A model generated the notes under the pieces. That model did not search any database and had not been told where the DNA came from. It worked only from the letters and a program-made list of their open reading frames with translations. This document shows positions 1 to 64,000 of a DNA stretch of 64,000 bases, one piece after another. This DNA comes from Bacteroidota bacterium. GTDB lineage: Bacteria > Bacteroidota > Bacteroidia > AKYH767-A > OLB10. Made by a program: the position numbers and the translations under genes. Position 1 is the first letter of the stretch, and the number at the start of each line of letters is the position of its first letter. The stretch is taken from contig JAGVTU010000005.1 of assembly GCA_019136655.1 (NCBI GenBank), positions 62,001 to 126,000 on the forward strand, read 5' to 3'.

Positions 1-1
1 C

Positions 2-553
2 ATCATTCAGTACCTCAACTCACGAGTGGAGAAATTTTTGGAAGACGGAGAAATGCACAGGCTGATGGATTTTAATAACAAAATCGAAAAATCTTTTGAG
101 CTGAATATTAATGAACCATATCATTATATTTCTTTCAGAAAACACATCAGCATTTGTAAATTTTATAACAAAGATTATCAGGGTGCAGCCCGCACTATTT
201 ATGATCTGAGAAATAATATTTCTTTAAAACAATTTACACATACTGATATTGAATGTAAGCTGTTCCAGGCATTGTGCTATTGCATAATGGGTGAAGACGG
301 ACTGACGCAACAAATTATTGCAAGTATCAAACGTCAGACAGCAGATGCGGATCAGGATTTTGAAGCAGCAGCAATATTTATTAAAATATTGAAGACCGCA
401 CTTAAGCCTTCCGATTTCCGTAAAAAAATCGCAAGGATTAATGATTTGCTTGTTCAGTTCAATGAAGCTAATAAAGGCTCACAACCATTGTTGAAATTCC
501 TGCGCATAGATGATGCTCTCATACGCAAGATGACCAATCCCATCAAAGATTGA
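2..553 (+). CDS. C-terminal part of an unrecognised protein
   Basis: The frame is open from the first bases of the window (frame 2), so this is the 3' end of a longer gene. The GTG at 26 is only the first possible start codon inside the window and is probably internal. About 184 residues are visible. They look almost wholly alpha-helical, with regularly spaced aromatic residues as in TPR-like helical hairpins, and there is no membrane segment. I do not recognise the family. The gene ends just before a strong palindromic terminator, so it closes its transcription unit. Confidence 0.6.
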   Translation: MIQYLNSRVEKFLEDGEMHRLMDFNNKIEKSFELNINEPYHYISFRKHISICKFYNKDYQGAARTIYDLRNNISLKQFTHTDIECKLFQALCYCIMGEDGLTQQIIASIKRQTADADQDFEAAAIFIKILKTALKPSDFRKKIARINDLLVQFNEANKGSQPLLKFLRIDDALIRKMTNPIKD

Positions 554-572
554 TTTGAGATGATTATACAAT

Positions 573-600
573 AAAAGGGAGTGATTAATCACTCCCTTTT
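573..600. terminator. Bidirectional intrinsic terminator
   Basis: A perfect 28-base palindrome: the half site AAAAGGGAGTGATT is followed at once by its exact reverse complement. It starts with an A-run and ends in a T-run, so it can stop transcription from both sides. It lies between the convergent ends of the gene stopping at 553 and the carbonic anhydrase gene stopping at 609. Confidence 0.85.
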
Positions 601-608
601 TGTTTTAC

Positions 609-1148
609 TTATTCACGAACAATTGAAATATTATTGTCATCAACATTGTATAACATGGGTGTTACAAGAATTTTTGGATAACGCAGTCGGATGCGTTTAG
701 CTTCTGCCGAAACAAAATCTATTTCATCACCAATTTCATGCACCGGTTCATAATGATAAAAATGTTCCTCTGCTTCAGCTCTGTCCCACCCCGCATTTTT
801 CACCAGCCCGTCAACGAAAATATTTCTTCTGTCCATCAGATTTACCATGCCGCAATTATTATGGCCAATTAAAACAATTGAAGTTATTCCACCAACCGCA
901 ATAGCATAGCTCACCCTGAATTCACTGTAGCGCAGATTAGCTCCACCTGTTCGGATGATGTAAGCAAAGTTATCAGGAATACGCAGATGCTTGCGGTGAT
1001 CCATACACATACCTACCAGTAATTGAGCCTGAGCGTATTTATCGAATGGAATGTTGAAGTTGTGATACCTGAGCAACATTCCTGCCGGAGTCTTGCTTAA
1101 TTCAGCAGGGATATCAGCCTCGCTGTTAATTGCTAAAAGTCGTTCCAT
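609..1148 (-). CDS. Beta-class carbonic anhydrase family protein
   Basis: Predicted zinc enzyme that interconverts CO2 and bicarbonate in the cytoplasm. The protein has 179 residues, the usual size for short beta-class enzymes. It carries the two hallmark motifs: CxDxR as C48-M-D50-H-R52, and HxxC as H96-N-N-C99; the Cys, His and Cys residues would bind zinc and the Asp-Arg pair sits at the active site. I start at the ATG at 1148. The longer frame from 1175 would include the promoter element TACATTTG within its coding sequence. The gene is divergent from the MmcQ-like gene and convergent with the gene ending at 553. Physiological substrate is inferred from the family only. Confidence 0.85.
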   Translation of the reverse strand: MERLLAINSEADIPAELSKTPAGMLLRYHNFNIPFDKYAQAQLLVGMCMDHRKHLRIPDNFAYIIRTGGANLRYSEFRVSYAIAVGGITSIVLIGHNNCGMVNLMDRRNIFVDGLVKNAGWDRAEAEEHFYHYEPVHEIGDEIDFVSAEAKRIRLRYPKILVTPMLYNVDDNNISIVRE

Positions 1149-1154
1149 AGTGAA

Positions 1155-1162
1155 CAAATGTA
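1155..1162 (-). promoter_or_regulatory. Bacteroidota -7 element for the carbonic anhydrase gene
   Basis: Read on the minus strand this is TACATTTG, an exact TAnnTTTG match. It ends only 6 bases before the ATG at 1148, so the transcript would begin at or very near the start codon. No well-spaced -33 TTG is visible. Confidence 0.6.
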
Positions 1163-1193
1163 TAACTTTACACATTCAACGACAGAAACTTTT

Positions 1194-1547
1194 ATGAACA
1201 TTGAACAAATCAGAGAATATTGTTTGTCAAAGAAAGCCGTAACAGAGAGTTTTCCGTTTGATGAGGATACGCTGGTTTTTAAAGTAGCCGGAAAAATTTT
1301 TGCTTTGATTTCAATTTCTGAACGACCATTGAAAATAAATCTAAAGATGAATCCTGAAATAATAAACGAATGGAGAGAACAGTCTGAAGACGTGCAACCG
1401 GGATTTCACATGAATAAAAGCCACTGGAACACAGTAACTACAGAAAGCAGCTTGCCGGCCGAAAAAATTTTCTGGATGATAGACCACAGCTATGCAGAAG
1501 TAGTCAGCAAACTGACCCGCAAAGCGAAGAGCGATTTTGGGTTGTAA
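1194..1547 (+). CDS. MmcQ/YjbR family protein
   Basis: A 117-residue cytoplasmic protein of the MmcQ/YjbR (CyaY-like fold) family, often annotated as DNA-binding but without an established biochemical role. Family features include the N-terminal helix (MNIEQIREYCLSKK), the acidic patch FPFDEDTLVFKV, and the C-terminal segment in which SHWNT precedes the final helices. The start at 1194 is preferred over the in-frame ATG at 1158, since the extra 12 residues overlap a promoter-like TAACTTTA (1163-1170) and do not resemble the family. It is convergent with the ferredoxin gene at 1562, with a small hairpin between them. Confidence 0.85.
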   Translation: MNIEQIREYCLSKKAVTESFPFDEDTLVFKVAGKIFALISISERPLKINLKMNPEIINEWREQSEDVQPGFHMNKSHWNTVTTESSLPAEKIFWMIDHSYAEVVSKLTRKAKSDFGL

Positions 1548-1554
1548 TACTAAA

Positions 1555-1579
1555 GGAGATTTTACTTCTCCGGTTTTTT
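1555..1579 (+). terminator. Intrinsic terminator after the MmcQ/YjbR gene
   Basis: Stem GGAGA (1555-1559) pairs with TCTCC (1567-1571) around a 7-base loop, and a six-T run follows at 1574-1579. It overlaps the 3' end of the convergent ferredoxin gene. Confidence 0.55.
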
Positions 1580-1888
1580 ATTAAAAGGCAAAACCAATCT
1601 GCTTACAGGGCGATTGTTTAAAATATGTTCGTTGAAAATTTCTTCCACATCTTCCTGTTGTACATTGCCATAAAAAATTCCTTCAGGATATACAGCAATG
1701 TTAGGCCCATATTCGCAAATATCAAAGCAACCGGTTTTTTGTGCCCTCATGGTATTTTGTAAACCATGCTCTTTTATTTTTTTCTTAAAAGCATCAACCA
1801 GTGCCATACCATGTGCTTCGCCACAGCATTTGCGTGCACCTTCTTTGCGCTGATTGGTGCAGATGAAAATATGTTTTTCGTAAATCAT
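1562..1888 (-). CDS. Thioredoxin-like [2Fe-2S] ferredoxin
   Basis: A 108-residue electron-transfer protein of the thioredoxin-fold (2Fe-2S) ferredoxin type, related to the 24-kDa subunit of complex I and to Shethna-type ferredoxins. Likely cluster ligands are C10, C21 or C22, C54 and C58; the spacing (about 11 residues, then about 32, then 4) fits the CxnC...CxxxC pattern of this group. The N-terminal strand KHIFICTN and the segment FDICEYGPNIAVYPEGIFYG are typical. Small proteins of this type usually serve as soluble electron carriers; the partner is not indicated by the neighbours. The gene stands alone on the minus strand. Confidence 0.85.
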   Translation of the reverse strand: MIYEKHIFICTNQRKEGARKCCGEAHGMALVDAFKKKIKEHGLQNTMRAQKTGCFDICEYGPNIAVYPEGIFYGNVQQEDVEEIFNEHILNNRPVSRLVLPFNKKPEK

Positions 1889-2029
1889 ATCATTAATTGA
1901 CTGACAAAATAAACTATTTCAGAAATGCATAACAACAAATGCTTTTAAAAAGTTATGCCAAGGCTGATAATGTATTTAACATCGTAGCAGAACAGTGGTA
2001 TAAAATTTTATAGTGAAGCACTATTTTAT

Positions 2030-2037
2030 TAATTTTG
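2030..2037 (+). promoter_or_regulatory. Bacteroidota -7 element for frr
   Basis: TAATTTTG, an exact TAnnTTTG match, ends 22 bases before the frr start at 2060. No clear -33 TTG is seen at the expected distance. Confidence 0.6.
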
Positions 2038-2059
2038 CACTGATAAATTGGATAACAAT

Positions 2060-2623
2060 ATGAATGAAATAGCAAAAAAGACCATTGACAATATGCAGGC
2101 TCATATGAATAAATCCATAGCTCATCTGGAGGTTGAGTTGGCAAAAATCAGGGCAGGCAAAGCCAATCCTCAAATGCTTGAGACAATACATGTGGATTAT
2201 TATGGTGCACAAACTCCTTTGAGTCAGGTAGCCAACGTCAATACACCTGATGCGCGTACTATTGTTATTCAGCCTTGGGAGAAAGGAATGTTAGGGCCTA
2301 TTGAAAAAGCGATTCAGGCTGCCAACCTTGGTTTCAATCCGCAGAATGATGGAACAATTATTCGTATTGCAGTTCCACCACTTACTGAAGAAAGAAGAAA
2401 AGAATTGGTAAAAAAGTGCAAAGCTGAAGGCGAAACAGCAAAAATTGGTATTCGCTCATCACGCAAGGAAGCTAATGATGCTATAAAGAAAGAACTCAAG
2501 AAAGGCATTACTGAAGATGAAGCTAAAGAAGCTGAAACAAAGATTCAGCAACTTACCGATCAGTTCACTCAAAAAATTGACAAACACCTTGAAACCAAGG
2601 AAAAGGAAATTATGACGGTCTAA
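2060..2623 (+). CDS. frr: Ribosome recycling factor
   Basis: Releases ribosomes from mRNA after termination together with EF-G. The 187-residue product has the normal size of the family and shows its signatures: the N-terminal helix, HLEVELAKIRAGKANPQML, the strand VDYYGAQTPLSQVANV, IVIQPWEKGMLGPIEKAI, and PPLTEERRKELVKK followed by a long coiled-coil arm. The ATG at 2060 gives this standard length; the upstream TTG at 2048 would add four residues that do not fit the family. It lies directly upstream of prfA, so two translation-termination factors are neighbours, although each has its own promoter element. Confidence 0.97.
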   Translation: MNEIAKKTIDNMQAHMNKSIAHLEVELAKIRAGKANPQMLETIHVDYYGAQTPLSQVANVNTPDARTIVIQPWEKGMLGPIEKAIQAANLGFNPQNDGTIIRIAVPPLTEERRKELVKKCKAEGETAKIGIRSSRKEANDAIKKELKKGITEDEAKEAETKIQQLTDQFTQKIDKHLETKEKEIMTV

Positions 2624-2757
2624 GGACTGTCAAAAAGATTTTCTCTTTACCAATTTATTTATTCATTCTTAATTCAAAGAACGCTTGTATTACAGGCGAC
2701 ATTTATTTTTTTTCGCAGAACACCACTGTGCTGACATCAGATACCCAATAGATTGCC

Positions 2758-2765
2758 TATTTTTG
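2758..2765 (+). promoter_or_regulatory. Bacteroidota -7 element for prfA
   Basis: TATTTTTG lies 5 bases before the ATG at 2771, which predicts a leaderless or nearly leaderless prfA mRNA. It also shows that the in-frame TTG at 2753 is not the start. Confidence 0.6.
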
Positions 2766-2770
2766 CCACA

Positions 2771-3859
2771 ATGACCACGAAAGAAATTTTAGAAAAACTG
2801 GAAGTATTAAAACATCGCTTTGAAGAATTGGGTCAGCAATTGAGCGACCCATCTGCCACAGCTGATATGAAACGTTTTCAGCAACTCAGCAAACAGTATA
2901 AAGAGTTGGAAGAAGTTGTTGAGAAATACAATCGCTTTAGCAAGGTGGTTAACAATTACGATCAGGCATATCAGGTGTTGAATACTGAAAAAGATGCTGA
3001 CCTGAAGCAAATGGCAAAGGAAGAAATGGAAACACTTGAGGCGGAGAAAACAAAACTGGAAGAAGAAATTCGTGTGTTGCTCATACCCAAAGATCCTGTT
3101 GATGAAAGAAATGCCGTAGTCGAAATAAGAGCAGGAACAGGAGGTGATGAAGCAAGTATTTTTGCAGGAGATCTTTACAGAATGTACTCACGCTACTGCG
3201 AAAAGAAAGGATGGAAAACCGAAGTTGTTGACGAAAACGAAGGTACTGCAGGTGGTTATAAAGAAATAATTTTTGAAGTGACTGGTGATGATGTTTATGG
3301 CACACTGAAATATGAAAGTGGTGTGCACCGTGTGCAGCGTGTACCCGATACTGAAACCATGGGCCGCGTACATACATCAGCAGCATCGGTAGTAGTGTTG
3401 CCCGAAGCAGATGATGTGGATGTGGTAATCAACCCTGCTGATCTTGAATTTCAGACAGCAAGATCAAGTGGTGCAGGAGGACAGAACGTAAACAAGGTTG
3501 AGACAAAAGTGCAACTCACACACAAACCAACCGGCATTATGGTTACCTGCCAGATTGAACGCTCGCAACATGGCAATCGCGAACGTGCATTACAAATGCT
3601 TCGCACCAAACTTTACGAAATAGAATTACAAAAACATGAATCGGATATTGCAGCACGCAGAAAAACCATGGTGTCAACCGGTGACCGCTCTGCAAAAATC
3701 AGAACATATAATTATCCGCAAAGCCGAGTAACAGACCATCGCATCGGATTGTCAACCTATAATCTGCCAACATTTATGAATGGAGATATACAGGAATTTA
3801 TTGATGCCTTGCAGTTAGCCGAAAATGCTGAGAAAATGAAAGAAGCTTCACTGGCATAA
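2771..3859 (+). CDS. prfA: Peptide chain release factor 1
   Basis: Recognises UAA and UAG stop codons and triggers hydrolysis of peptidyl-tRNA. The 362-residue protein has the GGQ motif in [20 protein letters not shown], whose Gln takes part in hydrolysis. It carries a P-x-T tripeptide (PDT in [17 protein letters not shown]) at the RF1 anticodon-like position, not the SPF of RF2, which supports the RF1 assignment. The N-terminal third is coiled-coil. The ATG at 2771 gives the usual length, just downstream of a promoter element. pyrF follows after 11 bases and probably shares the transcript. Confidence 0.97.
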
Positions 3860-3870
3860 TTTTTTTTAAG

Positions 3871-4692
3871 ATGAACTACCGTGAACTTGTAGCTGAAATA
3901 AAAAGAAAGAAATCTTTTTTATGTGTAGGGTTGGATACCGATCTTGAGAAAATTCCATCTTCAGTTCTTTCACGTAGTGATGATCCTGTCTTAGAATTTA
4001 ACAAACAAATTATTGAAACAACACTTCCACATGCAGTTGCCTATAAATTGAACTTTGCATTCTATGAAGCACGCGGACCACAAGGCCTTGTTTCAATGGA
4101 ACGCACCATGCAATTTTTGAACAACAGAGCGTTTACCATTGCCGATGCCAAACGTGGCGACATAGGTAACACTGCAGCTATGTATGCCCGGTCTGTTTTT
4201 GATTATTATAAATTCAATGCCATCACACTTTCACCTTATATGGGTGTGGATACGGTTGAACCTTTTCTGAAATATAAAAATCACTGGAGCATTGTGCTGG
4301 CCCTCACTTCAAATCCTGGTGCTGATGATTTTGAAACGCTCGAAACGGGAGAAGGAAAAGTTTATGAAAGAGTCATAAAAAAATTTGCTACTTCGCAAAT
4401 GTCAGAACAGGTGATGTTTGTAGCTGGAGCTACCCGCCCTGAAACTTTTGCTACTATCAGAAAACATGCACCTGATCATTTTCTGTTGGTTCCCGGTGTA
4501 GGTGCTCAGGGAGGAAACCTGGAGGAAGTTTGCCGCTTTGGTATGAATAATTCGGTAGGGCTGCTTATCAACTCTTCCAGGCAGATAATTTATGCTTCGT
4601 CAGGAAATGATTTTGCTGCAAAGGCCGGTGAGCAGGCGCAAATCATACAGAAGCAAATGCAACAAGTTATGCAGGACAAAGGAATTATTTGA
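3871..4692 (+). CDS. pyrF: Orotidine 5'-phosphate decarboxylase, long (type 2) form
   Basis: Converts OMP to UMP, the last step of de novo pyrimidine synthesis. The catalytic block is DAKRGDIGNTAAMYARSVF, with the Asp-Lys-Asp array (D-A-K-R-G-D), preceded by FLCVGLDTDLEKIP and followed by ITLSPYMGVDTVEPFL and FLLVPGVGAQGG, which is the phosphate-binding region. The length of 273 residues fits the type 2 family found in Bacteroidota, mycobacteria and Myxococcus. It sits 11 bases downstream of prfA and one base upstream of the DUF4184 gene, so these form one operon. Confidence 0.95.
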   Translation: MNYRELVAEIKRKKSFLCVGLDTDLEKIPSSVLSRSDDPVLEFNKQIIETTLPHAVAYKLNFAFYEARGPQGLVSMERTMQFLNNRAFTIADAKRGDIGNTAAMYARSVFDYYKFNAITLSPYMGVDTVEPFLKYKNHWSIVLALTSNPGADDFETLETGEGKVYERVIKKFATSQMSEQVMFVAGATRPETFATIRKHAPDHFLLVPGVGAQGGNLEEVCRFGMNNSVGLLINSSRQIIYASSGNDFAAKAGEQAQIIQKQMQQVMQDKGII

Positions 4693-4693
4693 C

Positions 4694-5428
4694 ATGCCTT
4701 TTACATTAGCACATCCTGCAGCAATAGTTCCGCTTTATAAAATTTTTAAAGACCGTCTGTCATTAACAGGTTTAATCATTGGCAGTATTGTTCCGGATAC
4801 CGAATATGCTGTCAACACAGTGACAAGAAGTGTAATCAGCCATACAACAAAAGGTATATTCTACTACGACTTACCAATGGGAATTTTGATAGCAGTTTGT
4901 TATCATGCATTCATCAAGCAGGTATTCACTTATCAGCTTCCTGGATTTTTTCGCAACAGACTTGCACCTTTTGCTGATTTAAACTGGTTTCAGTATCTGA
5001 AGAAAAACAGCATCGTGTTTTTATTATCTCTGATGGCGGGAATAGTGTTGCACATAGGATGGGATTCTTTTACACACGATGGCGGATACCTTGTAAGACG
5101 AAATCCCATACTTACAACTGAGGTGATAAGCGGGTTAAAAATTAATCGTCTGTTTTGGCATATCAGCACCATTGCAGGCCTTTATGTAATGTATCGTTTT
5201 TTTGTAAGTTACCCGTCAGTTGCTTTGCCTGAAAATAAAAAACCTGACAAAAATTTTTGGCCATTGGTATTTCTGGTGGCATGTGTAATTATGTTTTTAC
5301 ACTGGCTTCCTTTTGTGCGACCACAGGAAGCACGATTTATTTTCATATCATTTTTTGGTTCCATGGCTTTGGGAATATGCGTGATTTGTTTTATTTTTCG
5401 CATGAAAATGATTAGCCGCAATGAATGA
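4694..5428 (+). CDS. DUF4184 family integral membrane protein
   Basis: A 244-residue membrane protein of a family without known function. The N-terminus MPFTLAHPAAIVPLYK and the later GWDSFTHDGGYLVRR are the conserved His/Asp segments of DUF4184. These lie at the ends of hydrophobic helices, and the family resembles YdjM/YfhO-type membrane metal-dependent hydrolases, but that is inference. About five to six membrane segments are visible, the last near residues 205-235. The ATG at 4694 follows the pyrF stop by one base, so the longer frame from 4592 inside pyrF is rejected. The gene overlaps the next one by 8 bases. Confidence 0.85.
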   Translation: MPFTLAHPAAIVPLYKIFKDRLSLTGLIIGSIVPDTEYAVNTVTRSVISHTTKGIFYYDLPMGILIAVCYHAFIKQVFTYQLPGFFRNRLAPFADLNWFQYLKKNSIVFLLSLMAGIVLHIGWDSFTHDGGYLVRRNPILTTEVISGLKINRLFWHISTIAGLYVMYRFFVSYPSVALPENKKPDKNFWPLVFLVACVIMFLHWLPFVRPQEARFIFISFFGSMALGICVICFIFRMKMISRNE

Positions 5429-6683
5429 AGCCTTTCTTTACCATGTGTGGAAATACCGGTTGTTTAACACAACCGTTTTACAAACCATCAATGGTGATGA
5501 AGTGCATGTAATTAAACCCGGTGAACAAAATCCTGATTCTGGTCCTGATTTTTTTAATGCACGGCTGCGCATAGGCGAAACTGAGTGGGCAGGCAATGTT
5601 GAAATTGATACTACCAGTGCCGACTGGTATCATCACGGTCATCACACCAATAAAGCATTTTCAAAAATTATTTTACATGTGGTTTATGAGTTGAACAAAC
5701 CACTTACGCACGGCATTCCGGTGGTGGAGCTGAAAAAATATATTGACACCACTGCAATGAATCAGTATGAACTGTTGCAGAAATCCAATGACGCAATTCC
5801 CTGCAGTAAGTTGTTACATACGGTGCCTGAAATTACATGGCAAACCTGGCTGGAGCGGATGGTGATAGAACGAATAGAGCAGAAAAGCAAGGTGATGGAG
5901 CAGACTCTTGAAAACAATAAAGGCGACTGGGAGATGACATTTTATCATCTGCTGGCACGCAACTTCGGATTTAAAACCAATGCCGTTCCATTTGAATTGC
6001 TTGCCAAAAGTATTCCACTGAGTGCACTGGCAAAACAAAAAAACAACCTGTTGCAGTTGGAAGCAATGCTATTCGGACAGGCAGGGCTGCTGAATGAATC
6101 CAAAGGTGATGATTATTATAATCAACTCAAACAAGAATACAAACATCTTGCTCTTAAATTCAACTTCACGCCAATGGAAAAAAACCTGTGGAAATTTGCA
6201 AGAATGCGTCCGGTTAATTTTCCTTCGGTGCGCATTGCTCAGTTTGCAGCATTGGTACACCAAAGCAGTCATTTGTTTTCAAAAATCATTGAGGTGAAAG
6301 AAGTGAAACAGTTGCATAATCTGTTTGAAGTACAACCTTCGGATTATTGGAAAACGCATTATCATTTTGCAAAAAAATCTGGTGATCAAATCAAGGCACT
6401 CGGGCAATCATCTATTGACAATATTCTCATAAATACAATTTCGCCATTCTTGTTTGTGTATGGTAATCTGAAAAATTCAGAAAAATTTCGTGAAAGAGCA
6501 TTATCTTTGCTTGAGCAATGCAAGGCTGAGAACAATACCATTATCAGACTTTGGAAAATGGCAGGAGTTAAGCCTGAGCATGCATGGCACACGCAGGGAC
6601 TGATACAATTGAAAAACCAATATTGCAATTCGAAGCAGTGTCTGAAATGTGCAATTGGAATTAAAATACTAAAACAAAAATGA
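5421..6683 (+). CDS. DUF2851 family protein
   Basis: A 420-residue cytoplasmic protein typical of Bacteroidota. The N-terminal region (about residues 1-100) holds the conserved core EQNPDSGPDFFNARLRIG, then WAGNVEIDTTSADWYHHGH. A GPDF acidic residue followed by a V-E-I strand and a D-W-x-x-H segment resembles the PD-(D/E)xK nuclease layout, so nuclease ancestry is possible, but I infer this only from the pattern. The C-terminus ends in a Cys pair (SKQCLKCAIG) that may bind metal. It overlaps the DUF4184 gene by 8 bases and the following PspC gene by 4, so it is translationally coupled to both. Confidence 0.85.
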   Translation: MNEAFLYHVWKYRLFNTTVLQTINGDEVHVIKPGEQNPDSGPDFFNARLRIGETEWAGNVEIDTTSADWYHHGHHTNKAFSKIILHVVYELNKPLTHGIPVVELKKYIDTTAMNQYELLQKSNDAIPCSKLLHTVPEITWQTWLERMVIERIEQKSKVMEQTLENNKGDWEMTFYHLLARNFGFKTNAVPFELLAKSIPLSALAKQKNNLLQLEAMLFGQAGLLNESKGDDYYNQLKQEYKHLALKFNFTPMEKNLWKFARMRPVNFPSVRIAQFAALVHQSSHLFSKIIEVKEVKQLHNLFEVQPSDYWKTHYHFAKKSGDQIKALGQSSIDNILINTISPFLFVYGNLKNSEKFRERALSLLEQCKAENNTIIRLWKMAGVKPEHAWHTQGLIQLKNQYCNSKQCLKCAIGIKILKQK

Positions 6684-6910
6684 ACAGCATAATTGAATCG
6701 GTAAAAAATTTTTTCGAGCGTCAGGCATTTGGTATCTGCGAATTCTGGGGCGAAAAATTCGGAATCAAATCATCACAGATACGTTTGTTTTTTATCTATG
6801 CTTCTTTTCTCACCATTGGCTCTCCCGTTATTTTATATATGATTCTCGGCTTTTGGATGAAGATGAAAAAGCTCGTCCACAGGCAACGCGGAGGCGTGTG
6901 GGATATGTGA
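6680..6910 (+). CDS. Small PspC-domain membrane protein
   Basis: A 76-residue protein with one strongly hydrophobic segment (around residues 36-60) and the PspC-type pattern of a short helix (FGIKSSQIRLFFIYASFL) followed by PVILYMILGFWM. PspC domains are linked to membrane stress responses. The start ATG overlaps the stop of the DUF2851 gene by 4 bases (ATGA). It is the last gene of the prfA-pyrF-DUF4184-DUF2851 run. A C-terminal basic tail (KKLVHRQRGG) is probably cytoplasmic. Confidence 0.8.
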   Translation: MNSIIESVKNFFERQAFGICEFWGEKFGIKSSQIRLFFIYASFLTIGSPVILYMILGFWMKMKKLVHRQRGGVWDM

Positions 6911-6966
6911 TGAATATTCTTAACAAGGTATTCACCTTTGTGCTAAACCTGATTTTAATAATACGC

Positions 6967-6974
6967 TACATTTG
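6967..6974 (+). promoter_or_regulatory. Bacteroidota -7 element for the ABC transporter operon
   Basis: TACATTTG ends 17 bases before the ATG at 6992. A TTTG at 6937-6940 lies 26 bases upstream, which is longer than the usual 17-23 base spacer. Confidence 0.55.
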
Positions 6975-6991
6975 CAATCTAACTATCTGTT

Positions 6992-7912
6992 ATGAGCATT
7001 TTATCAATAAGAAATGTTACTAAGAACTATGCTACCCACAAAGCACTTGATGAAGTAAGCATAGAAGTGCCCGAAGGCAGTGTTTTTGGTTTGCTTGGGC
7101 CAAACGGTGCCGGAAAAACTTCCCTCATTCGTATCATCAATCAGATCACCGGACCTGACAGTGGTGAAATTTATTTTATGGGAAACAAGTTGCTTCCTGA
7201 ACATGTTGCGTCTATAGGTTATTTACCTGAAGAACGCGGTTTGTATAAAAAAATGGAAGTAGGCGAGCAGGCATTGTATCTTGCTCAGCTCAAAGGAATG
7301 TCACGCAGTGAAGCCGTAAAAAGATTACGCTACTGGTTTGAGAAATTCGAAATGAAATCGTGGTGGAAAAAGAAAATTGAAGAACTCAGCAAGGGAATGC
7401 AGCAGAAGGTGCAGTTCATTGTTACTATTTTGCATGAACCCAAGTTGCTTATTCTTGATGAACCATTCACAGGCTTCGACCCTATCAATGCCAACATCAT
7501 AAAAGACGAACTGCTGAACCTGCGTGAGAAAGGATCTACCATCATCCTCTCCACACATCGTATGGAAAGTGTGGAAGAACTTTGTACACACATTGCTCTA
7601 ATCAATAAGTCGAAAAAAGTACTCGATGGTGCAGTGAAAGATGTGCGCAAACAATTTCGTACCAATTTATATGAAGTAGAATATAAAGGTACTTCAATCG
7701 GATTTGCCAATGCATTGTGGGCAGGATTTGAACTTATTGACAACAAACAAACCGATGATCATCATTTTGCTTTGGTAAAAAACCTGAACAACGCAAGTCC
7801 GAATGATTTACTAAAGTTATTAATCAACGAAGTTGAAATACTTTCATTCAAAGAAAGAATTCCCGGAATGAACGATATATTTATTGAATCAGTAAAAAAT
7901 TCTAATGGGTAA
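6992..7912 (+). CDS. ABC transporter ATP-binding protein, NatA-like
   Basis: Energy-coupling ATPase of an ABC-2 type exporter. It shows Walker A GPNGAGKTS (residues 36-44), the signature LSKGMQQK, Walker B LLILDEPFTGFDP, and the switch His in STHRMESVEELC. The 306-residue length, with about 80 residues after the nucleotide-binding domain, matches the DUF4162-type tail of NatA-like proteins. The permease gene follows after 12 bases. Sodium export is known for Bacillus NatAB but is not shown here; the substrate is unknown. A phosphatase gene and a response regulator gene follow in the same direction. Confidence 0.93.
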   Translation: MSILSIRNVTKNYATHKALDEVSIEVPEGSVFGLLGPNGAGKTSLIRIINQITGPDSGEIYFMGNKLLPEHVASIGYLPEERGLYKKMEVGEQALYLAQLKGMSRSEAVKRLRYWFEKFEMKSWWKKKIEELSKGMQQKVQFIVTILHEPKLLILDEPFTGFDPINANIIKDELLNLREKGSTIILSTHRMESVEELCTHIALINKSKKVLDGAVKDVRKQFRTNLYEVEYKGTSIGFANALWAGFELIDNKQTDDHHFALVKNLNNASPNDLLKLLINEVEILSFKERIPGMNDIFIESVKNSNG

Positions 7913-7924
7913 AAACAATATACT

Positions 7925-9253
7925 ATGAATAAGATTTGGCTCATCATACAACGTGAATATCTTACAAGGGTTAAAAAGAAATCCTTTATCATCATGACCA
8001 TTTTGGGTCCATTGCTCATGGGTGGTCTGGTAGCAGGTTTTGTATATCTCTCCCTGAATCAGGGCGACAGTGTTTCTGAAATTAAAGTGGTGGACGAGAC
8101 AGGTGTGCTTGCCTCTAAACTGAAAAGTACAAAAACAATTATTTTCAAAAATGATACGATGTCTGTTGAAATAGCAAGGCATTTGTTTAACCCTAATACC
8201 GATTATGGTATTCTTTATCTTCCTAAAAATACACTTGAATCAGGAAAGGCTGCCGTGTTATATACAGAGAAACAACCCAACCTGACGATTGTATCTTATC
8301 TTGAAACAGAACTACAGAAGAATATTGAGAATATCAAACTCACTGAGGCAGGTATTCAAAAGTCAACACTGGATTCTATCAAGACCAATATTTCATTACA
8401 ACAAAAACCTGTTGACCCATCAGGAAAAGATCAGGAGTTTTCTGCAGGCCTTACTGCAGGCATCGGCTTTGTGAGTGGGTTATTAATTTACCTGTTTATA
8501 TTTATGTATGGCGTGCAGGTGATGCGCGGGGTAATTGAAGAAAAAACAAACCGCATTGTGGAAGTGATAATTTCTTCAGTAAAACCATTTCAGCTGATGA
8601 TGGGAAAAATTATCGGTATTGCGATGGTGGGATTGACACAGTTCCTCTTGTGGATAATTTTGTCAATAGCGGTTACATCTTTTGTTACAACAGCGATGGT
8701 AGGTAAGGATCAGAAAAAGTTGATTGAAATGCAACAGCAGCAGCAACAACAAGTAATGCAGGGAGCAGATACTCAGCCCGCAGCACTTAAAGCTGCTGAT
8801 ATGGATTTTGCAGGAATGTTTGAAGGATTTAACATCACCAAAATTCTGTTGTGTTTTGTGTTTTATTTTCTTGGGGGCTATCTGCTTTACAGCGCACTGT
8901 TTGCAGCCATAGGTGCAGCCGTTGACTCCGAAACCGATACACAACAGTTTATGCTACCAATTACCATTCCGCTGATATTTGCCTATGTGGTTTCTACCAT
9001 TGTCATGTCAAATCCTGAAAGTCAGTTGGGATACTGGTTCAGTATTATTCCGTTTACATCTCCGGTTGTGATGATGGTGCGTATGCCTTTTGATCCACCA
9101 ATGATTGATATTATTATTTCAATGGTATCGCTCATAGCAGGATTTCTGTTTACTACCTGGATTGCAGCACGCATTTACCGTACCGGTATTTTGATGTATG
9201 GTAAGAAAGTATCTTATAAGGAGTTGGGAAAATGGCTTTTTCATAAGCAATAA
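7925..9253 (+). CDS. ABC-2 type transporter permease, NatB-like
   Basis: A 442-residue membrane partner of the preceding ATPase. The topology is typical of NatB-like permeases: one N-terminal membrane helix (IIMTILGPLLMGGLVAGFVY), a large external domain of about 140 residues, then five C-terminal helices, with the conserved GVIEEKTNRIVEVIISSVKPFQLMMGK on the first cytoplasmic turn. Between helices 2 and 3 there is a run of seven glutamines (bases 8732-8752, mixed CAA/CAG codons) within an extra loop. The next gene starts 6 bases later. Substrate unknown. Confidence 0.9.
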   Translation: MNKIWLIIQREYLTRVKKKSFIIMTILGPLLMGGLVAGFVYLSLNQGDSVSEIKVVDETGVLASKLKSTKTIIFKNDTMSVEIARHLFNPNTDYGILYLPKNTLESGKAAVLYTEKQPNLTIVSYLETELQKNIENIKLTEAGIQKSTLDSIKTNISLQQKPVDPSGKDQEFSAGLTAGIGFVSGLLIYLFIFMYGVQVMRGVIEEKTNRIVEVIISSVKPFQLMMGKIIGIAMVGLTQFLLWIILSIAVTSFVTTAMVGKDQKKLIEMQQQQQQQVMQGADTQPAALKAADMDFAGMFEGFNITKILLCFVFYFLGGYLLYSALFAAIGAAVDSETDTQQFMLPITIPLIFAYVVSTIVMSNPESQLGYWFSIIPFTSPVVMMVRMPFDPPMIDIIISMVSLIAGFLFTTWIAARIYRTGILMYGKKVSYKELGKWLFHKQ

Positions 9254-9259
9254 CAGCAG

Positions 9260-10192
9260 ATGATAGTTGCTGTTGTTGATTGTGGTACAAATACATTTCA
9301 TCTGCTTATTGCATCAGATGAACAGGCTCAGAAAATATTATATAAGAAGAATTTAGCGGTAAAACTTGGGCAGGGTGGTATTGCGGGTCACACTATAACT
9401 GATGAAGCATTTGAACGTGGAATAGAAGCTTTGAAGGAATTTTCAGTGGTTATCGACAGGTTTCATCATGATAAAATTGTTGCTTACGGAACAGCAGCAC
9501 TTCGCAAAGCCCACAACGGAAATGATTTTATTTTGGAAGCAAAGCGTAAGACCGGTATAGAAATTCAACTCATAGACGGACTGAAGGAAGCAGAACTGAT
9601 TTATCATGGAGTGCGACAAGCAGTGCCGCTTACTGAAAAGAAAATTTTGATAATGGATATTGGCGGAGGCAGTGTGGAGTTTATTATTGCCAACAGAGAT
9701 ACCATTTTCTACAGACAAAGTTTTGAGTTAGGTGCTGCACTCCTTCTGGATAAGTTTAAACCTTCAGACCCCATTACTAAAGAAGAAACTCAACAGATTG
9801 CGGAATTTATCTTGAAAGAAACAACACCATTGCTTGCTGAGTTGAACAAACATCCTGAAATTGACACACTGATTGGTTCAGCAGGCTCTTTCGAAACCTT
9901 CGCTGAAATTATTTCTGAAAAATATGATCATCATCCACTGGAGTATAAAGAGAAATCTTACGACATACATTTAAGCAGGTATGAGCAGGTGCATGAGCTT
10001 TTGCTGCGATCTACTACCGCTGAGCGCAAACGAATGAAGGGAGTTGTAGATATGAGAGTAGATATGATTGTAATAGCATCCGTCCTGTTGCATTGCGTTA
10101 TTCACACTGCACCTATTAAAAATATAAAACTGAGCACCTATGCACTGAAGGAAGGAATGCTTTACTTTGCATTCAATAAAGACATGAAATAA
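9260..10192 (+). CDS. Ppx/GppA family phosphatase
   Basis: A member of the ASKHA superfamily, which hydrolyses polyphosphate or pppGpp. The 310-residue protein has the phosphate 1 loop VDCGTNTFHLLI at the N-terminus and the phosphate 2 loop MDIGGGSVEFII around residue 134, plus the third glycine-rich segment TLIGSAGSFETFAEI. It is a short form without the C-terminal HD-like domains of E. coli Ppx, as is common in Bacteroidota. Whether the substrate is polyP or pppGpp cannot be told from sequence. It starts 6 bases after the permease gene, which places it in the transporter operon. Confidence 0.88.
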   Translation: MIVAVVDCGTNTFHLLIASDEQAQKILYKKNLAVKLGQGGIAGHTITDEAFERGIEALKEFSVVIDRFHHDKIVAYGTAALRKAHNGNDFILEAKRKTGIEIQLIDGLKEAELIYHGVRQAVPLTEKKILIMDIGGGSVEFIIANRDTIFYRQSFELGAALLLDKFKPSDPITKEETQQIAEFILKETTPLLAELNKHPEIDTLIGSAGSFETFAEIISEKYDHHPLEYKEKSYDIHLSRYEQVHELLLRSTTAERKRMKGVVDMRVDMIVIASVLLHCVIHTAPIKNIKLSTYALKEGMLYFAFNKDMK

Positions 10193-10229
10193 TTGTTTTA
10201 AGTTTTAGTTTAATTGGTTTAAAAAATAC

Positions 10230-11393
10230 ATGGCGCACATTCTTATTATTGATGATGAAAAAAGTATCCGTCACTCGCTGAAGGAGATTTTGGAATACGA
10301 AAGCTATAAAGTTGACGAGGCCCCCGATGGAATAGAAGGAATTAAGATGGCCGAGAAAACAAAATACGATCTTATTTTCTGTGATATCAAAATGCCTAAG
10401 ATGGACGGCATTGAAGTACTCGAAAATCTTCAGAGCAAATGCCCGGAAGTTCCTGTCGTAATGATTTCAGGTCATGGAAATATTGACACTGCTGTGGAAG
10501 CTATTAAAAAAGGTGCATTTGATTTTATTGCCAAGCCACTTGACCTTAACCGTATTCTTATCACAGTAAGAAATGCCATGGACCGCACGGTGCTGGTAAA
10601 AGAAACCAAAACACTGAGAAGAAAAATAACCCGTACCAACGACATGATTGGCGACAGTCAGGGGATTAAGCACGTAAAAGAAATTATCGAACGTGTGGCG
10701 CCCACTGATGCGCGCGTGATGATTACCGGAAGCAACGGAACAGGTAAGGAACTTGTAGCACGTTGGATTCATGAGAAGAGCAACAGAAGAGAAATGCCGC
10801 TTATTGAAGTGAACTGTGCAGCCATTCCGTCAGAGCTGATAGAAAGTGAATTATTTGGTCATGAGAAAGGAGCATTTACAAGCGCTATAAAAACACGCAG
10901 CGGAAAATTTGAACAGGCCAATGGAGGTACCATTTTTCTTGACGAAATTGGCGACATGAGTTTGTCGGCACAGGCAAAGGTGTTGCGCGCATTGCAGGAA
11001 AACAGAATCACTAGAGTAGGTGGCGAAAAAGATTTTGCAGTGGATGTCCGTATTCTGGCTGCTACCAACAAAGACCTCAAGAAAGAAATTGAGAAGGGCA
11101 ATTTCAGAGAAGATTTATACCACAGGCTCAGTGTTATTTTGATTCACGTACCTTCACTTGATGAGCGCAAAGAAGATATACCACATTTGGTTCGTTATTT
11201 TCTGAAAGAAGTTGCTGATGAGTATAAAAATCCGGTAAAGGAAATTTCTGACGAAGCCATTAAAGAATTGCAGAATAAAAGCTGGACCGGAAACATACGC
11301 GAACTGCGCAATGTGGTGGAGCGCTTGGTTATCCTTGGCGAAAAAGTCATCAGCAAGAATGATGTGATAAACTTTGTGGCCATGCCTAAATAA
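10230..11393 (+). CDS. Sigma-54-type response regulator without DNA-binding domain
   Basis: Two-component response regulator of the NtrC class. The receiver domain (residues 1-120) has D9-D10, the phospho-acceptor D52 in FCDIKMPKMDG, and K102. The AAA+ domain (about 138-370) has Walker A GSNGTGKE (167-174) and Walker B GGTIFLDEIG (232-241). The loop that contacts sigma-54 reads GAFTSA (214-219), not GAFTGA. The protein ends at residue 387, right after the AAA+ lid, so the usual Fis-type DNA-binding helix-turn-helix is missing. No partner kinase is adjacent. A bidirectional terminator follows the stop codon. Confidence 0.92.
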   Translation: MAHILIIDDEKSIRHSLKEILEYESYKVDEAPDGIEGIKMAEKTKYDLIFCDIKMPKMDGIEVLENLQSKCPEVPVVMISGHGNIDTAVEAIKKGAFDFIAKPLDLNRILITVRNAMDRTVLVKETKTLRRKITRTNDMIGDSQGIKHVKEIIERVAPTDARVMITGSNGTGKELVARWIHEKSNRREMPLIEVNCAAIPSELIESELFGHEKGAFTSAIKTRSGKFEQANGGTIFLDEIGDMSLSAQAKVLRALQENRITRVGGEKDFAVDVRILAATNKDLKKEIEKGNFREDLYHRLSVILIHVPSLDERKEDIPHLVRYFLKEVADEYKNPVKEISDEAIKELQNKSWTGNIRELRNVVERLVILGEKVISKNDVINFVAMPK

Positions 11394-11424
11394 AAAAGAA
11401 GAGCATTGCTGCTCTCCCTTTTTT
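11391..11424. terminator. Bidirectional terminator between the response regulator and GIN-domain genes
   Basis: Stem GAGCA (11401-11405) pairs with TGCTC (11410-11414) around the loop TTGC. An A-run lies on the left (11392-11397) and a T-run on the right (11419-11424), so it can act on both convergent genes. Confidence 0.7.
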
Positions 11425-11446
11425 ATATGATGAAGGAAAACAATTT

Positions 11447-12769
11447 TTACCAGGGAACTAACGACACACCTATTGTCCATGGGCGTAACTCAGGTCCTTT
11501 GTTCTTCTTGAAAAAATCAGACAATGCATAATTGGCAAACAGGGTATAATTTCTGTAACCAATTCTCACAGTGGCATCATATCTGAATGGATCAATGTTA
11601 AAGTCGTCATAGGTTTTATCTTTTTTCTTGCTGCCGTTATCGTTATAAACTTTCTTGGTATGCGATCCTAACTTATAACTGAACAACATTCCTGCAGTTA
11701 TATGAAATGCTTTATTGGCTTCGGTGCTGGTATTGATGGTAAGCAGTACTGGAACTGTGAGATAACTTACAGTAAGTTTATTCTTGCGAAGGTTCATGGT
11801 ATCGGCAGTGTACCAGAGAGCATTGGTATCAGGTATCAGGCTCATGTTTTTTCTGAACCTGAAATTGTTGTATGATAAACCAACTCCTGTGGATGCAAGA
11901 ATGTAGTTCTTATACAATTTCAGCTCCTGCTCATAAAAGTTGATGTTTACAGCGATGGATTTCTCAGGAATCATTTCCAGAAAATCATAACCATCAGGAG
12001 TGTCAAAGTGTGATTTGCTGTTGTAAAATCCATTGAAACCAATATCAAGACCTGCCCAGTAAGTGCCTGCTTTATTGGGTTTGTAAGCATCGTTTTTATT
12101 AAATTCTTTTTCCTGATATTCTGTAAGCGGTTCAATTTTTCCAATTCCGCTTATTTCACGGTTGATGTGTTTAGGTGTACCTTTATAATAGATGCTTCCT
12201 GTACCTGTTATAGCTGTTGTCAAAGTATCCTGTGTAGCTGTAGTTGCAGTACCCACACCGCTAATATTTATTGTAGTTATTTCTGTTTTCAGGTTATGTG
12301 CTATCAGCTTTCCTGATCCTGAAATATCTGCATTCAGTTGATGGGTTTTTCCTTCAAGTTTTGTTTTTCCGGAACCACTGATGTTCACATCCAAGTTATC
12401 TGCATTTGCTACTTTAAGAGAAATTTTTCCACTTCCTGATACAATTAATTTAAGAGAAGTTGCAGTTAGACTATCTTTAGAGGTTAAAGAACCTGACCCT
12501 GAAATTTCAATGGATTTTAAACCGGGAGCTGAGATTTGAATATGATCTCCGGCACCATTAAGTATAAGACGATTGCCTTCCAGTTGCCACTGAGAGCTAC
12601 CTGAACTATCAGGAGTCTGTATGGAATAAGCAGCTCCATTTTCAAGAATAACTTTTGAAGAACCTTTTATCTCCAGTTCGCTGAATGGGTTTAATGGAGT
12701 GATAATTTGAGCTTCTGTTATAAAGCCGGTTGCAGCGATGGCTAACGACAGGAATATTTTTCGATACAT
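11447..12769 (-). CDS. Secreted GIN-domain (DUF2807) protein with outer-membrane barrel
   Basis: A 440-residue exported protein. Residues 1-21 form a signal peptide (MYRKIFLSLAIAATGFITEA). Residues from about 25 to 215 are a right-handed beta-helix of the head GIN/DUF2807 type, with repeated ISGSGK-like turns (EISGSGSL, IVSGSGKI, NISGSGKT, DISGSGKL, NISGVGTA, AITGTGSI, REISGIGKI). The remaining 220 residues alternate polar and hydrophobic residues and look like a small outer-membrane beta-barrel (PorT-like), ending in the aromatic-rich PWTIGVSLVPW. The joining of a GIN domain to a barrel in one chain is unusual. Function unknown; probably at the cell surface. Confidence 0.75.
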   Translation of the reverse strand: MYRKIFLSLAIAATGFITEAQIITPLNPFSELEIKGSSKVILENGAAYSIQTPDSSGSSQWQLEGNRLILNGAGDHIQISAPGLKSIEISGSGSLTSKDSLTATSLKLIVSGSGKISLKVANADNLDVNISGSGKTKLEGKTHQLNADISGSGKLIAHNLKTEITTINISGVGTATTATQDTLTTAITGTGSIYYKGTPKHINREISGIGKIEPLTEYQEKEFNKNDAYKPNKAGTYWAGLDIGFNGFYNSKSHFDTPDGYDFLEMIPEKSIAVNINFYEQELKLYKNYILASTGVGLSYNNFRFRKNMSLIPDTNALWYTADTMNLRKNKLTVSYLTVPVLLTINTSTEANKAFHITAGMLFSYKLGSHTKKVYNDNGSKKKDKTYDDFNIDPFRYDATVRIGYRNYTLFANYALSDFFKKNKGPELRPWTIGVSLVPW

Positions 12770-12958
12770 AAAATTAAGATTTTGTCTTGTTTTATGAATA
12801 GGACGGCCTGATGTTTTGAAAAGTTACAGCCACTTCAAAGAAAATTTTGATGGATTGGGGCTGATTAAATTATAGCAACAAACGGTGAAGCAGGTAAAGT
12901 AGCTAAACTTTCTATTATCTAAACCTGTCATTCAATTAATTTAATTCAAAAACCACAT

Positions 12959-12973
12959 TAAAATATGATTTTA
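12959..12973. promoter_or_regulatory. Candidate HipB operator O1
   Basis: TAAAATATGATTTTA is a palindrome with perfect 6-base arms TAAAAT/ATTTTA around ATG. Its reverse complement matches the second site at 13010-13024 in 13 of 15 positions. It lies just upstream of the -33 TTG of the hip promoter. Operator function is inferred. Confidence 0.5.
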
Positions 12974-12974
12974 C

Positions 12975-13005
12975 TTGCATAAACACTAAATATTTCTTAC
13001 TTTTG
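12975..13005 (+). promoter_or_regulatory. Promoter of the hipBST operon
   Basis: A -33 TTG (12975-12977) and a -7 element TACTTTTG (12998-13005) are separated by 20 bases, which fits the Bacteroidota consensus. The hipB start codon lies 19 bases after the -7 element. Confidence 0.65.
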
Positions 13006-13009
13006 ACTA

Positions 13010-13024
13010 TAAAATCACATTATA
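13010..13024. promoter_or_regulatory. Candidate HipB operator O2
   Basis: TAAAATCACATTATA has imperfect arms TAAAAT/ATTATA around CAC. It covers the predicted transcript start and ends one base before the hipB ATG. Its centre is 51 bases from the centre of the other site. A repressor bound to both would enclose the promoter. Confidence 0.5.
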
Positions 13025-13240
13025 ATGTTAGTTAGATCGCTTGGTGAAACTATTAAAAAAAGAAGAAAGCAATTGGGTATTACACAGCCTCATTTGGCTG
13101 AACTGGCAAATGTGAGTATAAATACGCTCTATAAACTGGAGAATGGGATTGGCAATCCTTCATTGTACGTGTTAAGTAAATTGGCAGAAGTGTTGGGAAT
13201 GGAGTTGAAAATGGAAGTTAAAAGAAATACTGTTAAATGA
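13025..13240 (+). CDS. hipB: HipB-like helix-turn-helix antitoxin/repressor
   Basis: A 71-residue XRE-type DNA-binding protein. The helix-turn-helix covers about residues 6-62: LGETIKKRRKQLGITQPHLA, then the recognition segment NVSINTLYKLENGIGNPSL. The basic tail KMEVKRNTVK is short. It is smaller than E. coli HipB (88 residues). By analogy it would repress its own operon through the two palindromes that flank the promoter. It overlaps hipS by 4 bases (ATGA). The order small HTH protein, HipA N-terminal subdomain, kinase is that of tripartite HipBST systems, not of two-gene HipBA systems. Confidence 0.85.
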   Translation: MLVRSLGETIKKRRKQLGITQPHLAELANVSINTLYKLENGIGNPSLYVLSKLAEVLGMELKMEVKRNTVK

Positions 13241-13566
13241 GATCAATGGAAATTTACTGCAACGGAAGTTTAGCCGGGACACTCACTGAAGAGAGTAAAC
13301 AACGTTATATATTCAGGTATGACGACAGATATTATTACGATTCAGGGAAACAGGCAATCAGTTTAACTTTACCCAAAACACAAAAGGAATATATCAGCAA
13401 AACTTTGTTTCCGTTTTTCAGCAATATGATTGCTGAAGGAGAGAATAAGAAAATACAAAGCAGGCTATTGAATATTGATGAGAACGATCAGTTTGGATTC
13501 TTGATGTTGACAGCCACTGCCGATACAATTGGAAGTATTACTGTTAAAAGCATCAATAGTCAGTGA
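13237..13566 (+). CDS. hipS: HipS-like protein (free-standing HipA N-terminal subdomain 1)
   Basis: A 109-residue protein corresponding to the first subdomain of HipA as a separate chain. The family pattern is visible: IYCNGSLAGTLTEE, RYIFRYDDRYY, AISLTLPKTQKEY, LFPFFSNMIAEGENKK, and DQFGFLMLTA. In the E. coli O127 HipBST system HipS is the antitoxin and blocks the kinase by placing a conserved Trp in its active site. This protein has no Trp at all; the LPEG-W-like segment reads MIAEGENKK. It may therefore inhibit HipT through another residue or not be the antitoxin. It is coupled to both neighbours by 4-base overlaps (ATGA, GTGA). Confidence 0.82.
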   Translation: MRSMEIYCNGSLAGTLTEESKQRYIFRYDDRYYYDSGKQAISLTLPKTQKEYISKTLFPFFSNMIAEGENKKIQSRLLNIDENDQFGFLMLTATADTIGSITVKSINSQ

Positions 13567-14570
13567 GTTTACCGAAAATAAAATATTGTCCCGGAACTCT
13601 TGCAGAAGGATTTAATAGTTACAGTCCCTCTTGCTTACGCAAATTGTTTTATGGAAAATCAGTTAGTCATGTACTTCCAATAGCTTCTCCTCAAAAGGAT
13701 GAAAAAGTACTTACTGATTTTCTTGAAAACATGAGAAGAATTTCAATATCCGGTTTTCAGAGTAAAATAAGTATGGTGCTTGATAAAAATGTTTTAAGAC
13801 TTACCCGAGAAGGTGAACAGGGCACTCATATATTAAAACCGATTCCTTCATTAATTAAGAAAAGAAATGAAGCTCCTGCAAACGAACACCTGACAATGCA
13901 GATTGCAAGCCAGGTATATGGATTAAAAACAGCAGAGAATGCACTTGTTTTTTTTAAAGGTGGAGAGCCTGCTTATATTACCAAGCGGTTCGATGTAAAA
14001 AATGTAAAGGAGAAAACCAAATGGGGGCAGGAAGATTTTGCTTCCCTTGCAGGAAAAACAACTCTGCATTCTGCTGATAAGTATGAGTACAACTATGAAG
14101 AAGTCGGTTTGTTAATACAAAAATATATTCCTGCCTGGCGTGTAGAAATTGAAAAATATTTTTCGTTAGTTGTTTTCAATTTTTTATTTTCAAACGGTGA
14201 TGCACATCTGAAAAATTTTTCAGTTTTGGAATCAGCAAGCGGTGACTATTTGTTAAGCCCAGCGTATGATTTAATAAACACAAGGCTGCATGTAGATGAT
14301 TCTGATTTTGCGTTAAACAAAGGTTTGTTTGCCGACAATTATAAAAGTACACATTACAAAAAAAACGGACATCCTTCTAAAAAAGATTTCACAGAGTTTG
14401 CAAGAAGAATTGGAGTTGCAGATAGCAGGACAGAGAAATTATTGGCTCCTTTCATGCAAAAGCAACCTTTTATGGAATCATTGGTTGACCGTTCATTCTT
14501 ATCCCAAGCCAATAAGAGGGCTTACTTATTAATGTACAACACAAAACGGAATTATCTGATAACTAATTAA
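13563..14570 (+). CDS. hipT: HipT-like serine/threonine kinase toxin
   Basis: A 335-residue kinase of the HipA family that lacks the N-terminal subdomain, which is supplied by HipS. It starts with GTG inside the hipS stop. The glycine-rich loop carries S61-I-S63-G-F-Q-S-K, an SIS motif like the two autophosphorylation serines of E. coli HipT. Other kinase elements are K92 (THILKPIP), E108, the catalytic loop N211-G-D213-A-H-L-K-N-F-S and the metal-binding D236 in LSPAYDLINT. HipA phosphorylates GltX and E. coli HipT phosphorylates TrpS; the target here is unknown. All active-site residues that I can identify are present, so it should be active. Confidence 0.87.
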   Translation: MSLPKIKYCPGTLAEGFNSYSPSCLRKLFYGKSVSHVLPIASPQKDEKVLTDFLENMRRISISGFQSKISMVLDKNVLRLTREGEQGTHILKPIPSLIKKRNEAPANEHLTMQIASQVYGLKTAENALVFFKGGEPAYITKRFDVKNVKEKTKWGQEDFASLAGKTTLHSADKYEYNYEEVGLLIQKYIPAWRVEIEKYFSLVVFNFLFSNGDAHLKNFSVLESASGDYLLSPAYDLINTRLHVDDSDFALNKGLFADNYKSTHYKKNGHPSKKDFTEFARRIGVADSRTEKLLAPFMQKQPFMESLVDRSFLSQANKRAYLLMYNTKRNYLITN

Positions 14571-14666
14571 TATATAACAATAGATAAGCGCTCAGAACAG
14601 AAAAAACAAATATCATTCCTATAGAAGCTATCTGGGAAATATAAATTAAAACTGTACGATACAATC

Positions 14667-16586
14667 TTACTGCAAAACGATTCGCTGTGTTTTAACAACG
14701 TCATTGGTAACGATGCAAACATTATAAATTCCTTTGGCAACGGAGCTTAAATCAAAATCAATAACTCCTGCAGCAAAATTCTTACGAGAGGATTTGGCTA
14801 CTACTTGCCCTACGGAATTATAAACCATTACTTTTACATCACCGGGTTTTTTAAGACTCATATCCACATTTACTTTACCGGTAGTTGGATTAGGATAAAT
14901 GGTGATATCGGTGAACTCAACAGGATCGTTCATACCAACAATAGCACCAGGTGATGCGATAAAATTATATTCAAATCTTGAACCGAAATCGCGCTCAAAA
15001 TTTCTGGCAATGGTGTTGTTAAGTCGCAATATGCGGTGATATCCTGCACCTTGTCCCGTATTTGCCCACCAGTATAATCCATCTCCTCCACTGTCAGTAA
15101 TCACATAACGAAAACATCCGGGTGATACATAAAAGGTATCACGATAAATGGTGTTTGCTGTCATAGAACCTGCCATTCGTTGAACCAGAATGTTTCCGTT
15201 TTCGTCCGTTAATGAATAACCATTCTGACCTACTGCGGTATTGGTTTTAACCAGAAGTATAAATGCCGTATCCATCACTTCAGGTACAATTGCATTAGAG
15301 TATGCAGTATCATCGTAAGCATAATCATCAGCAGCGTTGTTCACAGATTCGAGATAGGCTCTGAAAACACGGTTGCCGGCAGTGTAACTTACCAATCCGC
15401 TCAACGCAATATCTATAGTTTGAAAAGTATTCAGAGAACCGGTCCAGTTGTAGGTACTTTCCGGTTCACCCATCAGGCCATATTTTATTACAGCAGATGT
15501 AAGTACGTTCGAACCATTATTTTTCAGTCTTATTTTTGGATTATTACATGCAGGATTACTCCTTGAAAATTCAAATTTATCAGTAGGTGCAAGTATTTCA
15601 TCAATAGCAGCATCGTTGCTGAAATTGAGTGGGCCATATTCAAACAATTGTCCCTCTACTACATAATTTGCTGAAGGGCTGGTTACATTATATACCGGCA
15701 TATCCATATCCACAATATGTGTTGAACCACCTGCAACTGCAAAGTTGTAATCAGAAGGATATACCCAACTGCCGGGACACCAGTTGGCGCGGTTATAAAC
15801 CCATGTGCCTGCTTGCGGATAGAGTGGATTGGTACCACAAAGTCGCCAAACAGGTTTGTTTTCTACAACAGCATTATCAAACAATACTGTTCTTATTTTA
15901 GAACAAAACTCAGCGCAGTTACTCGCATCAGCTCCATGACCTGATTGTGTAATTTTCAGTCGAAGATTAGCAGTGTTGGCATTCACAGTGGTGGTGTCAG
16001 GTTGCAGGTAATTTTCTATAGGATTGGATGCATTACCAAAAGGAAATGAACCATGCCATAAACGTTTAAAAGTAACAGGATTCATAACAGGCGTACCTTC
16101 TATCAGAGCAAAATCAACATTTATCAACCAGCCTTTTCCCACGTTGGTTTCATAGCCGGTATGAATATATTCAATCTCTACCGAGTCATGAAGAAATTGT
16201 GCATAGTCGGTAACATCAAGTGTCCACGAAGAATGAAAAGAAGAATTGAAACTGTTTCCGTAGGGCGTAATATAACGTGCAAGTTCAATATCCTGTGAAG
16301 GAGCATTGGCTCCGCCCACCCTGCGGATATAAACATAATCCAGATAATCCCACTCTCCACAAGCCATTCCACTCGGGCAACGATGCGATAACGTAAGTAT
16401 GATCTTTCGGTAGTTTGTAGCTGAAGACGGAAATACTGCCCATGCAGGATAACCATTACTTCCAGCACTCGGATTGGTAACTACAGTAACATTGGTATGT
16501 GATGAAACATAAGTAGTATCACCATTGCCGGCAAAACAATAAATACCTGACATTAAAAAGAGAAGAGTAGTAAATATCTTATTCAT
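14667..16586 (-). CDS. Secreted PNGase F-like glycopeptidase with T9SS sorting domain
   Basis: A 639-residue exported protein related to peptide-N-glycosidase F, which cleaves N-glycans from glycoproteins. The signal peptide is MNKIFTTLLFLMSGIYCFAG. The first PNGase F domain contains CGEWDYLDYVYI (D80 at the position of the essential Asp). The second domain contains SGHGADASNCAEFC (E226 as candidate catalytic Glu) and NRANWCPGSWV. Residues from about 562 form a type IX secretion sorting domain, starting with IYPNPTTGKVNV and ending KTQRIVLQ. The ATG at 16586 begins the signal peptide; the longer frame from 16775 would run through the promoter. It is divergent from the FadL gene. Confidence 0.85.
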   Translation of the reverse strand: MNKIFTTLLFLMSGIYCFAGNGDTTYVSSHTNVTVVTNPSAGSNGYPAWAVFPSSATNYRKIILTLSHRCPSGMACGEWDYLDYVYIRRVGGANAPSQDIELARYITPYGNSFNSSFHSSWTLDVTDYAQFLHDSVEIEYIHTGYETNVGKGWLINVDFALIEGTPVMNPVTFKRLWHGSFPFGNASNPIENYLQPDTTTVNANTANLRLKITQSGHGADASNCAEFCSKIRTVLFDNAVVENKPVWRLCGTNPLYPQAGTWVYNRANWCPGSWVYPSDYNFAVAGGSTHIVDMDMPVYNVTSPSANYVVEGQLFEYGPLNFSNDAAIDEILAPTDKFEFSRSNPACNNPKIRLKNNGSNVLTSAVIKYGLMGEPESTYNWTGSLNTFQTIDIALSGLVSYTAGNRVFRAYLESVNNAADDYAYDDTAYSNAIVPEVMDTAFILLVKTNTAVGQNGYSLTDENGNILVQRMAGSMTANTIYRDTFYVSPGCFRYVITDSGGDGLYWWANTGQGAGYHRILRLNNTIARNFERDFGSRFEYNFIASPGAIVGMNDPVEFTDITIYPNPTTGKVNVDMSLKKPGDVKVMVYNSVGQVVAKSSRKNFAAGVIDFDLSSVAKGIYNVCIVTNDVVKTQRIVLQ

Positions 16587-16623
16587 TGTAATATGTGTAT
16601 GTGAATTAAAAAAAGGAATAGTC

Positions 16624-16631
16624 CAAAGGTA
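16624..16631 (-). promoter_or_regulatory. Bacteroidota -7 element for the PNGase F-like gene
   Basis: The minus strand reads TACCTTTG here, 37 bases before the ATG at 16586. No clear -33 TTG is seen. Confidence 0.5.
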
Positions 16632-16733
16632 ATGACTTATAGGATAGTCGCTGATAATTTCATGATGTTTTTTTATAGAGGTCATTGCCCACAATTCATT
16701 GTTAAAAAGAAAAAATATCAGTGAATCAGACCG

Positions 16734-16764
16734 TTGCATGATTCCGTTCATCTGTTTATTTTTG
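16734..16764 (+). promoter_or_regulatory. Promoter of the FadL/SGNH operon
   Basis: A -33 TTG (16734-16736), a 20-base spacer and a -7 TATTTTTG (16757-16764), 17 bases before the ATG at 16782. This is a good match to the Bacteroidota consensus. Confidence 0.65.
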
Positions 16765-16781
16765 TTAGCAGACAATTTGAT

Positions 16782-18020
16782 ATGAAGCTATCTGCAATCA
16801 TCCTTTCATCAGCCATAACTTTTGTATTTTTTTCTTCTGCCTATGCAGGTGGTTTTCAGATATCTAGTCAGAGTCAGAAGTCAGCTTCTATAGGAGGTTC
16901 GCAAACCGCCATGTATAGTGATGCAGCAACTGTTTTCTATAATCCCGGAGGAATGGTTTTTATCGGCAAAAACACATTATCTGCAGGTGGATTTTTACTG
17001 ATGCCTGCAGTGGCCTATCGGAGTCCGCTTACCGGAAAAGTGACTCAGTCAGATAAAGTAAACATCATCCCTTTTTATCTTGGAGGAAGTGTGATGATAG
17101 GGGAGAAAATTGCTGCAGGAATTATGGTTAATTCACCTTTTGGATATGCAACCAAATGGGCTGATAACTGGGAGGGAAGATATACAATTCGAAGTGCCCG
17201 GCTGAAAACAGTTTTTATTCAACCTACAGCATCCGTAAAAATTTCAGAGAAGTTTGGTTTCGGTGCCGGATTTGTTATGGCAGTTGCAAATTACAAATGG
17301 AACAGAGCGGTTGGTGTGGCTTCTGCATCAACAACAGACGGAGATGTTACCGCTGATGGAAAAAGTTTTGGCTATGGTTTTAATGCAGGATTGCATTTTC
17401 ATGCAAACGATAAACTGGATATGGCACTCACATATCGAAGTAAGGTGAAGCTAAATTTTAAGAATACCGATTTTTCTTTTTCGCAAATCCCTTCATCACT
17501 TGCCTCTTACTATCCTTCCGCAGTAAAAGCAGATGCAACCATGCCATTGCCGGCTGTGTTGTCACTTGGATTTTCATATAAAGCAACTGATGAATTAACT
17601 TTTCATCTCGAAACAAATCTCACAGGATGGTCATCATTCGATTCTTTGAATTATAATTTTGAAGAAAACTATACTTATCTGGATAATGAGTTTAAACAAA
17701 CAAGAAAATACAGAGATGTAATTGCAGTTCGATTAGGTGTTCAATATGCATTTACCGAAGCACTGCAAGGCCGTGCCGGAGTTGCTTATGACCAGTCATC
17801 GGTGAAAGACAATTTTATTACCACAGATATGCCTGATGCAGATAAATATGTTTTTGGACTTGGATTAGGCTACACTTGGAAGTCGGGGCTTACTTTGGAA
17901 GGCTCTTATCAGTTTGAAACAAGACGTGAACGTCAGGGGAAGAACAACAATACACAATTGGACGGTAGTTTCAGTTCAATCATGCATGGTGCAGGTATAG
18001 GACTTAGTTATACATTCTGA
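16782..18020 (+). CDS. OmpP1/FadL/TodX family outer-membrane transporter
   Basis: A 412-residue outer-membrane beta-barrel that in FadL and TodX takes up long-chain fatty acids or other hydrophobic compounds. It starts with a signal peptide (MKLSAIILSSAITFVFFSSAYA), followed by the family N-terminus GGFQISSQSQKSASIGGSQT and the NPG turn VFYNPGGMVFIG. Later marks are NSPFGYATKWADNWEGRY and SLGFSYKATDELTFHLE. The chain ends in an aromatic strand, GAGIGLSYTF, as expected for a barrel. The start at 16782 is set by the signal peptide and the promoter spacing. The SGNH lipoprotein gene follows 8 bases later and is probably its partner. Confidence 0.92.
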   Translation: MKLSAIILSSAITFVFFSSAYAGGFQISSQSQKSASIGGSQTAMYSDAATVFYNPGGMVFIGKNTLSAGGFLLMPAVAYRSPLTGKVTQSDKVNIIPFYLGGSVMIGEKIAAGIMVNSPFGYATKWADNWEGRYTIRSARLKTVFIQPTASVKISEKFGFGAGFVMAVANYKWNRAVGVASASTTDGDVTADGKSFGYGFNAGLHFHANDKLDMALTYRSKVKLNFKNTDFSFSQIPSSLASYYPSAVKADATMPLPAVLSLGFSYKATDELTFHLETNLTGWSSFDSLNYNFEENYTYLDNEFKQTRKYRDVIAVRLGVQYAFTEALQGRAGVAYDQSSVKDNFITTDMPDADKYVFGLGLGYTWKSGLTLEGSYQFETRRERQGKNNNTQLDGSFSSIMHGAGIGLSYTF

Positions 18021-18028
18021 AAAATACA

Positions 18029-19396
18029 ATGATGAAAAATCTGAGTGAGAAAATTATAATCAGGGTATTTGCAGCGGTTATTTTGCTGACAGCTGCCTGC
18101 AAACCTGAACTGAAAGAGTTGAATTTTGATGATAAGGGTGCAGATTTTTCAAAGTATGTTGCATTGGGAAGTTCCTATACCGCAGGTTATCAGAACAACG
18201 CATTGTTTGATGCAGGACAACAACAAAGTTTTGCTGCAATACTTGCCAATCAGTTTAAATTAGTTGGAGGAGGAGATTTCAAGCAACCGCTGGTACCGGG
18301 AAATTATGGCGCAGGATTTAATTTTTATCTTAAAACATACATTCCGCAACTAAACTTGAATTATGGACTCACGTGCAATGGTACTAATGATTTCAGAACA
18401 GGCAATGCAGCTGTAACGGATATTACTGCCATAGAAAATTACATAGGCGGTGAAGCACCATTCAACAATATGGGTGTGCCCGGAATGAAAGCTACCGATT
18501 TGGATAATGCCGATTTTGGTTCGTTGGATTTGCAATTATCCAAGAATCCTTTTTACTCACGCTTTGCAACAATACCTGAAAACTCAACAGTGCTTACAGA
18601 TGCTACACGGCAGTTGCCAACTTTTTTTACTTTTTGGGTAGGAATGAATGATATTTTTGATTGTGCCATGGCCGGTTATAACCAAACACTGGCAACAATT
18701 ACTCCTTTAGCTACATTTCAAAATGCGGTAGTAAATGCATTAACATCACTCACTGCAGGAAACAGACAAGGAGCTGTGGCCAACATCCCTGACATTTTGG
18801 ATTTACCTTATTTCAGTGCAATCCCTTATGATGCTTTGGTGCTCACTCAGGAGCAAGCCGACACTTTGAACTTGCTGTATGCATCCAATGTTCCGGCTAT
18901 ACATTTTGCAGCAGGCAGAAATGCAATGGTTATTTCAGATACGCTGACATTACCTTCAATGAAAAGACAACTGAATCCTGATGAACTGGTTTTGCTGTCT
19001 GTTCCATTTGACAGTATTTACTGTGCTGGATGGGGTTCTAATACTCAGAAACCTTTAGGCAATCGTTTTGTGCTTACCACTAATGAAATAAATACCATAC
19101 GTCAAGCCATTAACAACTACAACAGTTTTTTAAAAACCAAGGCTGCTGAAAACAATCTTGCTTATGTGGATATATATTCATTGTTTAAGAATCTTAAAAA
19201 CGGAATTACATTCAACGGAGTAAAACTGACGAATGAATTTCTGAAAGGAAACTTTTTCTCTCTCGATGGCATTACTCCAACAGGTAAAGGCAGTGCTGTT
19301 ATTGCTAATGAATTTATCAAAGCCATCAACGAAAAATATGGTACTCAAATTCCATACGCTGATATAAATAATTATACCGGAACAATTTTCCCCTGA
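18029..19396 (+). CDS. SGNH/GDSL-family lipoprotein lacking the canonical His
   Basis: A 455-residue lipoprotein with lipobox LTAAC (Cys24). The SGNH blocks are YVALGSSYTAGYQ (nucleophile position S49), NNMGVPGMKATDL, FFTFWVGMNDIFDC (Gly and Asn), and a C-terminal block SLDGITPTGKGSAVIANEF. Esterases of this superfamily have DxxH in the last block; here position 416 is Thr (codon ACT), so the catalytic His is absent from its usual place. The gene follows a FadL gene, a pairing that suggests handling of lipids or esters at the outer membrane. It could be an esterase with a displaced His or a non-catalytic binding protein. Confidence 0.8.
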   Translation: MMKNLSEKIIIRVFAAVILLTAACKPELKELNFDDKGADFSKYVALGSSYTAGYQNNALFDAGQQQSFAAILANQFKLVGGGDFKQPLVPGNYGAGFNFYLKTYIPQLNLNYGLTCNGTNDFRTGNAAVTDITAIENYIGGEAPFNNMGVPGMKATDLDNADFGSLDLQLSKNPFYSRFATIPENSTVLTDATRQLPTFFTFWVGMNDIFDCAMAGYNQTLATITPLATFQNAVVNALTSLTAGNRQGAVANIPDILDLPYFSAIPYDALVLTQEQADTLNLLYASNVPAIHFAAGRNAMVISDTLTLPSMKRQLNPDELVLLSVPFDSIYCAGWGSNTQKPLGNRFVLTTNEINTIRQAINNYNSFLKTKAAENNLAYVDIYSLFKNLKNGITFNGVKLTNEFLKGNFFSLDGITPTGKGSAVIANEFIKAINEKYGTQIPYADINNYTGTIFP

Positions 19397-19416
19397 AAGA
19401 CTAACTGCAGATTTCA

Positions 19417-19490
19417 GCCACTTTAACTCAGCAGGTAAGAGCGGTTGTTTCGTAAACAACAGGTCTGGGGTTCGATTCCCCAAGGTGGCT
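19417..19490 (+). tRNA. tRNA-Thr (anticodon CGT)
   Basis: The full cloverleaf can be folded. The acceptor stem GCCACTT/AGGTGGC has one G-T pair. The D arm ACTC/GAGC has an open first pair. The anticodon stem GTTGT/ACAAC has the loop TTCGTAA, with anticodon CGT at 19451-19453. The variable loop is AGGTC and the T arm TGGGG/CCCCA has the loop TTCGATT. The discriminator base is T and CCA is not encoded. The anticodon reads ACG codons for threonine. Confidence 0.95.
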
Positions 19491-19491
19491 C

Positions 19492-19520
19492 GATAAAAAT
19501 TTTCAGACAGAAATTTTATC
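19492..19520. repeat. AT-rich inverted repeat after the tRNA gene
   Basis: GATAAAAATTTTC and GAAATTTTATC are near-complementary arms around a short centre. It could end the tRNA transcript and also overlaps the stop codon of the convergent ALDH-like gene. It has no G/C-rich stem, so terminator function is uncertain. Confidence 0.4.
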
Positions 19521-20445
19521 AGATACCTACAGGATGCCAGGTAGTTTTCACCTCCTGCAACTCCATGATGCGATAAGGACTTTCTTCTTTAATATCTTTT
19601 ACTGCAATCACTCTTTTCACGTTCAGTGCTGCATTGGTTTGAATGGTTTTCAGCTCATCTGCATTGCTGCCGCAATACATCATTGCATTCACATCCATGT
19701 GTGATGAGAAATGAGTGTGAAGTTCCTTGCTGTAGCCTGTAAGAATATTTACCACACCTCCCGGAACATCACTTGCATTAAGCACTTCAGCAAAATCTAT
19801 TGCTGTAAGCGGATATTTTTCAGCTGCAAGAACAATGATGGCATTGCCACCTGCAATAGAAGGTGCAATTGCAGTTATTAAACTTAACAATCCGCTTTGC
19901 TGATTTGCAATAGCAGCAACTACTCCCATTGGTTCAGGAAACGAAAAGTTGAAATAAGAAGACTCTACAGGATTTACTGAAGAAAACACCTGTTGGTATT
20001 TATCGCACCAGCCGGCATAATACACCAGCATATCTATAGCTGCATACACTTCCTGCTCTGCTGCCTGATGTTCGTAACCTTGCAGCATAAGTGTTTCTAC
20101 AAATTGTGCCTTGCGTGTTTCAAGAGTTTCGGCAATTCGATACAGAATCTGACTTTTATTGAATGCACTTTTTTTCTGCCATCCTTCCTGTGCCTTGCGT
20201 GCTGCAACCACAGCATCACGAAAATCTTTTCGTGAACCGCGACAGATGTTTGCAATTACTTTTCCGTCACGACCGGTAAGTTTATAGTATCGTCCGCTCT
20301 CAGTACGCGGAAACTGGCCATTGATATAAAGTTTATATGTTTTCAGAACAGGAATACGTTTGCTCATTACGGCAGTACCGTTTAAGCTGTGACCGTTTTC
20401 GTTTTTCTGCTGAATTGTTTTTTTAATTTTTTCTTTTACTTGCAT
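19519..20445 (-). CDS. Truncated aldehyde dehydrogenase-like protein without catalytic Cys
   Basis: A 308-residue protein that matches only the N-terminal, NAD-binding part of the aldehyde dehydrogenase fold: YKLYINGQFPRTESGRYYKL, AVVAARKAQEGWQKKSAFNK, FNFSFPEPMGVVAAIANQQS, IAPSIAGGNAIIVLAAEKYP, DVPGGVVNILTGYSKELHTH. The catalytic domain with the active-site Cys is missing; the chain ends TTWHPVGI. It lies 29 bases downstream of a complete aldehyde dehydrogenase. In ALDH16 enzymes an active ALDH domain is followed in the same chain by a second ALDH domain that lacks the catalytic Cys. This pair looks like ALDH16 encoded by two genes. An oligomerisation or scaffolding role is inferred. Confidence 0.8.
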   Translation of the reverse strand: MQVKEKIKKTIQQKNENGHSLNGTAVMSKRIPVLKTYKLYINGQFPRTESGRYYKLTGRDGKVIANICRGSRKDFRDAVVAARKAQEGWQKKSAFNKSQILYRIAETLETRKAQFVETLMLQGYEHQAAEQEVYAAIDMLVYYAGWCDKYQQVFSSVNPVESSYFNFSFPEPMGVVAAIANQQSGLLSLITAIAPSIAGGNAIIVLAAEKYPLTAIDFAEVLNASDVPGGVVNILTGYSKELHTHFSSHMDVNAMMYCGSNADELKTIQTNAALNVKRVIAVKDIKEESPYRIMELQEVKTTWHPVGI

Positions 20446-20474
20446 CGTTATTGTTTTTTAATAACCAGACTTAA

Positions 20475-21950
20475 TTATTTCAGATAAGCACTTAATCCGT
20501 GCATTCCACCTTCACGGCCTGAACCACTTTCTTTGTATCCCCCAAAAGGTGAAGTGGGATCAAACTTGTTGAATGTGTTTGCCCAAAGTACTCCGGCTTT
20601 TATTTTTGATGTTACTTTAAAAACTTTACTTCCTTTATCTGTCCACACACCTCCGCTGAGTCCGTAAGGAGTGTTGTTGGCTTTTTCAATAGCCTCTTCC
20701 ACAGTTCTGAAAGTTTGTATGGCAAGCACGGGGCCGAAAATTTCTTCCTGTACTATTTTGCTCGACTGTGCTACATTGGTAAATATGGTTGGTCTGAACC
20801 AGAACCCTTTCGAAGGAAGTGAACAGGACGACTGATAACACTCACCACCTTCGTTGATACCGATTTTTACCAGTGATTTTATTTTGTTCAGCTGATCACG
20901 TGAATTGATGGCACCAATGTCAGTGTTCTTGTCGAGAGGATCACCAACAATCAGTGTTTCCATACGGTCTTTCAGTTTTCGGAGCAATGTATTGGCAATA
21001 CTTTCCTGCACAAACAACCTCGAACCTGCACAACATACATGTCCCTGATTGAAAAATATTCCGTTCACAATTCCCTCTACAGCCTGATCAATAGCGGCAT
21101 CTTCAAAAATAATGTTGGCAGCTTTACCTCCTAATTCAAGTGTAAATTTCTTTGAAGTTCCGGCTAATGCTTTCTGAATAATTTTACCTACATCCGTTGA
21201 TCCGGTAAATGCAATTTTGTCTATTCCTGCATGGTTGACAATGGCTGCGCCTGTTGCACCTGCACCTGTAACAATATTTACAACTCCGGGAGGCAAATCG
21301 GCATCACGGATTATTTCAGCAAGTTTAAGTGCAGTAAGAGGTGTTGTTTCTGCAGGCTTCAGCACCACTGTATTTCCACAGGCAAGTGCCGGAGCAATTT
21401 TCCATGCAGCCATCAGCAGAGGAAAATTCCATGGAATAATTTGTCCTGCCACACCCATAGGTTCAGCTTTCATTCCAGGCAATGCATAATCTAATTTGTC
21501 AGCCCATCCTGCATAATAAAAAAAGTGTGCTGCTGCCAATGGTACATCAATATCTCTGCTTTCGCGAATGGGTTTTCCGCCATCCATGCTCTCGATAATG
21601 GCCAACTCACGTGCACGCTCCTGCATGAGTCTTGCAATGCGATAAATGTATTTGCCTCTTTCGCGGGCAGGCATCTTGCTCCACACCTTGTTGTAAGCCT
21701 GACGTGCAGCACTCACTGCAGCATCCACATCTGCCTGTCCTGCTTCTGCTACCGAAGCAATGCGGGTTTCTTTGGCAGGATTGATGGTGTCGAAATATTT
21801 TTTGGATTGCGGAGGAGTGAATTTTCCATTGATAAACAAATCGTATTTATCAGATAGAATAATATGATCGGGCGATTCGGGTGCCGCTGAATATTGCCAT
21901 TGTGTATCGAATTTCAGCTTTACATTTTTTTTGGAGCCTTGTTTAGCCAT
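20475..21950 (-). CDS. NAD(P)-dependent aldehyde dehydrogenase
   Basis: A 491-residue enzyme that oxidises aldehydes to acids. The NAD-binding part shows MGVAGQIIPWNFPLLMAAWK and GNTVVLKPAETTPLTALKLA. The catalytic Glu is in FTLELGGKAANIIFED, the nucleophilic Cys in FFNQGHVCCAGSRLFV, and the C-terminal signature is EEIFGPVLAI followed by SPFGGYKESGSGREGG. All key residues are present. A TATCTTTG promoter element lies 19 bases upstream of the ATG. The downstream gene, 29 bases away, encodes an ALDH-like protein without the catalytic domain, so the two probably form one ALDH16-like complex. Substrate unknown. Confidence 0.93.
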   Translation of the reverse strand: MAKQGSKKNVKLKFDTQWQYSAAPESPDHIILSDKYDLFINGKFTPPQSKKYFDTINPAKETRIASVAEAGQADVDAAVSAARQAYNKVWSKMPARERGKYIYRIARLMQERARELAIIESMDGGKPIRESRDIDVPLAAAHFFYYAGWADKLDYALPGMKAEPMGVAGQIIPWNFPLLMAAWKIAPALACGNTVVLKPAETTPLTALKLAEIIRDADLPPGVVNIVTGAGATGAAIVNHAGIDKIAFTGSTDVGKIIQKALAGTSKKFTLELGGKAANIIFEDAAIDQAVEGIVNGIFFNQGHVCCAGSRLFVQESIANTLLRKLKDRMETLIVGDPLDKNTDIGAINSRDQLNKIKSLVKIGINEGGECYQSSCSLPSKGFWFRPTIFTNVAQSSKIVQEEIFGPVLAIQTFRTVEEAIEKANNTPYGLSGGVWTDKGSKVFKVTSKIKAGVLWANTFNKFDPTSPFGGYKESGSGREGGMHGLSAYLK

Positions 21951-21969
21951 TACTTCATAAATTAAAACT

Positions 21970-21977
21970 CAAAGATA
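21970..21977 (-). promoter_or_regulatory. Bacteroidota -7 element for the ALDH pair
   Basis: The minus strand reads TATCTTTG, 19 bases before the start codon at 21950. Confidence 0.55.
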
Positions 21978-22114
21978 GTAAATTACAAGGATGAAATGTG
22001 ATGGTTCAGGTGATAAATTAAAGGTATGACAGAAGAAATACACAATCTCAGGCTTCAGTATATTTTTTGATTAATTTTAATGTTCTTTGTACGGCAAAAT
22101 AATTACTTACAACA

Positions 22115-22465
22115 GTGAAGAAAATTTATCATTTGGCAACCTGCACCACCAATCAGCGAATTTTGCGTGAATTGAAACCGGGCAGCGATGTAATATTGCA
22201 GGACATAAAAACCGAGCCAATCACATCAAAACAAATAGACGAAATGAAAAAACTTGCAGGCAGCTATGAAGCCTTGTTCAGCAGGGTGGCTATGAAATAC
22301 CGCTCCATGGGGCTGAACCAAATGAAACTGGAAGAAAAAGATTACCGCAATTACATTCTGCAGGAATACACTTTTCTTAAAAGACCTGTTGTGATTGCTG
22401 ACGATAAAATTTTTATTGGCAATGCAGCTAAAACAGTTGAAGCCGCCAAAAAAGCTTTACACTGA
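22115..22465 (+). CDS. ArsC/Spx family protein
   Basis: A 116-residue thioredoxin-fold protein of the ArsC/Spx/MgsR group. It starts with GTG, giving MKKIYHLATCTTNQRILREL; the single Cys (C10, in TCTTN) takes the place of the ArsC catalytic Cys, and there is no CxxC redox switch as in Spx. Other family marks are LKPGSDVILQDIKTEPITS, EKDYRNYILQEYTFLKRPVVI and FIGNAAKTVEAAKK. It may be an arsenate reductase-like enzyme or a general thiol-dependent protein; no arsenic genes are nearby. The next gene begins 23 bases downstream on the same strand. Confidence 0.8.
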   Translation: MKKIYHLATCTTNQRILRELKPGSDVILQDIKTEPITSKQIDEMKKLAGSYEALFSRVAMKYRSMGLNQMKLEEKDYRNYILQEYTFLKRPVVIADDKIFIGNAAKTVEAAKKALH

Positions 22466-22488
22466 TTCTGCAGTAAATTCTCAAAACC

Positions 22489-23409
22489 TTGAAAGCTACT
22501 ACCCGCGCACATCTTTCAGTGTTTGTTGTCAACCTGATTTATGCTGCAAATTTCAGCATTGCCAAACTGGTAATGCCTGAATATGTAAAACCCTTTGCAT
22601 TTATTGTATTGCGTGTAGTGCCTGCAACGGTTTTATTTTTTATCATCTCGTGGATGTTGCCAACGGAAAGAGTTAGAAAAGAAGATAAGTATTTTATGGT
22701 GCTGGGTGCTTTGTTTGGTGTTGCTGTCAATCAACTGCTATTTTTCAAAGGACTTTCGCTTACTTCACCCATTAATGGCGCTCTTATTATGACAACCAAT
22801 CCTGTGCTGGTGCTGATGATGGCTGCATTTTTTCTAAAAGAACATATTTCATGGAATAAAATTTTGGGAATTGCACTGGGAATTGCAGGAGCATTTATTC
22901 TCATTTTGTTAGGAAGCAGTTTTCATATCAAAGGTGGAAATACAGAGGGCGACATTTATGTTTTTCTGAACTCAGTGTCCTTTGCTTATTTCATTGTGAT
23001 GGCAAAACCGCTCATGTTGCGATATCATCCGATAACTATCATGAAATGGATTTTCTTCTTCGGCAGTCTCATGGTTTTTCCATTTGGCTATCCCGAATTG
23101 AAACAGGTTGAATGGTCATCAATTCCTTTGAAGATTTGGCTGTGCATTGCTTTTGTTGTATTTTTTGTAACGTTTATTGCATATCTGATGAATGTGTTTG
23201 CACTGAAAGAACTGAGCCCGTCACAGGTGAGTATTTATATTTATCTGCAACCTGTTTTTGCAACCCTTATATCAATGATGATTGGCGAAGGTACACCTGG
23301 GTGGTTGCATCTGATTTCTGCAGTGATGATTTTTGTTGGTGTGTATCTGGTAAGCCGTCAGAAAATAGAAGGTGTAAACCGCAGAAGACAGAATGAACAT
23401 GTGGAATGA
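22489..23409 (+). CDS. EamA/DMT-family transporter
   Basis: A 306-residue membrane protein with ten predicted helices in two repeated EamA units. The first ends near residue 135; the second begins around FLNSVSFAYFIVMAKPLMLRY. Typical motifs are NLIYAANFSIAKLVMP, LKELSPSQVSIYIYLQPVFA and HLISAVMIFVGVYLVSRQK. Members export metabolites such as amino acids; substrate not predictable. The start is a TTG at 22489, since the only later Met (residue 29) would remove most of the first helix. It follows the ArsC-like gene on the same strand. Confidence 0.88.
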   Translation: MKATTRAHLSVFVVNLIYAANFSIAKLVMPEYVKPFAFIVLRVVPATVLFFIISWMLPTERVRKEDKYFMVLGALFGVAVNQLLFFKGLSLTSPINGALIMTTNPVLVLMMAAFFLKEHISWNKILGIALGIAGAFILILLGSSFHIKGGNTEGDIYVFLNSVSFAYFIVMAKPLMLRYHPITIMKWIFFFGSLMVFPFGYPELKQVEWSSIPLKIWLCIAFVVFFVTFIAYLMNVFALKELSPSQVSIYIYLQPVFATLISMMIGEGTPGWLHLISAVMIFVGVYLVSRQKIEGVNRRRQNEHVE

Positions 23410-23444
23410 TTACTGGAAAACAAAATACATTGATGGTAAAATCT

Positions 23445-23472
23445 TTTGAAACAGTTGTAAAACATATTTTTG
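23445..23472 (+). promoter_or_regulatory. Promoter of yicC-gmk
   Basis: A -33 TTTG (23445-23448), a 16-base spacer and a -7 TATTTTTG (23465-23472), 16 bases before the yicC ATG. Confidence 0.6.
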
Positions 23473-23488
23473 TAAAAAAATCAGCATT

Positions 23489-24361
23489 ATGATACATTCC
23501 ATGACCGGTTACGGAAAAACAGCCGGTGAGTTTGGCGGAAAAACAATTTCAGTAGAAATAAAATCACTCAACAGCAAGTTTTTTGATTTGAATCTTCGTT
23601 TGCCGCAGGCATATAAAGACAAAGAGATGGAGTTGAGAACACTGCTGCAAAAAGAAGCCGAACGTGGAAAGATGGATGTTATCATCAACATTGAAACCGA
23701 TCCAGCACAGCAAAGTAATTTGCTCAACAAAGATTTGATAAAAACATTGCTGAAAGATTTGAAGGAAATAAAAACAGAATTAAATCTTGCTGACGAAAAT
23801 CTGTTGCAGATAATTATGCAACAACCTCAGGTGATCAACGATGATGCTGCCGAAGCCGATGAGAAAGAGTGGGAGTTGATTTTTAGATTGATTCAGGAGT
23901 CATTGGAAAAGTTTAAGCAGTTCAGGCAACGCGAAGGCAAGACACTGCATGATGACATAGCACAACGTATAAATCTCATTTTACAACTGCGTGAGAAGTT
24001 GGCAGAGCACGAAACCGGACGCATGCAGGGCGTGAGGTCGCGATTGATGAATGCGTTGAAATCCTTTGAAGGAAATATTGATACCGACATGAACCGTTTT
24101 GAGCAGGAGCTGATTTATTATCTCGAAAAATTGGATATTACAGAGGAAAAGGTACGGCTACTCACACACTGTAATTATTTTCTGACCATGCTGAATGACA
24201 GTAACAATAATGGTAAGAAATTAGGTTTCATCATGCAGGAAATAGGACGTGAAATAAATACCATAGGAAGCAAAGCCAATGATGCAGGCATACAGCGAAT
24301 TGTTGTTGAGATGAAAGATGAGGCAGAAAAAATAAAAGAACAACTTTCAAATATTTTATGA
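23489..24361 (+). CDS. yicC: YicC family endoribonuclease
   Basis: A 290-residue protein with the family start MIHSMTGYGKTAGEFGGKTI, then EIKSLNSKFFDLNLRLPQ and the C-terminal DUF1732 region with NNNGKKLGFIMQEIGREINT and IGSKANDAGIQRIVVEMKDE. E. coli YicC is reported to be an RNA endonuclease; this role is taken from the family. The middle is a long coiled coil. Its stop overlaps the gmk start by 4 bases (ATGA), and coupling of these two genes is a common bacterial arrangement. Confidence 0.93.
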   Translation: MIHSMTGYGKTAGEFGGKTISVEIKSLNSKFFDLNLRLPQAYKDKEMELRTLLQKEAERGKMDVIINIETDPAQQSNLLNKDLIKTLLKDLKEIKTELNLADENLLQIIMQQPQVINDDAAEADEKEWELIFRLIQESLEKFKQFRQREGKTLHDDIAQRINLILQLREKLAEHETGRMQGVRSRLMNALKSFEGNIDTDMNRFEQELIYYLEKLDITEEKVRLLTHCNYFLTMLNDSNNNGKKLGFIMQEIGREINTIGSKANDAGIQRIVVEMKDEAEKIKEQLSNIL

Positions 24362-24924
24362 GAAAGCATTTTTTGTTTTGTGGACCCAGTGGCAGTGGTA
24401 AAACAAGCATTGTTCATTATCTGCTTTCACAGTTTTCGTTTATGCGTTTTTCGGTATCAGCAACCACAAGGCCCAAACGATATAACGAAGAGGATGGAAA
24501 GGATTATTATTTCCTTTCGGTGGAAGAGTTTAAAAAGAAAATTGAAGAAGATGCTTTCATTGAATGGGAACAGGTTTACGAAGGCAGGTATTACGGAACC
24601 TTACGCTCGGAAATTAAGCGTATAGAATCTATGAACTGTTCAGTGGTGTTTGATGTGGATGTGGAAGGAGGAATGAATATTAAAAAATGTTTTGGTGATA
24701 ATCTCCTTTCTGTATTCATTCGTCCGCCTTCGGTAGAAGATTTGCGTCAAAGGCTGATTGCTCGCAGCACCGAAACTCCTGAAAGTCTGCAGAAGCGACT
24801 TGACAAATCTGTTTTTGAATTGGGTTACGAAAAAAATTTCGACAATGTAATCATCAACTCGGATTTGGAGGAGTCGTGCAAGAAAGCGAAAATGTTGGTG
24901 GAAACTTTTTTACAGAAAGTCTGA
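24358..24924 (+). CDS. gmk: Guanylate kinase
   Basis: Phosphorylates GMP to GDP with ATP. The 188-residue protein has the P-loop GPSGSGKTSIVHYLL at the N-terminus, the GMP-binding segment FSVSATTRPKRYNEEDGKDYYFLS, EWEQVYEGRYYGT, and VVFDVDVEGGMNIKK. The LID and C-terminal helix region SVFIRPPSVEDLRQRLIARSTE is also normal. The length fits the family. It is translationally coupled to yicC by an ATGA overlap and is convergent with the DUF983 gene. Confidence 0.96.
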   Translation: MRKHFLFCGPSGSGKTSIVHYLLSQFSFMRFSVSATTRPKRYNEEDGKDYYFLSVEEFKKKIEEDAFIEWEQVYEGRYYGTLRSEIKRIESMNCSVVFDVDVEGGMNIKKCFGDNLLSVFIRPPSVEDLRQRLIARSTETPESLQKRLDKSVFELGYEKNFDNVIINSDLEESCKKAKMLVETFLQKV

Positions 24925-24972
24925 AAGAATTATTGAGAGTAATCTTCTGAAGTTGCGGTTAGAAAAATATCC

Positions 24973-25359
24973 CTAAAACTTTTTTCTTCTGTTTGCAGTT
25001 TTTTCAATTTTATAAACCAATGCCAGATAATAGCTGCGCCCATACCTGAAAAATATTGGAAGCAACAATATCAGCAGCACACTGTTGATGATGAGATATG
25101 GTACAACAACAAATCCCCAAAGCATATAAACCCAGAAAAAATTAAATACCGAGAGTGCAATAGTAAGCGCATAACTTACATACATGGCACCATAATAAAA
25201 ACCCGGTTCCGGCATAAATGAAAGACCACACTCCGGACAGTGGTCAGGCATATCTGTAAATTTTTTAATATTATATGGATTGGCAGTGCTGAATAAATTT
25301 CCTTTTCCACATTGAGGGCATTTTAAAAATGCTGCTGCCTTAAACGGAGATACACTCAT
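24973..25359 (-). CDS. DUF983 zinc-ribbon membrane protein
   Basis: A 128-residue protein. It begins with a zinc-ribbon made of two Cys pairs (FLKCPQCGKGNLF and DHCPECGLSF), followed by two or three hydrophobic segments (YVSYALTIALSVFNFFWVYM; VVPYLIINSVLLILLLPIFF). DUF983 proteins are common in Bacteroidota and alphaproteobacteria and lack a defined function. The ATG at 25359 overlaps the stop of the pseudouridine synthase gene as ATGA, which I prefer over the in-frame start at 25392. Confidence 0.83.
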   Translation of the reverse strand: MSVSPFKAAAFLKCPQCGKGNLFSTANPYNIKKFTDMPDHCPECGLSFMPEPGFYYGAMYVSYALTIALSVFNFFWVYMLWGFVVVPYLIINSVLLILLLPIFFRYGRSYYLALVYKIEKTANRRKKF

Positions 25360-26075
25360 AATGATTTTAAATTTTGCATAAAATAATTCCACAGCGGGTC
25401 GTCAGGCGGAGGAGCTGCAAGGTTGACAGATTCCTGTTTTACAGGATGAATAAAATTAAGTTTTCGGGCGTGCAGATGAATGGAGCCATTGGAGTTGCTT
25501 CGGTCAGCACCATATTTCAGGTCTCCTTTTATCACACAACCTATTGCTGAAAGTTGTACTCTTATCTGATGATGTCTTCCCGTCATCGGATTTACTTCCA
25601 GCAGGTGATAATGCTCAGATGATGCCAGTAGTTTGTATGATAATTCGCAGCGTGTGGCATCTTTGCGCGGCTGCAATGAGGCAAAACTTTTGTTCTTGTT
25701 TTCGTTTTTATTCAGATAGTGCACCAGCGTTTCTTCATTGTGCGGAGGTTTGTTTTTTACAACAGCCCAGTAAGTTTTTTGCACCTTACGTTCTCTAAAC
25801 AGTTCATTCATTCGCTCGAGTGCTTTGCCTGTTTTGGCAAATAATACAACACCACTCACCGGACGGTCGAGGCGATGTATAGTACCGCAAAACACATTGC
25901 CGGGTTTCTGATATTTCTCTTTGAGAAATGCTTTGAGCAAATCACCGAGAGGAATATCACCGGTTTTATCACCCTGAGTAATCTGTCCGGGAAGTTTGTT
26001 GACTGCTATCAGATGGTTGTCTTCAAAAATAACCTGTGCAGCAATGTTGGTGTTCGACACAACCTTAGAAAGCAT
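25356..26075 (-). CDS. RluA-family RNA pseudouridine synthase
   Basis: A 239-residue enzyme that isomerises uridine in RNA. The catalytic Asp is in the motif HRLDRPVSGVVLFAKT. Other motifs are VIFEDNHLIAVNKLPGQITQ at the N-terminus and LEVNPMTGRHHQIRVQLSAI near the C-terminus. It lacks the N-terminal S4 domain of RluC and RluD, so it belongs to the shorter RluA-like group; the target RNA is not evident. The start codon lies 5 bases from a promoter element, predicting a leaderless mRNA. It is coupled to the DUF983 gene by an ATGA overlap. Confidence 0.92.
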   Translation of the reverse strand: MLSKVVSNTNIAAQVIFEDNHLIAVNKLPGQITQGDKTGDIPLGDLLKAFLKEKYQKPGNVFCGTIHRLDRPVSGVVLFAKTGKALERMNELFRERKVQKTYWAVVKNKPPHNEETLVHYLNKNENKNKSFASLQPRKDATRCELSYKLLASSEHYHLLEVNPMTGRHHQIRVQLSAIGCVIKGDLKYGADRSNSNGSIHLHARKLNFIHPVKQESVNLAAPPPDDPLWNYFMQNLKSL

Positions 26076-26080
26076 AAAGT

Positions 26081-26111
26081 CAAAAATAGGTATAACAAAA
26101 GTTAATCACAA
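26081..26111 (-). promoter_or_regulatory. Promoter of the pseudouridine synthase/DUF983 operon
   Basis: On the minus strand a -33 TTG (26109-26111), a 20-base spacer and a -7 TATTTTTG (26081-26088). The element ends 5 bases before the ATG at 26075. Confidence 0.62.
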
Positions 26112-26172
26112 TAATTAATAATACAAGCTGTGTATATTGATGCAGAATAATATTCCGGTCTATTGTTAATAT

Positions 26173-26212
26173 TTCAGATTAAAAATTTTTCTTTTTAAAA
26201 ATGAAATCTGAA
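26173..26212. repeat. Inverted repeat downstream of panB
   Basis: TTCAGATT (26173-26180) and AATCTGAA (26205-26212) are exact reverse complements around an AT-rich centre with its own A/T palindromes. It lies just after the panB stop and may end that transcript, but it has no G/C-rich stem. Confidence 0.35.
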
Positions 26213-26222
26213 TCTGAGATAA

Positions 26223-27038
26223 TTAATACTGCTCCTTCTCATTCGGGAAATCGCGGTTTTTTACATCTGCAATATATCTTCCTGTAGCAGATTTAATTTC
26301 GTCATAAAGGTTGAGGTATCTTCTTAAAAACCGTGGATGAAACTCATTGTTGATACCAAGCATATCGTGCAATACCAGCACTTGCCCATCCACACCGTTG
26401 CCGGCACCTATTCCTATGATTGGAATTTTTACTTCCTGTGCTACTTTGGCAGCAAGTGTTGCAGGAATTTTTTCGAGTACGATGGCAAAACATCCTGCCT
26501 GCTCCAGTGTGTGTGCATCTTCAACCAGTCGCTGCGCTTCTTCCTCTTCGCGAGCTCTTACCACATAGGTTCCGAATTTGTAAATGGATTGTGGTGTAAG
26601 TCCGAGATGTCCCATCACAGGAACTCCTGCTGTAAGAATGCGCTCGATTGATTCTTTTACCTCACGGCCTCCTTCCAGTTTCACGGCATGAGCACCCGAT
26701 TCTTTCATGATGCGTATGGCCGACTGCAAAGCTTCCTTGCTGTTGCCCTGATACGATCCGAAAGGCAAATCAACAACTACCAAAGCGCGCTGCACGGCAC
26801 GCACCACACTCGAAGCATGATATATCATCTGATCCAGAGTGATAGGCAATGTAGTTTCATGTCCTGCCATCACATTAGAAGCGGAGTCGCCCACCAACAA
26901 AACGTCTATACCTGCATGGTCAAGAATACGAGCCAGACTGAAATCATAAGCCGTGAGCATGGCAATTTTTTCACCATTGCGTTTCATCTCCTGCAAAACG
27001 TGGGTGGTTATTTTCTTTACTTCGCTGTGTACTGACAT
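26223..27038 (-). CDS. panB: 3-methyl-2-oxobutanoate hydroxymethyltransferase
   Basis: Makes ketopantoate from 2-oxoisovalerate and methylene-tetrahydrofolate, the first step towards pantothenate and CoA. The 271-residue protein has the family blocks [40 protein letters not shown] with the metal-binding Asp, [35 protein letters not shown], and [20 protein letters not shown]. The catalytic Glu is in [14 protein letters not shown]. No other pantothenate genes are nearby. It starts 10 bases after the preceding gene on the minus strand and is probably cotranscribed with it. Confidence 0.96.
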
Positions 27039-27048
27039 ACGTTTGATT

Positions 27049-28212
27049 TTAATTTTCCTTAGGCAGCGTAAATTCTGTGTTTTGTTTTTGCTCTTTTGGT
27101 TCTTTCTTTTCCTCTACAGTTGTTGGTTTGGAGTTTCTGGCTTTTGCCAATTCGGCTTTCAGTGTTTTTAGCGAGTCGCTCAGTTGTTGGTTTTTTTCTT
27201 TCTCTGCTTTTACTGATTTACTTAACGTTATAATCAGGTCAGAGTTTTCATTTCCGGCAACTAAATTTTTATACTTGAGAAGACCTTCATTCACTTTCAT
27301 CAGCGAGTCGAATGACGCATCTTTCTGTGCAAGTTTTTTCTGCAAATCTAAAATGGTTCTGTCTTTAAGTTTACGTTCATTCTCATCTTCTTTATCGGCA
27401 GTTTTTTTGTTTTCAAGATTGCGTTTCAAATCTTCGTTCTCTGCCTGAAGTTTATTGATTTGTGTTTTCAGTTTGATGATGGATTCGGCAAGTTCAATAA
27501 TGTCGGGCGAGCCTGAAGATGCCCCATCCTGTGATTTTGAAACTTCATTTGCCTGAGCTGCAGAGAACAGATAAAAATAATCTATTTTGGCTCGGGTTGC
27601 AGGTCCAATGATGAAACCAAAACGACCGGTTTTGTAAGCTATTTCAGTAAATGACAGAAGCAAATTATTGTTGACGTAAATGTCGTAGTTGCGGTTGGAT
27701 GTACGAATGTCAATTACATTGTAGGTATTCAGTCCATTGAGAGAATTACTCTTTGTCCATCCTCCATTCTTCGCATCTCCGGTCTTATAATTGTACTTCC
27801 CTGATACAATTTGCCTCAGCCGGAATTGTTTCTCTGCATTAATTTCGAACATAAAACCACCGTTGCCATCATTCTGAGCCATGAATATGACACCGATAGA
27901 GCCATTCTGATCAGCTGCTTTTTCAATTTTTAATGAAGTCACCAGTTTAAAAGCCTGCTCATTGTAATCGTAATTAGCAATAAGTGCAAAGGGTTTTTCA
28001 GGAGCTTTACGGTTCAGAATATATTCTCCCTCCTGAACTAAAAACAGATTTTCAATATTGGAAAGGAATGTCCATTTGTCACTGGCTGAATCAAAATTTT
28101 CACTCAGGTCCAACCGGTCAAATTTCTCATTTACAAGCTGACCACGTGATGGCATTGCGGCAGTAAGAAGCCATCCTGTTATTAAAACAGATAGAAATTT
28201 CAGTTTATGCAT
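27049..28212 (-). CDS. Secreted protein with LamG-like domain and coiled coil
   Basis: A 387-residue exported protein of unknown function. It has a signal peptide ([20 protein letters not shown]). Residues from about 25 to 220 resemble a concanavalin-like beta-sandwich of the DUF1080/LamG type, with [52 protein letters not shown] and [20 protein letters not shown]. From about 240 onwards it is a heptad-rich coiled coil, with a charged, Pro/Glu-rich tail. The ATG at 28212 is preferred to the GTG at 28224. It lies 10 bases upstream of panB, which seems to be a chance operon partner. Confidence 0.7.
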
Positions 28213-28287
28213 TGGGCTGAACACCTAAAAATTGTTAAATATTTGAGTGCTGAAAATTACATATTTTTTTTATCGGCATTCATCCTC

Positions 28288-28295
28288 TACTTTTG
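28288..28295 (+). promoter_or_regulatory. Bacteroidota -7 element for the DUF4249-like gene
   Basis: TACTTTTG lies 4 bases before the ATG at 28300, so the mRNA would be leaderless or have a leader of only a few bases. Confidence 0.6.
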
Positions 28296-28299
28296 ACGC

Positions 28300-29289
28300 A
28301 TGAATAAGTTATTAATATCTTTTTGTGTACTGATATTGGCATTTTCGTCCTGCAAAACGGATGTGGATCTGATAGCACCTTATGAGGAAATAATGGTGGT
28401 TTACGGAGTGTTGAATCCTGCCGATTCAGTGCAGTATGTCCGCATTAACAAAGCATTTTTGGGAGAAGGGAATGCATATCAGTTTGCTCAGGTGCCCGAT
28501 TCATTTCAGTATGGCGATATCCTTGATGTGAAACTGGAGCGTTATAAGAATAACAACATGATTGGTACCATCAACCTGGAGCGTTTTGAAGGCTCTGCTT
28601 TGGATACAGGCATTTTTGCAACATCTCCCAATTATTTATACCGCACTTATGGCAGCGATTCCATCTATCAGGACAGTCAGTATAAACTGGTAGTTTATAA
28701 CCGTGAAACCGGAAAAACCACCACTGCTCAAACTATTATTGTAAATAAAGTAAGTGCTATTGCCACGCCAACAAATTTTCAGACTTCGGTAGAACTTGCT
28801 GATGCAGCCAATCCTTTTCTATCCAAATTTACCAGAGGCAACAACGCCAGCTACTACGACCTGAATATGCGTTTCAGCTATTATGAAAAAGAGATTGCCA
28901 ATCCTTCCAATGTGCAGATAAAGTCAGTAGAGTTTAAGATAGGAGGAGTTGAGTATAAAAATTCAACTTCGCTTGAGATTGCAGTTCCTTATACTACCAT
29001 TTATTCTGCCATCAGAAGATATATTCAACCTGACCCGGCAGTAGAACGGATTGCACGCTCAGTAGATTTCTTCTGGGTAGGTGGTGCCGAAGAACTTTAC
29101 ACTTATTATCAGGTGAACCGTCCTCCAACAGGTATCAACCAGAATATTCCCCAATACACCAATGTTGAGGGAGGAATAGGTATTTTCAGCAGTATTTTCA
29201 GAGATGGCATGTACAATAAGCTGTTGAGCAACCGCTCTAACGATTCGCTTATTAATGGCCAGATTACCCGAGACCTGGGCTTCAAGTAA
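28300..29289 (+). CDS. DUF4249-like lipoprotein
   Basis: A 329-residue lipoprotein with signal peptide MNKLLISFCVLILAFSSC; Cys18 would be acylated. The mature part begins KTDVDLIAPYEEIMVVYGVLNPADSV, and contains YGDILDVKLERYKNN, YKLVVYNRETGKTTTAQT and a C-terminal NVEGGIGIFSSIF. The pattern is like that of DUF4249 proteins, which are often found beside TonB-dependent receptors in Bacteroidota, but none is present here. Family assignment is tentative. It is divergent from the LamG-like gene and followed by the dnaK promoter region. Confidence 0.65.
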   Translation: MNKLLISFCVLILAFSSCKTDVDLIAPYEEIMVVYGVLNPADSVQYVRINKAFLGEGNAYQFAQVPDSFQYGDILDVKLERYKNNNMIGTINLERFEGSALDTGIFATSPNYLYRTYGSDSIYQDSQYKLVVYNRETGKTTTAQTIIVNKVSAIATPTNFQTSVELADAANPFLSKFTRGNNASYYDLNMRFSYYEKEIANPSNVQIKSVEFKIGGVEYKNSTSLEIAVPYTTIYSAIRRYIQPDPAVERIARSVDFFWVGGAEELYTYYQVNRPPTGINQNIPQYTNVEGGIGIFSSIFRDGMYNKLLSNRSNDSLINGQITRDLGFK

Positions 29290-29301
29290 AAGTGTCGTTT
29301 T

Positions 29302-29340
29302 GTCAGTAATTTTTCTGACGGCATTCCAACTGCATGCCGT
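29302..29340. repeat. Two overlapping inverted repeats upstream of dnaK
   Basis: GTCAG (29302-29306) pairs with CTGAC (29315-29319), and ACGGCAT (29318-29324) pairs with ATGCCGT (29334-29340) across 9 bases. The second has the 9-base spacer of a CIRCE element but a different sequence. No T-run follows, so a regulator site is as likely as a hairpin. Confidence 0.45.
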
Positions 29341-29370
29341 TTAGGGGGCATATTGGCATGATATGACGGT

Positions 29371-29386
29371 TGGCACAACCATTGAC
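29371..29386 (+). promoter_or_regulatory. Sigma-54-like promoter of dnaK
   Basis: TGGCAC-N5-TTGA matches the -24/-12 consensus (TGGCACG-N4-TTGC) except for A in place of the final C. The GG and the -12 dinucleotide have the right 10-base spacing. The predicted transcript start near 29397 leaves a leader of about 35 bases before the dnaK ATG. No TAnnTTTG element is visible in this gap. Confidence 0.45.
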
Positions 29387-29431
29387 ACAGTGAGGGTGTA
29401 AAATAAAAACCTTCAAAAAAGTATAGATAAA

Positions 29432-31348
29432 ATGAGAAAAGTAATTGGAATCGACCTGGGAACAACCAACTCTTGCGTAGCTGTGATGGAAGGCAGCGAG
29501 CCTGTTGTGATCCCTAACAGCGAAGGTCGCAGAACGACACCTTCCATAGTAGGATTCATTAAAGATGGTGAGCGCAAAGTGGGTGACCCTGCAAAACGTC
29601 AGGCCATTACAAACCCCAAGAATACCGTTTATTCAATAAAACGTTTCATGGGTGAATCTTTTGACCATTCAGCCAAAGAAAGAGAACGCGTGCCTTATGA
29701 AGTGGTGAAAGGTGATAACAACACTCCGCGTGTGAAAATCAACGACCGCTTATACACTCCTCAGGAAATTTCAGCAATCATTTTGCAGAAAATGAAAAAA
29801 ACAGCTGAAGATTATCTTGGCAGCGAAGTAACAGAAGCAGTAATCACTGTGCCTGCATACTTCAACGACTCACAACGTCAGGCTACCAAGGAAGCAGGAG
29901 AAATTGCAGGTCTTAAAGTGCTTCGTATCATCAATGAGCCTACTGCTGCTGCACTGGCTTATGGTCTTGATAAAAAACATAAAGAAGAAAAAGTAGTTGT
30001 GTTCGACTGTGGTGGTGGTACACATGACGTATCAGTTCTTGAACTGGGCGATGGCGTTTTCGAAGTAAAATCAACTGATGGTGATACCCACCTGGGTGGT
30101 GACGACTTTGATCAGCGTATTATTGACTGGCTTGCCGATGAGTTTAAAAGTGACGAAGGCATTGACCTGCGCAAAGACCCAATGGCATTGCAACGTTTGA
30201 AAGAAGCTGCTGAAAAAGCTAAAATAGAATTGTCAAGTTCTACACAGGCTGAAATCAACCTTCCCTACATTATGCCGGTTGACGGTGTTCCAAAACACCT
30301 GGTGAAAACACTTACCAGAGCAAAGTTTGAACAACTGGTAGATGACTTGATTAAGCGTACCATTGAACCTTGCAAAACAGCATTGAGCAATGCAGGTTTC
30401 AAACCAAGTGATATTGACGAAGTGATTTTGGTAGGAGGTTCAACTCGTATTCCTGCCATTCAGAATGCAGTGGAGAAATTTTTCGGTAAAGCTCCTTCCA
30501 AAGGAGTAAATCCTGATGAAGTTGTGGCCATTGGTGCAGCAATTCAGGGTGCAGTACTTACCGGAGATGTAAAAGATGTATTGTTGCTTGACGTAACTCC
30601 GCTGTCATTAGGTATCGAAACATTTGGCGGTGTGTTCACCAAACTTATAGAAGCCAACACTACCATTCCTACCAAGAAGAGTGAAGTGTTCAGCACAGCC
30701 AGCGACAGTCAGCCTTCTGTAGAAATACATGTATTGCAGGGCGAACGCAGTATGGCAAAAGATAACCGTACAATCGGACGTTTCCACCTCGATGGAATTC
30801 CGCCTGCACCACGCGGTGTGCCTCAGATTGAAGTAACATTTGATATTGATGCCAACGGTATTCTGCACGTAACAGCAAAAGACAAAGGCACAGGCAAAGA
30901 ACAGAAAATACGTATAGAAGCCAGCAGCGGACTGAGCGATGAGGAAATCAAACGTATGAAAACTGAAGCTGAAGCCAATGCTGAAGCTGACAAAAAAGCG
31001 AAAGAAGAAGCTGATAAAGTAAACATGGCCGATACCATGATATTCCAGACTGAAAAACAGTTGACTGAATATGGCGATAAACTTTCGCAAAGCAACAAGG
31101 AGAATATCCAGCGTGCACTGAGCAAACTCAAAGATGCGCATAAGGAAAGAAACCTTGCTGAAATTGATACTGCACTCAACGAACTCAACTCGGCATGGCA
31201 GGCCGCTTCACAGGAGATGTATAATGCATCCAACAATACAGGAAGCGCTGCAACAAATGCTGATGCCGGCACCCAACAGGATGCTTCGGCACAGGGCGAC
31301 ACCGTAACCGATGTTGACTACGAAGAAGTAAAAGACGATAAGAAGTAA
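29432..31348 (+). CDS. dnaK: Chaperone DnaK (Hsp70)
   Basis: ATP-driven chaperone that works with DnaJ and GrpE. The 638-residue protein begins [14 protein letters not shown]-like ([20 protein letters not shown]) and carries [35 protein letters not shown], the substrate-binding domain with [20 protein letters not shown], and the usual acidic tail [12 protein letters not shown]. The phosphate 2 motif reads D192-C-G-G-G-T-H198, whereas DLGGGTF is almost invariant. No dnaJ or grpE is next to it. It is followed by a strong terminator, so it is a single-gene unit. Confidence 0.98.
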
Positions 31349-31369
31349 GTTGTGTTTAGAAGTTGTGGA

Positions 31370-31402
31370 GAGGCTGTCCCGAAAGGATAGCCTCTTTTTT
31401 TT
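31370..31402 (+). terminator. Intrinsic terminator of dnaK
   Basis: GAGGCTGTCC (31370-31379) pairs with GGATAGCCTC (31385-31394), a 10-pair stem with one G-T pair, closed by the loop CGAAA and followed by eight T. Confidence 0.9.
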
Positions 31403-31480
31403 GTTCATCTGTATGAACCTTCATGTTTGCAGCAGATAGTTGCCGATAATTGGTTTATCTTCGGACACAGATTTATTCAG

Positions 31481-32608
31481 ATGAAACTGCAGGCGCTTAC
31501 ATCGTTAAGGTTTTTCTTCGCATTTATGGTATTCCTATGTCACCTTACTTATTTCAGAGATTCCGGAATACCTGCCATACATGATTTGTTGGAAAACTAT
31601 CTGCGATACGGATATCTTGGCGTTAATTTCTTTTTTATGCTTTCGGGTTTTGTCATGGCATTTACCTATGCTTCCGCTATAGGCGACAAACAATTTTCAA
31701 GAAAGAATTTTTTAATCAAACGTGCTATCCGCATTGTACCGCTGCATTATTTCACCTTGCTGCTGATTACTCCTGTTGTGGTTAAGTCAGTATTGGATGA
31801 TGGCGGATTCACTGCACATCACACGTTTCAGTTTCTCGTTAAGTTGGGCGCACACCTCACACTGACGCAAAGTTTTATTCCTGCAATCCCATATTATTTT
31901 TCATTCAACGCGCCTGCCTGGTCCATCTCTGACGAAATGTTTTTTTATGTCTTGTTTCCGGCAATTGTTGCATTTATTTTCAGAAAGGGGCTTATTCGCA
32001 GCTATGCTTTTTATCTCGTACTGCTTGCAATTGCTTTAATAATGATGACGGTAATCCGGAATTTTTACGAGATGCACTGGTTGTTTTATATTAATCCGTT
32101 CATCAGGATACTTGATTTTATTATGGGCATTTTTTTATTTTTCTTCTACAGCATTATCAGGTATTCAAACAAAATGAATTCTTCGCATGCTACACTGCTT
32201 CAGATTATATCACTCATCGTGCCCGTTTTATTTTTTATGGGAATAACGTATGTTGATTGGGCTTACACCAATTCTCTTTATTTCTATATCCCAATGGCTC
32301 TGATGATTTTCTCATTTGCTTTCAGCGAAGGGGCATTGGCTAAACTGATAAGTGGCCGCACATTGGTATTCTTAGGCGAAGCAAGTTATAGCTTTTATCT
32401 AACTCAGGATATTACTGCACGATACATGAACTGGAATGGCAACAGACTTGAAATCATTAAAACATATTTTGGAAATAATTATATGGCTTTTGCTGCAGTG
32501 CAGTTTGTAATTGCTCTGGGTGTTGCAATCATCATTCATCTGTATGTTGAAAAACCTGTGACAGCATGGTTACGCAAAAAGTTTGAAAAAAAATCACTTA
32601 CCGAGTGA
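31481..32608 (+). CDS. Acyltransferase 3 family membrane protein
   Basis: A 375-residue integral membrane protein with about ten helices that transfers acyl groups to cell-surface sugars in related proteins. Family features are the N-terminal MKLQALTSLRFFFAFMVFLCHL with the conserved R and H, the FFFMLSGFVMAFTY motif, and NFLIKRAIRIVPLHYFTLL. The last helix contains the usual VEKPVTAWLRKK end. The ATG at 31481 matches the family start; the in-frame ATG at 31427 adds unrelated residues. Acceptor unknown; no glycosyltransferase cluster is nearby. Confidence 0.9.
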   Translation: MKLQALTSLRFFFAFMVFLCHLTYFRDSGIPAIHDLLENYLRYGYLGVNFFFMLSGFVMAFTYASAIGDKQFSRKNFLIKRAIRIVPLHYFTLLLITPVVVKSVLDDGGFTAHHTFQFLVKLGAHLTLTQSFIPAIPYYFSFNAPAWSISDEMFFYVLFPAIVAFIFRKGLIRSYAFYLVLLAIALIMMTVIRNFYEMHWLFYINPFIRILDFIMGIFLFFFYSIIRYSNKMNSSHATLLQIISLIVPVLFFMGITYVDWAYTNSLYFYIPMALMIFSFAFSEGALAKLISGRTLVFLGEASYSFYLTQDITARYMNWNGNRLEIIKTYFGNNYMAFAAVQFVIALGVAIIIHLYVEKPVTAWLRKKFEKKSLTE

Positions 32609-32696
32609 GATTTTATTTCATGAATTAAAGACCTTGTACACAATTGTTTTTTCACTCTGCTGTCATTTTACTTTATTTGCATAGTAATTCAGAGTT

Positions 32697-33983
32697 ATGC
32701 AGTTTGAAAATAATATTGAATTTGCCCGTCAGCTTGATAAAGAAGATGAGTTAAGTTCATTCAGAAAAAAATTTTTATTCCCCGAACATAAAGGCAAAAA
32801 AGTAATTTATTTCTGTGGCAATTCACTTGGATTGCAACCGGTAAATACACGCGAATACGTAAATCAGGAACTGAGCGACTGGGAAAAATTTGGTGTGGAA
32901 GGACACTTTCAGGCACAACACCCATGGTATCCCTATCATGAGTTTTTGAGAGATAATATGGCTCAGGTAGTGGGAGCACTCCCTCGCGAAACAGTTGTGA
33001 TGAACTCACTCACTGCAAATGTGCATTTTATGCTGGTGTCGTTTTACAGACCTGACGCCAAACGTTATAAAATTATTTGTGAGGCTTCTGCCTTTCCTTC
33101 TGACCAGTATGCTTTGCAGTCGCAGGCAAAGTTTCATGGCTACAGCCCAAAAGATGCCATCATCGAACTTAAACCCCGTGATGGTGAATATACACTTCGG
33201 CATGAGGATATATTGGCAGCAATCGAAAATCATAAAGACAGTCTGGCACTGGTGTTTTTAGGGAATCCAAATTATTACACCGGTCAGGTTTTTCAGATGA
33301 AAGAAATTACCGAAGCAGCACATCGTGTGGGAGCATTGGCAGGTTTCGATCTGGCACATGGAGCCGGAAATCTTGATTTGCATCTGCACGATTGGCAAGT
33401 GGACTTTGCTGTATGGTGTTCATATAAATATCTGAACGCAGGACCTGGTGGAGTGGCCGGAGCTTTTGTACATGAGAAGCACTGCGACAATACCGACCGC
33501 GTTCGTTTTGCAGGATGGTGGGGCAACGACCCTCAAACACGGTTTACCATGCCTCATGATTTTGTGCCGGTAAAAAGTGCCGACTCCTGGCAGCTGAGCA
33601 ATGCACCGGTATTGCCAATGGCAGCATTGCGGGCATCTCTCGAAATTTTTGCATCAGCAGGTATGGACAGACTTGTTGCAAAAAGAAAAAAGCTGAATAA
33701 TTTTCTGCGTTATGTAATTAATGAAGCAGTAACAGCCACAGGGCAACAGCAGAATATCATCATCGTCACTCCCGAGAATGAAAATGAACGTGGAGCACAG
33801 GTAAGCATGTTATGCAAAAAGAATGGTAAAAAAATATTCAGCTACCTCACCGATAACGGAGTGATTGCCGACTGGCGCGAGCCTGAGGTATTGCGGATGG
33901 CAGCTGTTCCGTTGTATAATTCTTTTGAAGATATTTTCAGTTTTGGAGAATATTTTAAACAGGCATTAGCACTTCATAAGTAA
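32697..33983 (+). CDS. kynU: Kynureninase
   Basis: PLP enzyme that cleaves kynurenine or 3-hydroxykynurenine to anthranilate or 3-hydroxyanthranilate and alanine. The 428-residue protein shows IYFCGNSLGLQPVNTREYVNQ, HPWYPYHE, VVMNSLTANVHFMLVSFYRP, GFDLAHGAGNLDLHLHDW, and the PLP-lysine block WCSYKYLNAGPGG. The segment RFAGWWGNDPQTRFTM is also characteristic. It overlaps the next gene (kmo) by one base (TAATG), so the two are coupled. With kmo next to it, the natural substrate is probably 3-hydroxykynurenine. Confidence 0.96.
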   Translation: MQFENNIEFARQLDKEDELSSFRKKFLFPEHKGKKVIYFCGNSLGLQPVNTREYVNQELSDWEKFGVEGHFQAQHPWYPYHEFLRDNMAQVVGALPRETVVMNSLTANVHFMLVSFYRPDAKRYKIICEASAFPSDQYALQSQAKFHGYSPKDAIIELKPRDGEYTLRHEDILAAIENHKDSLALVFLGNPNYYTGQVFQMKEITEAAHRVGALAGFDLAHGAGNLDLHLHDWQVDFAVWCSYKYLNAGPGGVAGAFVHEKHCDNTDRVRFAGWWGNDPQTRFTMPHDFVPVKSADSWQLSNAPVLPMAALRASLEIFASAGMDRLVAKRKKLNNFLRYVINEAVTATGQQQNIIIVTPENENERGAQVSMLCKKNGKKIFSYLTDNGVIADWREPEVLRMAAVPLYNSFEDIFSFGEYFKQALALHK

Positions 33984-35335
33984 TGAAAAACAAAAATATT
34001 GCAATCATAGGAGCAGGGCTGGTAGGCTCACTGCTTGCTATTTATCTGCGCAAAAGAGGTTATCAGGTTACACTGTATGAGCGCAGACCGGATATGCGTA
34101 AAGTAAATATTCCTGCAGGGCGAAGTATCAATCTTGCCCTCAGCGACCGTGGGTGGAAAGCATTGCGCGGTGTAGGAATTGAAGAGGCCATCAGAAAAAT
34201 CGGAATTCCAATGACACATCGCACCATGCACAGCATGGATGGAAAAATTACTACACAGCCTTACGGAAAAGACGGTCAGGGCATTTACGCAGTGTCCCGT
34301 GGAATTTTAAACTGCACTCTTCTGGACCTTGCAGAACAAAATGGTGTGAAAATATTTTTCGATGAAAGATGTACGGAAGTGGTGCTGGCAAAAAATGAAA
34401 TGCATTTCGAAAATCAGCAAACCTTTGAAAAATCCACAGCGCATGCAGATTTTATTTTTGGTGCTGATGGTGCATTTGCTGCAACACGCTTGCAAATGCA
34501 GTTGTCAACAGCGCAGTTTAATTACTCACAGTCGTATCTGGAACATGGTTATAAAGAACTTATGTTCACCGCCAATGCTGACGGTACACATCGCATCGAA
34601 AAAAATGCATTGCACATCTGGCCACGTGGAGGATATATGCTCATTGCACTTCCTAATCTGGACGGAACATTTACGGTTACGCTGTTTTTCCCGATGAAAG
34701 GAAATCCTTCGTTTGAATCGTTGCACAGCAAAGCAGAGGTAAAGAAATTTTTCAGTGATGTTTTTCCTGATGCTGTTCCGCTATTGCATGACCTGGAAGA
34801 AGATTTCTTCAACAACCCTACCGGCTCGCTGGTGACGGTGAAGTGTATGCCCTGGCATGTAGGCAATCAGCTTGCACTGATAGGTGATGCTGCTCATGCC
34901 ATTGTTCCTTTTTATGGGCAAGGCATGAACTGTGGTTTTGAAGATTGTACCATACTCAACGATTTGCTGAATGAACATCATGACGACTGGGAGAAAGTGA
35001 TTCCTGAATATGAACGTCTGCGTAAACCTGCTGCTGATGCAATAGGCGAACTGGCTGTAGATAATTTTATTGAAATGCGCGATCTGGTTGGTCAGCCTGA
35101 ATTTTTGCTGCGTAAAAAAATTGAAGGATGGTTTTATGAGAAGCATCCCGATAAATGGATGCCACTTTATTCAATGGTAACTTTCAGCCATATTCCATAC
35201 AACGAAGCACAGGCACGTGGAAACCGGCAAAATGTAATTATGGATAAAATTATGGCAATGCCAGACATTGAAAAAAAATGGAACAGCAGTGAAGTGGAAA
35301 ATGCCATTCTGAATCTGCTCAAAGTAAATTCATGA
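33983..35335 (+). CDS. kmo: Kynurenine 3-monooxygenase
   Basis: FAD-dependent hydroxylase that converts kynurenine to 3-hydroxykynurenine with NADPH and O2. The 450-residue protein has the FAD Rossmann motif IAIIGAGLVGSLLAIYLRKR, the arginine segment INLALSDRGWKALRGVG, the FADGAFAATR-like block FGADGAFAATRLQMQ, and the second FAD motif QLALIGDAAHAIVPFYGQGM. The C-terminus contains a hydrophobic stretch usual for this enzyme. It is coupled to kynU. Neither tryptophan dioxygenase nor 3-hydroxyanthranilate dioxygenase is in the window, so only the middle of the pathway is seen in this operon. Confidence 0.96.
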   Translation: MKNKNIAIIGAGLVGSLLAIYLRKRGYQVTLYERRPDMRKVNIPAGRSINLALSDRGWKALRGVGIEEAIRKIGIPMTHRTMHSMDGKITTQPYGKDGQGIYAVSRGILNCTLLDLAEQNGVKIFFDERCTEVVLAKNEMHFENQQTFEKSTAHADFIFGADGAFAATRLQMQLSTAQFNYSQSYLEHGYKELMFTANADGTHRIEKNALHIWPRGGYMLIALPNLDGTFTVTLFFPMKGNPSFESLHSKAEVKKFFSDVFPDAVPLLHDLEEDFFNNPTGSLVTVKCMPWHVGNQLALIGDAAHAIVPFYGQGMNCGFEDCTILNDLLNEHHDDWEKVIPEYERLRKPAADAIGELAVDNFIEMRDLVGQPEFLLRKKIEGWFYEKHPDKWMPLYSMVTFSHIPYNEAQARGNRQNVIMDKIMAMPDIEKKWNSSEVENAILNLLKVNS

Positions 35336-35466
35336 ATGGAACAAACGGGTTTAAAAAGGCCTTAACTGCTGCATTTAAACCTTGTATTTGCCACTTGAAA
35401 ATTATAATGGGATGAAGTCCTGCCTTTACATGGCAAAAGATTGATGCAGAGAGATTAAATTCCTTT

Positions 35467-35493
35467 AAATAAGTGTAATTCATACACTTATTT
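35467..35493. repeat. 11-base perfect inverted repeat at the PurF-like promoter
   Basis: AAATAAGTGTA (35467-35477) and TACACTTATTT (35483-35493) are exact reverse complements around ATTCA. The repeat ends 5 bases before the -7 element of the PurF-like gene and covers the place of its -33 element. It could be an operator or a terminator of kmo. Confidence 0.6.
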
Positions 35494-35498
35494 TTATT

Positions 35499-35506
35499 TA
35501 ATTTTG
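35499..35506 (+). promoter_or_regulatory. Bacteroidota -7 element for the PurF-like gene
   Basis: TAATTTTG lies 7 bases before the ATG at 35514, so the leader would be very short. The -33 region is occupied by the inverted repeat. Confidence 0.6.
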
Positions 35507-35513
35507 CATTCAA

Positions 35514-37415
35514 ATGTCTGACATCCTACACCACGAATGTGGCATAGCAATGATTCGTTTGCTGAAGCCACTTGATTATTACCGAAAAAAATACGGCACC
35601 TCATTTTACGCATTGAACAAGTTGTATCTGCTCATGGAAAAGCAGCACAACCGCGGACAGGATGGTGCAGGTGTGGCCAACATTAAGTTTGATGCCGATC
35701 CCGGAACGCGTTATATCAGTCGCTACCGCTCTAACGACAAACAGGCCATACAGGATATTTTCAATATGATTTTTACCAAATTCAACGAACGCACAAAAGG
35801 CGATCCTTCAAAATTAAACGATGTTGAATGGATGAAAAAAAATATGGCCTTCAGCGGTGAACTTTGGTTAGGGCATCTTCGCTATGGAACCTATGGCGGC
35901 AATGGCATTGAAGCATGTCATCCTTTTTTGCGTCAGAATAACTGGATGACACGCAATCTGGTGCTTGCAGGAAATTTTAATATGACCAATGTGGATGAGC
36001 TATTCGATAATCTTATCAGAATTGGTCAGCACCCCAAAGAGAAAGCCGATACAGTAACCGTTTTGGAAAACATCGGCCATTATCTGGATGAGGAAAACGA
36101 AAGACTTTACGATCAGTTCAAAGAACAGGGATATTCCAAACAGGAAATATCTCCTCTTATTGCAGAGCACCTGGATGTTGAAAGTATTCTTAAACATTCT
36201 TCAAAAAAATGGGATGGTGGTTATGTGATTGCAGGAATGATGGGACATGGTGATGCATTTGTGTTGCGCGACCCTGCAGGAATAAGACCTGCCTATATGT
36301 ATGCCGATGATGAAATTGTTGTAGTTGCAAGTGAGAGACCGGCCATTCAGACAGCGTTTAAACTTTCGTTTGAGCAGATTGAAGAAATAAAACCCGGACA
36401 TGCACTCATCATAAAAAAGAATGGCAAAATTTCAATGCCACAAATAAAGGAACCTACCGAACGTAATTCATGTTCTTTCGAACGTATTTATTTTTCGAGA
36501 GGAAGTGATGCAGAAATTTATCAGGAACGAAAAGAGTTGGGACGACAACTTTGTAAAAGTATTCTTCCTGCAGTGGACAATGATTTGCGGCATACAGTTT
36601 TTTCTTTCATACCCAATACGGCAGAGGTAGCATTTTATGGTATGATGCAGGGTATGGAAGATTACCTGCGCGATGTTCAGAAAAGAAAAATAAAAGCAGC
36701 AGGCAATCAGCTTACCGATGAAAAACTGAGTGAGATACTTGCAATCAGACCACGCTTCGAAAAAATTGCCATTAAGGATGTCAAGCTGCGTACGTTTATC
36801 ACCAATGATGATGACCGCAGCGATATGGTTACACATGTGTATGACATTACTTACGGTACACTGCAGAAAGGACAGGACAATCTGGTAGTGATTGACGACA
36901 GTATTGTGCGCGGAACAACACTTAAAAATTCCATCATCAGAATGCTCGATCGCCTGGAGCCTAAAAAAATAGTGATTGTTTCATCAGCACCACAAATACG
37001 TTATCCCGATTGTTATGGTATAGACATGGCACGTATTGGCGACCTCATTGCTTTTCGTGCAGCTATTGCATTGCTCGAAGAAAATAATCTCGAACATATC
37101 ATCGAAGAAACCTATGTGCATTGCAAGCAACAGCTTGAGCTTGGCGTGAATGAAATGAAAAACTATGTGCGCGATATTTACAAACCTTTCACTGCTGAAC
37201 AGATTTCGACAAAGATTGCCTCTATGCTGAAACCTGAAGATTGCAAAGCCGAAGTTGAAATTATTTTTCAGAAAATTGAAGACCTGCACGAAGCATGTCC
37301 GCATAACAAAGGCGACTGGTATTTTTCAGGAAATTACCCGACACCGGGAGGCAACAAAGTAGTGAGCCGTGCTTTTGTAAATTATATGCAGGGCATCAGC
37401 GCAAGAGCTTACTAA
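35514..37415 (+). CDS. Amidophosphoribosyltransferase-like protein (long form)
   Basis: A 633-residue class II glutamine amidotransferase fused to a phosphoribosyltransferase domain, as in PurF, which makes phosphoribosylamine. The catalytic Cys is C9 (HHECGIAMIR), implying removal of a short propeptide. The amidotransferase part has RGQDGAGVA, GHLRYGTYGGNG and GNFNMTNVDELF. The PRPP loop is LVVIDDSIVRGTTLKNSIIR (about residues 458-477). It is some 130-150 residues longer than standard PurF, with insertions in the N-terminal half. Bacteroidota often have such a long version beside normal PurF; whether this one is the purine enzyme or a paralogue cannot be decided here. Its stop overlaps the convergent DUF4258 gene by 4 bases. 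Confidence 0.85.
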   Translation: MSDILHHECGIAMIRLLKPLDYYRKKYGTSFYALNKLYLLMEKQHNRGQDGAGVANIKFDADPGTRYISRYRSNDKQAIQDIFNMIFTKFNERTKGDPSKLNDVEWMKKNMAFSGELWLGHLRYGTYGGNGIEACHPFLRQNNWMTRNLVLAGNFNMTNVDELFDNLIRIGQHPKEKADTVTVLENIGHYLDEENERLYDQFKEQGYSKQEISPLIAEHLDVESILKHSSKKWDGGYVIAGMMGHGDAFVLRDPAGIRPAYMYADDEIVVVASERPAIQTAFKLSFEQIEEIKPGHALIIKKNGKISMPQIKEPTERNSCSFERIYFSRGSDAEIYQERKELGRQLCKSILPAVDNDLRHTVFSFIPNTAEVAFYGMMQGMEDYLRDVQKRKIKAAGNQLTDEKLSEILAIRPRFEKIAIKDVKLRTFITNDDDRSDMVTHVYDITYGTLQKGQDNLVVIDDSIVRGTTLKNSIIRMLDRLEPKKIVIVSSAPQIRYPDCYGIDMARIGDLIAFRAAIALLEENNLEHIIEETYVHCKQQLELGVNEMKNYVRDIYKPFTAEQISTKIASMLKPEDCKAEVEIIFQKIEDLHEACPHNKGDWYFSGNYPTPGGNKVVSRAFVNYMQGISARAY

Positions 37416-37843
37416 TTACAGTCGCACTCATGTTCCACGCCTAAGTCAATGGTGGTGACTACCCGTGTAGTTGTTTTGCATGCAGCAAAAACAATACGCA
37501 CTTTTTGTCCGTCATTTGTGTTTCCTTCTATTGCATAAGTAGGGCAGGGCTTATCATTCAGGTTGCTCTTTTTATAATTGACAGTTCCGTTGCGCAGAAT
37601 TTCATTCACTTCGGCCTCGCTGATATTGCGGCATTGCATTCTGCAACGCGCATGCTGTGTGTATTCAAGAGTGCGGTAGCGCCATTCACTTCTTTTGTTA
37701 CGGCCATCATCTTTCCATGCCGGAGTTTCTTTTATGGGAGTTTCGCTGCTGTTGCGGCAACTTTTTATCCACTTTGCTGTTATTAATGCAATGGCAAGTA
37801 ATACAATCAGTAAAACAGAACCTTTAGCTGAACTTTTAGCCAT
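37412..37843 (-). CDS. DUF4258-domain membrane-anchored protein
   Basis: A 143-residue protein with one N-terminal membrane helix (VLLIVLLAIALITAKWI) and a periplasmic or lipid-anchored globular part of about 90 residues. The domain matches the DUF4258 pattern: YTQHARCRMQCRNISEAEVNEIL, then TYAIEGNTNDGQKVRIVFAA and a conserved TTRVVTTIDLG. The domain is rich in Cys (CRMQC, CP, AACK, CDC). Function unknown; DUF4258 is often found in toxin-like contexts, but this membrane-bound version has no partner. It is divergent from the ALDH7 gene. Confidence 0.75.
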   Translation of the reverse strand: MAKSSAKGSVLLIVLLAIALITAKWIKSCRNSSETPIKETPAWKDDGRNKRSEWRYRTLEYTQHARCRMQCRNISEAEVNEILRNGTVNYKKSNLNDKPCPTYAIEGNTNDGQKVRIVFAACKTTTRVVTTIDLGVEHECDCN

Positions 37844-37862
37844 AGAAAAGACTTATATTGTT

Positions 37863-37870
37863 TAATTTTG
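37863..37870 (+). promoter_or_regulatory. Bacteroidota -7 element for the ALDH7 gene
   Basis: TAATTTTG, 38 bases before the ATG at 37909; no TTG at normal spacing. Confidence 0.5.
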
Positions 37871-37908
37871 CAGACCAAAGTAAAACGTTTTTTTTAATAC
37901 ACAGAACA

Positions 37909-39468
37909 ATGAGTACAGCAGTAAAAACCGGATACGGTATAGAGAAAGCCCTGAAACAACTGGGAATTACGGAAATGAATAAAGGTGCAACCACAGGAAC
38001 AAAGTGGTTTGATACCAAAGGTGATATTCTCGAATCTTTTTCATCATCAGATGGTGAGCTTATTTCTAAAGTGAAGCAAGCAACTGCTGACGATTACGAA
38101 ACGATTATTCAAACAGCCCAACAGGCTTTTAAAGAATGGCGCATGTGGCCTGCTCCCAAGCGTGGAGAAGTAGTTCGCCAGATTGGAAATAAACTGCGTG
38201 AATATAAAGAGCCGTTAGGACAGCTGGTTTCTTATGAGATGGGAAAAATTTATCAGGAAGGCCTTGGCGAAGTTCAGGAGATGATTGACATCTGCGATTT
38301 TGCAGTAGGACTTTCACGCCAGTTACATGGGTTCACCATGCACAGCGAGCGACCCAAACATCGCATGTACGAACAATATCATCCGCTTGGGGTAGTTGGA
38401 GTGATTACCGCTTTCAACTTTCCGGTAGCTGTATGGAGCTGGAATGCCATGCTTGCAATGGTTTGTGGCGATACCATCGTTTGGAAACCATCATCAAAAG
38501 TTCCGCTTTGTGCTATAGCAGTACAAAACATCATTGCCTCAGTGCTTGAAGAAAATAAAGTTCCGGAAGGAGTGTGCAATCTGGTAGTGGCAAACTCCAA
38601 ACATGTTGGAGACAATTTTCTTGCTGACAACCGCGTGCCATTGATTTCGGCAACAGGCTCTACTCGTGTTGGCAAACGTGTAGCATCCATTGTGGGTGAG
38701 CGCTTAGGCCGCAGCCTTCTCGAACTCGGTGGAAACAATGCCATCATCATCACAGAACATGCCGATTTGGATATGGCAATCCGCGCAGTATTGTTTGGAG
38801 CAGTAGGCACAGCAGGACAACGTTGCACCAGCACACGCAGACTTATCATTCACGAAAGTGTGTTTGATACCTTTAAGAAAAAACTTGTAAGTGCTTATCA
38901 GCATATCCGTATCGGTCATCCATTGGATGCACATACTCTTGTTGGACCGTTGATTGATACCGGAGCAGTAAAAGATTTTCATCAGGCAATTGAGCGTGTA
39001 AAACAGGAAGGTGGAACCATACTTTATGGTGGTGAAACAATGACGGGTGAAGGTTTTGAAAGCGGCTGTTATGTAAAACCATGTATTGCTGAGGTTCCAA
39101 AAAATATTCCAATTGTATGTCACGAAACTTTTGCACCATTGCTTTACATCATGAAATACAAAACACTGGATCAGGCAATAGAAATGCAGAACGATGTTCC
39201 TCAGGGATTGTCATCAGCCATCTTCTCACGCAACATGCTCGAGACTGAAAAATTCCTTTCACACGAAGGAAGTGATTGCGGTATTGCCAATGTCAACATC
39301 GGAACATCAGGTGCAGAAATAGGAGGAGCTTTTGGTGGTGAAAAAGAAACCGGTGGAGGACGTGAGTCAGGAAGTGATGCATGGAAAGTGTATATGCGCA
39401 GACAAACAAACACCATCAATTATTCTACTGAACTGCCATTGGCACAGGGAATACATTTCGATATTTAA
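37909..39468 (+). CDS. ALDH7 family (alpha-aminoadipic semialdehyde) dehydrogenase
   Basis: A 519-residue NAD-dependent aldehyde dehydrogenase, most like ALDH7/AmaB, which oxidises 2-aminoadipate 6-semialdehyde in lysine breakdown. ALDH7 marks are YEMGKIYQEGLGEVQEMIDICDF-like residues, YHPLGVVGVITAFNFPVAVW, GDTIVWKPSSKVPL, the Glu in LLELGGNNAIIITEHA, the Cys in GTAGQRCTSTRRLI, and the C-terminal GGAFGGEKETGGGRESGSDA. The ATG at 37909 is chosen because the longer frame from 37858 covers the promoter. No lysine-catabolic genes adjoin; sufS follows after 18 bases. Confidence 0.88.
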   Translation: MSTAVKTGYGIEKALKQLGITEMNKGATTGTKWFDTKGDILESFSSSDGELISKVKQATADDYETIIQTAQQAFKEWRMWPAPKRGEVVRQIGNKLREYKEPLGQLVSYEMGKIYQEGLGEVQEMIDICDFAVGLSRQLHGFTMHSERPKHRMYEQYHPLGVVGVITAFNFPVAVWSWNAMLAMVCGDTIVWKPSSKVPLCAIAVQNIIASVLEENKVPEGVCNLVVANSKHVGDNFLADNRVPLISATGSTRVGKRVASIVGERLGRSLLELGGNNAIIITEHADLDMAIRAVLFGAVGTAGQRCTSTRRLIIHESVFDTFKKKLVSAYQHIRIGHPLDAHTLVGPLIDTGAVKDFHQAIERVKQEGGTILYGGETMTGEGFESGCYVKPCIAEVPKNIPIVCHETFAPLLYIMKYKTLDQAIEMQNDVPQGLSSAIFSRNMLETEKFLSHEGSDCGIANVNIGTSGAEIGGAFGGEKETGGGRESGSDAWKVYMRRQTNTINYSTELPLAQGIHFDI

Positions 39469-39486
39469 TTTTTTTCAACCTGAAGA

Positions 39487-40752
39487 ATGCAAGGCGAAGT
39501 AGCGGCTGCAACAAAATTTGATGTTGATGAAATCAGAAAGCAATTTCCGGTTTTGTCGCAGAAGGTTTATGGCAAGCCATTGATTTATTTTGACAATGCC
39601 GCCACTTCGCAAAAACCGTTAAGCGTGATTCAGGCTATTACGGAATATTATTCAACCTACAACTCCAATGTTCACAGAGGAGTGCATTTTCTCTCGCAGA
39701 AAGCTTCTGATGCTTATGATCAGGTGCGTGTCAAAGTGAAAGATTTTATCAATGCTCCTTCTGAAGAAGAAGTAATATTTACATCAGGAACAACAGACAG
39801 CATCAATTTAGTTGCTTATACGTGGGGACGAAAATTTATTAACGAAGGTGATGAAATAGTAATTTCTTCAATGGAACATCACAGCAATTTGGTGCCCTGG
39901 CAAATGCTATGCGAAGAGAAGAAAGCTGTGCTCAAAGTTGTTCCCATGAATGATGCTGGTGAATTGCAGCCCGATGATTTTCAAAAAACACTTTCACCGA
40001 AAACTCGTTTTGTTGCCATCACACATACTTCTAATTCGTTAGGTACCATCAATGCTGTGGAAGAAATGATAGGTATGGTTCGCAAACATTCAGAGAAAAT
40101 AAATTATGATGTTCCTGTGCTGATAGATGCAGCGCAGGCCATGATACATGAAAAGGTAGATGTTCAGCAACTCGATTGCGATTTCTTATGTTTTTCTTCT
40201 CACAAAATGTTGGGACCAACAGGCATGGGTGTGTTGTACGGCAAAGCATCACGACTGAACCAAATGCCGCCATGGCGCGGAGGTGGTGACATGATTAAAA
40301 GTGTGAGTTTTGAGAAAACAACTTTTAACGATATTCCTTATCGCTTTGAAGCAGGTACACCTCACATTGCAGGAGTGATAGGAATGGGAGCAGCTATTGA
40401 TTACCTGAACAGTTTGGACAGAAAAGCTGCATTGCAACATGAATTGCAACTGACACGACATGCACAGCATCTGTTAGCCAATATTGCCGGAGTTAAACTT
40501 ATTGGAACAGCAAAACATAAAACGAGTGTTGTTTCCTTCATCATCGAAGGTGTGAACGCCATGGATGCAGGCATGTATCTCGATACGCAGGGTATTGCAG
40601 TGCGCACCGGCCACCATTGCACAGAACCGTTGATGAACCGTTTGAACATTCCGGGAACCATTCGCGCTTCGTTTGCATTTTACAATACGCTCCACGAGGT
40701 TAACGTTTTTGGCGAAGCAGTTAAAAAAGCAATCGCTTTTTTAAAGCGATGA
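39487..40752 (+). CDS. sufS: Cysteine desulfurase SufS
   Basis: PLP enzyme that takes sulfur from cysteine for iron-sulfur cluster assembly. The 421-residue protein has YFDNAATSQKPLSVIQAI, SNVHRGVHFLSQKASDAYD, the PLP lysine in DFLCFSSHKMLGPTGMGVLY, RWGGGDMI-like PPWRGGGDMIKSV, and the active-site Cys in VRTGHHCTEPLM, which is the SufS-type (group II) loop. The sulfur acceptor SufE is encoded two genes downstream, with glnS between them. The rest of the suf operon (sufBCD) is not in the window. Confidence 0.95.
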   Translation: MQGEVAAATKFDVDEIRKQFPVLSQKVYGKPLIYFDNAATSQKPLSVIQAITEYYSTYNSNVHRGVHFLSQKASDAYDQVRVKVKDFINAPSEEEVIFTSGTTDSINLVAYTWGRKFINEGDEIVISSMEHHSNLVPWQMLCEEKKAVLKVVPMNDAGELQPDDFQKTLSPKTRFVAITHTSNSLGTINAVEEMIGMVRKHSEKINYDVPVLIDAAQAMIHEKVDVQQLDCDFLCFSSHKMLGPTGMGVLYGKASRLNQMPPWRGGGDMIKSVSFEKTTFNDIPYRFEAGTPHIAGVIGMGAAIDYLNSLDRKAALQHELQLTRHAQHLLANIAGVKLIGTAKHKTSVVSFIIEGVNAMDAGMYLDTQGIAVRTGHHCTEPLMNRLNIPGTIRASFAFYNTLHEVNVFGEAVKKAIAFLKR

Positions 40753-40865
40753 CTTTTGTTTTTATTCAGCTGTTTCACCCTTAGAAGTGATTTTTACGGT
40801 TACATCTTATAAGAAATTTCATAAGCTTACTGCATCAGTTGCCGGTATCGTTGAAGTAATTAACG

Positions 40866-40873
40866 TAATTTTG
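40866..40873 (+). promoter_or_regulatory. Bacteroidota -7 element for glnS
   Basis: TAATTTTG, 19 bases before the glnS ATG. A TTG at 40839-40841 lies 24 bases upstream, slightly beyond the usual spacing. Confidence 0.55.
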
Positions 40874-40892
40874 CAGCAGAATCCGAACAGTC

Positions 40893-42581
40893 ATGTCGCA
40901 TAATAATAAAACAGAAAAAGAGTCACTTAATTTTTTAGAAGAACTGATTGATGCCGAACTCCATTCGGGAAGAGTAACACGAGAGCAGTTGCTTACTCGT
41001 TTTCCTCCTGAGCCAAACGGATATTTGCATTTAGGTCATGCTTCTTCCATCTGCCTCAATTTTGGAATTGCAAAAAAATTTGGCGGACGTACCAATCTTC
41101 GTTTTGATGATACCAACCCCGTTACTGAAGATACAGAGTATGTAGAAAGTATTAAAGCCGATATTCAGTGGCTCGGTTTTCAGTGGGCAAATGAGTTTTA
41201 TGCAAGTGATTATTTCGAGACACTTTATTCCTATGCAGTGGAGTTGATAAAAAAAGGATTGGCTTATGTTGATGATTCCACTGCGGAGCAAATTGCTGCC
41301 ATGAAGGGAACTCCCACACAGGCAGGCACTGACTCACCATTCAGAAACCGCTCAGTTGACGAAAATCTGGATTTGTTTACACGCATGCGTAACGGTGAAT
41401 TTAAAGATGGTGAAAAAACGCTGCGTGCAAAAATTGATATGGCATCGCCCAATATGCACCTGCGCGACCCGCTGATGTATCGCATCAAACATGCACATCA
41501 TCATCGCACAGGCGATAAGTGGTGTATTTATCCGATGTACGATTTTGCGCATGGACAAAGCGACTCTATCGAAAATATTACACACAGCATTTGTACGCTC
41601 GAATTTGAAGTGCATAAACCGTTGTACAACTGGTTTATTGAGAAACTAGGAATTTTTCCAAGCCGTCAGTTTGAATTTGCAAGAAGAAACATCAGCTACA
41701 CAGTAATGAGCAAACGTAAACTGTTGCAGTTGGTGAATGAAAAAATTGTAGATGGATGGGACGACCCGCGTATGCCAACTATCAGCGGTGTTCGCAGAAG
41801 AGGATATACGGCAGAGAGCATCAGAAATTTTGCTGATGTGGCAGGCATTTCGCGAAGAGAAAATGTTACTGATTATAACTTGCTGGAATCATGTTTGCGC
41901 GAACACCTGAATAAAATAGCTGCGCGCACCATGGCTGTTATCAATCCGCTGAAAGTAGTGTTGTTAAATTACGAGGAGAATAAAACCGAAACGCTGAAGG
42001 CTGAAAACAATCCTGAAGCTGCTGAAAAAACGTATCGTGATATTTCATTCAGTCGCGAAATTTATATTGAGAAGGACGATTTTATGGAACACGCTCCCGA
42101 AGGATTTTTCAGACTTACTCCGGGAGGAATGGTACGTTTGAAACATGCTTACATCATTCGGTGCGAAAAAGTGGTGAAGAATGATGATGGAAGCATCAGC
42201 GAAATACATTGCACCTACATTCCTGAAAGCAAAAGCGGACAGGATAAATCAGGAATAAAAGTAAAGAGTGTCATTCACTGGGTGGACGCTTCATCAGCCA
42301 TTACTGCAGAGGTGCGTTTGTATGATAAACTTTTTACTGTGGAAGCACCCGATGCACAGGAAGGCGATTTTAAAAGTTATATCAACCCTGATTCTTTGAA
42401 AGTTTTCGCTGAGGCCAAAGTTGAACCTGCTTTGTTGAAGCATGATAAAGATGAACGGTTTCAGTTTTTACGTCTCGGATATTTTGTGGAAGATAAATAC
42501 AGCACACCGGAACATCGTATTTACAACAGAGCAGTAACACTCAAAGATGAATGGGCAAAAGAACAGAAGAAACACAGGTGA
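40893..42581 (+). CDS. glnS: Glutamine--tRNA ligase
   Basis: Charges tRNA-Gln. The 562-residue class I synthetase has the HIGH-type motif RFPPEPNGYLHLGHASSICL, the Gln-specific region NLRFDDTNPVTEDTEYVESI, FEFARRNISYTVMSKRKL (KMSKS equivalent VMSKR), and the two C-terminal beta-barrel domains. The presence of GlnRS, rather than the amidotransferase route alone, is usual in Bacteroidota. It sits between sufS and sufE; the sufE start follows one base after its stop, so they are probably cotranscribed. Confidence 0.97.
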   Translation: MSHNNKTEKESLNFLEELIDAELHSGRVTREQLLTRFPPEPNGYLHLGHASSICLNFGIAKKFGGRTNLRFDDTNPVTEDTEYVESIKADIQWLGFQWANEFYASDYFETLYSYAVELIKKGLAYVDDSTAEQIAAMKGTPTQAGTDSPFRNRSVDENLDLFTRMRNGEFKDGEKTLRAKIDMASPNMHLRDPLMYRIKHAHHHRTGDKWCIYPMYDFAHGQSDSIENITHSICTLEFEVHKPLYNWFIEKLGIFPSRQFEFARRNISYTVMSKRKLLQLVNEKIVDGWDDPRMPTISGVRRRGYTAESIRNFADVAGISRRENVTDYNLLESCLREHLNKIAARTMAVINPLKVVLLNYEENKTETLKAENNPEAAEKTYRDISFSREIYIEKDDFMEHAPEGFFRLTPGGMVRLKHAYIIRCEKVVKNDDGSISEIHCTYIPESKSGQDKSGIKVKSVIHWVDASSAITAEVRLYDKLFTVEAPDAQEGDFKSYINPDSLKVFAEAKVEPALLKHDKDERFQFLRLGYFVEDKYSTPEHRIYNRAVTLKDEWAKEQKKHR

Positions 42582-42582
42582 G

Positions 42583-43008
42583 ATGGCAGAAACAATCAAT
42601 GCAACAGAACAGGAAATCATAGCTGATTTTGAATTGTTCGATGAATGGACGGAGAAGTACGAATACATTATTGAAATGGGTTTGAAGTTACCACCCATTG
42701 ATAAAAAGTATATGACGGATGCATATAAAATCAAAGGATGCCAGAGCAGCGTGTGGCTGAACTCGTATGAAAAGGACGGACTGCTTTACTTTGAAGCTGA
42801 CAGTGATTCTGCATTTGTAAAAGGTGAAATAGCCTTGCTGATAAAAGTACTCAGCGGTCGCAAACCGCAGGAAATAATAGATGCAGAATTAAAATTTATT
42901 GATGCAATCGGTTTGCGTCAACATATTGCGGTGACACGTGCCAATGGTCTTGCAAGCATGATTAAGCAGATCAAAACTTATGCACTTGCAGAAATCAACA
43001 AATCTTAA
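42583..43008 (+). CDS. sufE: SufE family sulfur acceptor
   Basis: A 141-residue protein that accepts persulfide sulfur from SufS and stimulates it. The active Cys is in YKIKGCQSSVWLNSYEKDG; other family segments are DWTEKYEYIIEMGLKLPPID-like residues and LRQHIAVTRANGLASMIKQI. The ATG at 42583 begins one base after the glnS stop; the longer frame inside glnS is rejected. Its stop overlaps that of the convergent WD40 gene in the tetranucleotide TTAA. Confidence 0.95.
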   Translation: MAETINATEQEIIADFELFDEWTEKYEYIIEMGLKLPPIDKKYMTDAYKIKGCQSSVWLNSYEKDGLLYFEADSDSAFVKGEIALLIKVLSGRKPQEIIDAELKFIDAIGLRQHIAVTRANGLASMIKQIKTYALAEINKS

Positions 43009-43889
43009 TCAGTAATTTTCCAGGCAATAATGCTGCGGTCATCACCTGCCGTCAGCAGGGTGGTGTCGTTAATCCAGTGCAATGTATTTACAGAATGTTT
43101 ATGTCCATGCAGTGTGTCATCAATACGTGCCATAAATGTCAGCTCAGCTGACCAGAGTTTTACTTTCCTGTCGCGGCTGGCAGTTGCAAGAATTTTTCCT
43201 GACGGATTAAATGCCATTTTATAAATCGCATAGTTATGGGCAGGAATACTTTCCACTTTTTTAAAATCATTGCTTAGGTCAAACACTTCAAGCATGGCAT
43301 CTCTCGATCCGGATAATAATTTATTGTCGGGTGTGAGACAAAGCGTGTTTACTGAAAACTTTTCGCGGTGTGCCTGAAAAGATTTTTTCAGTTCCAGCGT
43401 ATCAGAATCCAAAACTTTAATGGTGCCATCACCACAGGCTGCAATTATATTTTTTTGATCAGGATGCAGCAGTAAATTTCTGACTTTGAATTTTCCGAGA
43501 TAAACAGAAGCTTCTTTCTGCAACTGCATATTGAGTTTAACAACAGTGCCATCACCTCCTGCAGAAAAAATATGCTGCTGATGTTGCAAAAGGTCAAATA
43601 CATAACCATCATGCACGGGAGATTTGAAAATATCTGTATTGCTCTCCAAGCTGATGCAGTGAACTTCGCCATTGCCACAACCGGTGAACAACATTTTATC
43701 CGACTTTAAGAAACAGTAAACCCCTGAAGGCATGGTGCTCATTACTATTCCTTCGTTGTCATTTTCAATATTCCATTTTACCACATAGTTGTCACCGCTG
43801 CCCGATAAAAAACCTTTTTCATCAGCTGCTATAAGAGCGTACACAGCACTTTTATGTCCGGTAAAGTGACCGATTTTTTCAATTTGCAT
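43005..43889 (-). CDS. WD40-repeat beta-propeller protein
   Basis: A 294-residue cytoplasmic protein with about seven WD40-like blades: GHFTGHKSAVYALIAADEKG, YVVKWNIEND, GYVFDLLQHQQHIFSAGGDG, NIIAACGDGTIKVLDS, NTLCLTPDNKLLSGSRDA, YKMAFNPSGKILATASRDRK and NTLHWINDTTLLTAGDDRS. No signal peptide or membrane segment. It presumably serves as a protein-interaction platform. It overlaps the upstream histidine kinase gene by 11 bases, suggesting that the two work together. The ATG at 43889 is preferred to the TTG at 43898. Confidence 0.88.
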   Translation of the reverse strand: MQIEKIGHFTGHKSAVYALIAADEKGFLSGSGDNYVVKWNIENDNEGIVMSTMPSGVYCFLKSDKMLFTGCGNGEVHCISLESNTDIFKSPVHDGYVFDLLQHQQHIFSAGGDGTVVKLNMQLQKEASVYLGKFKVRNLLLHPDQKNIIAACGDGTIKVLDSDTLELKKSFQAHREKFSVNTLCLTPDNKLLSGSRDAMLEVFDLSNDFKKVESIPAHNYAIYKMAFNPSGKILATASRDRKVKLWSAELTFMARIDDTLHGHKHSVNTLHWINDTTLLTAGDDRSIIAWKITD

Positions 43890-45132
43890 TTTTGGCAATG
43901 GGTAAGGTGATGATAAACTCTGTACCTTTATTCAGTTCGCTTTTCGGTTCTATATGTCCGTCAAGCAAATCAAGATACCTTGCAACAATATTTAAACCTA
44001 AGCCCGTACCCTGAATGTTGGTGGCATTATGTCCTCTGAAAAACCGCTCGAAGAGATGTTGCTGATCTTCTTTGCTGATTCCAATTCCTTCATCCTTAAT
44101 TTTAAGAATCATTTTTTTTGCATCAACATCAGCAACAATGGAAATAAGTTTGTCCTCGTCAGAAAATTTAATGGCATTTGACAGTAAATTGATAATGATA
44201 TTTCGCAGCAGTTTCTGATCGGTATAAATTTCTTCTTGACCTTTATGTGCATAATGAATAGTCTGACCTTGTTTTTTGATCGGAATCACATCGCTTATCA
44301 ATTCGCTGAGTAGTGTTTTCACGTTAAACACTTTCTTGTCGGTATTTATTTTTCCTTCTTCAATGCGGCTCAGCGACAGAAAATCACTGAGTATATCGTT
44401 CAGATTATTTACAGCAGATTGTATTCGCTCCACATGCTTGATTCTTTTTTCCTGCTGCTCTTTTTCAGGATAGGCAGTGATAAGCGAAGCAGATGAAAGT
44501 ATGGTGGTAAGTGGAGTACGAAACTCATGTGATGCCATTGACAGGAAGCGCGACTTCAATTCATTCAGTTCTTTTTCTTTTGCTAATGCTTCACTCATTT
44601 CTTTACGCGATTTTTCAATTTCAATGAGTGCTTCCTGCAAAATTTTTGTACGGTCAATAACTTTCGCCTCTAATTTTTCATTGTGTGCTTTCAGTTCCTT
44701 GGTCAAATCTTCAAGCATTTGTTTGTGGAGCAACAGCTGTTGTTCTGCATGTTTACGGGTAGTAATATCCACAATGAATGCAATCACCAACCGCTCTCCA
44801 TTTAATTCAAACGGACTCAGGCTGACTTCTACAGGAAATTCTGTTTTGTCTTTGCGCTGCGCTTTCAGGTCGAGGCCAATTCCCATTTTGCGGCTGTGAG
44901 GATTCTGATTATAGTTATCGCGATGCCTCTCATGTGTTTGGCGTATATCGCCTGACATTAAAAACTCAACTCTTTTTCCTTTAAGTTCGTCTGATGTATA
45001 GCCGAAAAGTTTTTCAGTGGCAGGATTAATCAGCAATATAAAACCTTTTGAATCGGTTACCACCACACTCTCAGTAGCATGCTTGAACAATTCATGTTGT
45101 ATGTTGGCTAACTGCTTTTCGTCCATTGACAT
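43879..45132 (-). CDS. Soluble PAS-domain sensor histidine kinase
   Basis: A 417-residue kinase without membrane segments. A PAS domain covers about residues 10-125 (ATESVVVTDSKGFILLINPA to AFIVDITTRKHAEQQ), then a coiled coil (130-190), the dimerisation domain with phospho-His H202 in SMASHEFRTPLTT, and an ATPase domain with N-box IIINLLSNAIKFSD, DEGIGISKEDQQHLFERFF and GTGLGLNI. A cytoplasmic redox or small-ligand signal is likely for the PAS domain. No response regulator adjoins; instead a WD40 gene overlaps its 3' end. Confidence 0.92.
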   Translation of the reverse strand: MSMDEKQLANIQHELFKHATESVVVTDSKGFILLINPATEKLFGYTSDELKGKRVEFLMSGDIRQTHERHRDNYNQNPHSRKMGIGLDLKAQRKDKTEFPVEVSLSPFELNGERLVIAFIVDITTRKHAEQQLLLHKQMLEDLTKELKAHNEKLEAKVIDRTKILQEALIEIEKSRKEMSEALAKEKELNELKSRFLSMASHEFRTPLTTILSSASLITAYPEKEQQEKRIKHVERIQSAVNNLNDILSDFLSLSRIEEGKINTDKKVFNVKTLLSELISDVIPIKKQGQTIHYAHKGQEEIYTDQKLLRNIIINLLSNAIKFSDEDKLISIVADVDAKKMILKIKDEGIGISKEDQQHLFERFFRGHNATNIQGTGLGLNIVARYLDLLDGHIEPKSELNKGTEFIITLPIAKNAN

Positions 45133-45244
45133 ATTTTGTAAGTGCTAAAATAATGCAAACCGATGAAATAATTTGGGTAAAGGTGTGTATGGATAATGCA
45201 ATAAAATACATGATGAATTTAAATCCGAAAAACTTTTAAAAACA

Positions 45245-47101
45245 TCAGTTACTCAGTCCCTGCAATTCATACAGTTTTTTGTAAACACCATCGGCAGCAG
45301 CCAATTGCGAATGTGTTCCACGCTGAACAATTTCGCCTTTTTGCAAAACAATTATTTCGTCAGCATGCTGAATGGTGCTCAGCCTGTGCGCAATCACAAT
45401 CACCGTACGGTTTTTCATCAGTCGCGTCAGAGCGTCCTGAACCAACTTTTCACTTTCAGTATCCAAAGCTGATGTGGCTTCATCGAGAATAAGTATGGGT
45501 GGATTTTTCAAAACAGCGCGTGCAATGCTCAGCCTCTGACGCTGCCCTCCTGAAAGTTTGCTGCCTCGGTCGCCAATGTTGGTGAGATACCCTTCAGGCA
45601 TTTGCGAAATAAACTCATGTGCATTGGCAATGCGCGCAGCTTCTTCTACTTCGGCCTGTGTGGCATTTTCCATTCCGAATGCAATATTGTTGAACACGGA
45701 ATCATTAAACAAAATAGCTTCCTGCGAAACCACACCCATCAGCGCTCTCAAATCATGTAGTTTAATTTGTCTGATGTCGGTGCCATCAATCAGAATTTCA
45801 CCTTCATCCACATCGTAAAATCGCGGAAGCATATCTGCAAGCGTGGTTTTCCCTGAACCTGACTGACCAACAAGTGCAACAGTTTTTCCTTTGGGAACAT
45901 TCAGGTTGATGTGGCGCAATACATAACCATCATCACCTTTGCGATATGCAAAAGATACGTTTTTATATTCAATGCTTTGGTTAAAGGAAGAAATAGATTT
46001 TGCATCGTTAGATTCCTGAATGGTTTCTTCAGCATCCAGCACAGCAAATATTCTGTCGGCAGATGCAATACCTTTTTGAATGTTGTAAAAGGCTTGAGTA
46101 AATGATTTTGCCGGAGGAATAATCTGTGAGAAAAGTGCAATGTAGGTAATGAATGCCGATGCCGACAGCGATGCATCATTGCCGAGCACCAGCATACCGC
46201 CATAATACATCACAATCATCAGAATGATGGTTCCTAAAAATTCGCTCAGCGGTGAAGATAAATCAGCTTTGCGCAGTATGCGTATGGCAATTCTGTTGTA
46301 GGATTTATTCACTTCCTCAAATTTTTGTGCCACCACTTTCTCTGCATTGAATGCCTTTATAATTCGTAACCCCGACAAAGTTTCTTCAATGATGGAGATA
46401 AGACTTCCCAATTTCAACTTTCCTTTTACCGAAGTTCTTTTCAGACTTTTTGCCACCCATCCAATCAGAATTCCTATAGCAGGCAACAGCAGAAAGACAA
46501 ACAGAGTGAGTTTGGCACTCAAAAAGATCATCATTCCAAGAAAAAGCAATATGTTGAAAGGATCTCTGAATACCACTTCAAGCGAGCTCATCACACTCCA
46601 TTCCACTTCATGCACATCGGAAGTTACGCGGGTAATGAGATCACCTTTGCGCTCATTGTTGAACCACGAAAGCGGCAGCCTCATTATTTTGTGATGTATA
46701 GCACTGCGGATGTCTTTGACAACTCCGTTTCTGATGGGTGAAATAAAATACTGACCCAAATACCGAAACAGATTTTTCAGAAAAAACATAACTACCACTG
46801 ATACACAGATAAACATCAGTGCATATCCTTTACCCTTGTTGGGGTCGGTAATCATTTCAGTAAGGTAGTAGTAGAAATTATCAATTACGGATTTGGCAGA
46901 CAGATGCAGTTCCGGTTTGCCCAAGGCAATTTTTTCCTGATAAAAACCCTCATCTTTCAGAAACAGCAAATCAAGAAACGGAGCAATAAGCGTTAATGAA
47001 AAAAATGAAAACAGTACCGATAAAATATTGCAAACAACGTTCAGGATGGCATATCCCCAGTAGGGCTTTACAAAGCGAAGTATTTTTAAATATGTCTTCA
47101 A
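45245..47101 (-). CDS. ABC exporter, MsbA-like fusion of membrane and ATPase domains
   Basis: A 618-residue half-transporter. Six membrane helices span about residues 1-330, with an external loop holding KDEGFYQEKIALGKPELHLS, and the cytoplasmic coupling helix FNNERKGDLITRVTSDVHEVEW. The ATPase domain has Walker A VGQSGSGKTT, signature LSGGQRQRLSIARA, Walker B ILILDEATSALD and H-loop VIVIAHRLSTI. It is probably a homodimeric lipid or peptide exporter. I start at TTG 47101 (MKTYLKILRFVKPYWGY), since the TTG at 47152 lies inside the promoter element. Confidence 0.9.
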   Translation of the reverse strand: MKTYLKILRFVKPYWGYAILNVVCNILSVLFSFFSLTLIAPFLDLLFLKDEGFYQEKIALGKPELHLSAKSVIDNFYYYLTEMITDPNKGKGYALMFICVSVVVMFFLKNLFRYLGQYFISPIRNGVVKDIRSAIHHKIMRLPLSWFNNERKGDLITRVTSDVHEVEWSVMSSLEVVFRDPFNILLFLGMMIFLSAKLTLFVFLLLPAIGILIGWVAKSLKRTSVKGKLKLGSLISIIEETLSGLRIIKAFNAEKVVAQKFEEVNKSYNRIAIRILRKADLSSPLSEFLGTIILMIVMYYGGMLVLGNDASLSASAFITYIALFSQIIPPAKSFTQAFYNIQKGIASADRIFAVLDAEETIQESNDAKSISSFNQSIEYKNVSFAYRKGDDGYVLRHINLNVPKGKTVALVGQSGSGKTTLADMLPRFYDVDEGEILIDGTDIRQIKLHDLRALMGVVSQEAILFNDSVFNNIAFGMENATQAEVEEAARIANAHEFISQMPEGYLTNIGDRGSKLSGGQRQRLSIARAVLKNPPILILDEATSALDTESEKLVQDALTRLMKNRTVIVIAHRLSTIQHADEIIVLQKGEIVQRGTHSQLAAADGVYKKLYELQGLSN

Positions 47102-47149
47102 AATTTTAGTGGAAAAGTGAATGCATTCATTTATTAAAAAATGCGATTG

Positions 47150-47157
47150 CAAACTAA
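47150..47157 (-). promoter_or_regulatory. Possible -7 element of the MsbA-like gene
   Basis: The minus strand reads TTAGTTTG, one mismatch from TAnnTTTG, 48 bases before the preferred TTG start at 47101. Confidence 0.4.
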
Positions 47158-47218
47158 CATAAAATTGTGCAATATTGTTTCGATATTTACATTTTAAACG
47201 TAAGAATATTCCACACCA

Positions 47219-48202
47219 TTGCCCGAAGATTATTATAAAATTTTAGGAGTGACACCTGTTGCCACAGCTGATGAAATAAAAAAAGCATGGCGCAAGCAGG
47301 TACTGGCATGGCATCCCGACCGTAATGACGATCCTTTGGCTGTGGAGCAGTTCAGACGCATTACTCTGGCCTATGAAGTGCTGAGCGACCCTGTTCAGCG
47401 AAGAGATTACGACCGCAACTCCATTGCTTTTGCACGAAAGCCCGATACTTTTCAGCATCATTATCTCGAAATGCGTTTGAACAAAAGTATTGTTAAAGTT
47501 TGCGAAGAGTTTGAACTGTCCATCGTATATTCAGGCGAAGGTCGCTACCTGCGCAAACCCGACCTGAGTAATTTTTATATAACCGGAAGGCCTTATGTTA
47601 CTTTCAGTGATGTTAGCCACTCCGGATTTCTGATTCGTGAAACAGAAATCCGTTATGTGCTGAGCCCTCGCAAGCCGGGGAATTATTTTATAAGGCAGGC
47701 TTCCATAAAAATTAATGGCAAAGAAATTTTTTCAAACAACCTGCAACTGGAAGCCATCAACAACACCTGTTATTATTCAGGTGATGAAATTGCTGATGGA
47801 AAACCCTTTCAGCTGAACTTGTGGTACGATGCAGAACGATATGGAAGTCACAGACGTTTTACCATCAACACCAAACATACCGTTTTTATTCCGCGCAGTC
47901 ACAGAGCAAATGTTTATCATAACATCGGCAGAGGTTTGAAAATCGGATTTGCTGTTTGGGGATTGATACTGGCAATTGTCATTCACAAAAATTGGTTGCT
48001 TGGCCTGATAGCCGGTTCGGCTTATGGTGCACTGATGACTTATGTGATGTATGCTTTTGTGAGGATAAAGCCTTGTTTTTATTTCAGCATGAAGTATGAT
48101 GTCGTAAAACAATATCTGGAACAAAACTATCACCCGTATCCTCCATCCGACAAGGTGCCTGCAGCAAGATGGGTTTACTTCTTCAGAAGGTTGTGGGTTT
48201 AA
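47219..48202 (+). CDS. Membrane-anchored DnaJ-domain protein with BatD-like segment
   Basis: A 327-residue protein. The J domain (residues 3-67) has the HPD motif at 32-34 (LAWHPDRND), needed to stimulate Hsp70 ATPase, and [20 protein letters not shown]. Residues about 85-185 resemble the Ig-like domain of Bat[67 protein letters not shown]. Two membrane helices follow near 242-258 and 262-282, with a cytoplasmic tail. It starts with TTG ([10 protein letters not shown]). It is not the general DnaJ, as it lacks the G/F region and zinc fingers. The stop overlaps that of arfB by 4 bases. Confidence 0.8.
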
Positions 48203-48612
48203 TCGTCAATATTTTTTTGTCGTGATTTTTTTAAGAGTGATGTCTTTCGTTTTTGCGAAAGCCGCTCTTCATTTGCTTCAGCAGGTTGTGAGGTGGGCAG
48301 TCTTTTCTTTGGCACATGCAGCGCTTTTTGAATCAGCAATTTGAATTTTTTTATCACCAAATCTTTATTGCCTGACTGACTGCGCGCTTTGCTGCTCTGA
48401 AGTTTTAAAACGCCTTTTTCGTTGATGCGTGATGATAATTTTTCAGAAATCAGATTTTTCTGCTCTTCCGTAAGGCAGCCTGAATGCCTGATGTGAAAAG
48501 AAAGCTCAGCCTTGGTAGAAACCTTATTGACATTTTGCCCGCCTTTGCCTGAACTGCGTGAATACGCAAACCGTAACTCTGCCAGCAGGCAGTCATAATC
48601 TACTTTCGGCAT
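48199..48612 (-). CDS. arfB: Ribosome rescue factor ArfB-like (YaeJ) protein
   Basis: A 137-residue peptidyl-tRNA hydrolase that frees stalled ribosomes. The catalytic GGQ is in [20 protein letters not shown], with the following AELSFHI typical of ICT1/ArfB. The long basic C-terminal tail (from about residue 100, [20 protein letters not shown] onwards) is the part that enters the empty mRNA channel in the E. coli protein. Its start overlaps the stop of the amidohydrolase gene by one base (TGATG). The stop overlaps the convergent DnaJ gene in the tetranucleotide TTAA. Confidence 0.93.
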
Positions 48613-49394
48613 CAGAATTTAATGGTAAAAGTATCGGCATCATTTCCCACAGGAAAAATATGTCTGGCATTTTCAAGCGTATCAAAATCCAATGTGATGG
48701 TTTCAACCTGTTCCACACCGGCTTTTGTCTTGCTGATTTTTTTTCCAAACGGATCGAGAGCCATGGTGTCACCTGAATAGGTAATGTCATTGCCATCTTT
48801 GCCAACACGGTTTACGCCAATGTAAAAAGTTTGATTTTCTATTGCCCGTGCCGTCATCAGTTGCTTCCATGCAAAGCTGCGTTTCTCAGGCCAGTTGGCA
48901 ATAACTATGGCACAGTCGTAATCGCGCTGATTGCGCAACCACACAGGGAAACGCAAATCATAACAAATAAATGTGGCAAGGCGCCAGCCTTTGTAGAGGA
49001 TGATTAGTTTTTTATCTCCTGCATGATAATAATTTTGTTCGTCAGCCATTCTGAACAGATGACGCTTGTCGTAATGCGCATGCACACCTCCCGGAGTCAT
49101 CCATATCAGTCTGTTGTAATATTTTCCTGACTCTTCAATGATGAGGCTGCCGCATACCACTGCATTTTTTTCTTCAGCGGTTTTATGCATCCATTGCATG
49201 GATGGGCCTCCCATTTTTTCTGCAAGTTTTTTTGCATTCATGCTGAATCCTGTGCTGAACATTTCGGGAAGCACAATAACATCGGTGCTGTTTGGTTTCA
49301 CGGATTTCAGCAGTGCTGAAAAGTGTTTAAGATTTTTTCCGGCATTTTCCCATTGCAGTTTTGCCTGAACAGTGGTGACACGTAACGTACTCAT
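48612..49394 (-). CDS. Nitrilase-family amidohydrolase (omega-amidase type)
   Basis: A 260-residue carbon-nitrogen hydrolase. The catalytic triad is Glu in VIVLPEMFSTGFSMN, Lys in HAHYDKRHLFRMA, and Cys in WRLATFICYDLRFPVWLRN. The Nit2/YafV-type YDLRFP sequence points to omega-amidase activity on alpha-ketoglutaramate or alpha-ketosuccinamate. An aminotransferase of the methionine/glutamine type follows upstream on the same strand (start 50653), and this pair is known to act in salvage of alpha-keto acids, where the aminotransferase uses Gln and the amidase removes its product. The gap of 95 bases may hold a separate promoter. Confidence 0.9.
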   Translation of the reverse strand: MSTLRVTTVQAKLQWENAGKNLKHFSALLKSVKPNSTDVIVLPEMFSTGFSMNAKKLAEKMGGPSMQWMHKTAEEKNAVVCGSLIIEESGKYYNRLIWMTPGGVHAHYDKRHLFRMADEQNYYHAGDKKLIILYKGWRLATFICYDLRFPVWLRNQRDYDCAIVIANWPEKRSFAWKQLMTARAIENQTFYIGVNRVGKDGNDITYSGDTMALDPFGKKISKTKAGVEQVETITLDFDTLENARHIFPVGNDADTFTIKF

Positions 49395-49489
49395 AGTTGG
49401 TAAAATTAGTGCACAGCAAAAGTATTCAATATGATGGGATTTCAGCCCTCAGCAAAAAAGATTAAAGATGAAATATTCTTTCAAAACGG

Positions 49490-50653
49490 TTACTTATCCG
49501 CTTTCAGCAGTTTTTCGGCAGCTTTTTCAAGTGTTTCATTCTTTTTGGCAAAGCAAAACCTTAAAAGTTTATGGTCGGTTTCGTTTTTGTAAAAAGCAGA
49601 AGTAGGAATGGAAGCCACTCCATACTCGCGCGTCAGCCGTTTGGCAAATTCTGTATCTTTTTCTGTACTTATTTTACTGTAATCAAGCAACTGAAAGTAA
49701 GAACCATAACAGGACAATGGTTTAAACTTGGAACCTTTGATGAGTTTCAGAAAAAAATCCCTTTTCTCCTGATAAAATTTTTCAATACCTGAAGTGTTGT
49801 CAGGATTTTTCAGAAAATCGGTATAAGCATACTGCACCGGAGTGTTGGCACTGAATACCATAAACTGATGTGCTTTTCTGAACTCCGTCATCAATGCTGA
49901 GGGTGCAACGCAATAACCCATTTTCCAACCTGTGGTATGAAAAGTTTTTCCGAAAGAATAAACGATAAAACTGCGCTCTGCCAGCTTTGGAAAACGTGCC
50001 ACACTCTGATGTTCGTATCCGTCAAAAATCACATGCTCATAAACTTCATCGCTTAAAATAAGTATGTCGGTTTTAGAAGTAATTTTTTCGAGCATCTGCA
50101 TGTCTTTGGCACTGATGATGGCACCACTCGGATTCTGTGGTGTGTTGATGATGATCATCTTGGTGCGCTGGTTGACGAGTTTTTTTACTTCATTCCAGTC
50201 AATATGAAAATCCGGCAATTTTAACTCTGCATGAATGGGCACACCTCCTGCAAGAATTACTGCAGGTGAATAGGAGTCGTATGCAGGATCGAAAATAATT
50301 ACTTCATCTTTTTCGCGCACCGTTGCTGCAATGGCAGTGTACAAAGCCTGAGTACCTCCGGCAGTAATGGTAATTTCTGTTTCAGGATTATAAACCATGC
50401 TGTAGCGCTGTTGCATTTTATCGGCAATGGCCTCGCGCAGCGACATAATTCCCGGCATGGGAGCATACTGATTCAAACCTTTTTTCATGTACTTATTTAC
50501 CAGACTGATTAAGTCGGGCGAAACTTCAAAATCAGGAAATCCCTGCGAAAGATTAATGGCATTACATTCATTGGCTAATGCCGACATGACACTGAAAATA
50601 CTGGTTCCGGTTTTAGGCAGCTTCGATTTAATGAATACGTTTGGTTGTGGCAT
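49490..50653 (-). CDS. PLP-dependent aminotransferase, YbdL/kynurenine-transaminase type
   Basis: A 387-residue class I aminotransferase. The PLP lysine is in FIVYSFGKTFHTTGWKMGY. Other marks are INLSQGFPDFEVSP, NQYAPMPGIMSLREAIADKM, ITAGGTQALYTAIAATV, NTPQNPSGAII and LSDEVYEHVIFDG. It is closest to methionine aminotransferase YbdL and glutamine transaminase K/kynurenine aminotransferase. Either methionine salvage or kynurenine transamination is possible; the adjacent omega-amidase gene favours a glutamine-linked role. The ATG at 50653 is chosen as the earlier in-frame codon at 50674 lies inside the promoter element TATCTTTG. Confidence 0.92.
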   Translation of the reverse strand: MPQPNVFIKSKLPKTGTSIFSVMSALANECNAINLSQGFPDFEVSPDLISLVNKYMKKGLNQYAPMPGIMSLREAIADKMQQRYSMVYNPETEITITAGGTQALYTAIAATVREKDEVIIFDPAYDSYSPAVILAGGVPIHAELKLPDFHIDWNEVKKLVNQRTKMIIINTPQNPSGAIISAKDMQMLEKITSKTDILILSDEVYEHVIFDGYEHQSVARFPKLAERSFIVYSFGKTFHTTGWKMGYCVAPSALMTEFRKAHQFMVFSANTPVQYAYTDFLKNPDNTSGIEKFYQEKRDFFLKLIKGSKFKPLSCYGSYFQLLDYSKISTEKDTEFAKRLTREYGVASIPTSAFYKNETDHKLLRFCFAKKNETLEKAAEKLLKADK

Positions 50654-50671
50654 AGTCTTTTTCTGAATTTT

Positions 50672-50679
50672 CAAAGATA
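50672..50679 (-). promoter_or_regulatory. Bacteroidota -7 element for the aminotransferase gene
   Basis: The minus strand reads TATCTTTG, 18 bases before the ATG at 50653. It marks the upstream in-frame start at 50674 as unusable. Confidence 0.6.
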
Positions 50680-50700
50680 AAATGATAATATTTAATCTCT

Positions 50701-50716
50701 ATGACATTTCTGTCAT
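50701..50716. repeat. Short inverted repeat upstream of the aminotransferase gene
   Basis: ATGACA-TTTC-TGTCAT, a perfect six-base palindrome with a four-base centre. It lies 21 bases upstream of the -7 element, so it overlaps the -33 position and could be an operator. Confidence 0.4.
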
Positions 50717-50902
50717 TAAAAAGTTTTTGAAGTGTATGTATCTGATTCTAACAACTATGATTTTTGAACACTGATTTTTTTCGAAGTATTTTTATTTCAA
50801 TGTTTAATTCTGATCAGCTGAATTTTTTTATTAAAAATCATTCAGCAGCTTTGATGGCAGTTAAGAAAAATAGTTTTTCTTTGTATTTAAATCACTGATA
50901 CG

Positions 50903-51169
50903 ATGAAAAGTAATACATTATATGTAGTGCTGATGCTTATTTCGCTGGTGTTGCTCATTATGGATATTTATGACGGAGCACTAAGTAAAATCCTGCTTTC
51001 AGGATTGTTTTTTGTATCGTTTTTGTTTTTCTGGATTGGCACATTGATCAACAGTGCAACAGGTTTGCGCAAAGTGGCACGCATCATCTTAATTATTGCT
51101 TTGCTGTTGTTGGCTTACAGGCTTATTCAATACTTCAACATCCGCATAGGAACAACTGCTGCAGGATAA
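50903..51169 (+). CDS. Small hydrophobic membrane protein
   Basis: An 88-residue protein made of three hydrophobic helices (MKSNTLYVVLMLISLVLLIM; ILLSGLFFVSFLFFWIGTL; IARIILIIALLLLAYRLI region) with few charged residues between them. No signal peptide cleavage site or known motif. I do not recognise the family. It stands alone, with a 249-base gap upstream that holds no other feature than the aminotransferase promoter, a short inverted repeat, and an AT-rich run. The ATG follows an A/T-rich leader. Confidence 0.6.
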   Translation: MKSNTLYVVLMLISLVLLIMDIYDGALSKILLSGLFFVSFLFFWIGTLINSATGLRKVARIILIIALLLLAYRLIQYFNIRIGTTAAG

Positions 51170-51206
51170 ACATGTTCCTGTTTCAGCACCTTTTTAATCA
51201 GAATAA

Positions 51207-51386
51207 TTATTTGTTCCACAAACCGGTTTTGCGCAAATGATTTTCCAGCACTTCAAGTTGTGAACTTCCGGTTACTCCCAATAAATCTTTTATCTGACTT
51301 ACTTTAAGTTTCCATTCTTTGGCAAGCCACAATAAATCTTTTTTGCTGAATGGATTGATGGTTTTCTTTTTACTCACTCTGGTCAT
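51207..51386 (-). CDS. Small 59-residue protein, possibly DUF3606-like
   Basis: An ORF of 59 codons. The product begins MTRVSKKKTINPFSKKDLLW and continues with AKEWKLKVSQIKDLLGVTGS and SSQLEVLENHLRKTGLWNK. The spacing of W, K and the glycine turn (a helix, then LLGVTGS, then another helix ending LRKTGLW) resembles DUF3606-type small proteins, which have a two-helix body; this is a weak match. The codon use fits its neighbours and there are no long runs of rare codons. Its small size makes automatic detection likely to fail. Confidence 0.6.
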   Translation of the reverse strand: MTRVSKKKTINPFSKKDLLWLAKEWKLKVSQIKDLLGVTGSSQLEVLENHLRKTGLWNK

Positions 51387-51497
51387 ATTTCTTTTTTCGG
51401 TTTTGTAAGGTTAAACTGAAAAAATAATGCCAGGGTTACAATGTTTGTTGTCTGTAACTAAAGACAAGATGAATAAATTTTGCCGGTTACAGTCTTG

Positions 51498-52286
51498 TTA
51501 TTCGGTTTTTGCATCATCAGACGGGGCACTGCTGCTGATGATTTCGCCAAGTTGGGTTTCTTCTCCGTTGAAATTTTTTATCAGAATACGATAATAATTC
51601 TTGTTTTGGTTTTCCGTTCGGTCTATAAAACTATAAGGCGAAATCATATTGTTTCTTTCGGCTTTTACCAGTCCGGCCTGACTGAAATCGGTGCCGTTGG
51701 CTGAATGTTCCACAATGAAATAGTTAATCTGATCGGTGGTCTTACTCTTCCAGCTTAGCTTGCAAACATGCTCCAGTTGCACTGCTTTCACTTCAGGGTC
51801 ATCGTCTTTTGATATGGCGGTAATATGAATCGCTCCGTCATTCAAACGCCATGCACGGTCGGCACCCAGTGATTTAAAAACAATATTAACTTTAAGCACG
51901 GGTGATTTTTCATTGTCAAATTCAAGCGAGAAATTTTTGCTTGCATCAAATTCATTTCCTTTGATAACAAAAGCTTTGGCAATGGCTTCATTTTTCATAA
52001 TGTAAATGATAGCCTGATCGGAAGAATTGAGTTTTCCCTCTGACGAAAGGGTAACCTCTACGCGGTATTTGTAATTTCCTTTTTCGTTGCAAAGCCAGTT
52101 GCCCGAGCTGAAAATGGAAGAGTCGTTGCGCACTTCCCAGAATCCGGCTAAAATTTTTCCTCCCGAAATTTTATAACTGTCGCTCTTCTTCCAGTTAAGT
52201 GTATAAAGTTCTTTATCTTCAGCTGAAACCTGAAATTGTGATACAACAAATGCAAGCAGCAAACAAATCTTAAAAGTTCTGATCAT
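51498..52286 (-). CDS. Exported protein of unknown function with FN3-like C-terminus
   Basis: A 262-residue protein with a signal peptide (MIRTFKICLLLAFVVSQFQVSA). Residues about 25-150 form a beta-rich domain (YKISGGKILAGFWEVRNDSS; YKYRVEVTLSSEGKL; WRLNDGAIHITAIS). The C-terminal 85 residues resemble a fibronectin-III-like fold common in Bacteroidota secreted proteins, with LSWKSKTTDQINYFIVEHSA, NGTDFSQAG and YSFIDRTENQNKNYYRI. It ends in a Ser/Asp-rich tail and has no T9SS sorting domain. Function unknown. It is divergent from hemW with a short gap between. Confidence 0.65.
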   Translation of the reverse strand: MIRTFKICLLLAFVVSQFQVSAEDKELYTLNWKKSDSYKISGGKILAGFWEVRNDSSIFSSGNWLCNEKGNYKYRVEVTLSSEGKLNSSDQAIIYIMKNEAIAKAFVIKGNEFDASKNFSLEFDNEKSPVLKVNIVFKSLGADRAWRLNDGAIHITAISKDDDPEVKAVQLEHVCKLSWKSKTTDQINYFIVEHSANGTDFSQAGLVKAERNNMISPYSFIDRTENQNKNYYRILIKNFNGEETQLGEIISSSAPSDDAKTE

Positions 52287-52335
52287 CTGAAAAGGTTTAA
52301 TGCAAATATTAAATTTAACCCTTTATCCTTTATCA

Positions 52336-52343
52336 TACCTTTG
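52336..52343 (+). promoter_or_regulatory. Bacteroidota -7 element for hemW
   Basis: TACCTTTG, 13 bases before the ATG at 52357. It lies inside the longer in-frame ORF from 52300, which is therefore not the real start. Confidence 0.6.
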
Positions 52344-52356
52344 TCATTCTTTTCAA

Positions 52357-53478
52357 ATGGCAGGTGTTTATATCCATATTCCGTTTTGTCACAAGGCATG
52401 TACTTACTGCGATTTTCATTTTTCAACTTCACTGAAAAATAAATCTGCATTTGTTGAAGCGTTATTGCGGGAAATTGAGTTGCGTAAAAATTTTTTGGAC
52501 GAACCTGTTACCACCATTTATTTTGGCGGAGGCACACCTTCTGTTTTGAAGGCTGATGAAATCAATCGCATTACAGAAAAATTAGCCGAAAATTTTAAGG
52601 TGATACCCCAGGAAATAACTCTCGAAGCAAATCCCGAAGACCTCACCCAAGACTATCTGCACTCGCTGCGCAGCACAATGGTGAACAGGCTGAGCATAGG
52701 CATACAGTCGTTCCGTAATGAGAGATTGCAATGGATGAACCGCAACCACACAGCAGAACAATCGTTGCAGGCTGTGCAATGCGCAAAAGATGCAGGTTTT
52801 GATGTCAGCATTGATTTGATTTTTGCATTGCCTGCAATGACCATGGATGAATGGCAGCAACAGCTGATGCAGGCTGATGCACTCAGGGTGTCGCATATTT
52901 CGGCTTACAGCCTCACGTTAGAATCAAAAACTGCTTATGCTTTTCAGGTGAAGAAGAAACAAGTACAGGAGCTGAATGAAAATGATGCAGAGAGGCAGTT
53001 TCTTGCAGCACACGATTTTTTTACTGAAAAAGGATATACGCATTACGAGATTTCAAATTATGCTCTGCCCGGGAAACAGGCCAAACATAACAGCAGCTAC
53101 TGGAACCGCACACCTTATCTCGGATTAGGCCCTTCGGCACATAGCTTTGCAATGAACATGCGTTGCTGGAATGTGGCCAACAACAACAGCTATATTCAAT
53201 ATATTTCTGATGGTGTATTGCCATTGTCGTGCGAAGAGCTGCAGCTGAAAGATGAGTTGAACGAAACCCTGATGACGGCATTGCGAACTGCCGAAGGTTT
53301 GAATATTGAAACGCTGGAAAATAAAATGCCTCCTGAAATGTACCGGCACTTTATGAAAGAAATTGCATTGCAGGAAAAGAGAGGATGGATAGAAAGAAAA
53401 AACGCTGTTATATTTATCCCCTTCAAACACTGGTATAAAGCCGACCGTATTATCAGCGAATTTTTTATCACTACATAA
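52357..53478 (+). CDS. hemW: Radical SAM protein HemW
   Basis: A 373-residue radical-SAM protein that in other bacteria binds heme as a chaperone. It is related to coproporphyrinogen III oxidase HemN but not the same enzyme. The cluster motif C11-H-K-A-C15-T-Y-C18 is in VYIHIPFCHKACTYCDFHFS. The glycine-rich SAM segment is TIYFGGGTPSVLKADEI. Typical HemW blocks are LGLGPSAHSF and WERVGN-like RCWNVANNNSYIQYI. The family's fourth-position Cys of HemN is absent (Phe), as expected. The start is fixed by the promoter element. Confidence 0.93.
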   Translation: MAGVYIHIPFCHKACTYCDFHFSTSLKNKSAFVEALLREIELRKNFLDEPVTTIYFGGGTPSVLKADEINRITEKLAENFKVIPQEITLEANPEDLTQDYLHSLRSTMVNRLSIGIQSFRNERLQWMNRNHTAEQSLQAVQCAKDAGFDVSIDLIFALPAMTMDEWQQQLMQADALRVSHISAYSLTLESKTAYAFQVKKKQVQELNENDAERQFLAAHDFFTEKGYTHYEISNYALPGKQAKHNSSYWNRTPYLGLGPSAHSFAMNMRCWNVANNNSYIQYISDGVLPLSCEELQLKDELNETLMTALRTAEGLNIETLENKMPPEMYRHFMKEIALQEKRGWIERKNAVIFIPFKHWYKADRIISEFFITT

Positions 53479-53487
53479 AACAAAAAA

Positions 53488-54243
53488 ATGATGCATGCCG
53501 AGTTAACCATCAATCAAAAAACTTACAGAGCCAATCTGAGCAAGCCGCTCGATATTTCCATTCCGCTGCGGGCAGGAATAAATAATGTGATTGCATGGTA
53601 TGCTCCTCCCGTTGAAATTTCGCCTGTGCGCATGGATAGCTGGGTAGGCGAAGTTGCACAGGGTGGTTCCGTAAATTTCAGAAATATTTTTTTTAATCCT
53701 CATGCTCACGGCACACATACCGAATGTGTGGGACACATCACCGAAGAATGGATTTCGCTCAACCAACATTTAAAACAGTTTTTCTTTACTGCAAAACTTA
53801 TTACCCTGCAACCTGAAAAAATAAATGGCGACAGTGTGATTACCCTGAAACAACTAAGTGCATGCAATACCGAAGGAGTGGAGGCCCTCATCATCCGCAC
53901 GGTTCCCAATACTGCTTCAAAACTTACGGCACATTATTCAAATACTAATCCGCCTTATCTGCATCATGAAGCTGCAGCATGGATGGTGAAACAAAATATC
54001 AAACACCTGCTGCTCGACCTGCCTTCTGTTGACAGAGAGCAAGATGGCGGACAACTGCTTGCCCACAATGCTTTTTGGAATACGGCAAACAGCGTACGCT
54101 ACGATGCAACCATTACCGAATTAATTTTTGTGCCTGACGAAATCAAAGACGGATTATACCTGCTCAACCTGCAAATCACTGCATTGGAGAATGATGCAAG
54201 TCCTTCCAAACCTGTGTTGTTTGAGCTGACAGAAATTCAATAA
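53488..54243 (+). CDS. Cyclase-family metal hydrolase (kynurenine formamidase superfamily)
   Basis: A 251-residue protein of the KynB-like cyclase superfamily, which hydrolyses amides using one or two divalent metals. The motif around residues 70-83 is N-P-H-A-H-G-T-H-T-E-C-V-G-H. Compared with the consensus HxGTHxDxPxH, the first His is replaced by Ala73 (or shifted to H72) and the Asp by Glu79, while H77 and H83 are kept. The C-terminal half has HLLLDLPSVDREQDGGQLLA and HNAFW. It starts 9 bases after hemW. Kynurenine formamidase is one possibility because kynU-kmo lie 20 kb away, but the motif change leaves this open. Confidence 0.75.
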   Translation: MMHAELTINQKTYRANLSKPLDISIPLRAGINNVIAWYAPPVEISPVRMDSWVGEVAQGGSVNFRNIFFNPHAHGTHTECVGHITEEWISLNQHLKQFFFTAKLITLQPEKINGDSVITLKQLSACNTEGVEALIIRTVPNTASKLTAHYSNTNPPYLHHEAAAWMVKQNIKHLLLDLPSVDREQDGGQLLAHNAFWNTANSVRYDATITELIFVPDEIKDGLYLLNLQITALENDASPSKPVLFELTEIQ

Positions 54244-54393
54244 TGAACTCAAATTATTGTGTAATTGAAATAGTTTGAAATTGAATTAATAATTCATTCT
54301 TACTGATAAATCTTCTATTGAGATAATTTTTTCAAAGTAAATGGAGAATACACAACAGTTCCAGGTCAATTTACAGACATCATTAATTATTCC

Positions 54394-54401
54394 TACTTTT
54401 G
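54394..54401 (+). promoter_or_regulatory. Bacteroidota -7 element upstream of the DUF502 gene
   Basis: TACTTTTG, followed one base later by an ATG (54403) opening a 13-codon ORF that ends at 54444, ahead of the main start at 54460. The short ORF could be a leader peptide or chance. Confidence 0.5.
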
Positions 54402-54459
54402 AATGAACAAAATGCAGATAAATTTCTCGGAATTGGGTTTATAAAAATTGAAAATTGAA

Positions 54460-55044
54460 ATGAAAAAACTTCTTAATTATTTCTTTCAGGGTTTACTTGT
54501 AGTTATTCCCATATCGGTAACTATTGTGGTTATTTACAAAATTATTTTCTGGATTGATGGTTTATTGCCTTTTCAGCTTCCGGTGAAGCTGCCTGGCATT
54601 GGCGATGTAAACATTCCCGGCCTTGGTATTCTTACCATTGTTGTAGGCATTACCATTTTCGGATATTTCGCTAAGTTTTTTGTGGCCAATCCATTCTTTC
54701 TGCTGTTGGAGCGGTTGCTGGAACGCACACCTCTTTTGAAAATTATTTACACCTCCGTAAAAGATTTGATTGAAGCATTTGTGGGCGAAAAGAAAAGGTT
54801 TAACCAGCCTGTATTGGTTACCGTCAACAAAGAGTCGCAGGTGCAGCGCATAGGTTTCATCACAAAGAACGACCTTACTGAAATAGGTATCAGCAATCAG
54901 AAGCTGGCAGTGTATCTTCCATTTTCCTATGGCTTCAACGGTCAGCTGGTTATTGTTCCTTCTGAAAACGTTGAAAAAATAAATGCATCAGGAACTGAGA
55001 TGATGAAATTTGTAATTTCAGGAGGTGTTACCGAAGTAGATTAA
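54460..55044 (+). CDS. DUF502 family membrane protein
   Basis: A 194-residue protein with two membrane helices (QGLLVVIPISVTIVVIYKII and LGILTIVVGITIFGYFAKFF) and a cytoplasmic C-terminal part. DUF502 marks are KLPGIGDVNIPGLGI, LLERTPLLKIIYTSVKDLIEAF, and KESQVQRIGFITKNDLTEIG. The family is widespread and without a proven role; some members are linked to membrane protein sorting. The ATG at 54460 gives the normal start; a TTG at 54448 would add four residues. It is followed 29 bases later by an outer-membrane protein gene. Confidence 0.88.
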   Translation: MKKLLNYFFQGLLVVIPISVTIVVIYKIIFWIDGLLPFQLPVKLPGIGDVNIPGLGILTIVVGITIFGYFAKFFVANPFFLLLERLLERTPLLKIIYTSVKDLIEAFVGEKKRFNQPVLVTVNKESQVQRIGFITKNDLTEIGISNQKLAVYLPFSYGFNGQLVIVPSENVEKINASGTEMMKFVISGGVTEVD

Positions 55045-55073
55045 TTAATTACATATCATTGCCGGATAATAGT

Positions 55074-56663
55074 ATGAACCACCGTTTACTTTTCACTTTT
55101 ATTCTAATCGTATTTTTTTCGTCAGCACAGGCGCAGGATTATTATCTGCCGCTCAACCGCGAATGGAATCTGCGTTACGAACCTTATCTGCAACTGAAAC
55201 AAAGCAACGTGCATACTTCCATAAAACCATTGCGCCATGACGAAATTATTGGTGTTGCGAACATTGATTCATTGGACGCTCCGCAGATTAAGGAAACACG
55301 TTTTACACGCACGCTGGTAGGCAGAAAAATATTTAAAGAGCATTTGGTGCAAATAAGAGACAGCGATTTTGTGGTGCATGCCGATTTTGTTTTTGAAGGC
55401 CGACTTGGAAATGAAATGGCAGAGAAAGAAAATCTTTTTACCAATACCAGAGGTTTCTGGATTGGAGGTACTGCAGGAAAACGGTTTTCTTTTTCCACAA
55501 CTTTTTTCGAAAATCAGGCACGCTTTCCTGCCTACATTGATACGTTTGCTTTGCGCTACAGCATCATTCCCGGTGAGGGACGTATCAAACGGCAGTATGG
55601 AAGTTATGATTATGCCAACGTTTCAGGCACCATTTCTTACACCATCAACCGGCATTTTAATGTGCAGTTTGGCCACGACAAAAATTTTATTGGCGATGGC
55701 TACCGCTCACTTTTACTGTCAGACAATGCTAATGCATATCCGTTTCTTAAAATCAATACCACTTTCTGGAAAGTAAAATACATGAACCTTTTCACCGTGA
55801 TGGAAGATTTGCAGTTTCCTGCACCTGATGATATTGCTTTCAAGAAAAAATATGCATCATTTCATTACCTCGATATCAATATCGGCAAACATGCTTCTTT
55901 CGGTATTCTTGAAAGTGTGGTGTGGTCGGGCGATTCTGCGCGCGGGCAGGGGTTTGATATCAACTACATGAACCCGTTTGTCTTTATTCGGCCTGTTGAA
56001 TTTTCACTTGGCTCACCTGATAATATGATGTTGGGCTTTAACCTTAAAGTAAAAATTATGCCGAGACTGGTGTTTTACAGTCAGCTGATGCTGGATGAGT
56101 TTAAACTCTCGGAAATAAAATCCGGCAACGGATGGTTTGCTAATAAACATGCTTTTCAGGTAGGTTTGAAATCTTATGATTTACCTGTACGTAATCTCAA
56201 TTTAGTCACTGAATTTAATTATGTGAGGCCGTTTACGTATTCGCACCGAACCACTTTTACCAACTATGCCCATTTCAATCAGGCATTGGCTCATCCACTG
56301 GGATCTAATTTTTACGAGTCGGTTTCCATTGCAAATTACAGATATAAGAATTTCTTATTCAGACTTCAGGTAAATTATGCACTCACTGCCAAAGACACCG
56401 GAAATTCCAATCTGGGCAACGATATTTTTAAAAGTTACGAAACACGCACTTATGACTATGGCAACCGTATGGGTCAGGGATATCAGAGCAGAATGTTGTA
56501 CAGCGAATTAAGAGCATCTTATCTGATTAATCCGAGAACCAATCTCACTTTTGATATTGGTTACATTTACCGCAGAATTTCCAATCAGGCCGGTATCAAC
56601 CAAACCAAATGGATTTTTGCCGGAATACGTACCAATCTTACCAACCGATATTACGATTTTTAG
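55074..56663 (+). CDS. Outer-membrane protein, Wzi/RemB-like
   Basis: A 529-residue barrel-like protein with signal peptide MNHRLLFTFILIVFFSSAQA. It resembles capsule-assembly Wzi and the gliding protein RemB: the N-terminal helical part, then FTNTRGFWIGGTAGKRFSF, the segment NVQFGHDKNFIGDGYRSLLL, INYMNPFVFIRPVEFSLGSPDNM and repeated aromatic beta-strands, ending RTNLTNRYYDF. The role in holding surface polysaccharide or in motility is inferred. The ATG at 55074 is preferred to the TTG at 55059. A WecA-type sugar-phosphate transferase gene follows, in line with a surface polysaccharide role. Confidence 0.78.
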   Translation: MNHRLLFTFILIVFFSSAQAQDYYLPLNREWNLRYEPYLQLKQSNVHTSIKPLRHDEIIGVANIDSLDAPQIKETRFTRTLVGRKIFKEHLVQIRDSDFVVHADFVFEGRLGNEMAEKENLFTNTRGFWIGGTAGKRFSFSTTFFENQARFPAYIDTFALRYSIIPGEGRIKRQYGSYDYANVSGTISYTINRHFNVQFGHDKNFIGDGYRSLLLSDNANAYPFLKINTTFWKVKYMNLFTVMEDLQFPAPDDIAFKKKYASFHYLDINIGKHASFGILESVVWSGDSARGQGFDINYMNPFVFIRPVEFSLGSPDNMMLGFNLKVKIMPRLVFYSQLMLDEFKLSEIKSGNGWFANKHAFQVGLKSYDLPVRNLNLVTEFNYVRPFTYSHRTTFTNYAHFNQALAHPLGSNFYESVSIANYRYKNFLFRLQVNYALTAKDTGNSNLGNDIFKSYETRTYDYGNRMGQGYQSRMLYSELRASYLINPRTNLTFDIGYIYRRISNQAGINQTKWIFAGIRTNLTNRYYDF

Positions 56664-56720
56664 CCACCAATAAAAAAAATACTTTTACGGAGAAATTATG
56701 GCGATTGGCAAAATATTACT

Positions 56721-56749
56721 TTTGCCATATTGTTGAGAATCTACATTTG
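56721..56749 (+). promoter_or_regulatory. Promoter of the WecA-type transferase gene
   Basis: A -33 TTTG (56721-56724), a 17-base spacer and a -7 TACATTTG (56742-56749), 19 bases before the ATG at 56769. The -33 is itself the end of a second TAnnTTTG element (TACTTTTG, 56717-56724), so there may be two start points. Confidence 0.65.
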
Positions 56750-56768
56750 ACTCAAAGAAAAACCGTCC

Positions 56769-57839
56769 ATGATTAATATTGCTTTTAGTTGCATCACCGC
56801 ATTCATTATTACTTTTCTGGCTATACCTTCCATTATTAAGGTTGCCGTTATCAAAAATTTGTTTGACGAACCGGGAGGACGCAAAGCCCACAAGTCAAGC
56901 ATTCCTACCTTAGGAGGTCTTGCCATTTTTGCAGGAGTAGTTTTTGCATTTACTTTTTGGTCAGCAGGTTTCAACCTTCAGGATACGCAGTACATTATTG
57001 CAGCTATGACCATTATTTTCTTTATTGGAATTAAAGATGATATTGTGGAACTGCCCGCCATTAAAAAATTATACGGACAGTTAATTGCTGCTATCATCAT
57101 TGTGTTGTTTTCCAATATTCGCATCACTGGTTTGTATGGCATTTTTGGTATTGATCAGGTTCCTTACTGGTTCAGTATTTTATTTTCTATTTTCACTATT
57201 ATTCTCATCATCAATGCTTTCAACCTCATTGACGGTGTTGACGGTCTTGCAGCAGGCATAGGAGCCATAGCAGCATTTACCAATGGAATTTATTTTTACA
57301 ACTACAATGAAATAGCTCTCTGCATTCTTTCATTTACTTTATTCAGCTCGCTGCTGGCATTTTTGGTTTATAATTTTGCACCCGCCAATATTTTTATGGG
57401 CGACACAGGCTCGCTGCTTATAGGATTGATTCTCTCCATCCTCACAATCAAGTTTATTGAGATGAGCTTTGCGCCACATCCTAAGGATTTTCCATTTCAG
57501 GCAAGCCCTGCCATGGCCATTGCCATACTGGTATTGCCTCTGTTCGATTTGCTGCGTGTTTTTGTTGTGCGCATTCTCAACAAACGTTCTCCTTTCCATG
57601 CCGACAGGTTGCACATGCACCACCTTTTACTCGACATGGGGCTTAGCCACAGAGAAGTTTCCATGACGCTTTATCTGGTGAACATTGGATTTATTCTCAT
57701 TGCATTGGGGCTTCACTCTATCGGGGCTTTAAAACTGTTGTTTGTTATCAGTTCATTAGCTTTACTGTTAAGTTTAGTTCCATTTTACCTGAAATTTCAG
57801 GCAGAAAGAGGCAAAGTTACGGTGAAGCAAGATCGCTGA
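56769..57839 (+). CDS. WecA/TagO-type undecaprenyl-phosphate sugar-phosphate transferase
   Basis: A 356-residue integral membrane enzyme of the MraY/WecA family that links a sugar phosphate (usually GlcNAc-1-P) to undecaprenyl phosphate, the first step of a surface polysaccharide. Motifs are the acidic cytoplasmic loop FFIGIKDDIVELPAIKKLYG, the nucleotide-binding FNLIDGVDGLAAGIG, the catalytic Asp of NIFMGDTGSLLIG, and the His-rich loop HADRLHMHHLLLDMGLSHRE. About ten helices. It could also be a general O-antigen initiator; the acceptor polymer is unknown. Confidence 0.9.
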   Translation: MINIAFSCITAFIITFLAIPSIIKVAVIKNLFDEPGGRKAHKSSIPTLGGLAIFAGVVFAFTFWSAGFNLQDTQYIIAAMTIIFFIGIKDDIVELPAIKKLYGQLIAAIIIVLFSNIRITGLYGIFGIDQVPYWFSILFSIFTIILIINAFNLIDGVDGLAAGIGAIAAFTNGIYFYNYNEIALCILSFTLFSSLLAFLVYNFAPANIFMGDTGSLLIGLILSILTIKFIEMSFAPHPKDFPFQASPAMAIAILVLPLFDLLRVFVVRILNKRSPFHADRLHMHHLLLDMGLSHREVSMTLYLVNIGFILIALGLHSIGALKLLFVISSLALLLSLVPFYLKFQAERGKVTVKQDR

Positions 57840-57879
57840 AAAGCATCAAATTTCCCGATATTACCGCACTTACATGAAA

Positions 57880-57915
57880 AAATGCTTTAATTATGTAAGC
57901 ATTTCTCGTTTTTTT
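57880..57915 (+). terminator. Terminator after the WecA-type gene, with competing hairpin
   Basis: AAATGCTT (57880-57887) pairs with AAGCATTT (57897-57904), followed by seven T (57909-57915). An alternative stem CTTACAT/ATGTAAG (57869-57875 with 57893-57899) uses part of the same right arm. Confidence 0.65.
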
Positions 57916-57991
57916 CATTCATTTTTTTATTTTCGGCCGAAATTGACAAAGGGGCTCCTCTGCTCCCGGATTCAAAAAACATTTGTTTACC

Positions 57992-59545
57992 ATGCCGATA
58001 AAAAAAATTCTTGTATTAGTAGCCGGATTTTTACCCTTGGTGGGTATAAGTCAGGTTTCTTCGGACGACATGGCAATAAAGCCGGGCGATCCTGTTGTAT
58101 CAACACTTGACAGCTTGTTATCCATCAGAAATGTATTGCGCCTTTCAGAAGCCGATATGATTTCAAAAGATGCCGTAGCTCCCAATGCTGTAGTTCTGAG
58201 CAATGATTTTATTCAGTCACGCATCTCAAAAATTTCTACACCTGTTCCATTAACCTACAATAATCAGGTTAAAAGATATATTGAACTCTATGCTTCGCAG
58301 CGTGTGCAACTTACATCAAGAGTTTTGGGTTTATCACGTTTATATTTCCCTGTTTTTGAGCAGATGCTTGATAAATATAATATTCCTGTTGAATTTAAAT
58401 ATCTTTCAATTGTCGAATCAGCACTTAACCCAATAGCAGTATCATCTGCAGGTGCTACAGGAATATGGCAGTTTATGTACAATACAGGAAAACTTTATGG
58501 TTTAAATATCAACTCATATATTGATGAGCGCAGAGATGTGATGAAAGCAACAGACGCTGCATGCCGTTATTTTAAAGAGATGTATGATATTTATGGTGAC
58601 TGGTTGTTGGTAGTTGCATCATATAATTGTGGTCCCGGAAATGTAAACCGGGCCATTGCACGTGCAGGAGGTTCAAAAAACTTTTGGGAAATAAGTCGCT
58701 TCTTACCTGCTGAAACAAGAGGGTATGTGCCTGCATTTATTGCAGCCACCTATGTGATGAACTATGCAAACGATTATCAGATTTACCCTACCGCGCCTGC
58801 TTATACTTTTTATGATGTGGACAGCGTTGGAGTAAAAGAAAAAGTTTCTCTAAGACAGTTAAGTCAGACATTAGATATTCCTTATGATGTAATTTCTTTT
58901 CTCAATCCGATTTACAAAAGAGGAATAATTCCGGGAGAAGGATATAAACTGAACTTGCCTTCAGATAAAATCAGTCAGTATATTGCCAATGAAGCAACCA
59001 TTTATGCACTGAGCGGAAAAGAACTTGCACCATTTTCAGTGGCATTAGCTGATGATGCAAATTATGTGCAGGTAAAGCGTCATGTGAAGGTGAGAAAAGG
59101 AGAAAGCATTTATGCTTTTGCACAACGAAATAACTGTACTGCTTCACAGATTAAAAAATGGAACAGGCTAAAGTCAAATCATCTGGTTGCAGGACGTTCA
59201 CTGGTGGTGATGGCAATGGTGAAACAAACTCCTGCGAAAGCAGTTAATGATAATATTGCTGAGAATAAAATAGTTCCTGATGTAAAGGACTCATCAACTG
59301 TATGTGCTGATTCAACAGAAGAAACTATAGCTACATCAAGTGTTGAGCAAAAACAAAGTGATGTCCATACGGAAGTGAAACAACATCCTGATTTTATTTA
59401 TCATTTGGTGCAGCCTGGCGATACCTTATGGAATATCGCTAAACGTTATGATGGTGTAACAGTGGAATCATTAAAAGAGGTAAATAACTTCTCTTCTAAG
59501 TACACACTTAAAGTAGGTGCTAAGATTAAAGTTCCTGCAAGTTAA
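57992..59545 (+). CDS. MltD-like lytic transglycosylase with LysM repeats
   Basis: A 517-residue periplasmic or outer-membrane murein hydrolase. It has a signal peptide (MPIKKILVLVAGFLPLVGIS). The SLT domain (about residues 115-255) shows IPVEFKYLSIVESALNPIAV with the catalytic Glu, SSAGATGIWQFMYNTGKLYG, RRDVMKATDAACRYFKEMYD and VVASYNCGPGNVNRAIARAG. Two LysM domains follow: HVKVRKGESIYAFAQRNNCT and, at the C-terminus, HLVQPGDTLWNIAKRYDGVT. Unlike MltD it has no clear lipobox. The start at 57992 is chosen over the TTG at 57983. It is convergent with cvpA. Confidence 0.9.
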   Translation: MPIKKILVLVAGFLPLVGISQVSSDDMAIKPGDPVVSTLDSLLSIRNVLRLSEADMISKDAVAPNAVVLSNDFIQSRISKISTPVPLTYNNQVKRYIELYASQRVQLTSRVLGLSRLYFPVFEQMLDKYNIPVEFKYLSIVESALNPIAVSSAGATGIWQFMYNTGKLYGLNINSYIDERRDVMKATDAACRYFKEMYDIYGDWLLVVASYNCGPGNVNRAIARAGGSKNFWEISRFLPAETRGYVPAFIAATYVMNYANDYQIYPTAPAYTFYDVDSVGVKEKVSLRQLSQTLDIPYDVISFLNPIYKRGIIPGEGYKLNLPSDKISQYIANEATIYALSGKELAPFSVALADDANYVQVKRHVKVRKGESIYAFAQRNNCTASQIKKWNRLKSNHLVAGRSLVVMAMVKQTPAKAVNDNIAENKIVPDVKDSSTVCADSTEETIATSSVEQKQSDVHTEVKQHPDFIYHLVQPGDTLWNIAKRYDGVTVESLKEVNNFSSKYTLKVGAKIKVPAS

Positions 59546-59551
59546 GCTGAC

Positions 59552-60076
59552 TTATTTATTGCCATCACCTTCCAGATTATTTCTGAATTCGTTTTTTATA
59601 TCCTGAAAAGCAGGAGTAAGAAAGGTGGAAGTTTTTAAAACAGGATTATACAATACCGATTCTTTCCTGGTTTCCTTATTGATAAAATTCAGGTGTGGTT
59701 CAAGTGATTTCAACAACCAAAGAATAACACTTATCACCAATGCGAATTTTAGTAAGCCGAAAACCGCTCCCGCAATTTTATTAAACACGTTCAAATCACC
59801 GGCTTTCAAAACACCTTCAAGCAAACGTGCATACAAAATAAAGATTGCCATGATAATTCCTGAAACGATAAAAAATCCTACCCACGAAGGAATGGCACTG
59901 TCTTTAGAAACAAACTGCTGCAACCACGATTGAGCAAGACCTGAAAACTTAAAAGCTAAATACAAGCCGGCAATAAGACCTAAGATCATGGCAATTTCGT
60001 AAATGAGGCCACGAGTAAATCCTTTGTATGCTCCCCAAAGCAGCGGTATGGCAATTACAAGATCGAGAATGTTCAT
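59552..60076 (-). CDS. CvpA family membrane protein
   Basis: A 174-residue protein with four membrane helices: LDLVIAIPLLWGAYKGFTRG, YEIAMILGLIAGLYLAFKFS, FFIVSGIIMAIFILYARLLE and GLLKFALVISVILWLLKSLE. The pattern is that of CvpA, needed for colicin V production in E. coli and otherwise linked to envelope stress tolerance. The polar C-terminus (NKETRKESVLYNPVLKTSTF) is cytoplasmic or periplasmic. It is convergent with the transglycosylase gene, with only 6 bases between the stops. No partner gene adjoins. Confidence 0.88.
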   Translation of the reverse strand: MNILDLVIAIPLLWGAYKGFTRGLIYEIAMILGLIAGLYLAFKFSGLAQSWLQQFVSKDSAIPSWVGFFIVSGIIMAIFILYARLLEGVLKAGDLNVFNKIAGAVFGLLKFALVISVILWLLKSLEPHLNFINKETRKESVLYNPVLKTSTFLTPAFQDIKNEFRNNLEGDGNK

Positions 60077-60193
60077 GCAGATAAATACACTTCAAAGAAA
60101 AGAAGGAATGAGAAGCGGCAAAACGCTGTTATTTGCGATTACCCAACAATGCAATGTTAAAAGAAAACAGAAGAAATAGAATGGAACTGTTGA

Positions 60194-61117
60194 TTAAACC
60201 AGCGTAATATCGAACTGAACCAAATCAATAAATTCCTGAATACGCTCATTCAGTTCTTCTGATGAAAGATTTATAATGCGTTCGGTTCCGAATTTTTCTA
60301 CACAGAACGAAGCCATTGCCGATCCATAAATGATGGCACGTTTCATACTGCTGAACGATATATCTCTCGATTTTGCCAGATAACCGATAAACCCTCCGGC
60401 AAAAGTGTCACCGGCACCTGTCGGGTCAAACACATCTTCCAGAGGAAGTGCAGGAGCAAAGAAAACCTGATTCTCGTGGAATAGCAATGCACCATGCTCT
60501 CCTTTTTTGATAACCAGATAGCGTGGACCCATGGCAAGAATTTTCTTGGCTGCTTTTACCAGTGAATATTCATTGGTGAGTTGTCGTGCTTCAGCATCGT
60601 TGATAGTAAGAACATCAACCATGGCAATGTTTTCAAGCAAGTCATCCATGGCTGTTTCCATCCAAAAGTTCATGGTGTCCATCACAATAAGTTTAGGACG
60701 TTTTTTCAAACGCTCTATTACCTGCCTCTGAATCTTAGGCATCAGGTTACCTAACATCAAAAACTCGCATCCCTGATAACTTTCAGGAATAATCGGATCA
60801 AAATTGGCAAGCACATTCAGTTGTGTATCCAATGTATCGCGGCTGTTCATGTCGGTATGATAGCGGCCACTCCAGAAAAATGATTTTTGTCCCTCTAATA
60901 TCTGTAACCCTTCGGTGCGCACACGGTGGTTATTGAACTCCTGAATCATTGACTGTGGAAAGTCATCACCCACAACACCTACCAGATTTACCTGTGAGGC
61001 AAAATACGATGCCGATAAGGAAGCATAAGTAGCAGCACCTCCTATAATTTTATCGGTTTTGCCAAAAGGCGTTTCAATAGCATCAAAAGCAACAGTTCCA
61101 ACTACAAGTAATGACAT
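60194..61117 (-). CDS. PfkB-family sugar or nucleoside kinase
   Basis: A 307-residue ribokinase-fold kinase. It starts VVGTVAFDAIETPFGKTDKI, then the GGAATYASLSASYFASQVNL block, GVVGDDFPQSMIQ, and the PfkB signature 2 VFDPTGAGDTFAGGFIGYLA with the catalytic Asp. Typical ATP-site residues are in YLVIKKGEHGALLF. The family phosphorylates fructose, ribose or nucleosides; the short insertion around NFWMETAMDDLLE does not identify the substrate. It is divergent from pyk, but the pairing may be incidental. Confidence 0.87.
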   Translation of the reverse strand: MSLLVVGTVAFDAIETPFGKTDKIIGGAATYASLSASYFASQVNLVGVVGDDFPQSMIQEFNNHRVRTEGLQILEGQKSFFWSGRYHTDMNSRDTLDTQLNVLANFDPIIPESYQGCEFLMLGNLMPKIQRQVIERLKKRPKLIVMDTMNFWMETAMDDLLENIAMVDVLTINDAEARQLTNEYSLVKAAKKILAMGPRYLVIKKGEHGALLFHENQVFFAPALPLEDVFDPTGAGDTFAGGFIGYLAKSRDISFSSMKRAIIYGSAMASFCVEKFGTERIINLSSEELNERIQEFIDLVQFDITLV

Positions 61118-61142
61118 AATATCCTGATTTTAAAATTCCGCG

Positions 61143-61150
61143 CAAAACTA
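61143..61150 (-). promoter_or_regulatory. Bacteroidota -7 element for the PfkB-family gene
   Basis: The minus strand reads TAGTTTTG, 25 bases before the ATG at 61117. Confidence 0.55.
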
Positions 61151-61223
61151 AACTTTTAATCGGAAACAGAGGCTTTGTGTTTACATCACAGAAAATTTAA
61201 AATCAGCGACCTGATAAATTCAA

Positions 61224-61231
61224 TATTTTTG
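61224..61231 (+). promoter_or_regulatory. Bacteroidota -7 element for pyk-recX
   Basis: TATTTTTG, 49 bases before the pyk ATG. No TTG lies at normal spacing. Confidence 0.5.
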
Positions 61232-61280
61232 ATGCCGTTTATGTGAAGTCAGAAAGCTGCCCGATTTTCAAACTGAAATT

Positions 61281-62708
61281 ATGATACAATTTAATAAAAC
61301 AAAAATCATCACAACACTGGGCCCGGCCACAGGTACTAAAGACATGATTTGGAAACTGATAAAAGCAGGTGCTGATGTTATGCGCATCAATGCTTCGCAT
61401 GGCGATCATCAGTTTTTAAAATCTATAGTGGATAATGTTCGCAGCATCAATGAAGAGGAAAACCTAAACATTGCATTGCTGCTCGATTTGCAAGGTCCCA
61501 AAATCCGCATTGGCGAAATTGAATCAGGTGAATGTGTGCTCAGCGATAAACAAACTTTTATACTTACAACCGAGGAGATGACCGGTAATGCGCAGAAAGC
61601 TACCATACGTTACAGTCATTTTTCGTCAGATGTAAAAAAGGGTGATATTGTGCTGATTGATGACGGTAAACTAAAACTGGAAGTGAAAAAAGTGGAAGCC
61701 AATGGCGATGTGGTTACGCAGGTCATCAATGGTGGTGTACTCATGTCGCGTAAAGGAGTTAATCTTCCATTTACCAAAATAAGTATTCCCTCCATCACTG
61801 AAAAAGATCGTGAAGATATTTCCTTCGCTCTTGAAAATGATATAGAATGGATAGGTTTGTCGTTTGTACGCACTGCAAAGGACATTATTGATCTGAAAAA
61901 TATTATCAAAGAACATGGCAAGCCGATGCGAGTGATTGCAAAAATAGAAAAGCCTGAAGCTGTGCGAAATATGGATGAGATTATTGATGTTGCAGATGGC
62001 ATTATGGTGGCACGTGGCGATTTGGGTGTGGAGATTGACCTGGCACAGGTGCCTATCATTCAGAAAAAACTGGTTCATAAAAGTCGTGCTGCGGGAATTC
62101 CTGTAATCATTGCAACACAAATGATGGAGAGCATGATTACCAACTTCAGGCCAACACGTGCCGAAGCAAATGATGTGGGTAATGCTGTGTATGATGGTGC
62201 TGATGCGCTTATGCTGAGTGCCGAAACTTCGGTAGGAAAATTTCCTGTTGAAACGGTTAACTCCATGCGAAGAATTATTCAGGCAATTGAATATGATCAG
62301 AGTATTTATTACCGAATGAATCATCCTGACAAACATTCCAAAACATTTATATCCGACACACTTTGTTACCATGCTGTGGAGCTTGCGCAACAGTCAGGAG
62401 CCAAAGCCATAGCCGCAATGACACATTCAGGTTATACAGCATTCAAAATTTCGAGTCAGCGTCCAAGAGCAGGTATTTTTATTTTCACGGACTACAAACC
62501 TATTCTCAATACTCTGAATCTTGTGTGGGGGGTGCGTGGATTGTATTACAATAAATACATCAGCACCGACCAGACCATTGACGATATTAAGAATACGCTG
62601 AAGAATGACGGCTACATTGATACAGGTGATGTAATCATACATGTGGCCAGTACGCCCATGCAGAAACGTTCAAGAGCCAATACTATTAAAATAAATGTAG
62701 TGGACTAA
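61281..62708 (+). CDS. pyk: Pyruvate kinase
   Basis: Converts phosphoenolpyruvate and ADP to pyruvate and ATP, the last glycolytic step. The 475-residue protein has the N-terminal KIITTLGPATGTKDMIWKLI, RINASHGDH (usually RxNFSHG), LLDLQGPKIRIGEI, the catalytic Lys in RVIAKIEKPEAVRNMDEII, the MVARGDLGVEIDLAQVPIIQ block and ATQMMESMI. The C-terminal domain is complete. It stops directly before recX without any gap (62708/62709), so the two are one transcript. Confidence 0.96.
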   Translation: MIQFNKTKIITTLGPATGTKDMIWKLIKAGADVMRINASHGDHQFLKSIVDNVRSINEEENLNIALLLDLQGPKIRIGEIESGECVLSDKQTFILTTEEMTGNAQKATIRYSHFSSDVKKGDIVLIDDGKLKLEVKKVEANGDVVTQVINGGVLMSRKGVNLPFTKISIPSITEKDREDISFALENDIEWIGLSFVRTAKDIIDLKNIIKEHGKPMRVIAKIEKPEAVRNMDEIIDVADGIMVARGDLGVEIDLAQVPIIQKKLVHKSRAAGIPVIIATQMMESMITNFRPTRAEANDVGNAVYDGADALMLSAETSVGKFPVETVNSMRRIIQAIEYDQSIYYRMNHPDKHSKTFISDTLCYHAVELAQQSGAKAIAAMTHSGYTAFKISSQRPRAGIFIFTDYKPILNTLNLVWGVRGLYYNKYISTDQTIDDIKNTLKNDGYIDTGDVIIHVASTPMQKRSRANTIKINVVD

Positions 62709-63161
62709 ATGGTGAGCAGCGACATTCTGAATAAGGCAAAAAAATATTGCGCATATCAGGAGCGCTCGCAACAGGAAGTGAGGGATAAACTTTATTCATT
62801 GGGTTTGCATAAAAGCGATGTGGAGGAAACTCTTGCACTGCTGGTGACAGAAGATTATGTAAACGAGCAACGTTTTGCAGTGGCCTATGCAGGAGGAAAA
62901 TTCAGGATAAAAAAATGGGGTAAAATAAAAATCAAACAAGGACTTAAGCAGAAAAAAGTTTCTGACTATTGTATCCGCTATGCATTAAACAGCATCAGCA
63001 ATGGCGACTACAGAAAATGTATTTCAGAAATTATTTCAGAAAAAAATGCCAGAGTGACAGAAAAAGATTTGGTCAAACGCAAAGCTAAAATTGCCCGGCA
63101 GGTAATTTCGCGTGGCTTTGAACCGACCCTGGTGTGGGATTTACTGAATGACGCAGATTAA
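62709..63161 (+). CDS. recX: RecX family recombination regulator
   Basis: A 150-residue helical protein that limits RecA filaments. RecX features are KAKKYCAYQERSQQEVRDKL, LLVTEDYVNEQRFAVAYAGG, the RKKWGKIKIKQGL-like FRIKKWGKIKIKQGLKQKKV and ARQVISRGFEPTLVWDLL. The ATG follows the pyk stop codon directly. RecX is usually near recA; here it is behind pyk, so pairing with recA must be in trans. Its stop overlaps that of a small convergent ORF by 4 bases. Confidence 0.92.
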   Translation: MVSSDILNKAKKYCAYQERSQQEVRDKLYSLGLHKSDVEETLALLVTEDYVNEQRFAVAYAGGKFRIKKWGKIKIKQGLKQKKVSDYCIRYALNSISNGDYRKCISEIISEKNARVTEKDLVKRKAKIARQVISRGFEPTLVWDLLNDAD

Positions 63162-63298
63162 TGAGATAATGTAATCTTCTTGTGGTTAAGTGCTTCAATT
63201 TCTTCAGCAAATAAATCGCGCAGGAAAGCGAGAATGGCTTTAGGCTGAGTAATGATTTTTTTAGCCCTTTTGGTTTTTTTAGCAGTTACCTTTTTCAT
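63158..63298 (-). CDS. Small basic protein of 46 residues (possible)
   Basis: An ORF of 46 codons. The product is MKKVTAKKTKRAKKIITQPK followed by AILAFLRDLFAEEIEALNHK and a short tail. Two-thirds of the first 20 residues are Lys, Arg or Thr, and the rest forms an amphipathic helix. This is the profile of small nucleic-acid or ribosome-associated proteins, but I do not recognise it. Support comes from its stop codon, which overlaps that of recX in TTAA exactly like three other convergent gene pairs in this window. There is no clear promoter element. A chance ORF cannot be excluded. Confidence 0.45.
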   Translation of the reverse strand: MKKVTAKKTKRAKKIITQPKAILAFLRDLFAEEIEALNHKKITLSH

Positions 63299-63448
63299 TG
63301 TCTTTGTTTTTAAATGTTATACTTTTAATTCGGTAAATCATCTATTCAAATGCCGTACCAAAATTTTATCTTTAAAAGGGCATCAGTGATACTTTTCTGA
63401 ACATTTGTTAAATTTCGTTATACCCAAATATGGTAAAGCTTCTAATTT

Positions 63449-63456
63449 TAGCTTTG
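63449..63456 (+). promoter_or_regulatory. Bacteroidota -7 element for the M1 peptidase gene
   Basis: TAGCTTTG, 19 bases before the ATG at 63476. Confidence 0.55.
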
Positions 63457-63475
63457 TGTAATAAAACCATTTATT

Positions 63476-64000
63476 ATGACGCGACCTGTATTTAAGACTA
63501 TGCTGTTTTGTATAGCGGTGTTGCTTCAGCAGTCATCCTTTGCGCAACTTCTTTCGGGAAAAGAAAAAAAATTTACCCATGCTGATTCACTTCGTGGAAT
63601 GCTGACACCTTTCCGCACCTGCTATGATGTTACTTATTATGACCTGAATGTGGATATTGATATGGAGAATAAATCCATCAGTGGTTATAACAAAATTTAT
63701 TTTGATGCAGTCAGTGATTTTGAAGTGATGCAGGTGGACTTATCTTCCCTTTTAAAAATAGCCTATATCACCGATCGCGGAAACAACTCATTGCGGTTTA
63801 CCCGCGATGGCGATGCAGTTTTCATCACCATGAATACTAAAATCAATAATGGCGAACGAAATTATATCTCCATCCATTATTCCGGTAAACCACAGGAAGG
63901 CAGGATGCTTCCCTGGGATGGCGGTTTCAAATGGACGAAAGATGCAGATGATCAACCGTGGACTGCTGTTGCCTGTCAGGGGACCGGTGCAAGCGTATGG
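63476..64000 (+). CDS. M1 family aminopeptidase, N-terminal part
   Basis: The frame is open to the end of the window, giving 175 residues of a longer protein. It begins with a signal peptide (MTRPVFKTMLFCIAVLLQQS plus SFA), then LTPFRTCYDVTYYDLNVDID, MENKSISGYNKIYFDAVSDF and the IHYSGKPQEGRMLPWDGGF block. These are the N-terminal beta-saddle of M1 metallopeptidases (aminopeptidase N-like), ahead of the GAMEN and HExxH motifs, which lie beyond the window. Exported M1 peptidases digest peptides in the periplasm or outside; several in Bacteroidota carry a T9SS sorting domain, which cannot be checked here. Confidence 0.85.
   Translation, partial: MTRPVFKTMLFCIAVLLQQSSFAQLLSGKEKKFTHADSLRGMLTPFRTCYDVTYYDLNVDIDMENKSISGYNKIYFDAVSDFEVMQVDLSSLLKIAYITDRGNNSLRFTRDGDAVFITMNTKINNGERNYISIHYSGKPQEGRMLPWDGGFKWTKDADDQPWTAVACQGTGASVW

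Follow-up and report, generated by a model that had tools for sequence, protein, structure and literature searches.

A pair of predicted HipB operators encloses the promoter of a Bacteroidota hipBST operon

Legionella pneumophila HipBST offers the closest known case for the promoter arrangement described here. According to the sections of PMC10653801 at hand, the Legionella hipBST operon has three near-identical, evenly spaced operators bound by purified HipB. Each is 18 nt long with 53-bp gaps between them, which by arithmetic gives a centre-to-centre spacing of 71 bp, and the first (O1) is located 24 nt before the start codon. Complexes of HipB with DNA can take up HipT or HipS-HipT in addition. 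The same sections describe hipBST homologs as widespread in the Fibrobacterota-Chlorobiota-Bacteroidota group and the Legionella operator motif as absent from the hipBST operon of Escherichia coli O127:H6. In that E. coli operon, HipB alone represses its own promoter, and HipBST and HipBT do so at lower expression levels than HipB needs by itself; the passages of PMC10627512 that report this give no operator sequence. The two-gene hipBA operon of E. coli K-12 (NC_000913), in which HipA is one piece, contains four TATCC-N8-GGATA sites with dyads at -125.5, -97.5, -58.5 and -30.5. Among the matches listed in a literature search that ran mostly outside subscription journals, no title or abstract opening describes a Bacteroidota HipB operator.

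The locus studied here lies in a 64,000-nt stretch of Bacteroidota DNA, which we call the window. Positions 13025-14570 hold a predicted hipBST tripartite toxin-antitoxin operon (Table 1). Its genes are ordered HTH protein, HipA N-subdomain protein and HipA_C kinase, and hipB/hipS and hipS/hipT overlap by 4 bases each. HipA_C is the sole Pfam match in HipT, and N-subdomain 1 is supplied as HipS (Couple_hipA). HipB matches Legionella HipB (8ezt) at 1.3e-5. HipT matches 7vkb at 2.8e-26 and Legionella HipT (8ezr) at 3.4e-26, against 1.8e-12 for 7ab3, which we take to be E. coli HipT; judged by these scores, the window protein is nearer Legionella HipT than 7ab3. PADLOC returned only HTH and distant HipA-like matches for the operon. 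The system is patchily distributed. Counting its own genome, HipT has a match at E ≤1e-20 in 28 of 100 genomes searched and at E ≤1e-60 in 33 of 395 genomes of the class, and one of three other genomes of the same genus lacks it at E ≤1e-20.

Table 1. Features of the operon and its promoter region, in window coordinates
Feature	Position	Strand	Basis or remarks
O2, upstream predicted HipB operator, AAACCACATTAAAATATGATTT	12950..12971	.	dyad 12960/12961; 19/22 to consensus
Semi-palindrome 1	12959..12973	.	holds right half of O2; own centre not conserved
-33 element, TTG	12975..12977	+	sequence; TTG favoured at about -49..-47 from ATG in 57 orthologs
-7 element, TACTTTTG (consensus TAnnTTTG)	12998..13005	+	sequence and ortholog box
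Semi-palindrome 2	13010..13024	.	holds left half of O1
O1, proximal predicted HipB operator, AAATCACATTATAATGTTAGTT	13012..13033	.	dyad 13022/13023; 20/22 to consensus
hipB, 71-aa Cro/C1-type HTH repressor	13025..13240	+	HTH_3 1.7e-14; TIGR03070 2.3e-16, below cut-off
hipS, 109 aa, HipA N-terminal subdomain	13237..13566	+	Couple_hipA 1.2e-19; TIGR03071 1.1e-23
hipT, 335 aa, HipA-like kinase without N-subdomain 1	13563..14570	+	HipA_C 1.1e-37

The initial annotation of this DNA had described two 15-nt semi-palindromes of opposite orientation on either side of the hipBST promoter. Both are present, they agree at 13 of 15 positions, and the first has perfect 6-base arms. The match between the copies in fact extends to 19 nt (17/19; 12955-12973 against 13010-13028). 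When the 267-bp promoter region was shuffled with dinucleotides preserved, 1 of 1000 shuffles held an equally good pair, in direct or inverted orientation, no more than 100 bp apart, and 1 of 2000 held two sites with at most one mismatch to the pattern TAAAATnnnATTTTA. A degenerate 19-mer fitting both copies occurs, with up to two mismatches, at these two places only in the 2.96-Mb genome. Because shuffles rarely match the pair and the 19-mer is unique to it, we conclude that the match between the two sites is genuine and improbable as a chance event. The window is AT-rich. On its own, TAAAATnnnATTTTA is unremarkable in the window: 131 matches at up to three mismatches against 132 expected, and three at up to one mismatch against a mean of 1.25 in 20 shuffled windows.

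Related promoters were drawn from 133 loci. Removing 11 without a recognised upstream hipB and five duplicates left 117, of which 105 have a HipT identity of at least 45%; two with short upstream regions (L112 and L151) and one with a misplaced start (L116) were then set aside, giving 102, or 103 in the autocorrelation below, which kept L116. Both the set of 102 and the 67 promoters whose HipB shares the helix type of the window (NTLY; the first type, or class A) contain near relatives, and near duplicates were thinned only for the profile (57 of 66 kept). For palindromicity and the operator model, the 67 promoters had to have an in-place start, with L123 added by hand; for the free pair search and the counts of operator arms, the 67 are without L123 and with L071. 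In L123 the hipB frame stops after four codons while both operators and the hipT frame are present, and it may be a hipB pseudogene. Five closely related hipBST operons that share the two operator types (L126, L137, L139, L148 and L154) are on contigs labelled Blastocatellia, Ignavibacteriales, Delongbacteria or Neomarinimicrobiota, by either horizontal transfer or mis-binning of metagenome contigs.

Conservation across the 67 first-type promoters falls on AAATCACATTATAATGTGATTT rather than TAAAATnnnATTTTA. The sequence AAATCACATTATA directly precedes the hipB ATG, and copies farther upstream read AAATCACATTATAATGTGATTT. The operator is a 22-bp palindrome, TCAC-N8-GTGA, with the half-site AAATCACATTA. 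Averaged over these promoters, palindromicity reaches 0.70 at -2.5 and 0.59/0.52 at -63.5/-64.5 from the ATG, compared with 0.44 at -8 and 0.34 at -59, the centres first noted (mean 0.31, sd 0.07). An odd centre at -5 also scores 0.59, probably as a by-product of the nearly fixed columns around the ATG. Exact TAAAATnnnATTTTA occurs within -100..+12 of hipB in 2 of the 67, one of them the window's own. The symmetry centres originally assigned are therefore displaced: the arms of each 15-mer come from one true half-site and an A/T-rich flank. Those centres, at 12966 and 13017, do lie 51 bases apart, but the conserved dyads are separated by 62 bp, or 5.9 turns at 10.5 bp per turn, so that the proposed five-turn geometry becomes one of about six turns. 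Because the real site is nearly palindromic, it is just as valid to call its copies direct repeats spaced by 62 bp. Sites were scored with a symmetric 22-bp model whose training set was the left halves of the proximal sites alone, with the 99% level of dinucleotide shuffles as threshold; O2 scores 20.4 against a 99% null of 3.9.

O1 covers the hipB start codon, and its fit to the consensus is imperfect (20/22). An ideal right arm, TAATGTGATTT, would read ATG-TGA, a start followed by a stop. The right core GTGA is found in O1 of none of the 67 first-type promoters (GTTA in 47, GTCA in 8), compared with 49 of 67 for O2; among the 67 used for palindromicity, codon 2 of hipB is TTA in 49, TCA in 8, TTG in 4, CTA in 2 and a singleton in four. 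A start codon within O1 creates a code conflict, and class-A operons appear to give up exactly those operator bases. The plasmid operons L175 and L176, which are close relatives of each other, have an operator that stops at the ATG and makes no use of the TG, and GTGA is kept. In the second operator type, described below, the right arm reads ATG-CAC (Met-His), which is legal, and CAC is found in 19 of 34 loci. At bases -11..-7 of hipB, the O1 left arm reads AGAGC in 15 of the 34 non-A loci; its symmetric form would be AGTGC, whose GTG would be an out-of-frame start just before the ATG and possibly a second coding conflict.

The predicted promoter between O1 and O2 is of the Bacteroidota type. 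In Flavobacterium, the TAnnTTTG box occupies -12 to -5 from the transcription start, according to the part of PMC9723704 available, and this position predicts a start near 13010 in the window. Of 102 loci, 97 carry a TAnnTTTG-like box (at least 5/6), which in 85 begins 24 or 23 bases ahead of the O1 dyad. Counted from the predicted start, O1 would run from about +3 to +24, and O2, from about -60 to -39, would sit immediately ahead of the -33 element. A sigma-70 scan of 12700-13200 yielded four matches against a shuffle mean of 2.0; the TTG/TACTTTTG pair is not among them, and one minus-strand match overlaps O1. The original picture of a hipBST promoter enclosed by two copies of one HipB-type operator, as predicted from these elements, stands.

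Both sites are kept upstream of orthologous hip operons, where their loss had been named as the finding that would count against the pair. An upstream copy exceeds the 99% threshold in 66 of the 67 first-type promoters, at a distance of 60-62 in 65 and of 83 in L118, where the distance falls to 61 if O1 is not fixed at the ATG. L150 has no upstream site over that threshold in the 22-bp model, and its best pair is at 82. A third copy at 119-124, about 61 bp past the second, is present in 43 of the 67, though the model finds none in the window; L145 has a fourth at 183. When pairs 40-90 bp apart were searched freely across both HipB types, 99 of 102 loci had their best pair at 60-62 bp, 67 of 68 from the first type and 32 of 34 from the rest; when each locus was mononucleotide-shuffled once, 6 of 102 did. 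The exceptions are L140 at 59, L069 at 70 and L150 at 82. The 99 include L138 and L143, which match the class-B consensus poorly but have palindromes of their own with a best pair at 61 bp; together with L140 they are counted among the 34 non-A loci and fit neither type well. Among the 34, the distance between neighbouring sites over threshold is 61 bp in 31 cases, 62 bp in six and 70, 122 or 123 bp in one each, and six loci (L066, L070, L120, L138, L140 and L143) have no pair over threshold. Direct-repeat autocorrelation, which uses no model, peaks at 61 (13.7) and 62 (10.9) over the 103 promoters (mean 8.5, sd 1.0).

Plasmid operons, the best 6 of 410 records, were fetched after the motif had been derived. 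In the five from Bacteroidota the best pair is 61 bp apart in every case, and the one Arcobacter operon (n=1) showed no such sites. In three of the five, and in several chromosomal loci, the distance from operator to start codon differs while the spacing stays. The shifted plasmid operators belong to the Runella pair and the Parabacteroides/Bacteroides pair, at least two independent cases.

The operator sequence follows the recognition helix of HipB. A second helix type (LRT[LI]) goes with a different operator, AAAGTGCATTATAATGCACTTT, at the same spacing, and the left arm of O1 varies with the helix type as well. Among the 102 loci examined, helix type equals operator type in 99 of the 99 scored for both; operator type was scored from -120..-36, and L138, L140 and L143 were unscorable for one or both traits. 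The classes are labelled by the N or R of helix 3, and in this column they therefore differ by definition. On a quick HipT tree, in which 37 of 99 inner branches are unsupported, helix type and operator type change 14 times each, and both traits change together in five of five independent pairs on starred branches (sign test p 0.0625). In L025, HipT is 74% identical to that of the window, yet HipB and operator are both of the other type. Because hipB adjoins the promoter, some co-inheritance of helix and operator type is expected from linkage alone, and the covariation supports recognition of the operators by HipB without proving it. L138, L140 and L143 have HipB helices outside the two main types and different palindromes again, whose arms contain CCG or TTCG.

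Given the conservation, the fixed place around the promoter and the covariation, we consider it highly probable, at roughly 0.87, that the two sites are HipB operators, each 22-bp palindrome taking one dimer, and that they enclose the promoter for autorepression. The most likely function is repression of the operon by HipB dimers on either side of a Bacteroidota promoter. Since O1 contains the start codon and would occupy about +3 to +24, a dimer bound there should block transcription initiation, while one on O2 would cover the region upstream of the -33 element. The dyads are on nearly the same face of the DNA, and the two dimers probably enclose the promoter; alone or with HipS-HipT, they may touch across it. 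The operon would then be repressed in proportion to its own products.

In layout, this resembles Legionella, as far as the available sections of PMC10653801 describe it: a HipBST operon with several near-identical, evenly spaced HipB sites, here predicted, and an O1 that overlaps the predicted promoter. The Legionella sites are 18 nt long and about 71 bp apart, whereas those described here are 22 bp and 61-62 bp apart; Legionella O1 lies upstream of the start codon, whereas O1 here covers it; and Legionella O2 and O3 are asymmetric, unlike the sites here. With its two sites, the window does not fit a Legionella-type array of three sites with 53-bp gaps and the first 24 nt upstream. E. coli hip, which had been cited as the model, is a loose analogue. 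The K-12 hipBA operon also places several palindromic sites ahead of hipB, with 8 bp between half-sites as here, but they are spaced by 28, 39 and 28 bp, none lies over the start codon, and the window, with half-sites ATCAC/GTGAT, does not fit the TATCC-N8-GGATA type.

How the dimers might cooperate is less certain. We infer cooperative contact because the spacing is close to a whole number of turns and carries on to third and fourth sites, and such contact would be consistent with the E. coli HipBST and HipBT repression and with the addition of HipT and HipS-HipT to Legionella complexes, as reported in the sections of both papers at hand. The promoter may thereby be clamped cooperatively or through the toxin. 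A broader and more tentative proposal is that HipB arrays sit on a phased grid, with 40-41 bp for distant Bacteroidota split-hip operons, 61-62 bp for those studied here and 71 bp for Legionella (about 4, 6 and 7 turns). What is constrained would be how far operators lie from one another, not how far they lie from the gene, and such a constraint would point to an assembly of HipB, HipS and HipT that touches adjacent operators and clamps the promoter. If so, the toxin/antitoxin ratio would be read out as promoter occupancy. The 4/6/7-turn series is suggested by three lineages. In 12 more distant split-hip loci, 40-41 bp repeats exceed the 95% shuffle level in seven and sit exactly at it in three (in L052 tied with other distances); L049 is below that level, and L045 has a 61-bp repeat exactly at it. 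Four distant loci with a GVGLRFxRE HipB helix (L037, L043, L048 and L051) have TACCC/CACCC-GGGTA/GGTAT palindromes upstream of hipB, in two or three copies 40-41 bp apart, a different operator on a four-turn grid.

Alternatively, two HipB dimers may bind independently, with the regular spacing simply leaving room for RNA polymerase between them, a reading we find plausible without favouring it. It accounts for the fixed place of the promoter between the sites, and the Legionella authors, in the sections of PMC10653801 at hand, raise intermediate occupancy as opposed to the cooperativity of E. coli HipB. However, third and fourth copies lie upstream of the promoter and keep the same spacing, which room for polymerase does not explain.

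Readings in which HipB is not the ligand fare much worse. That the sites bind some other regulator, which also controls other genes, could draw on the further genomic matches at two and three mismatches, 11+10 against 2+1 for a backwards control (palindromic places counted twice). Yet the operator type follows the HipB helix type in every scored locus, and the sole two other places with at most two mismatches, as well as the one 3-mismatch place checked, are inside open reading frames; we regard this reading as very improbable. The same locations led us to reject a genome-wide HipB regulon. Nor is it at all likely that O1 is kept as a translation-initiation signal or 5' hairpin in the mRNA instead of a DNA operator. 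O1 does lie within the predicted leader, over the ATG and with an A at -3, which the part of PMC6847099 available gives as a positive determinant of initiation in Flavobacterium johnsoniae. But O2 and O3, which lie ahead of the promoter and outside its transcript, are nonetheless conserved at fixed spacing; the O1 left arm changes with the helix of HipB; and the leader folds no better than its shuffles (window z -0.49, and likewise at two other loci). An RNA hairpin in the leader was discarded as a candidate, with no excess stability in the three loci folded. Finally, odd-centred TAAAATnnnATTTTA palindromes five turns apart are most unlikely to be the HipB operators, despite the perfect arms of one 15-mer and the rarity of two such sites in shuffles, because only 2 of the 67 promoters, the window's own included, carry the exact pattern, palindromicity at its centres is low, the conserved dyads lie elsewhere and the arms have another origin.

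The preferred reading, autorepression by HipB from both sides of the promoter, provides predicted operators for about a hundred operons, nearly all of them in Bacteroidota. Two recognition-helix types are matched to two operator sequences under a common spacing rule, and hipB has been exchanged naturally, along with its operator, between toxin lineages. With these operators, the spacing rule and the exchanges, the role of spacing and of HipT in repression becomes directly testable. The same pairs are candidate orthogonal repressor-operator combinations for Bacteroidota promoters.
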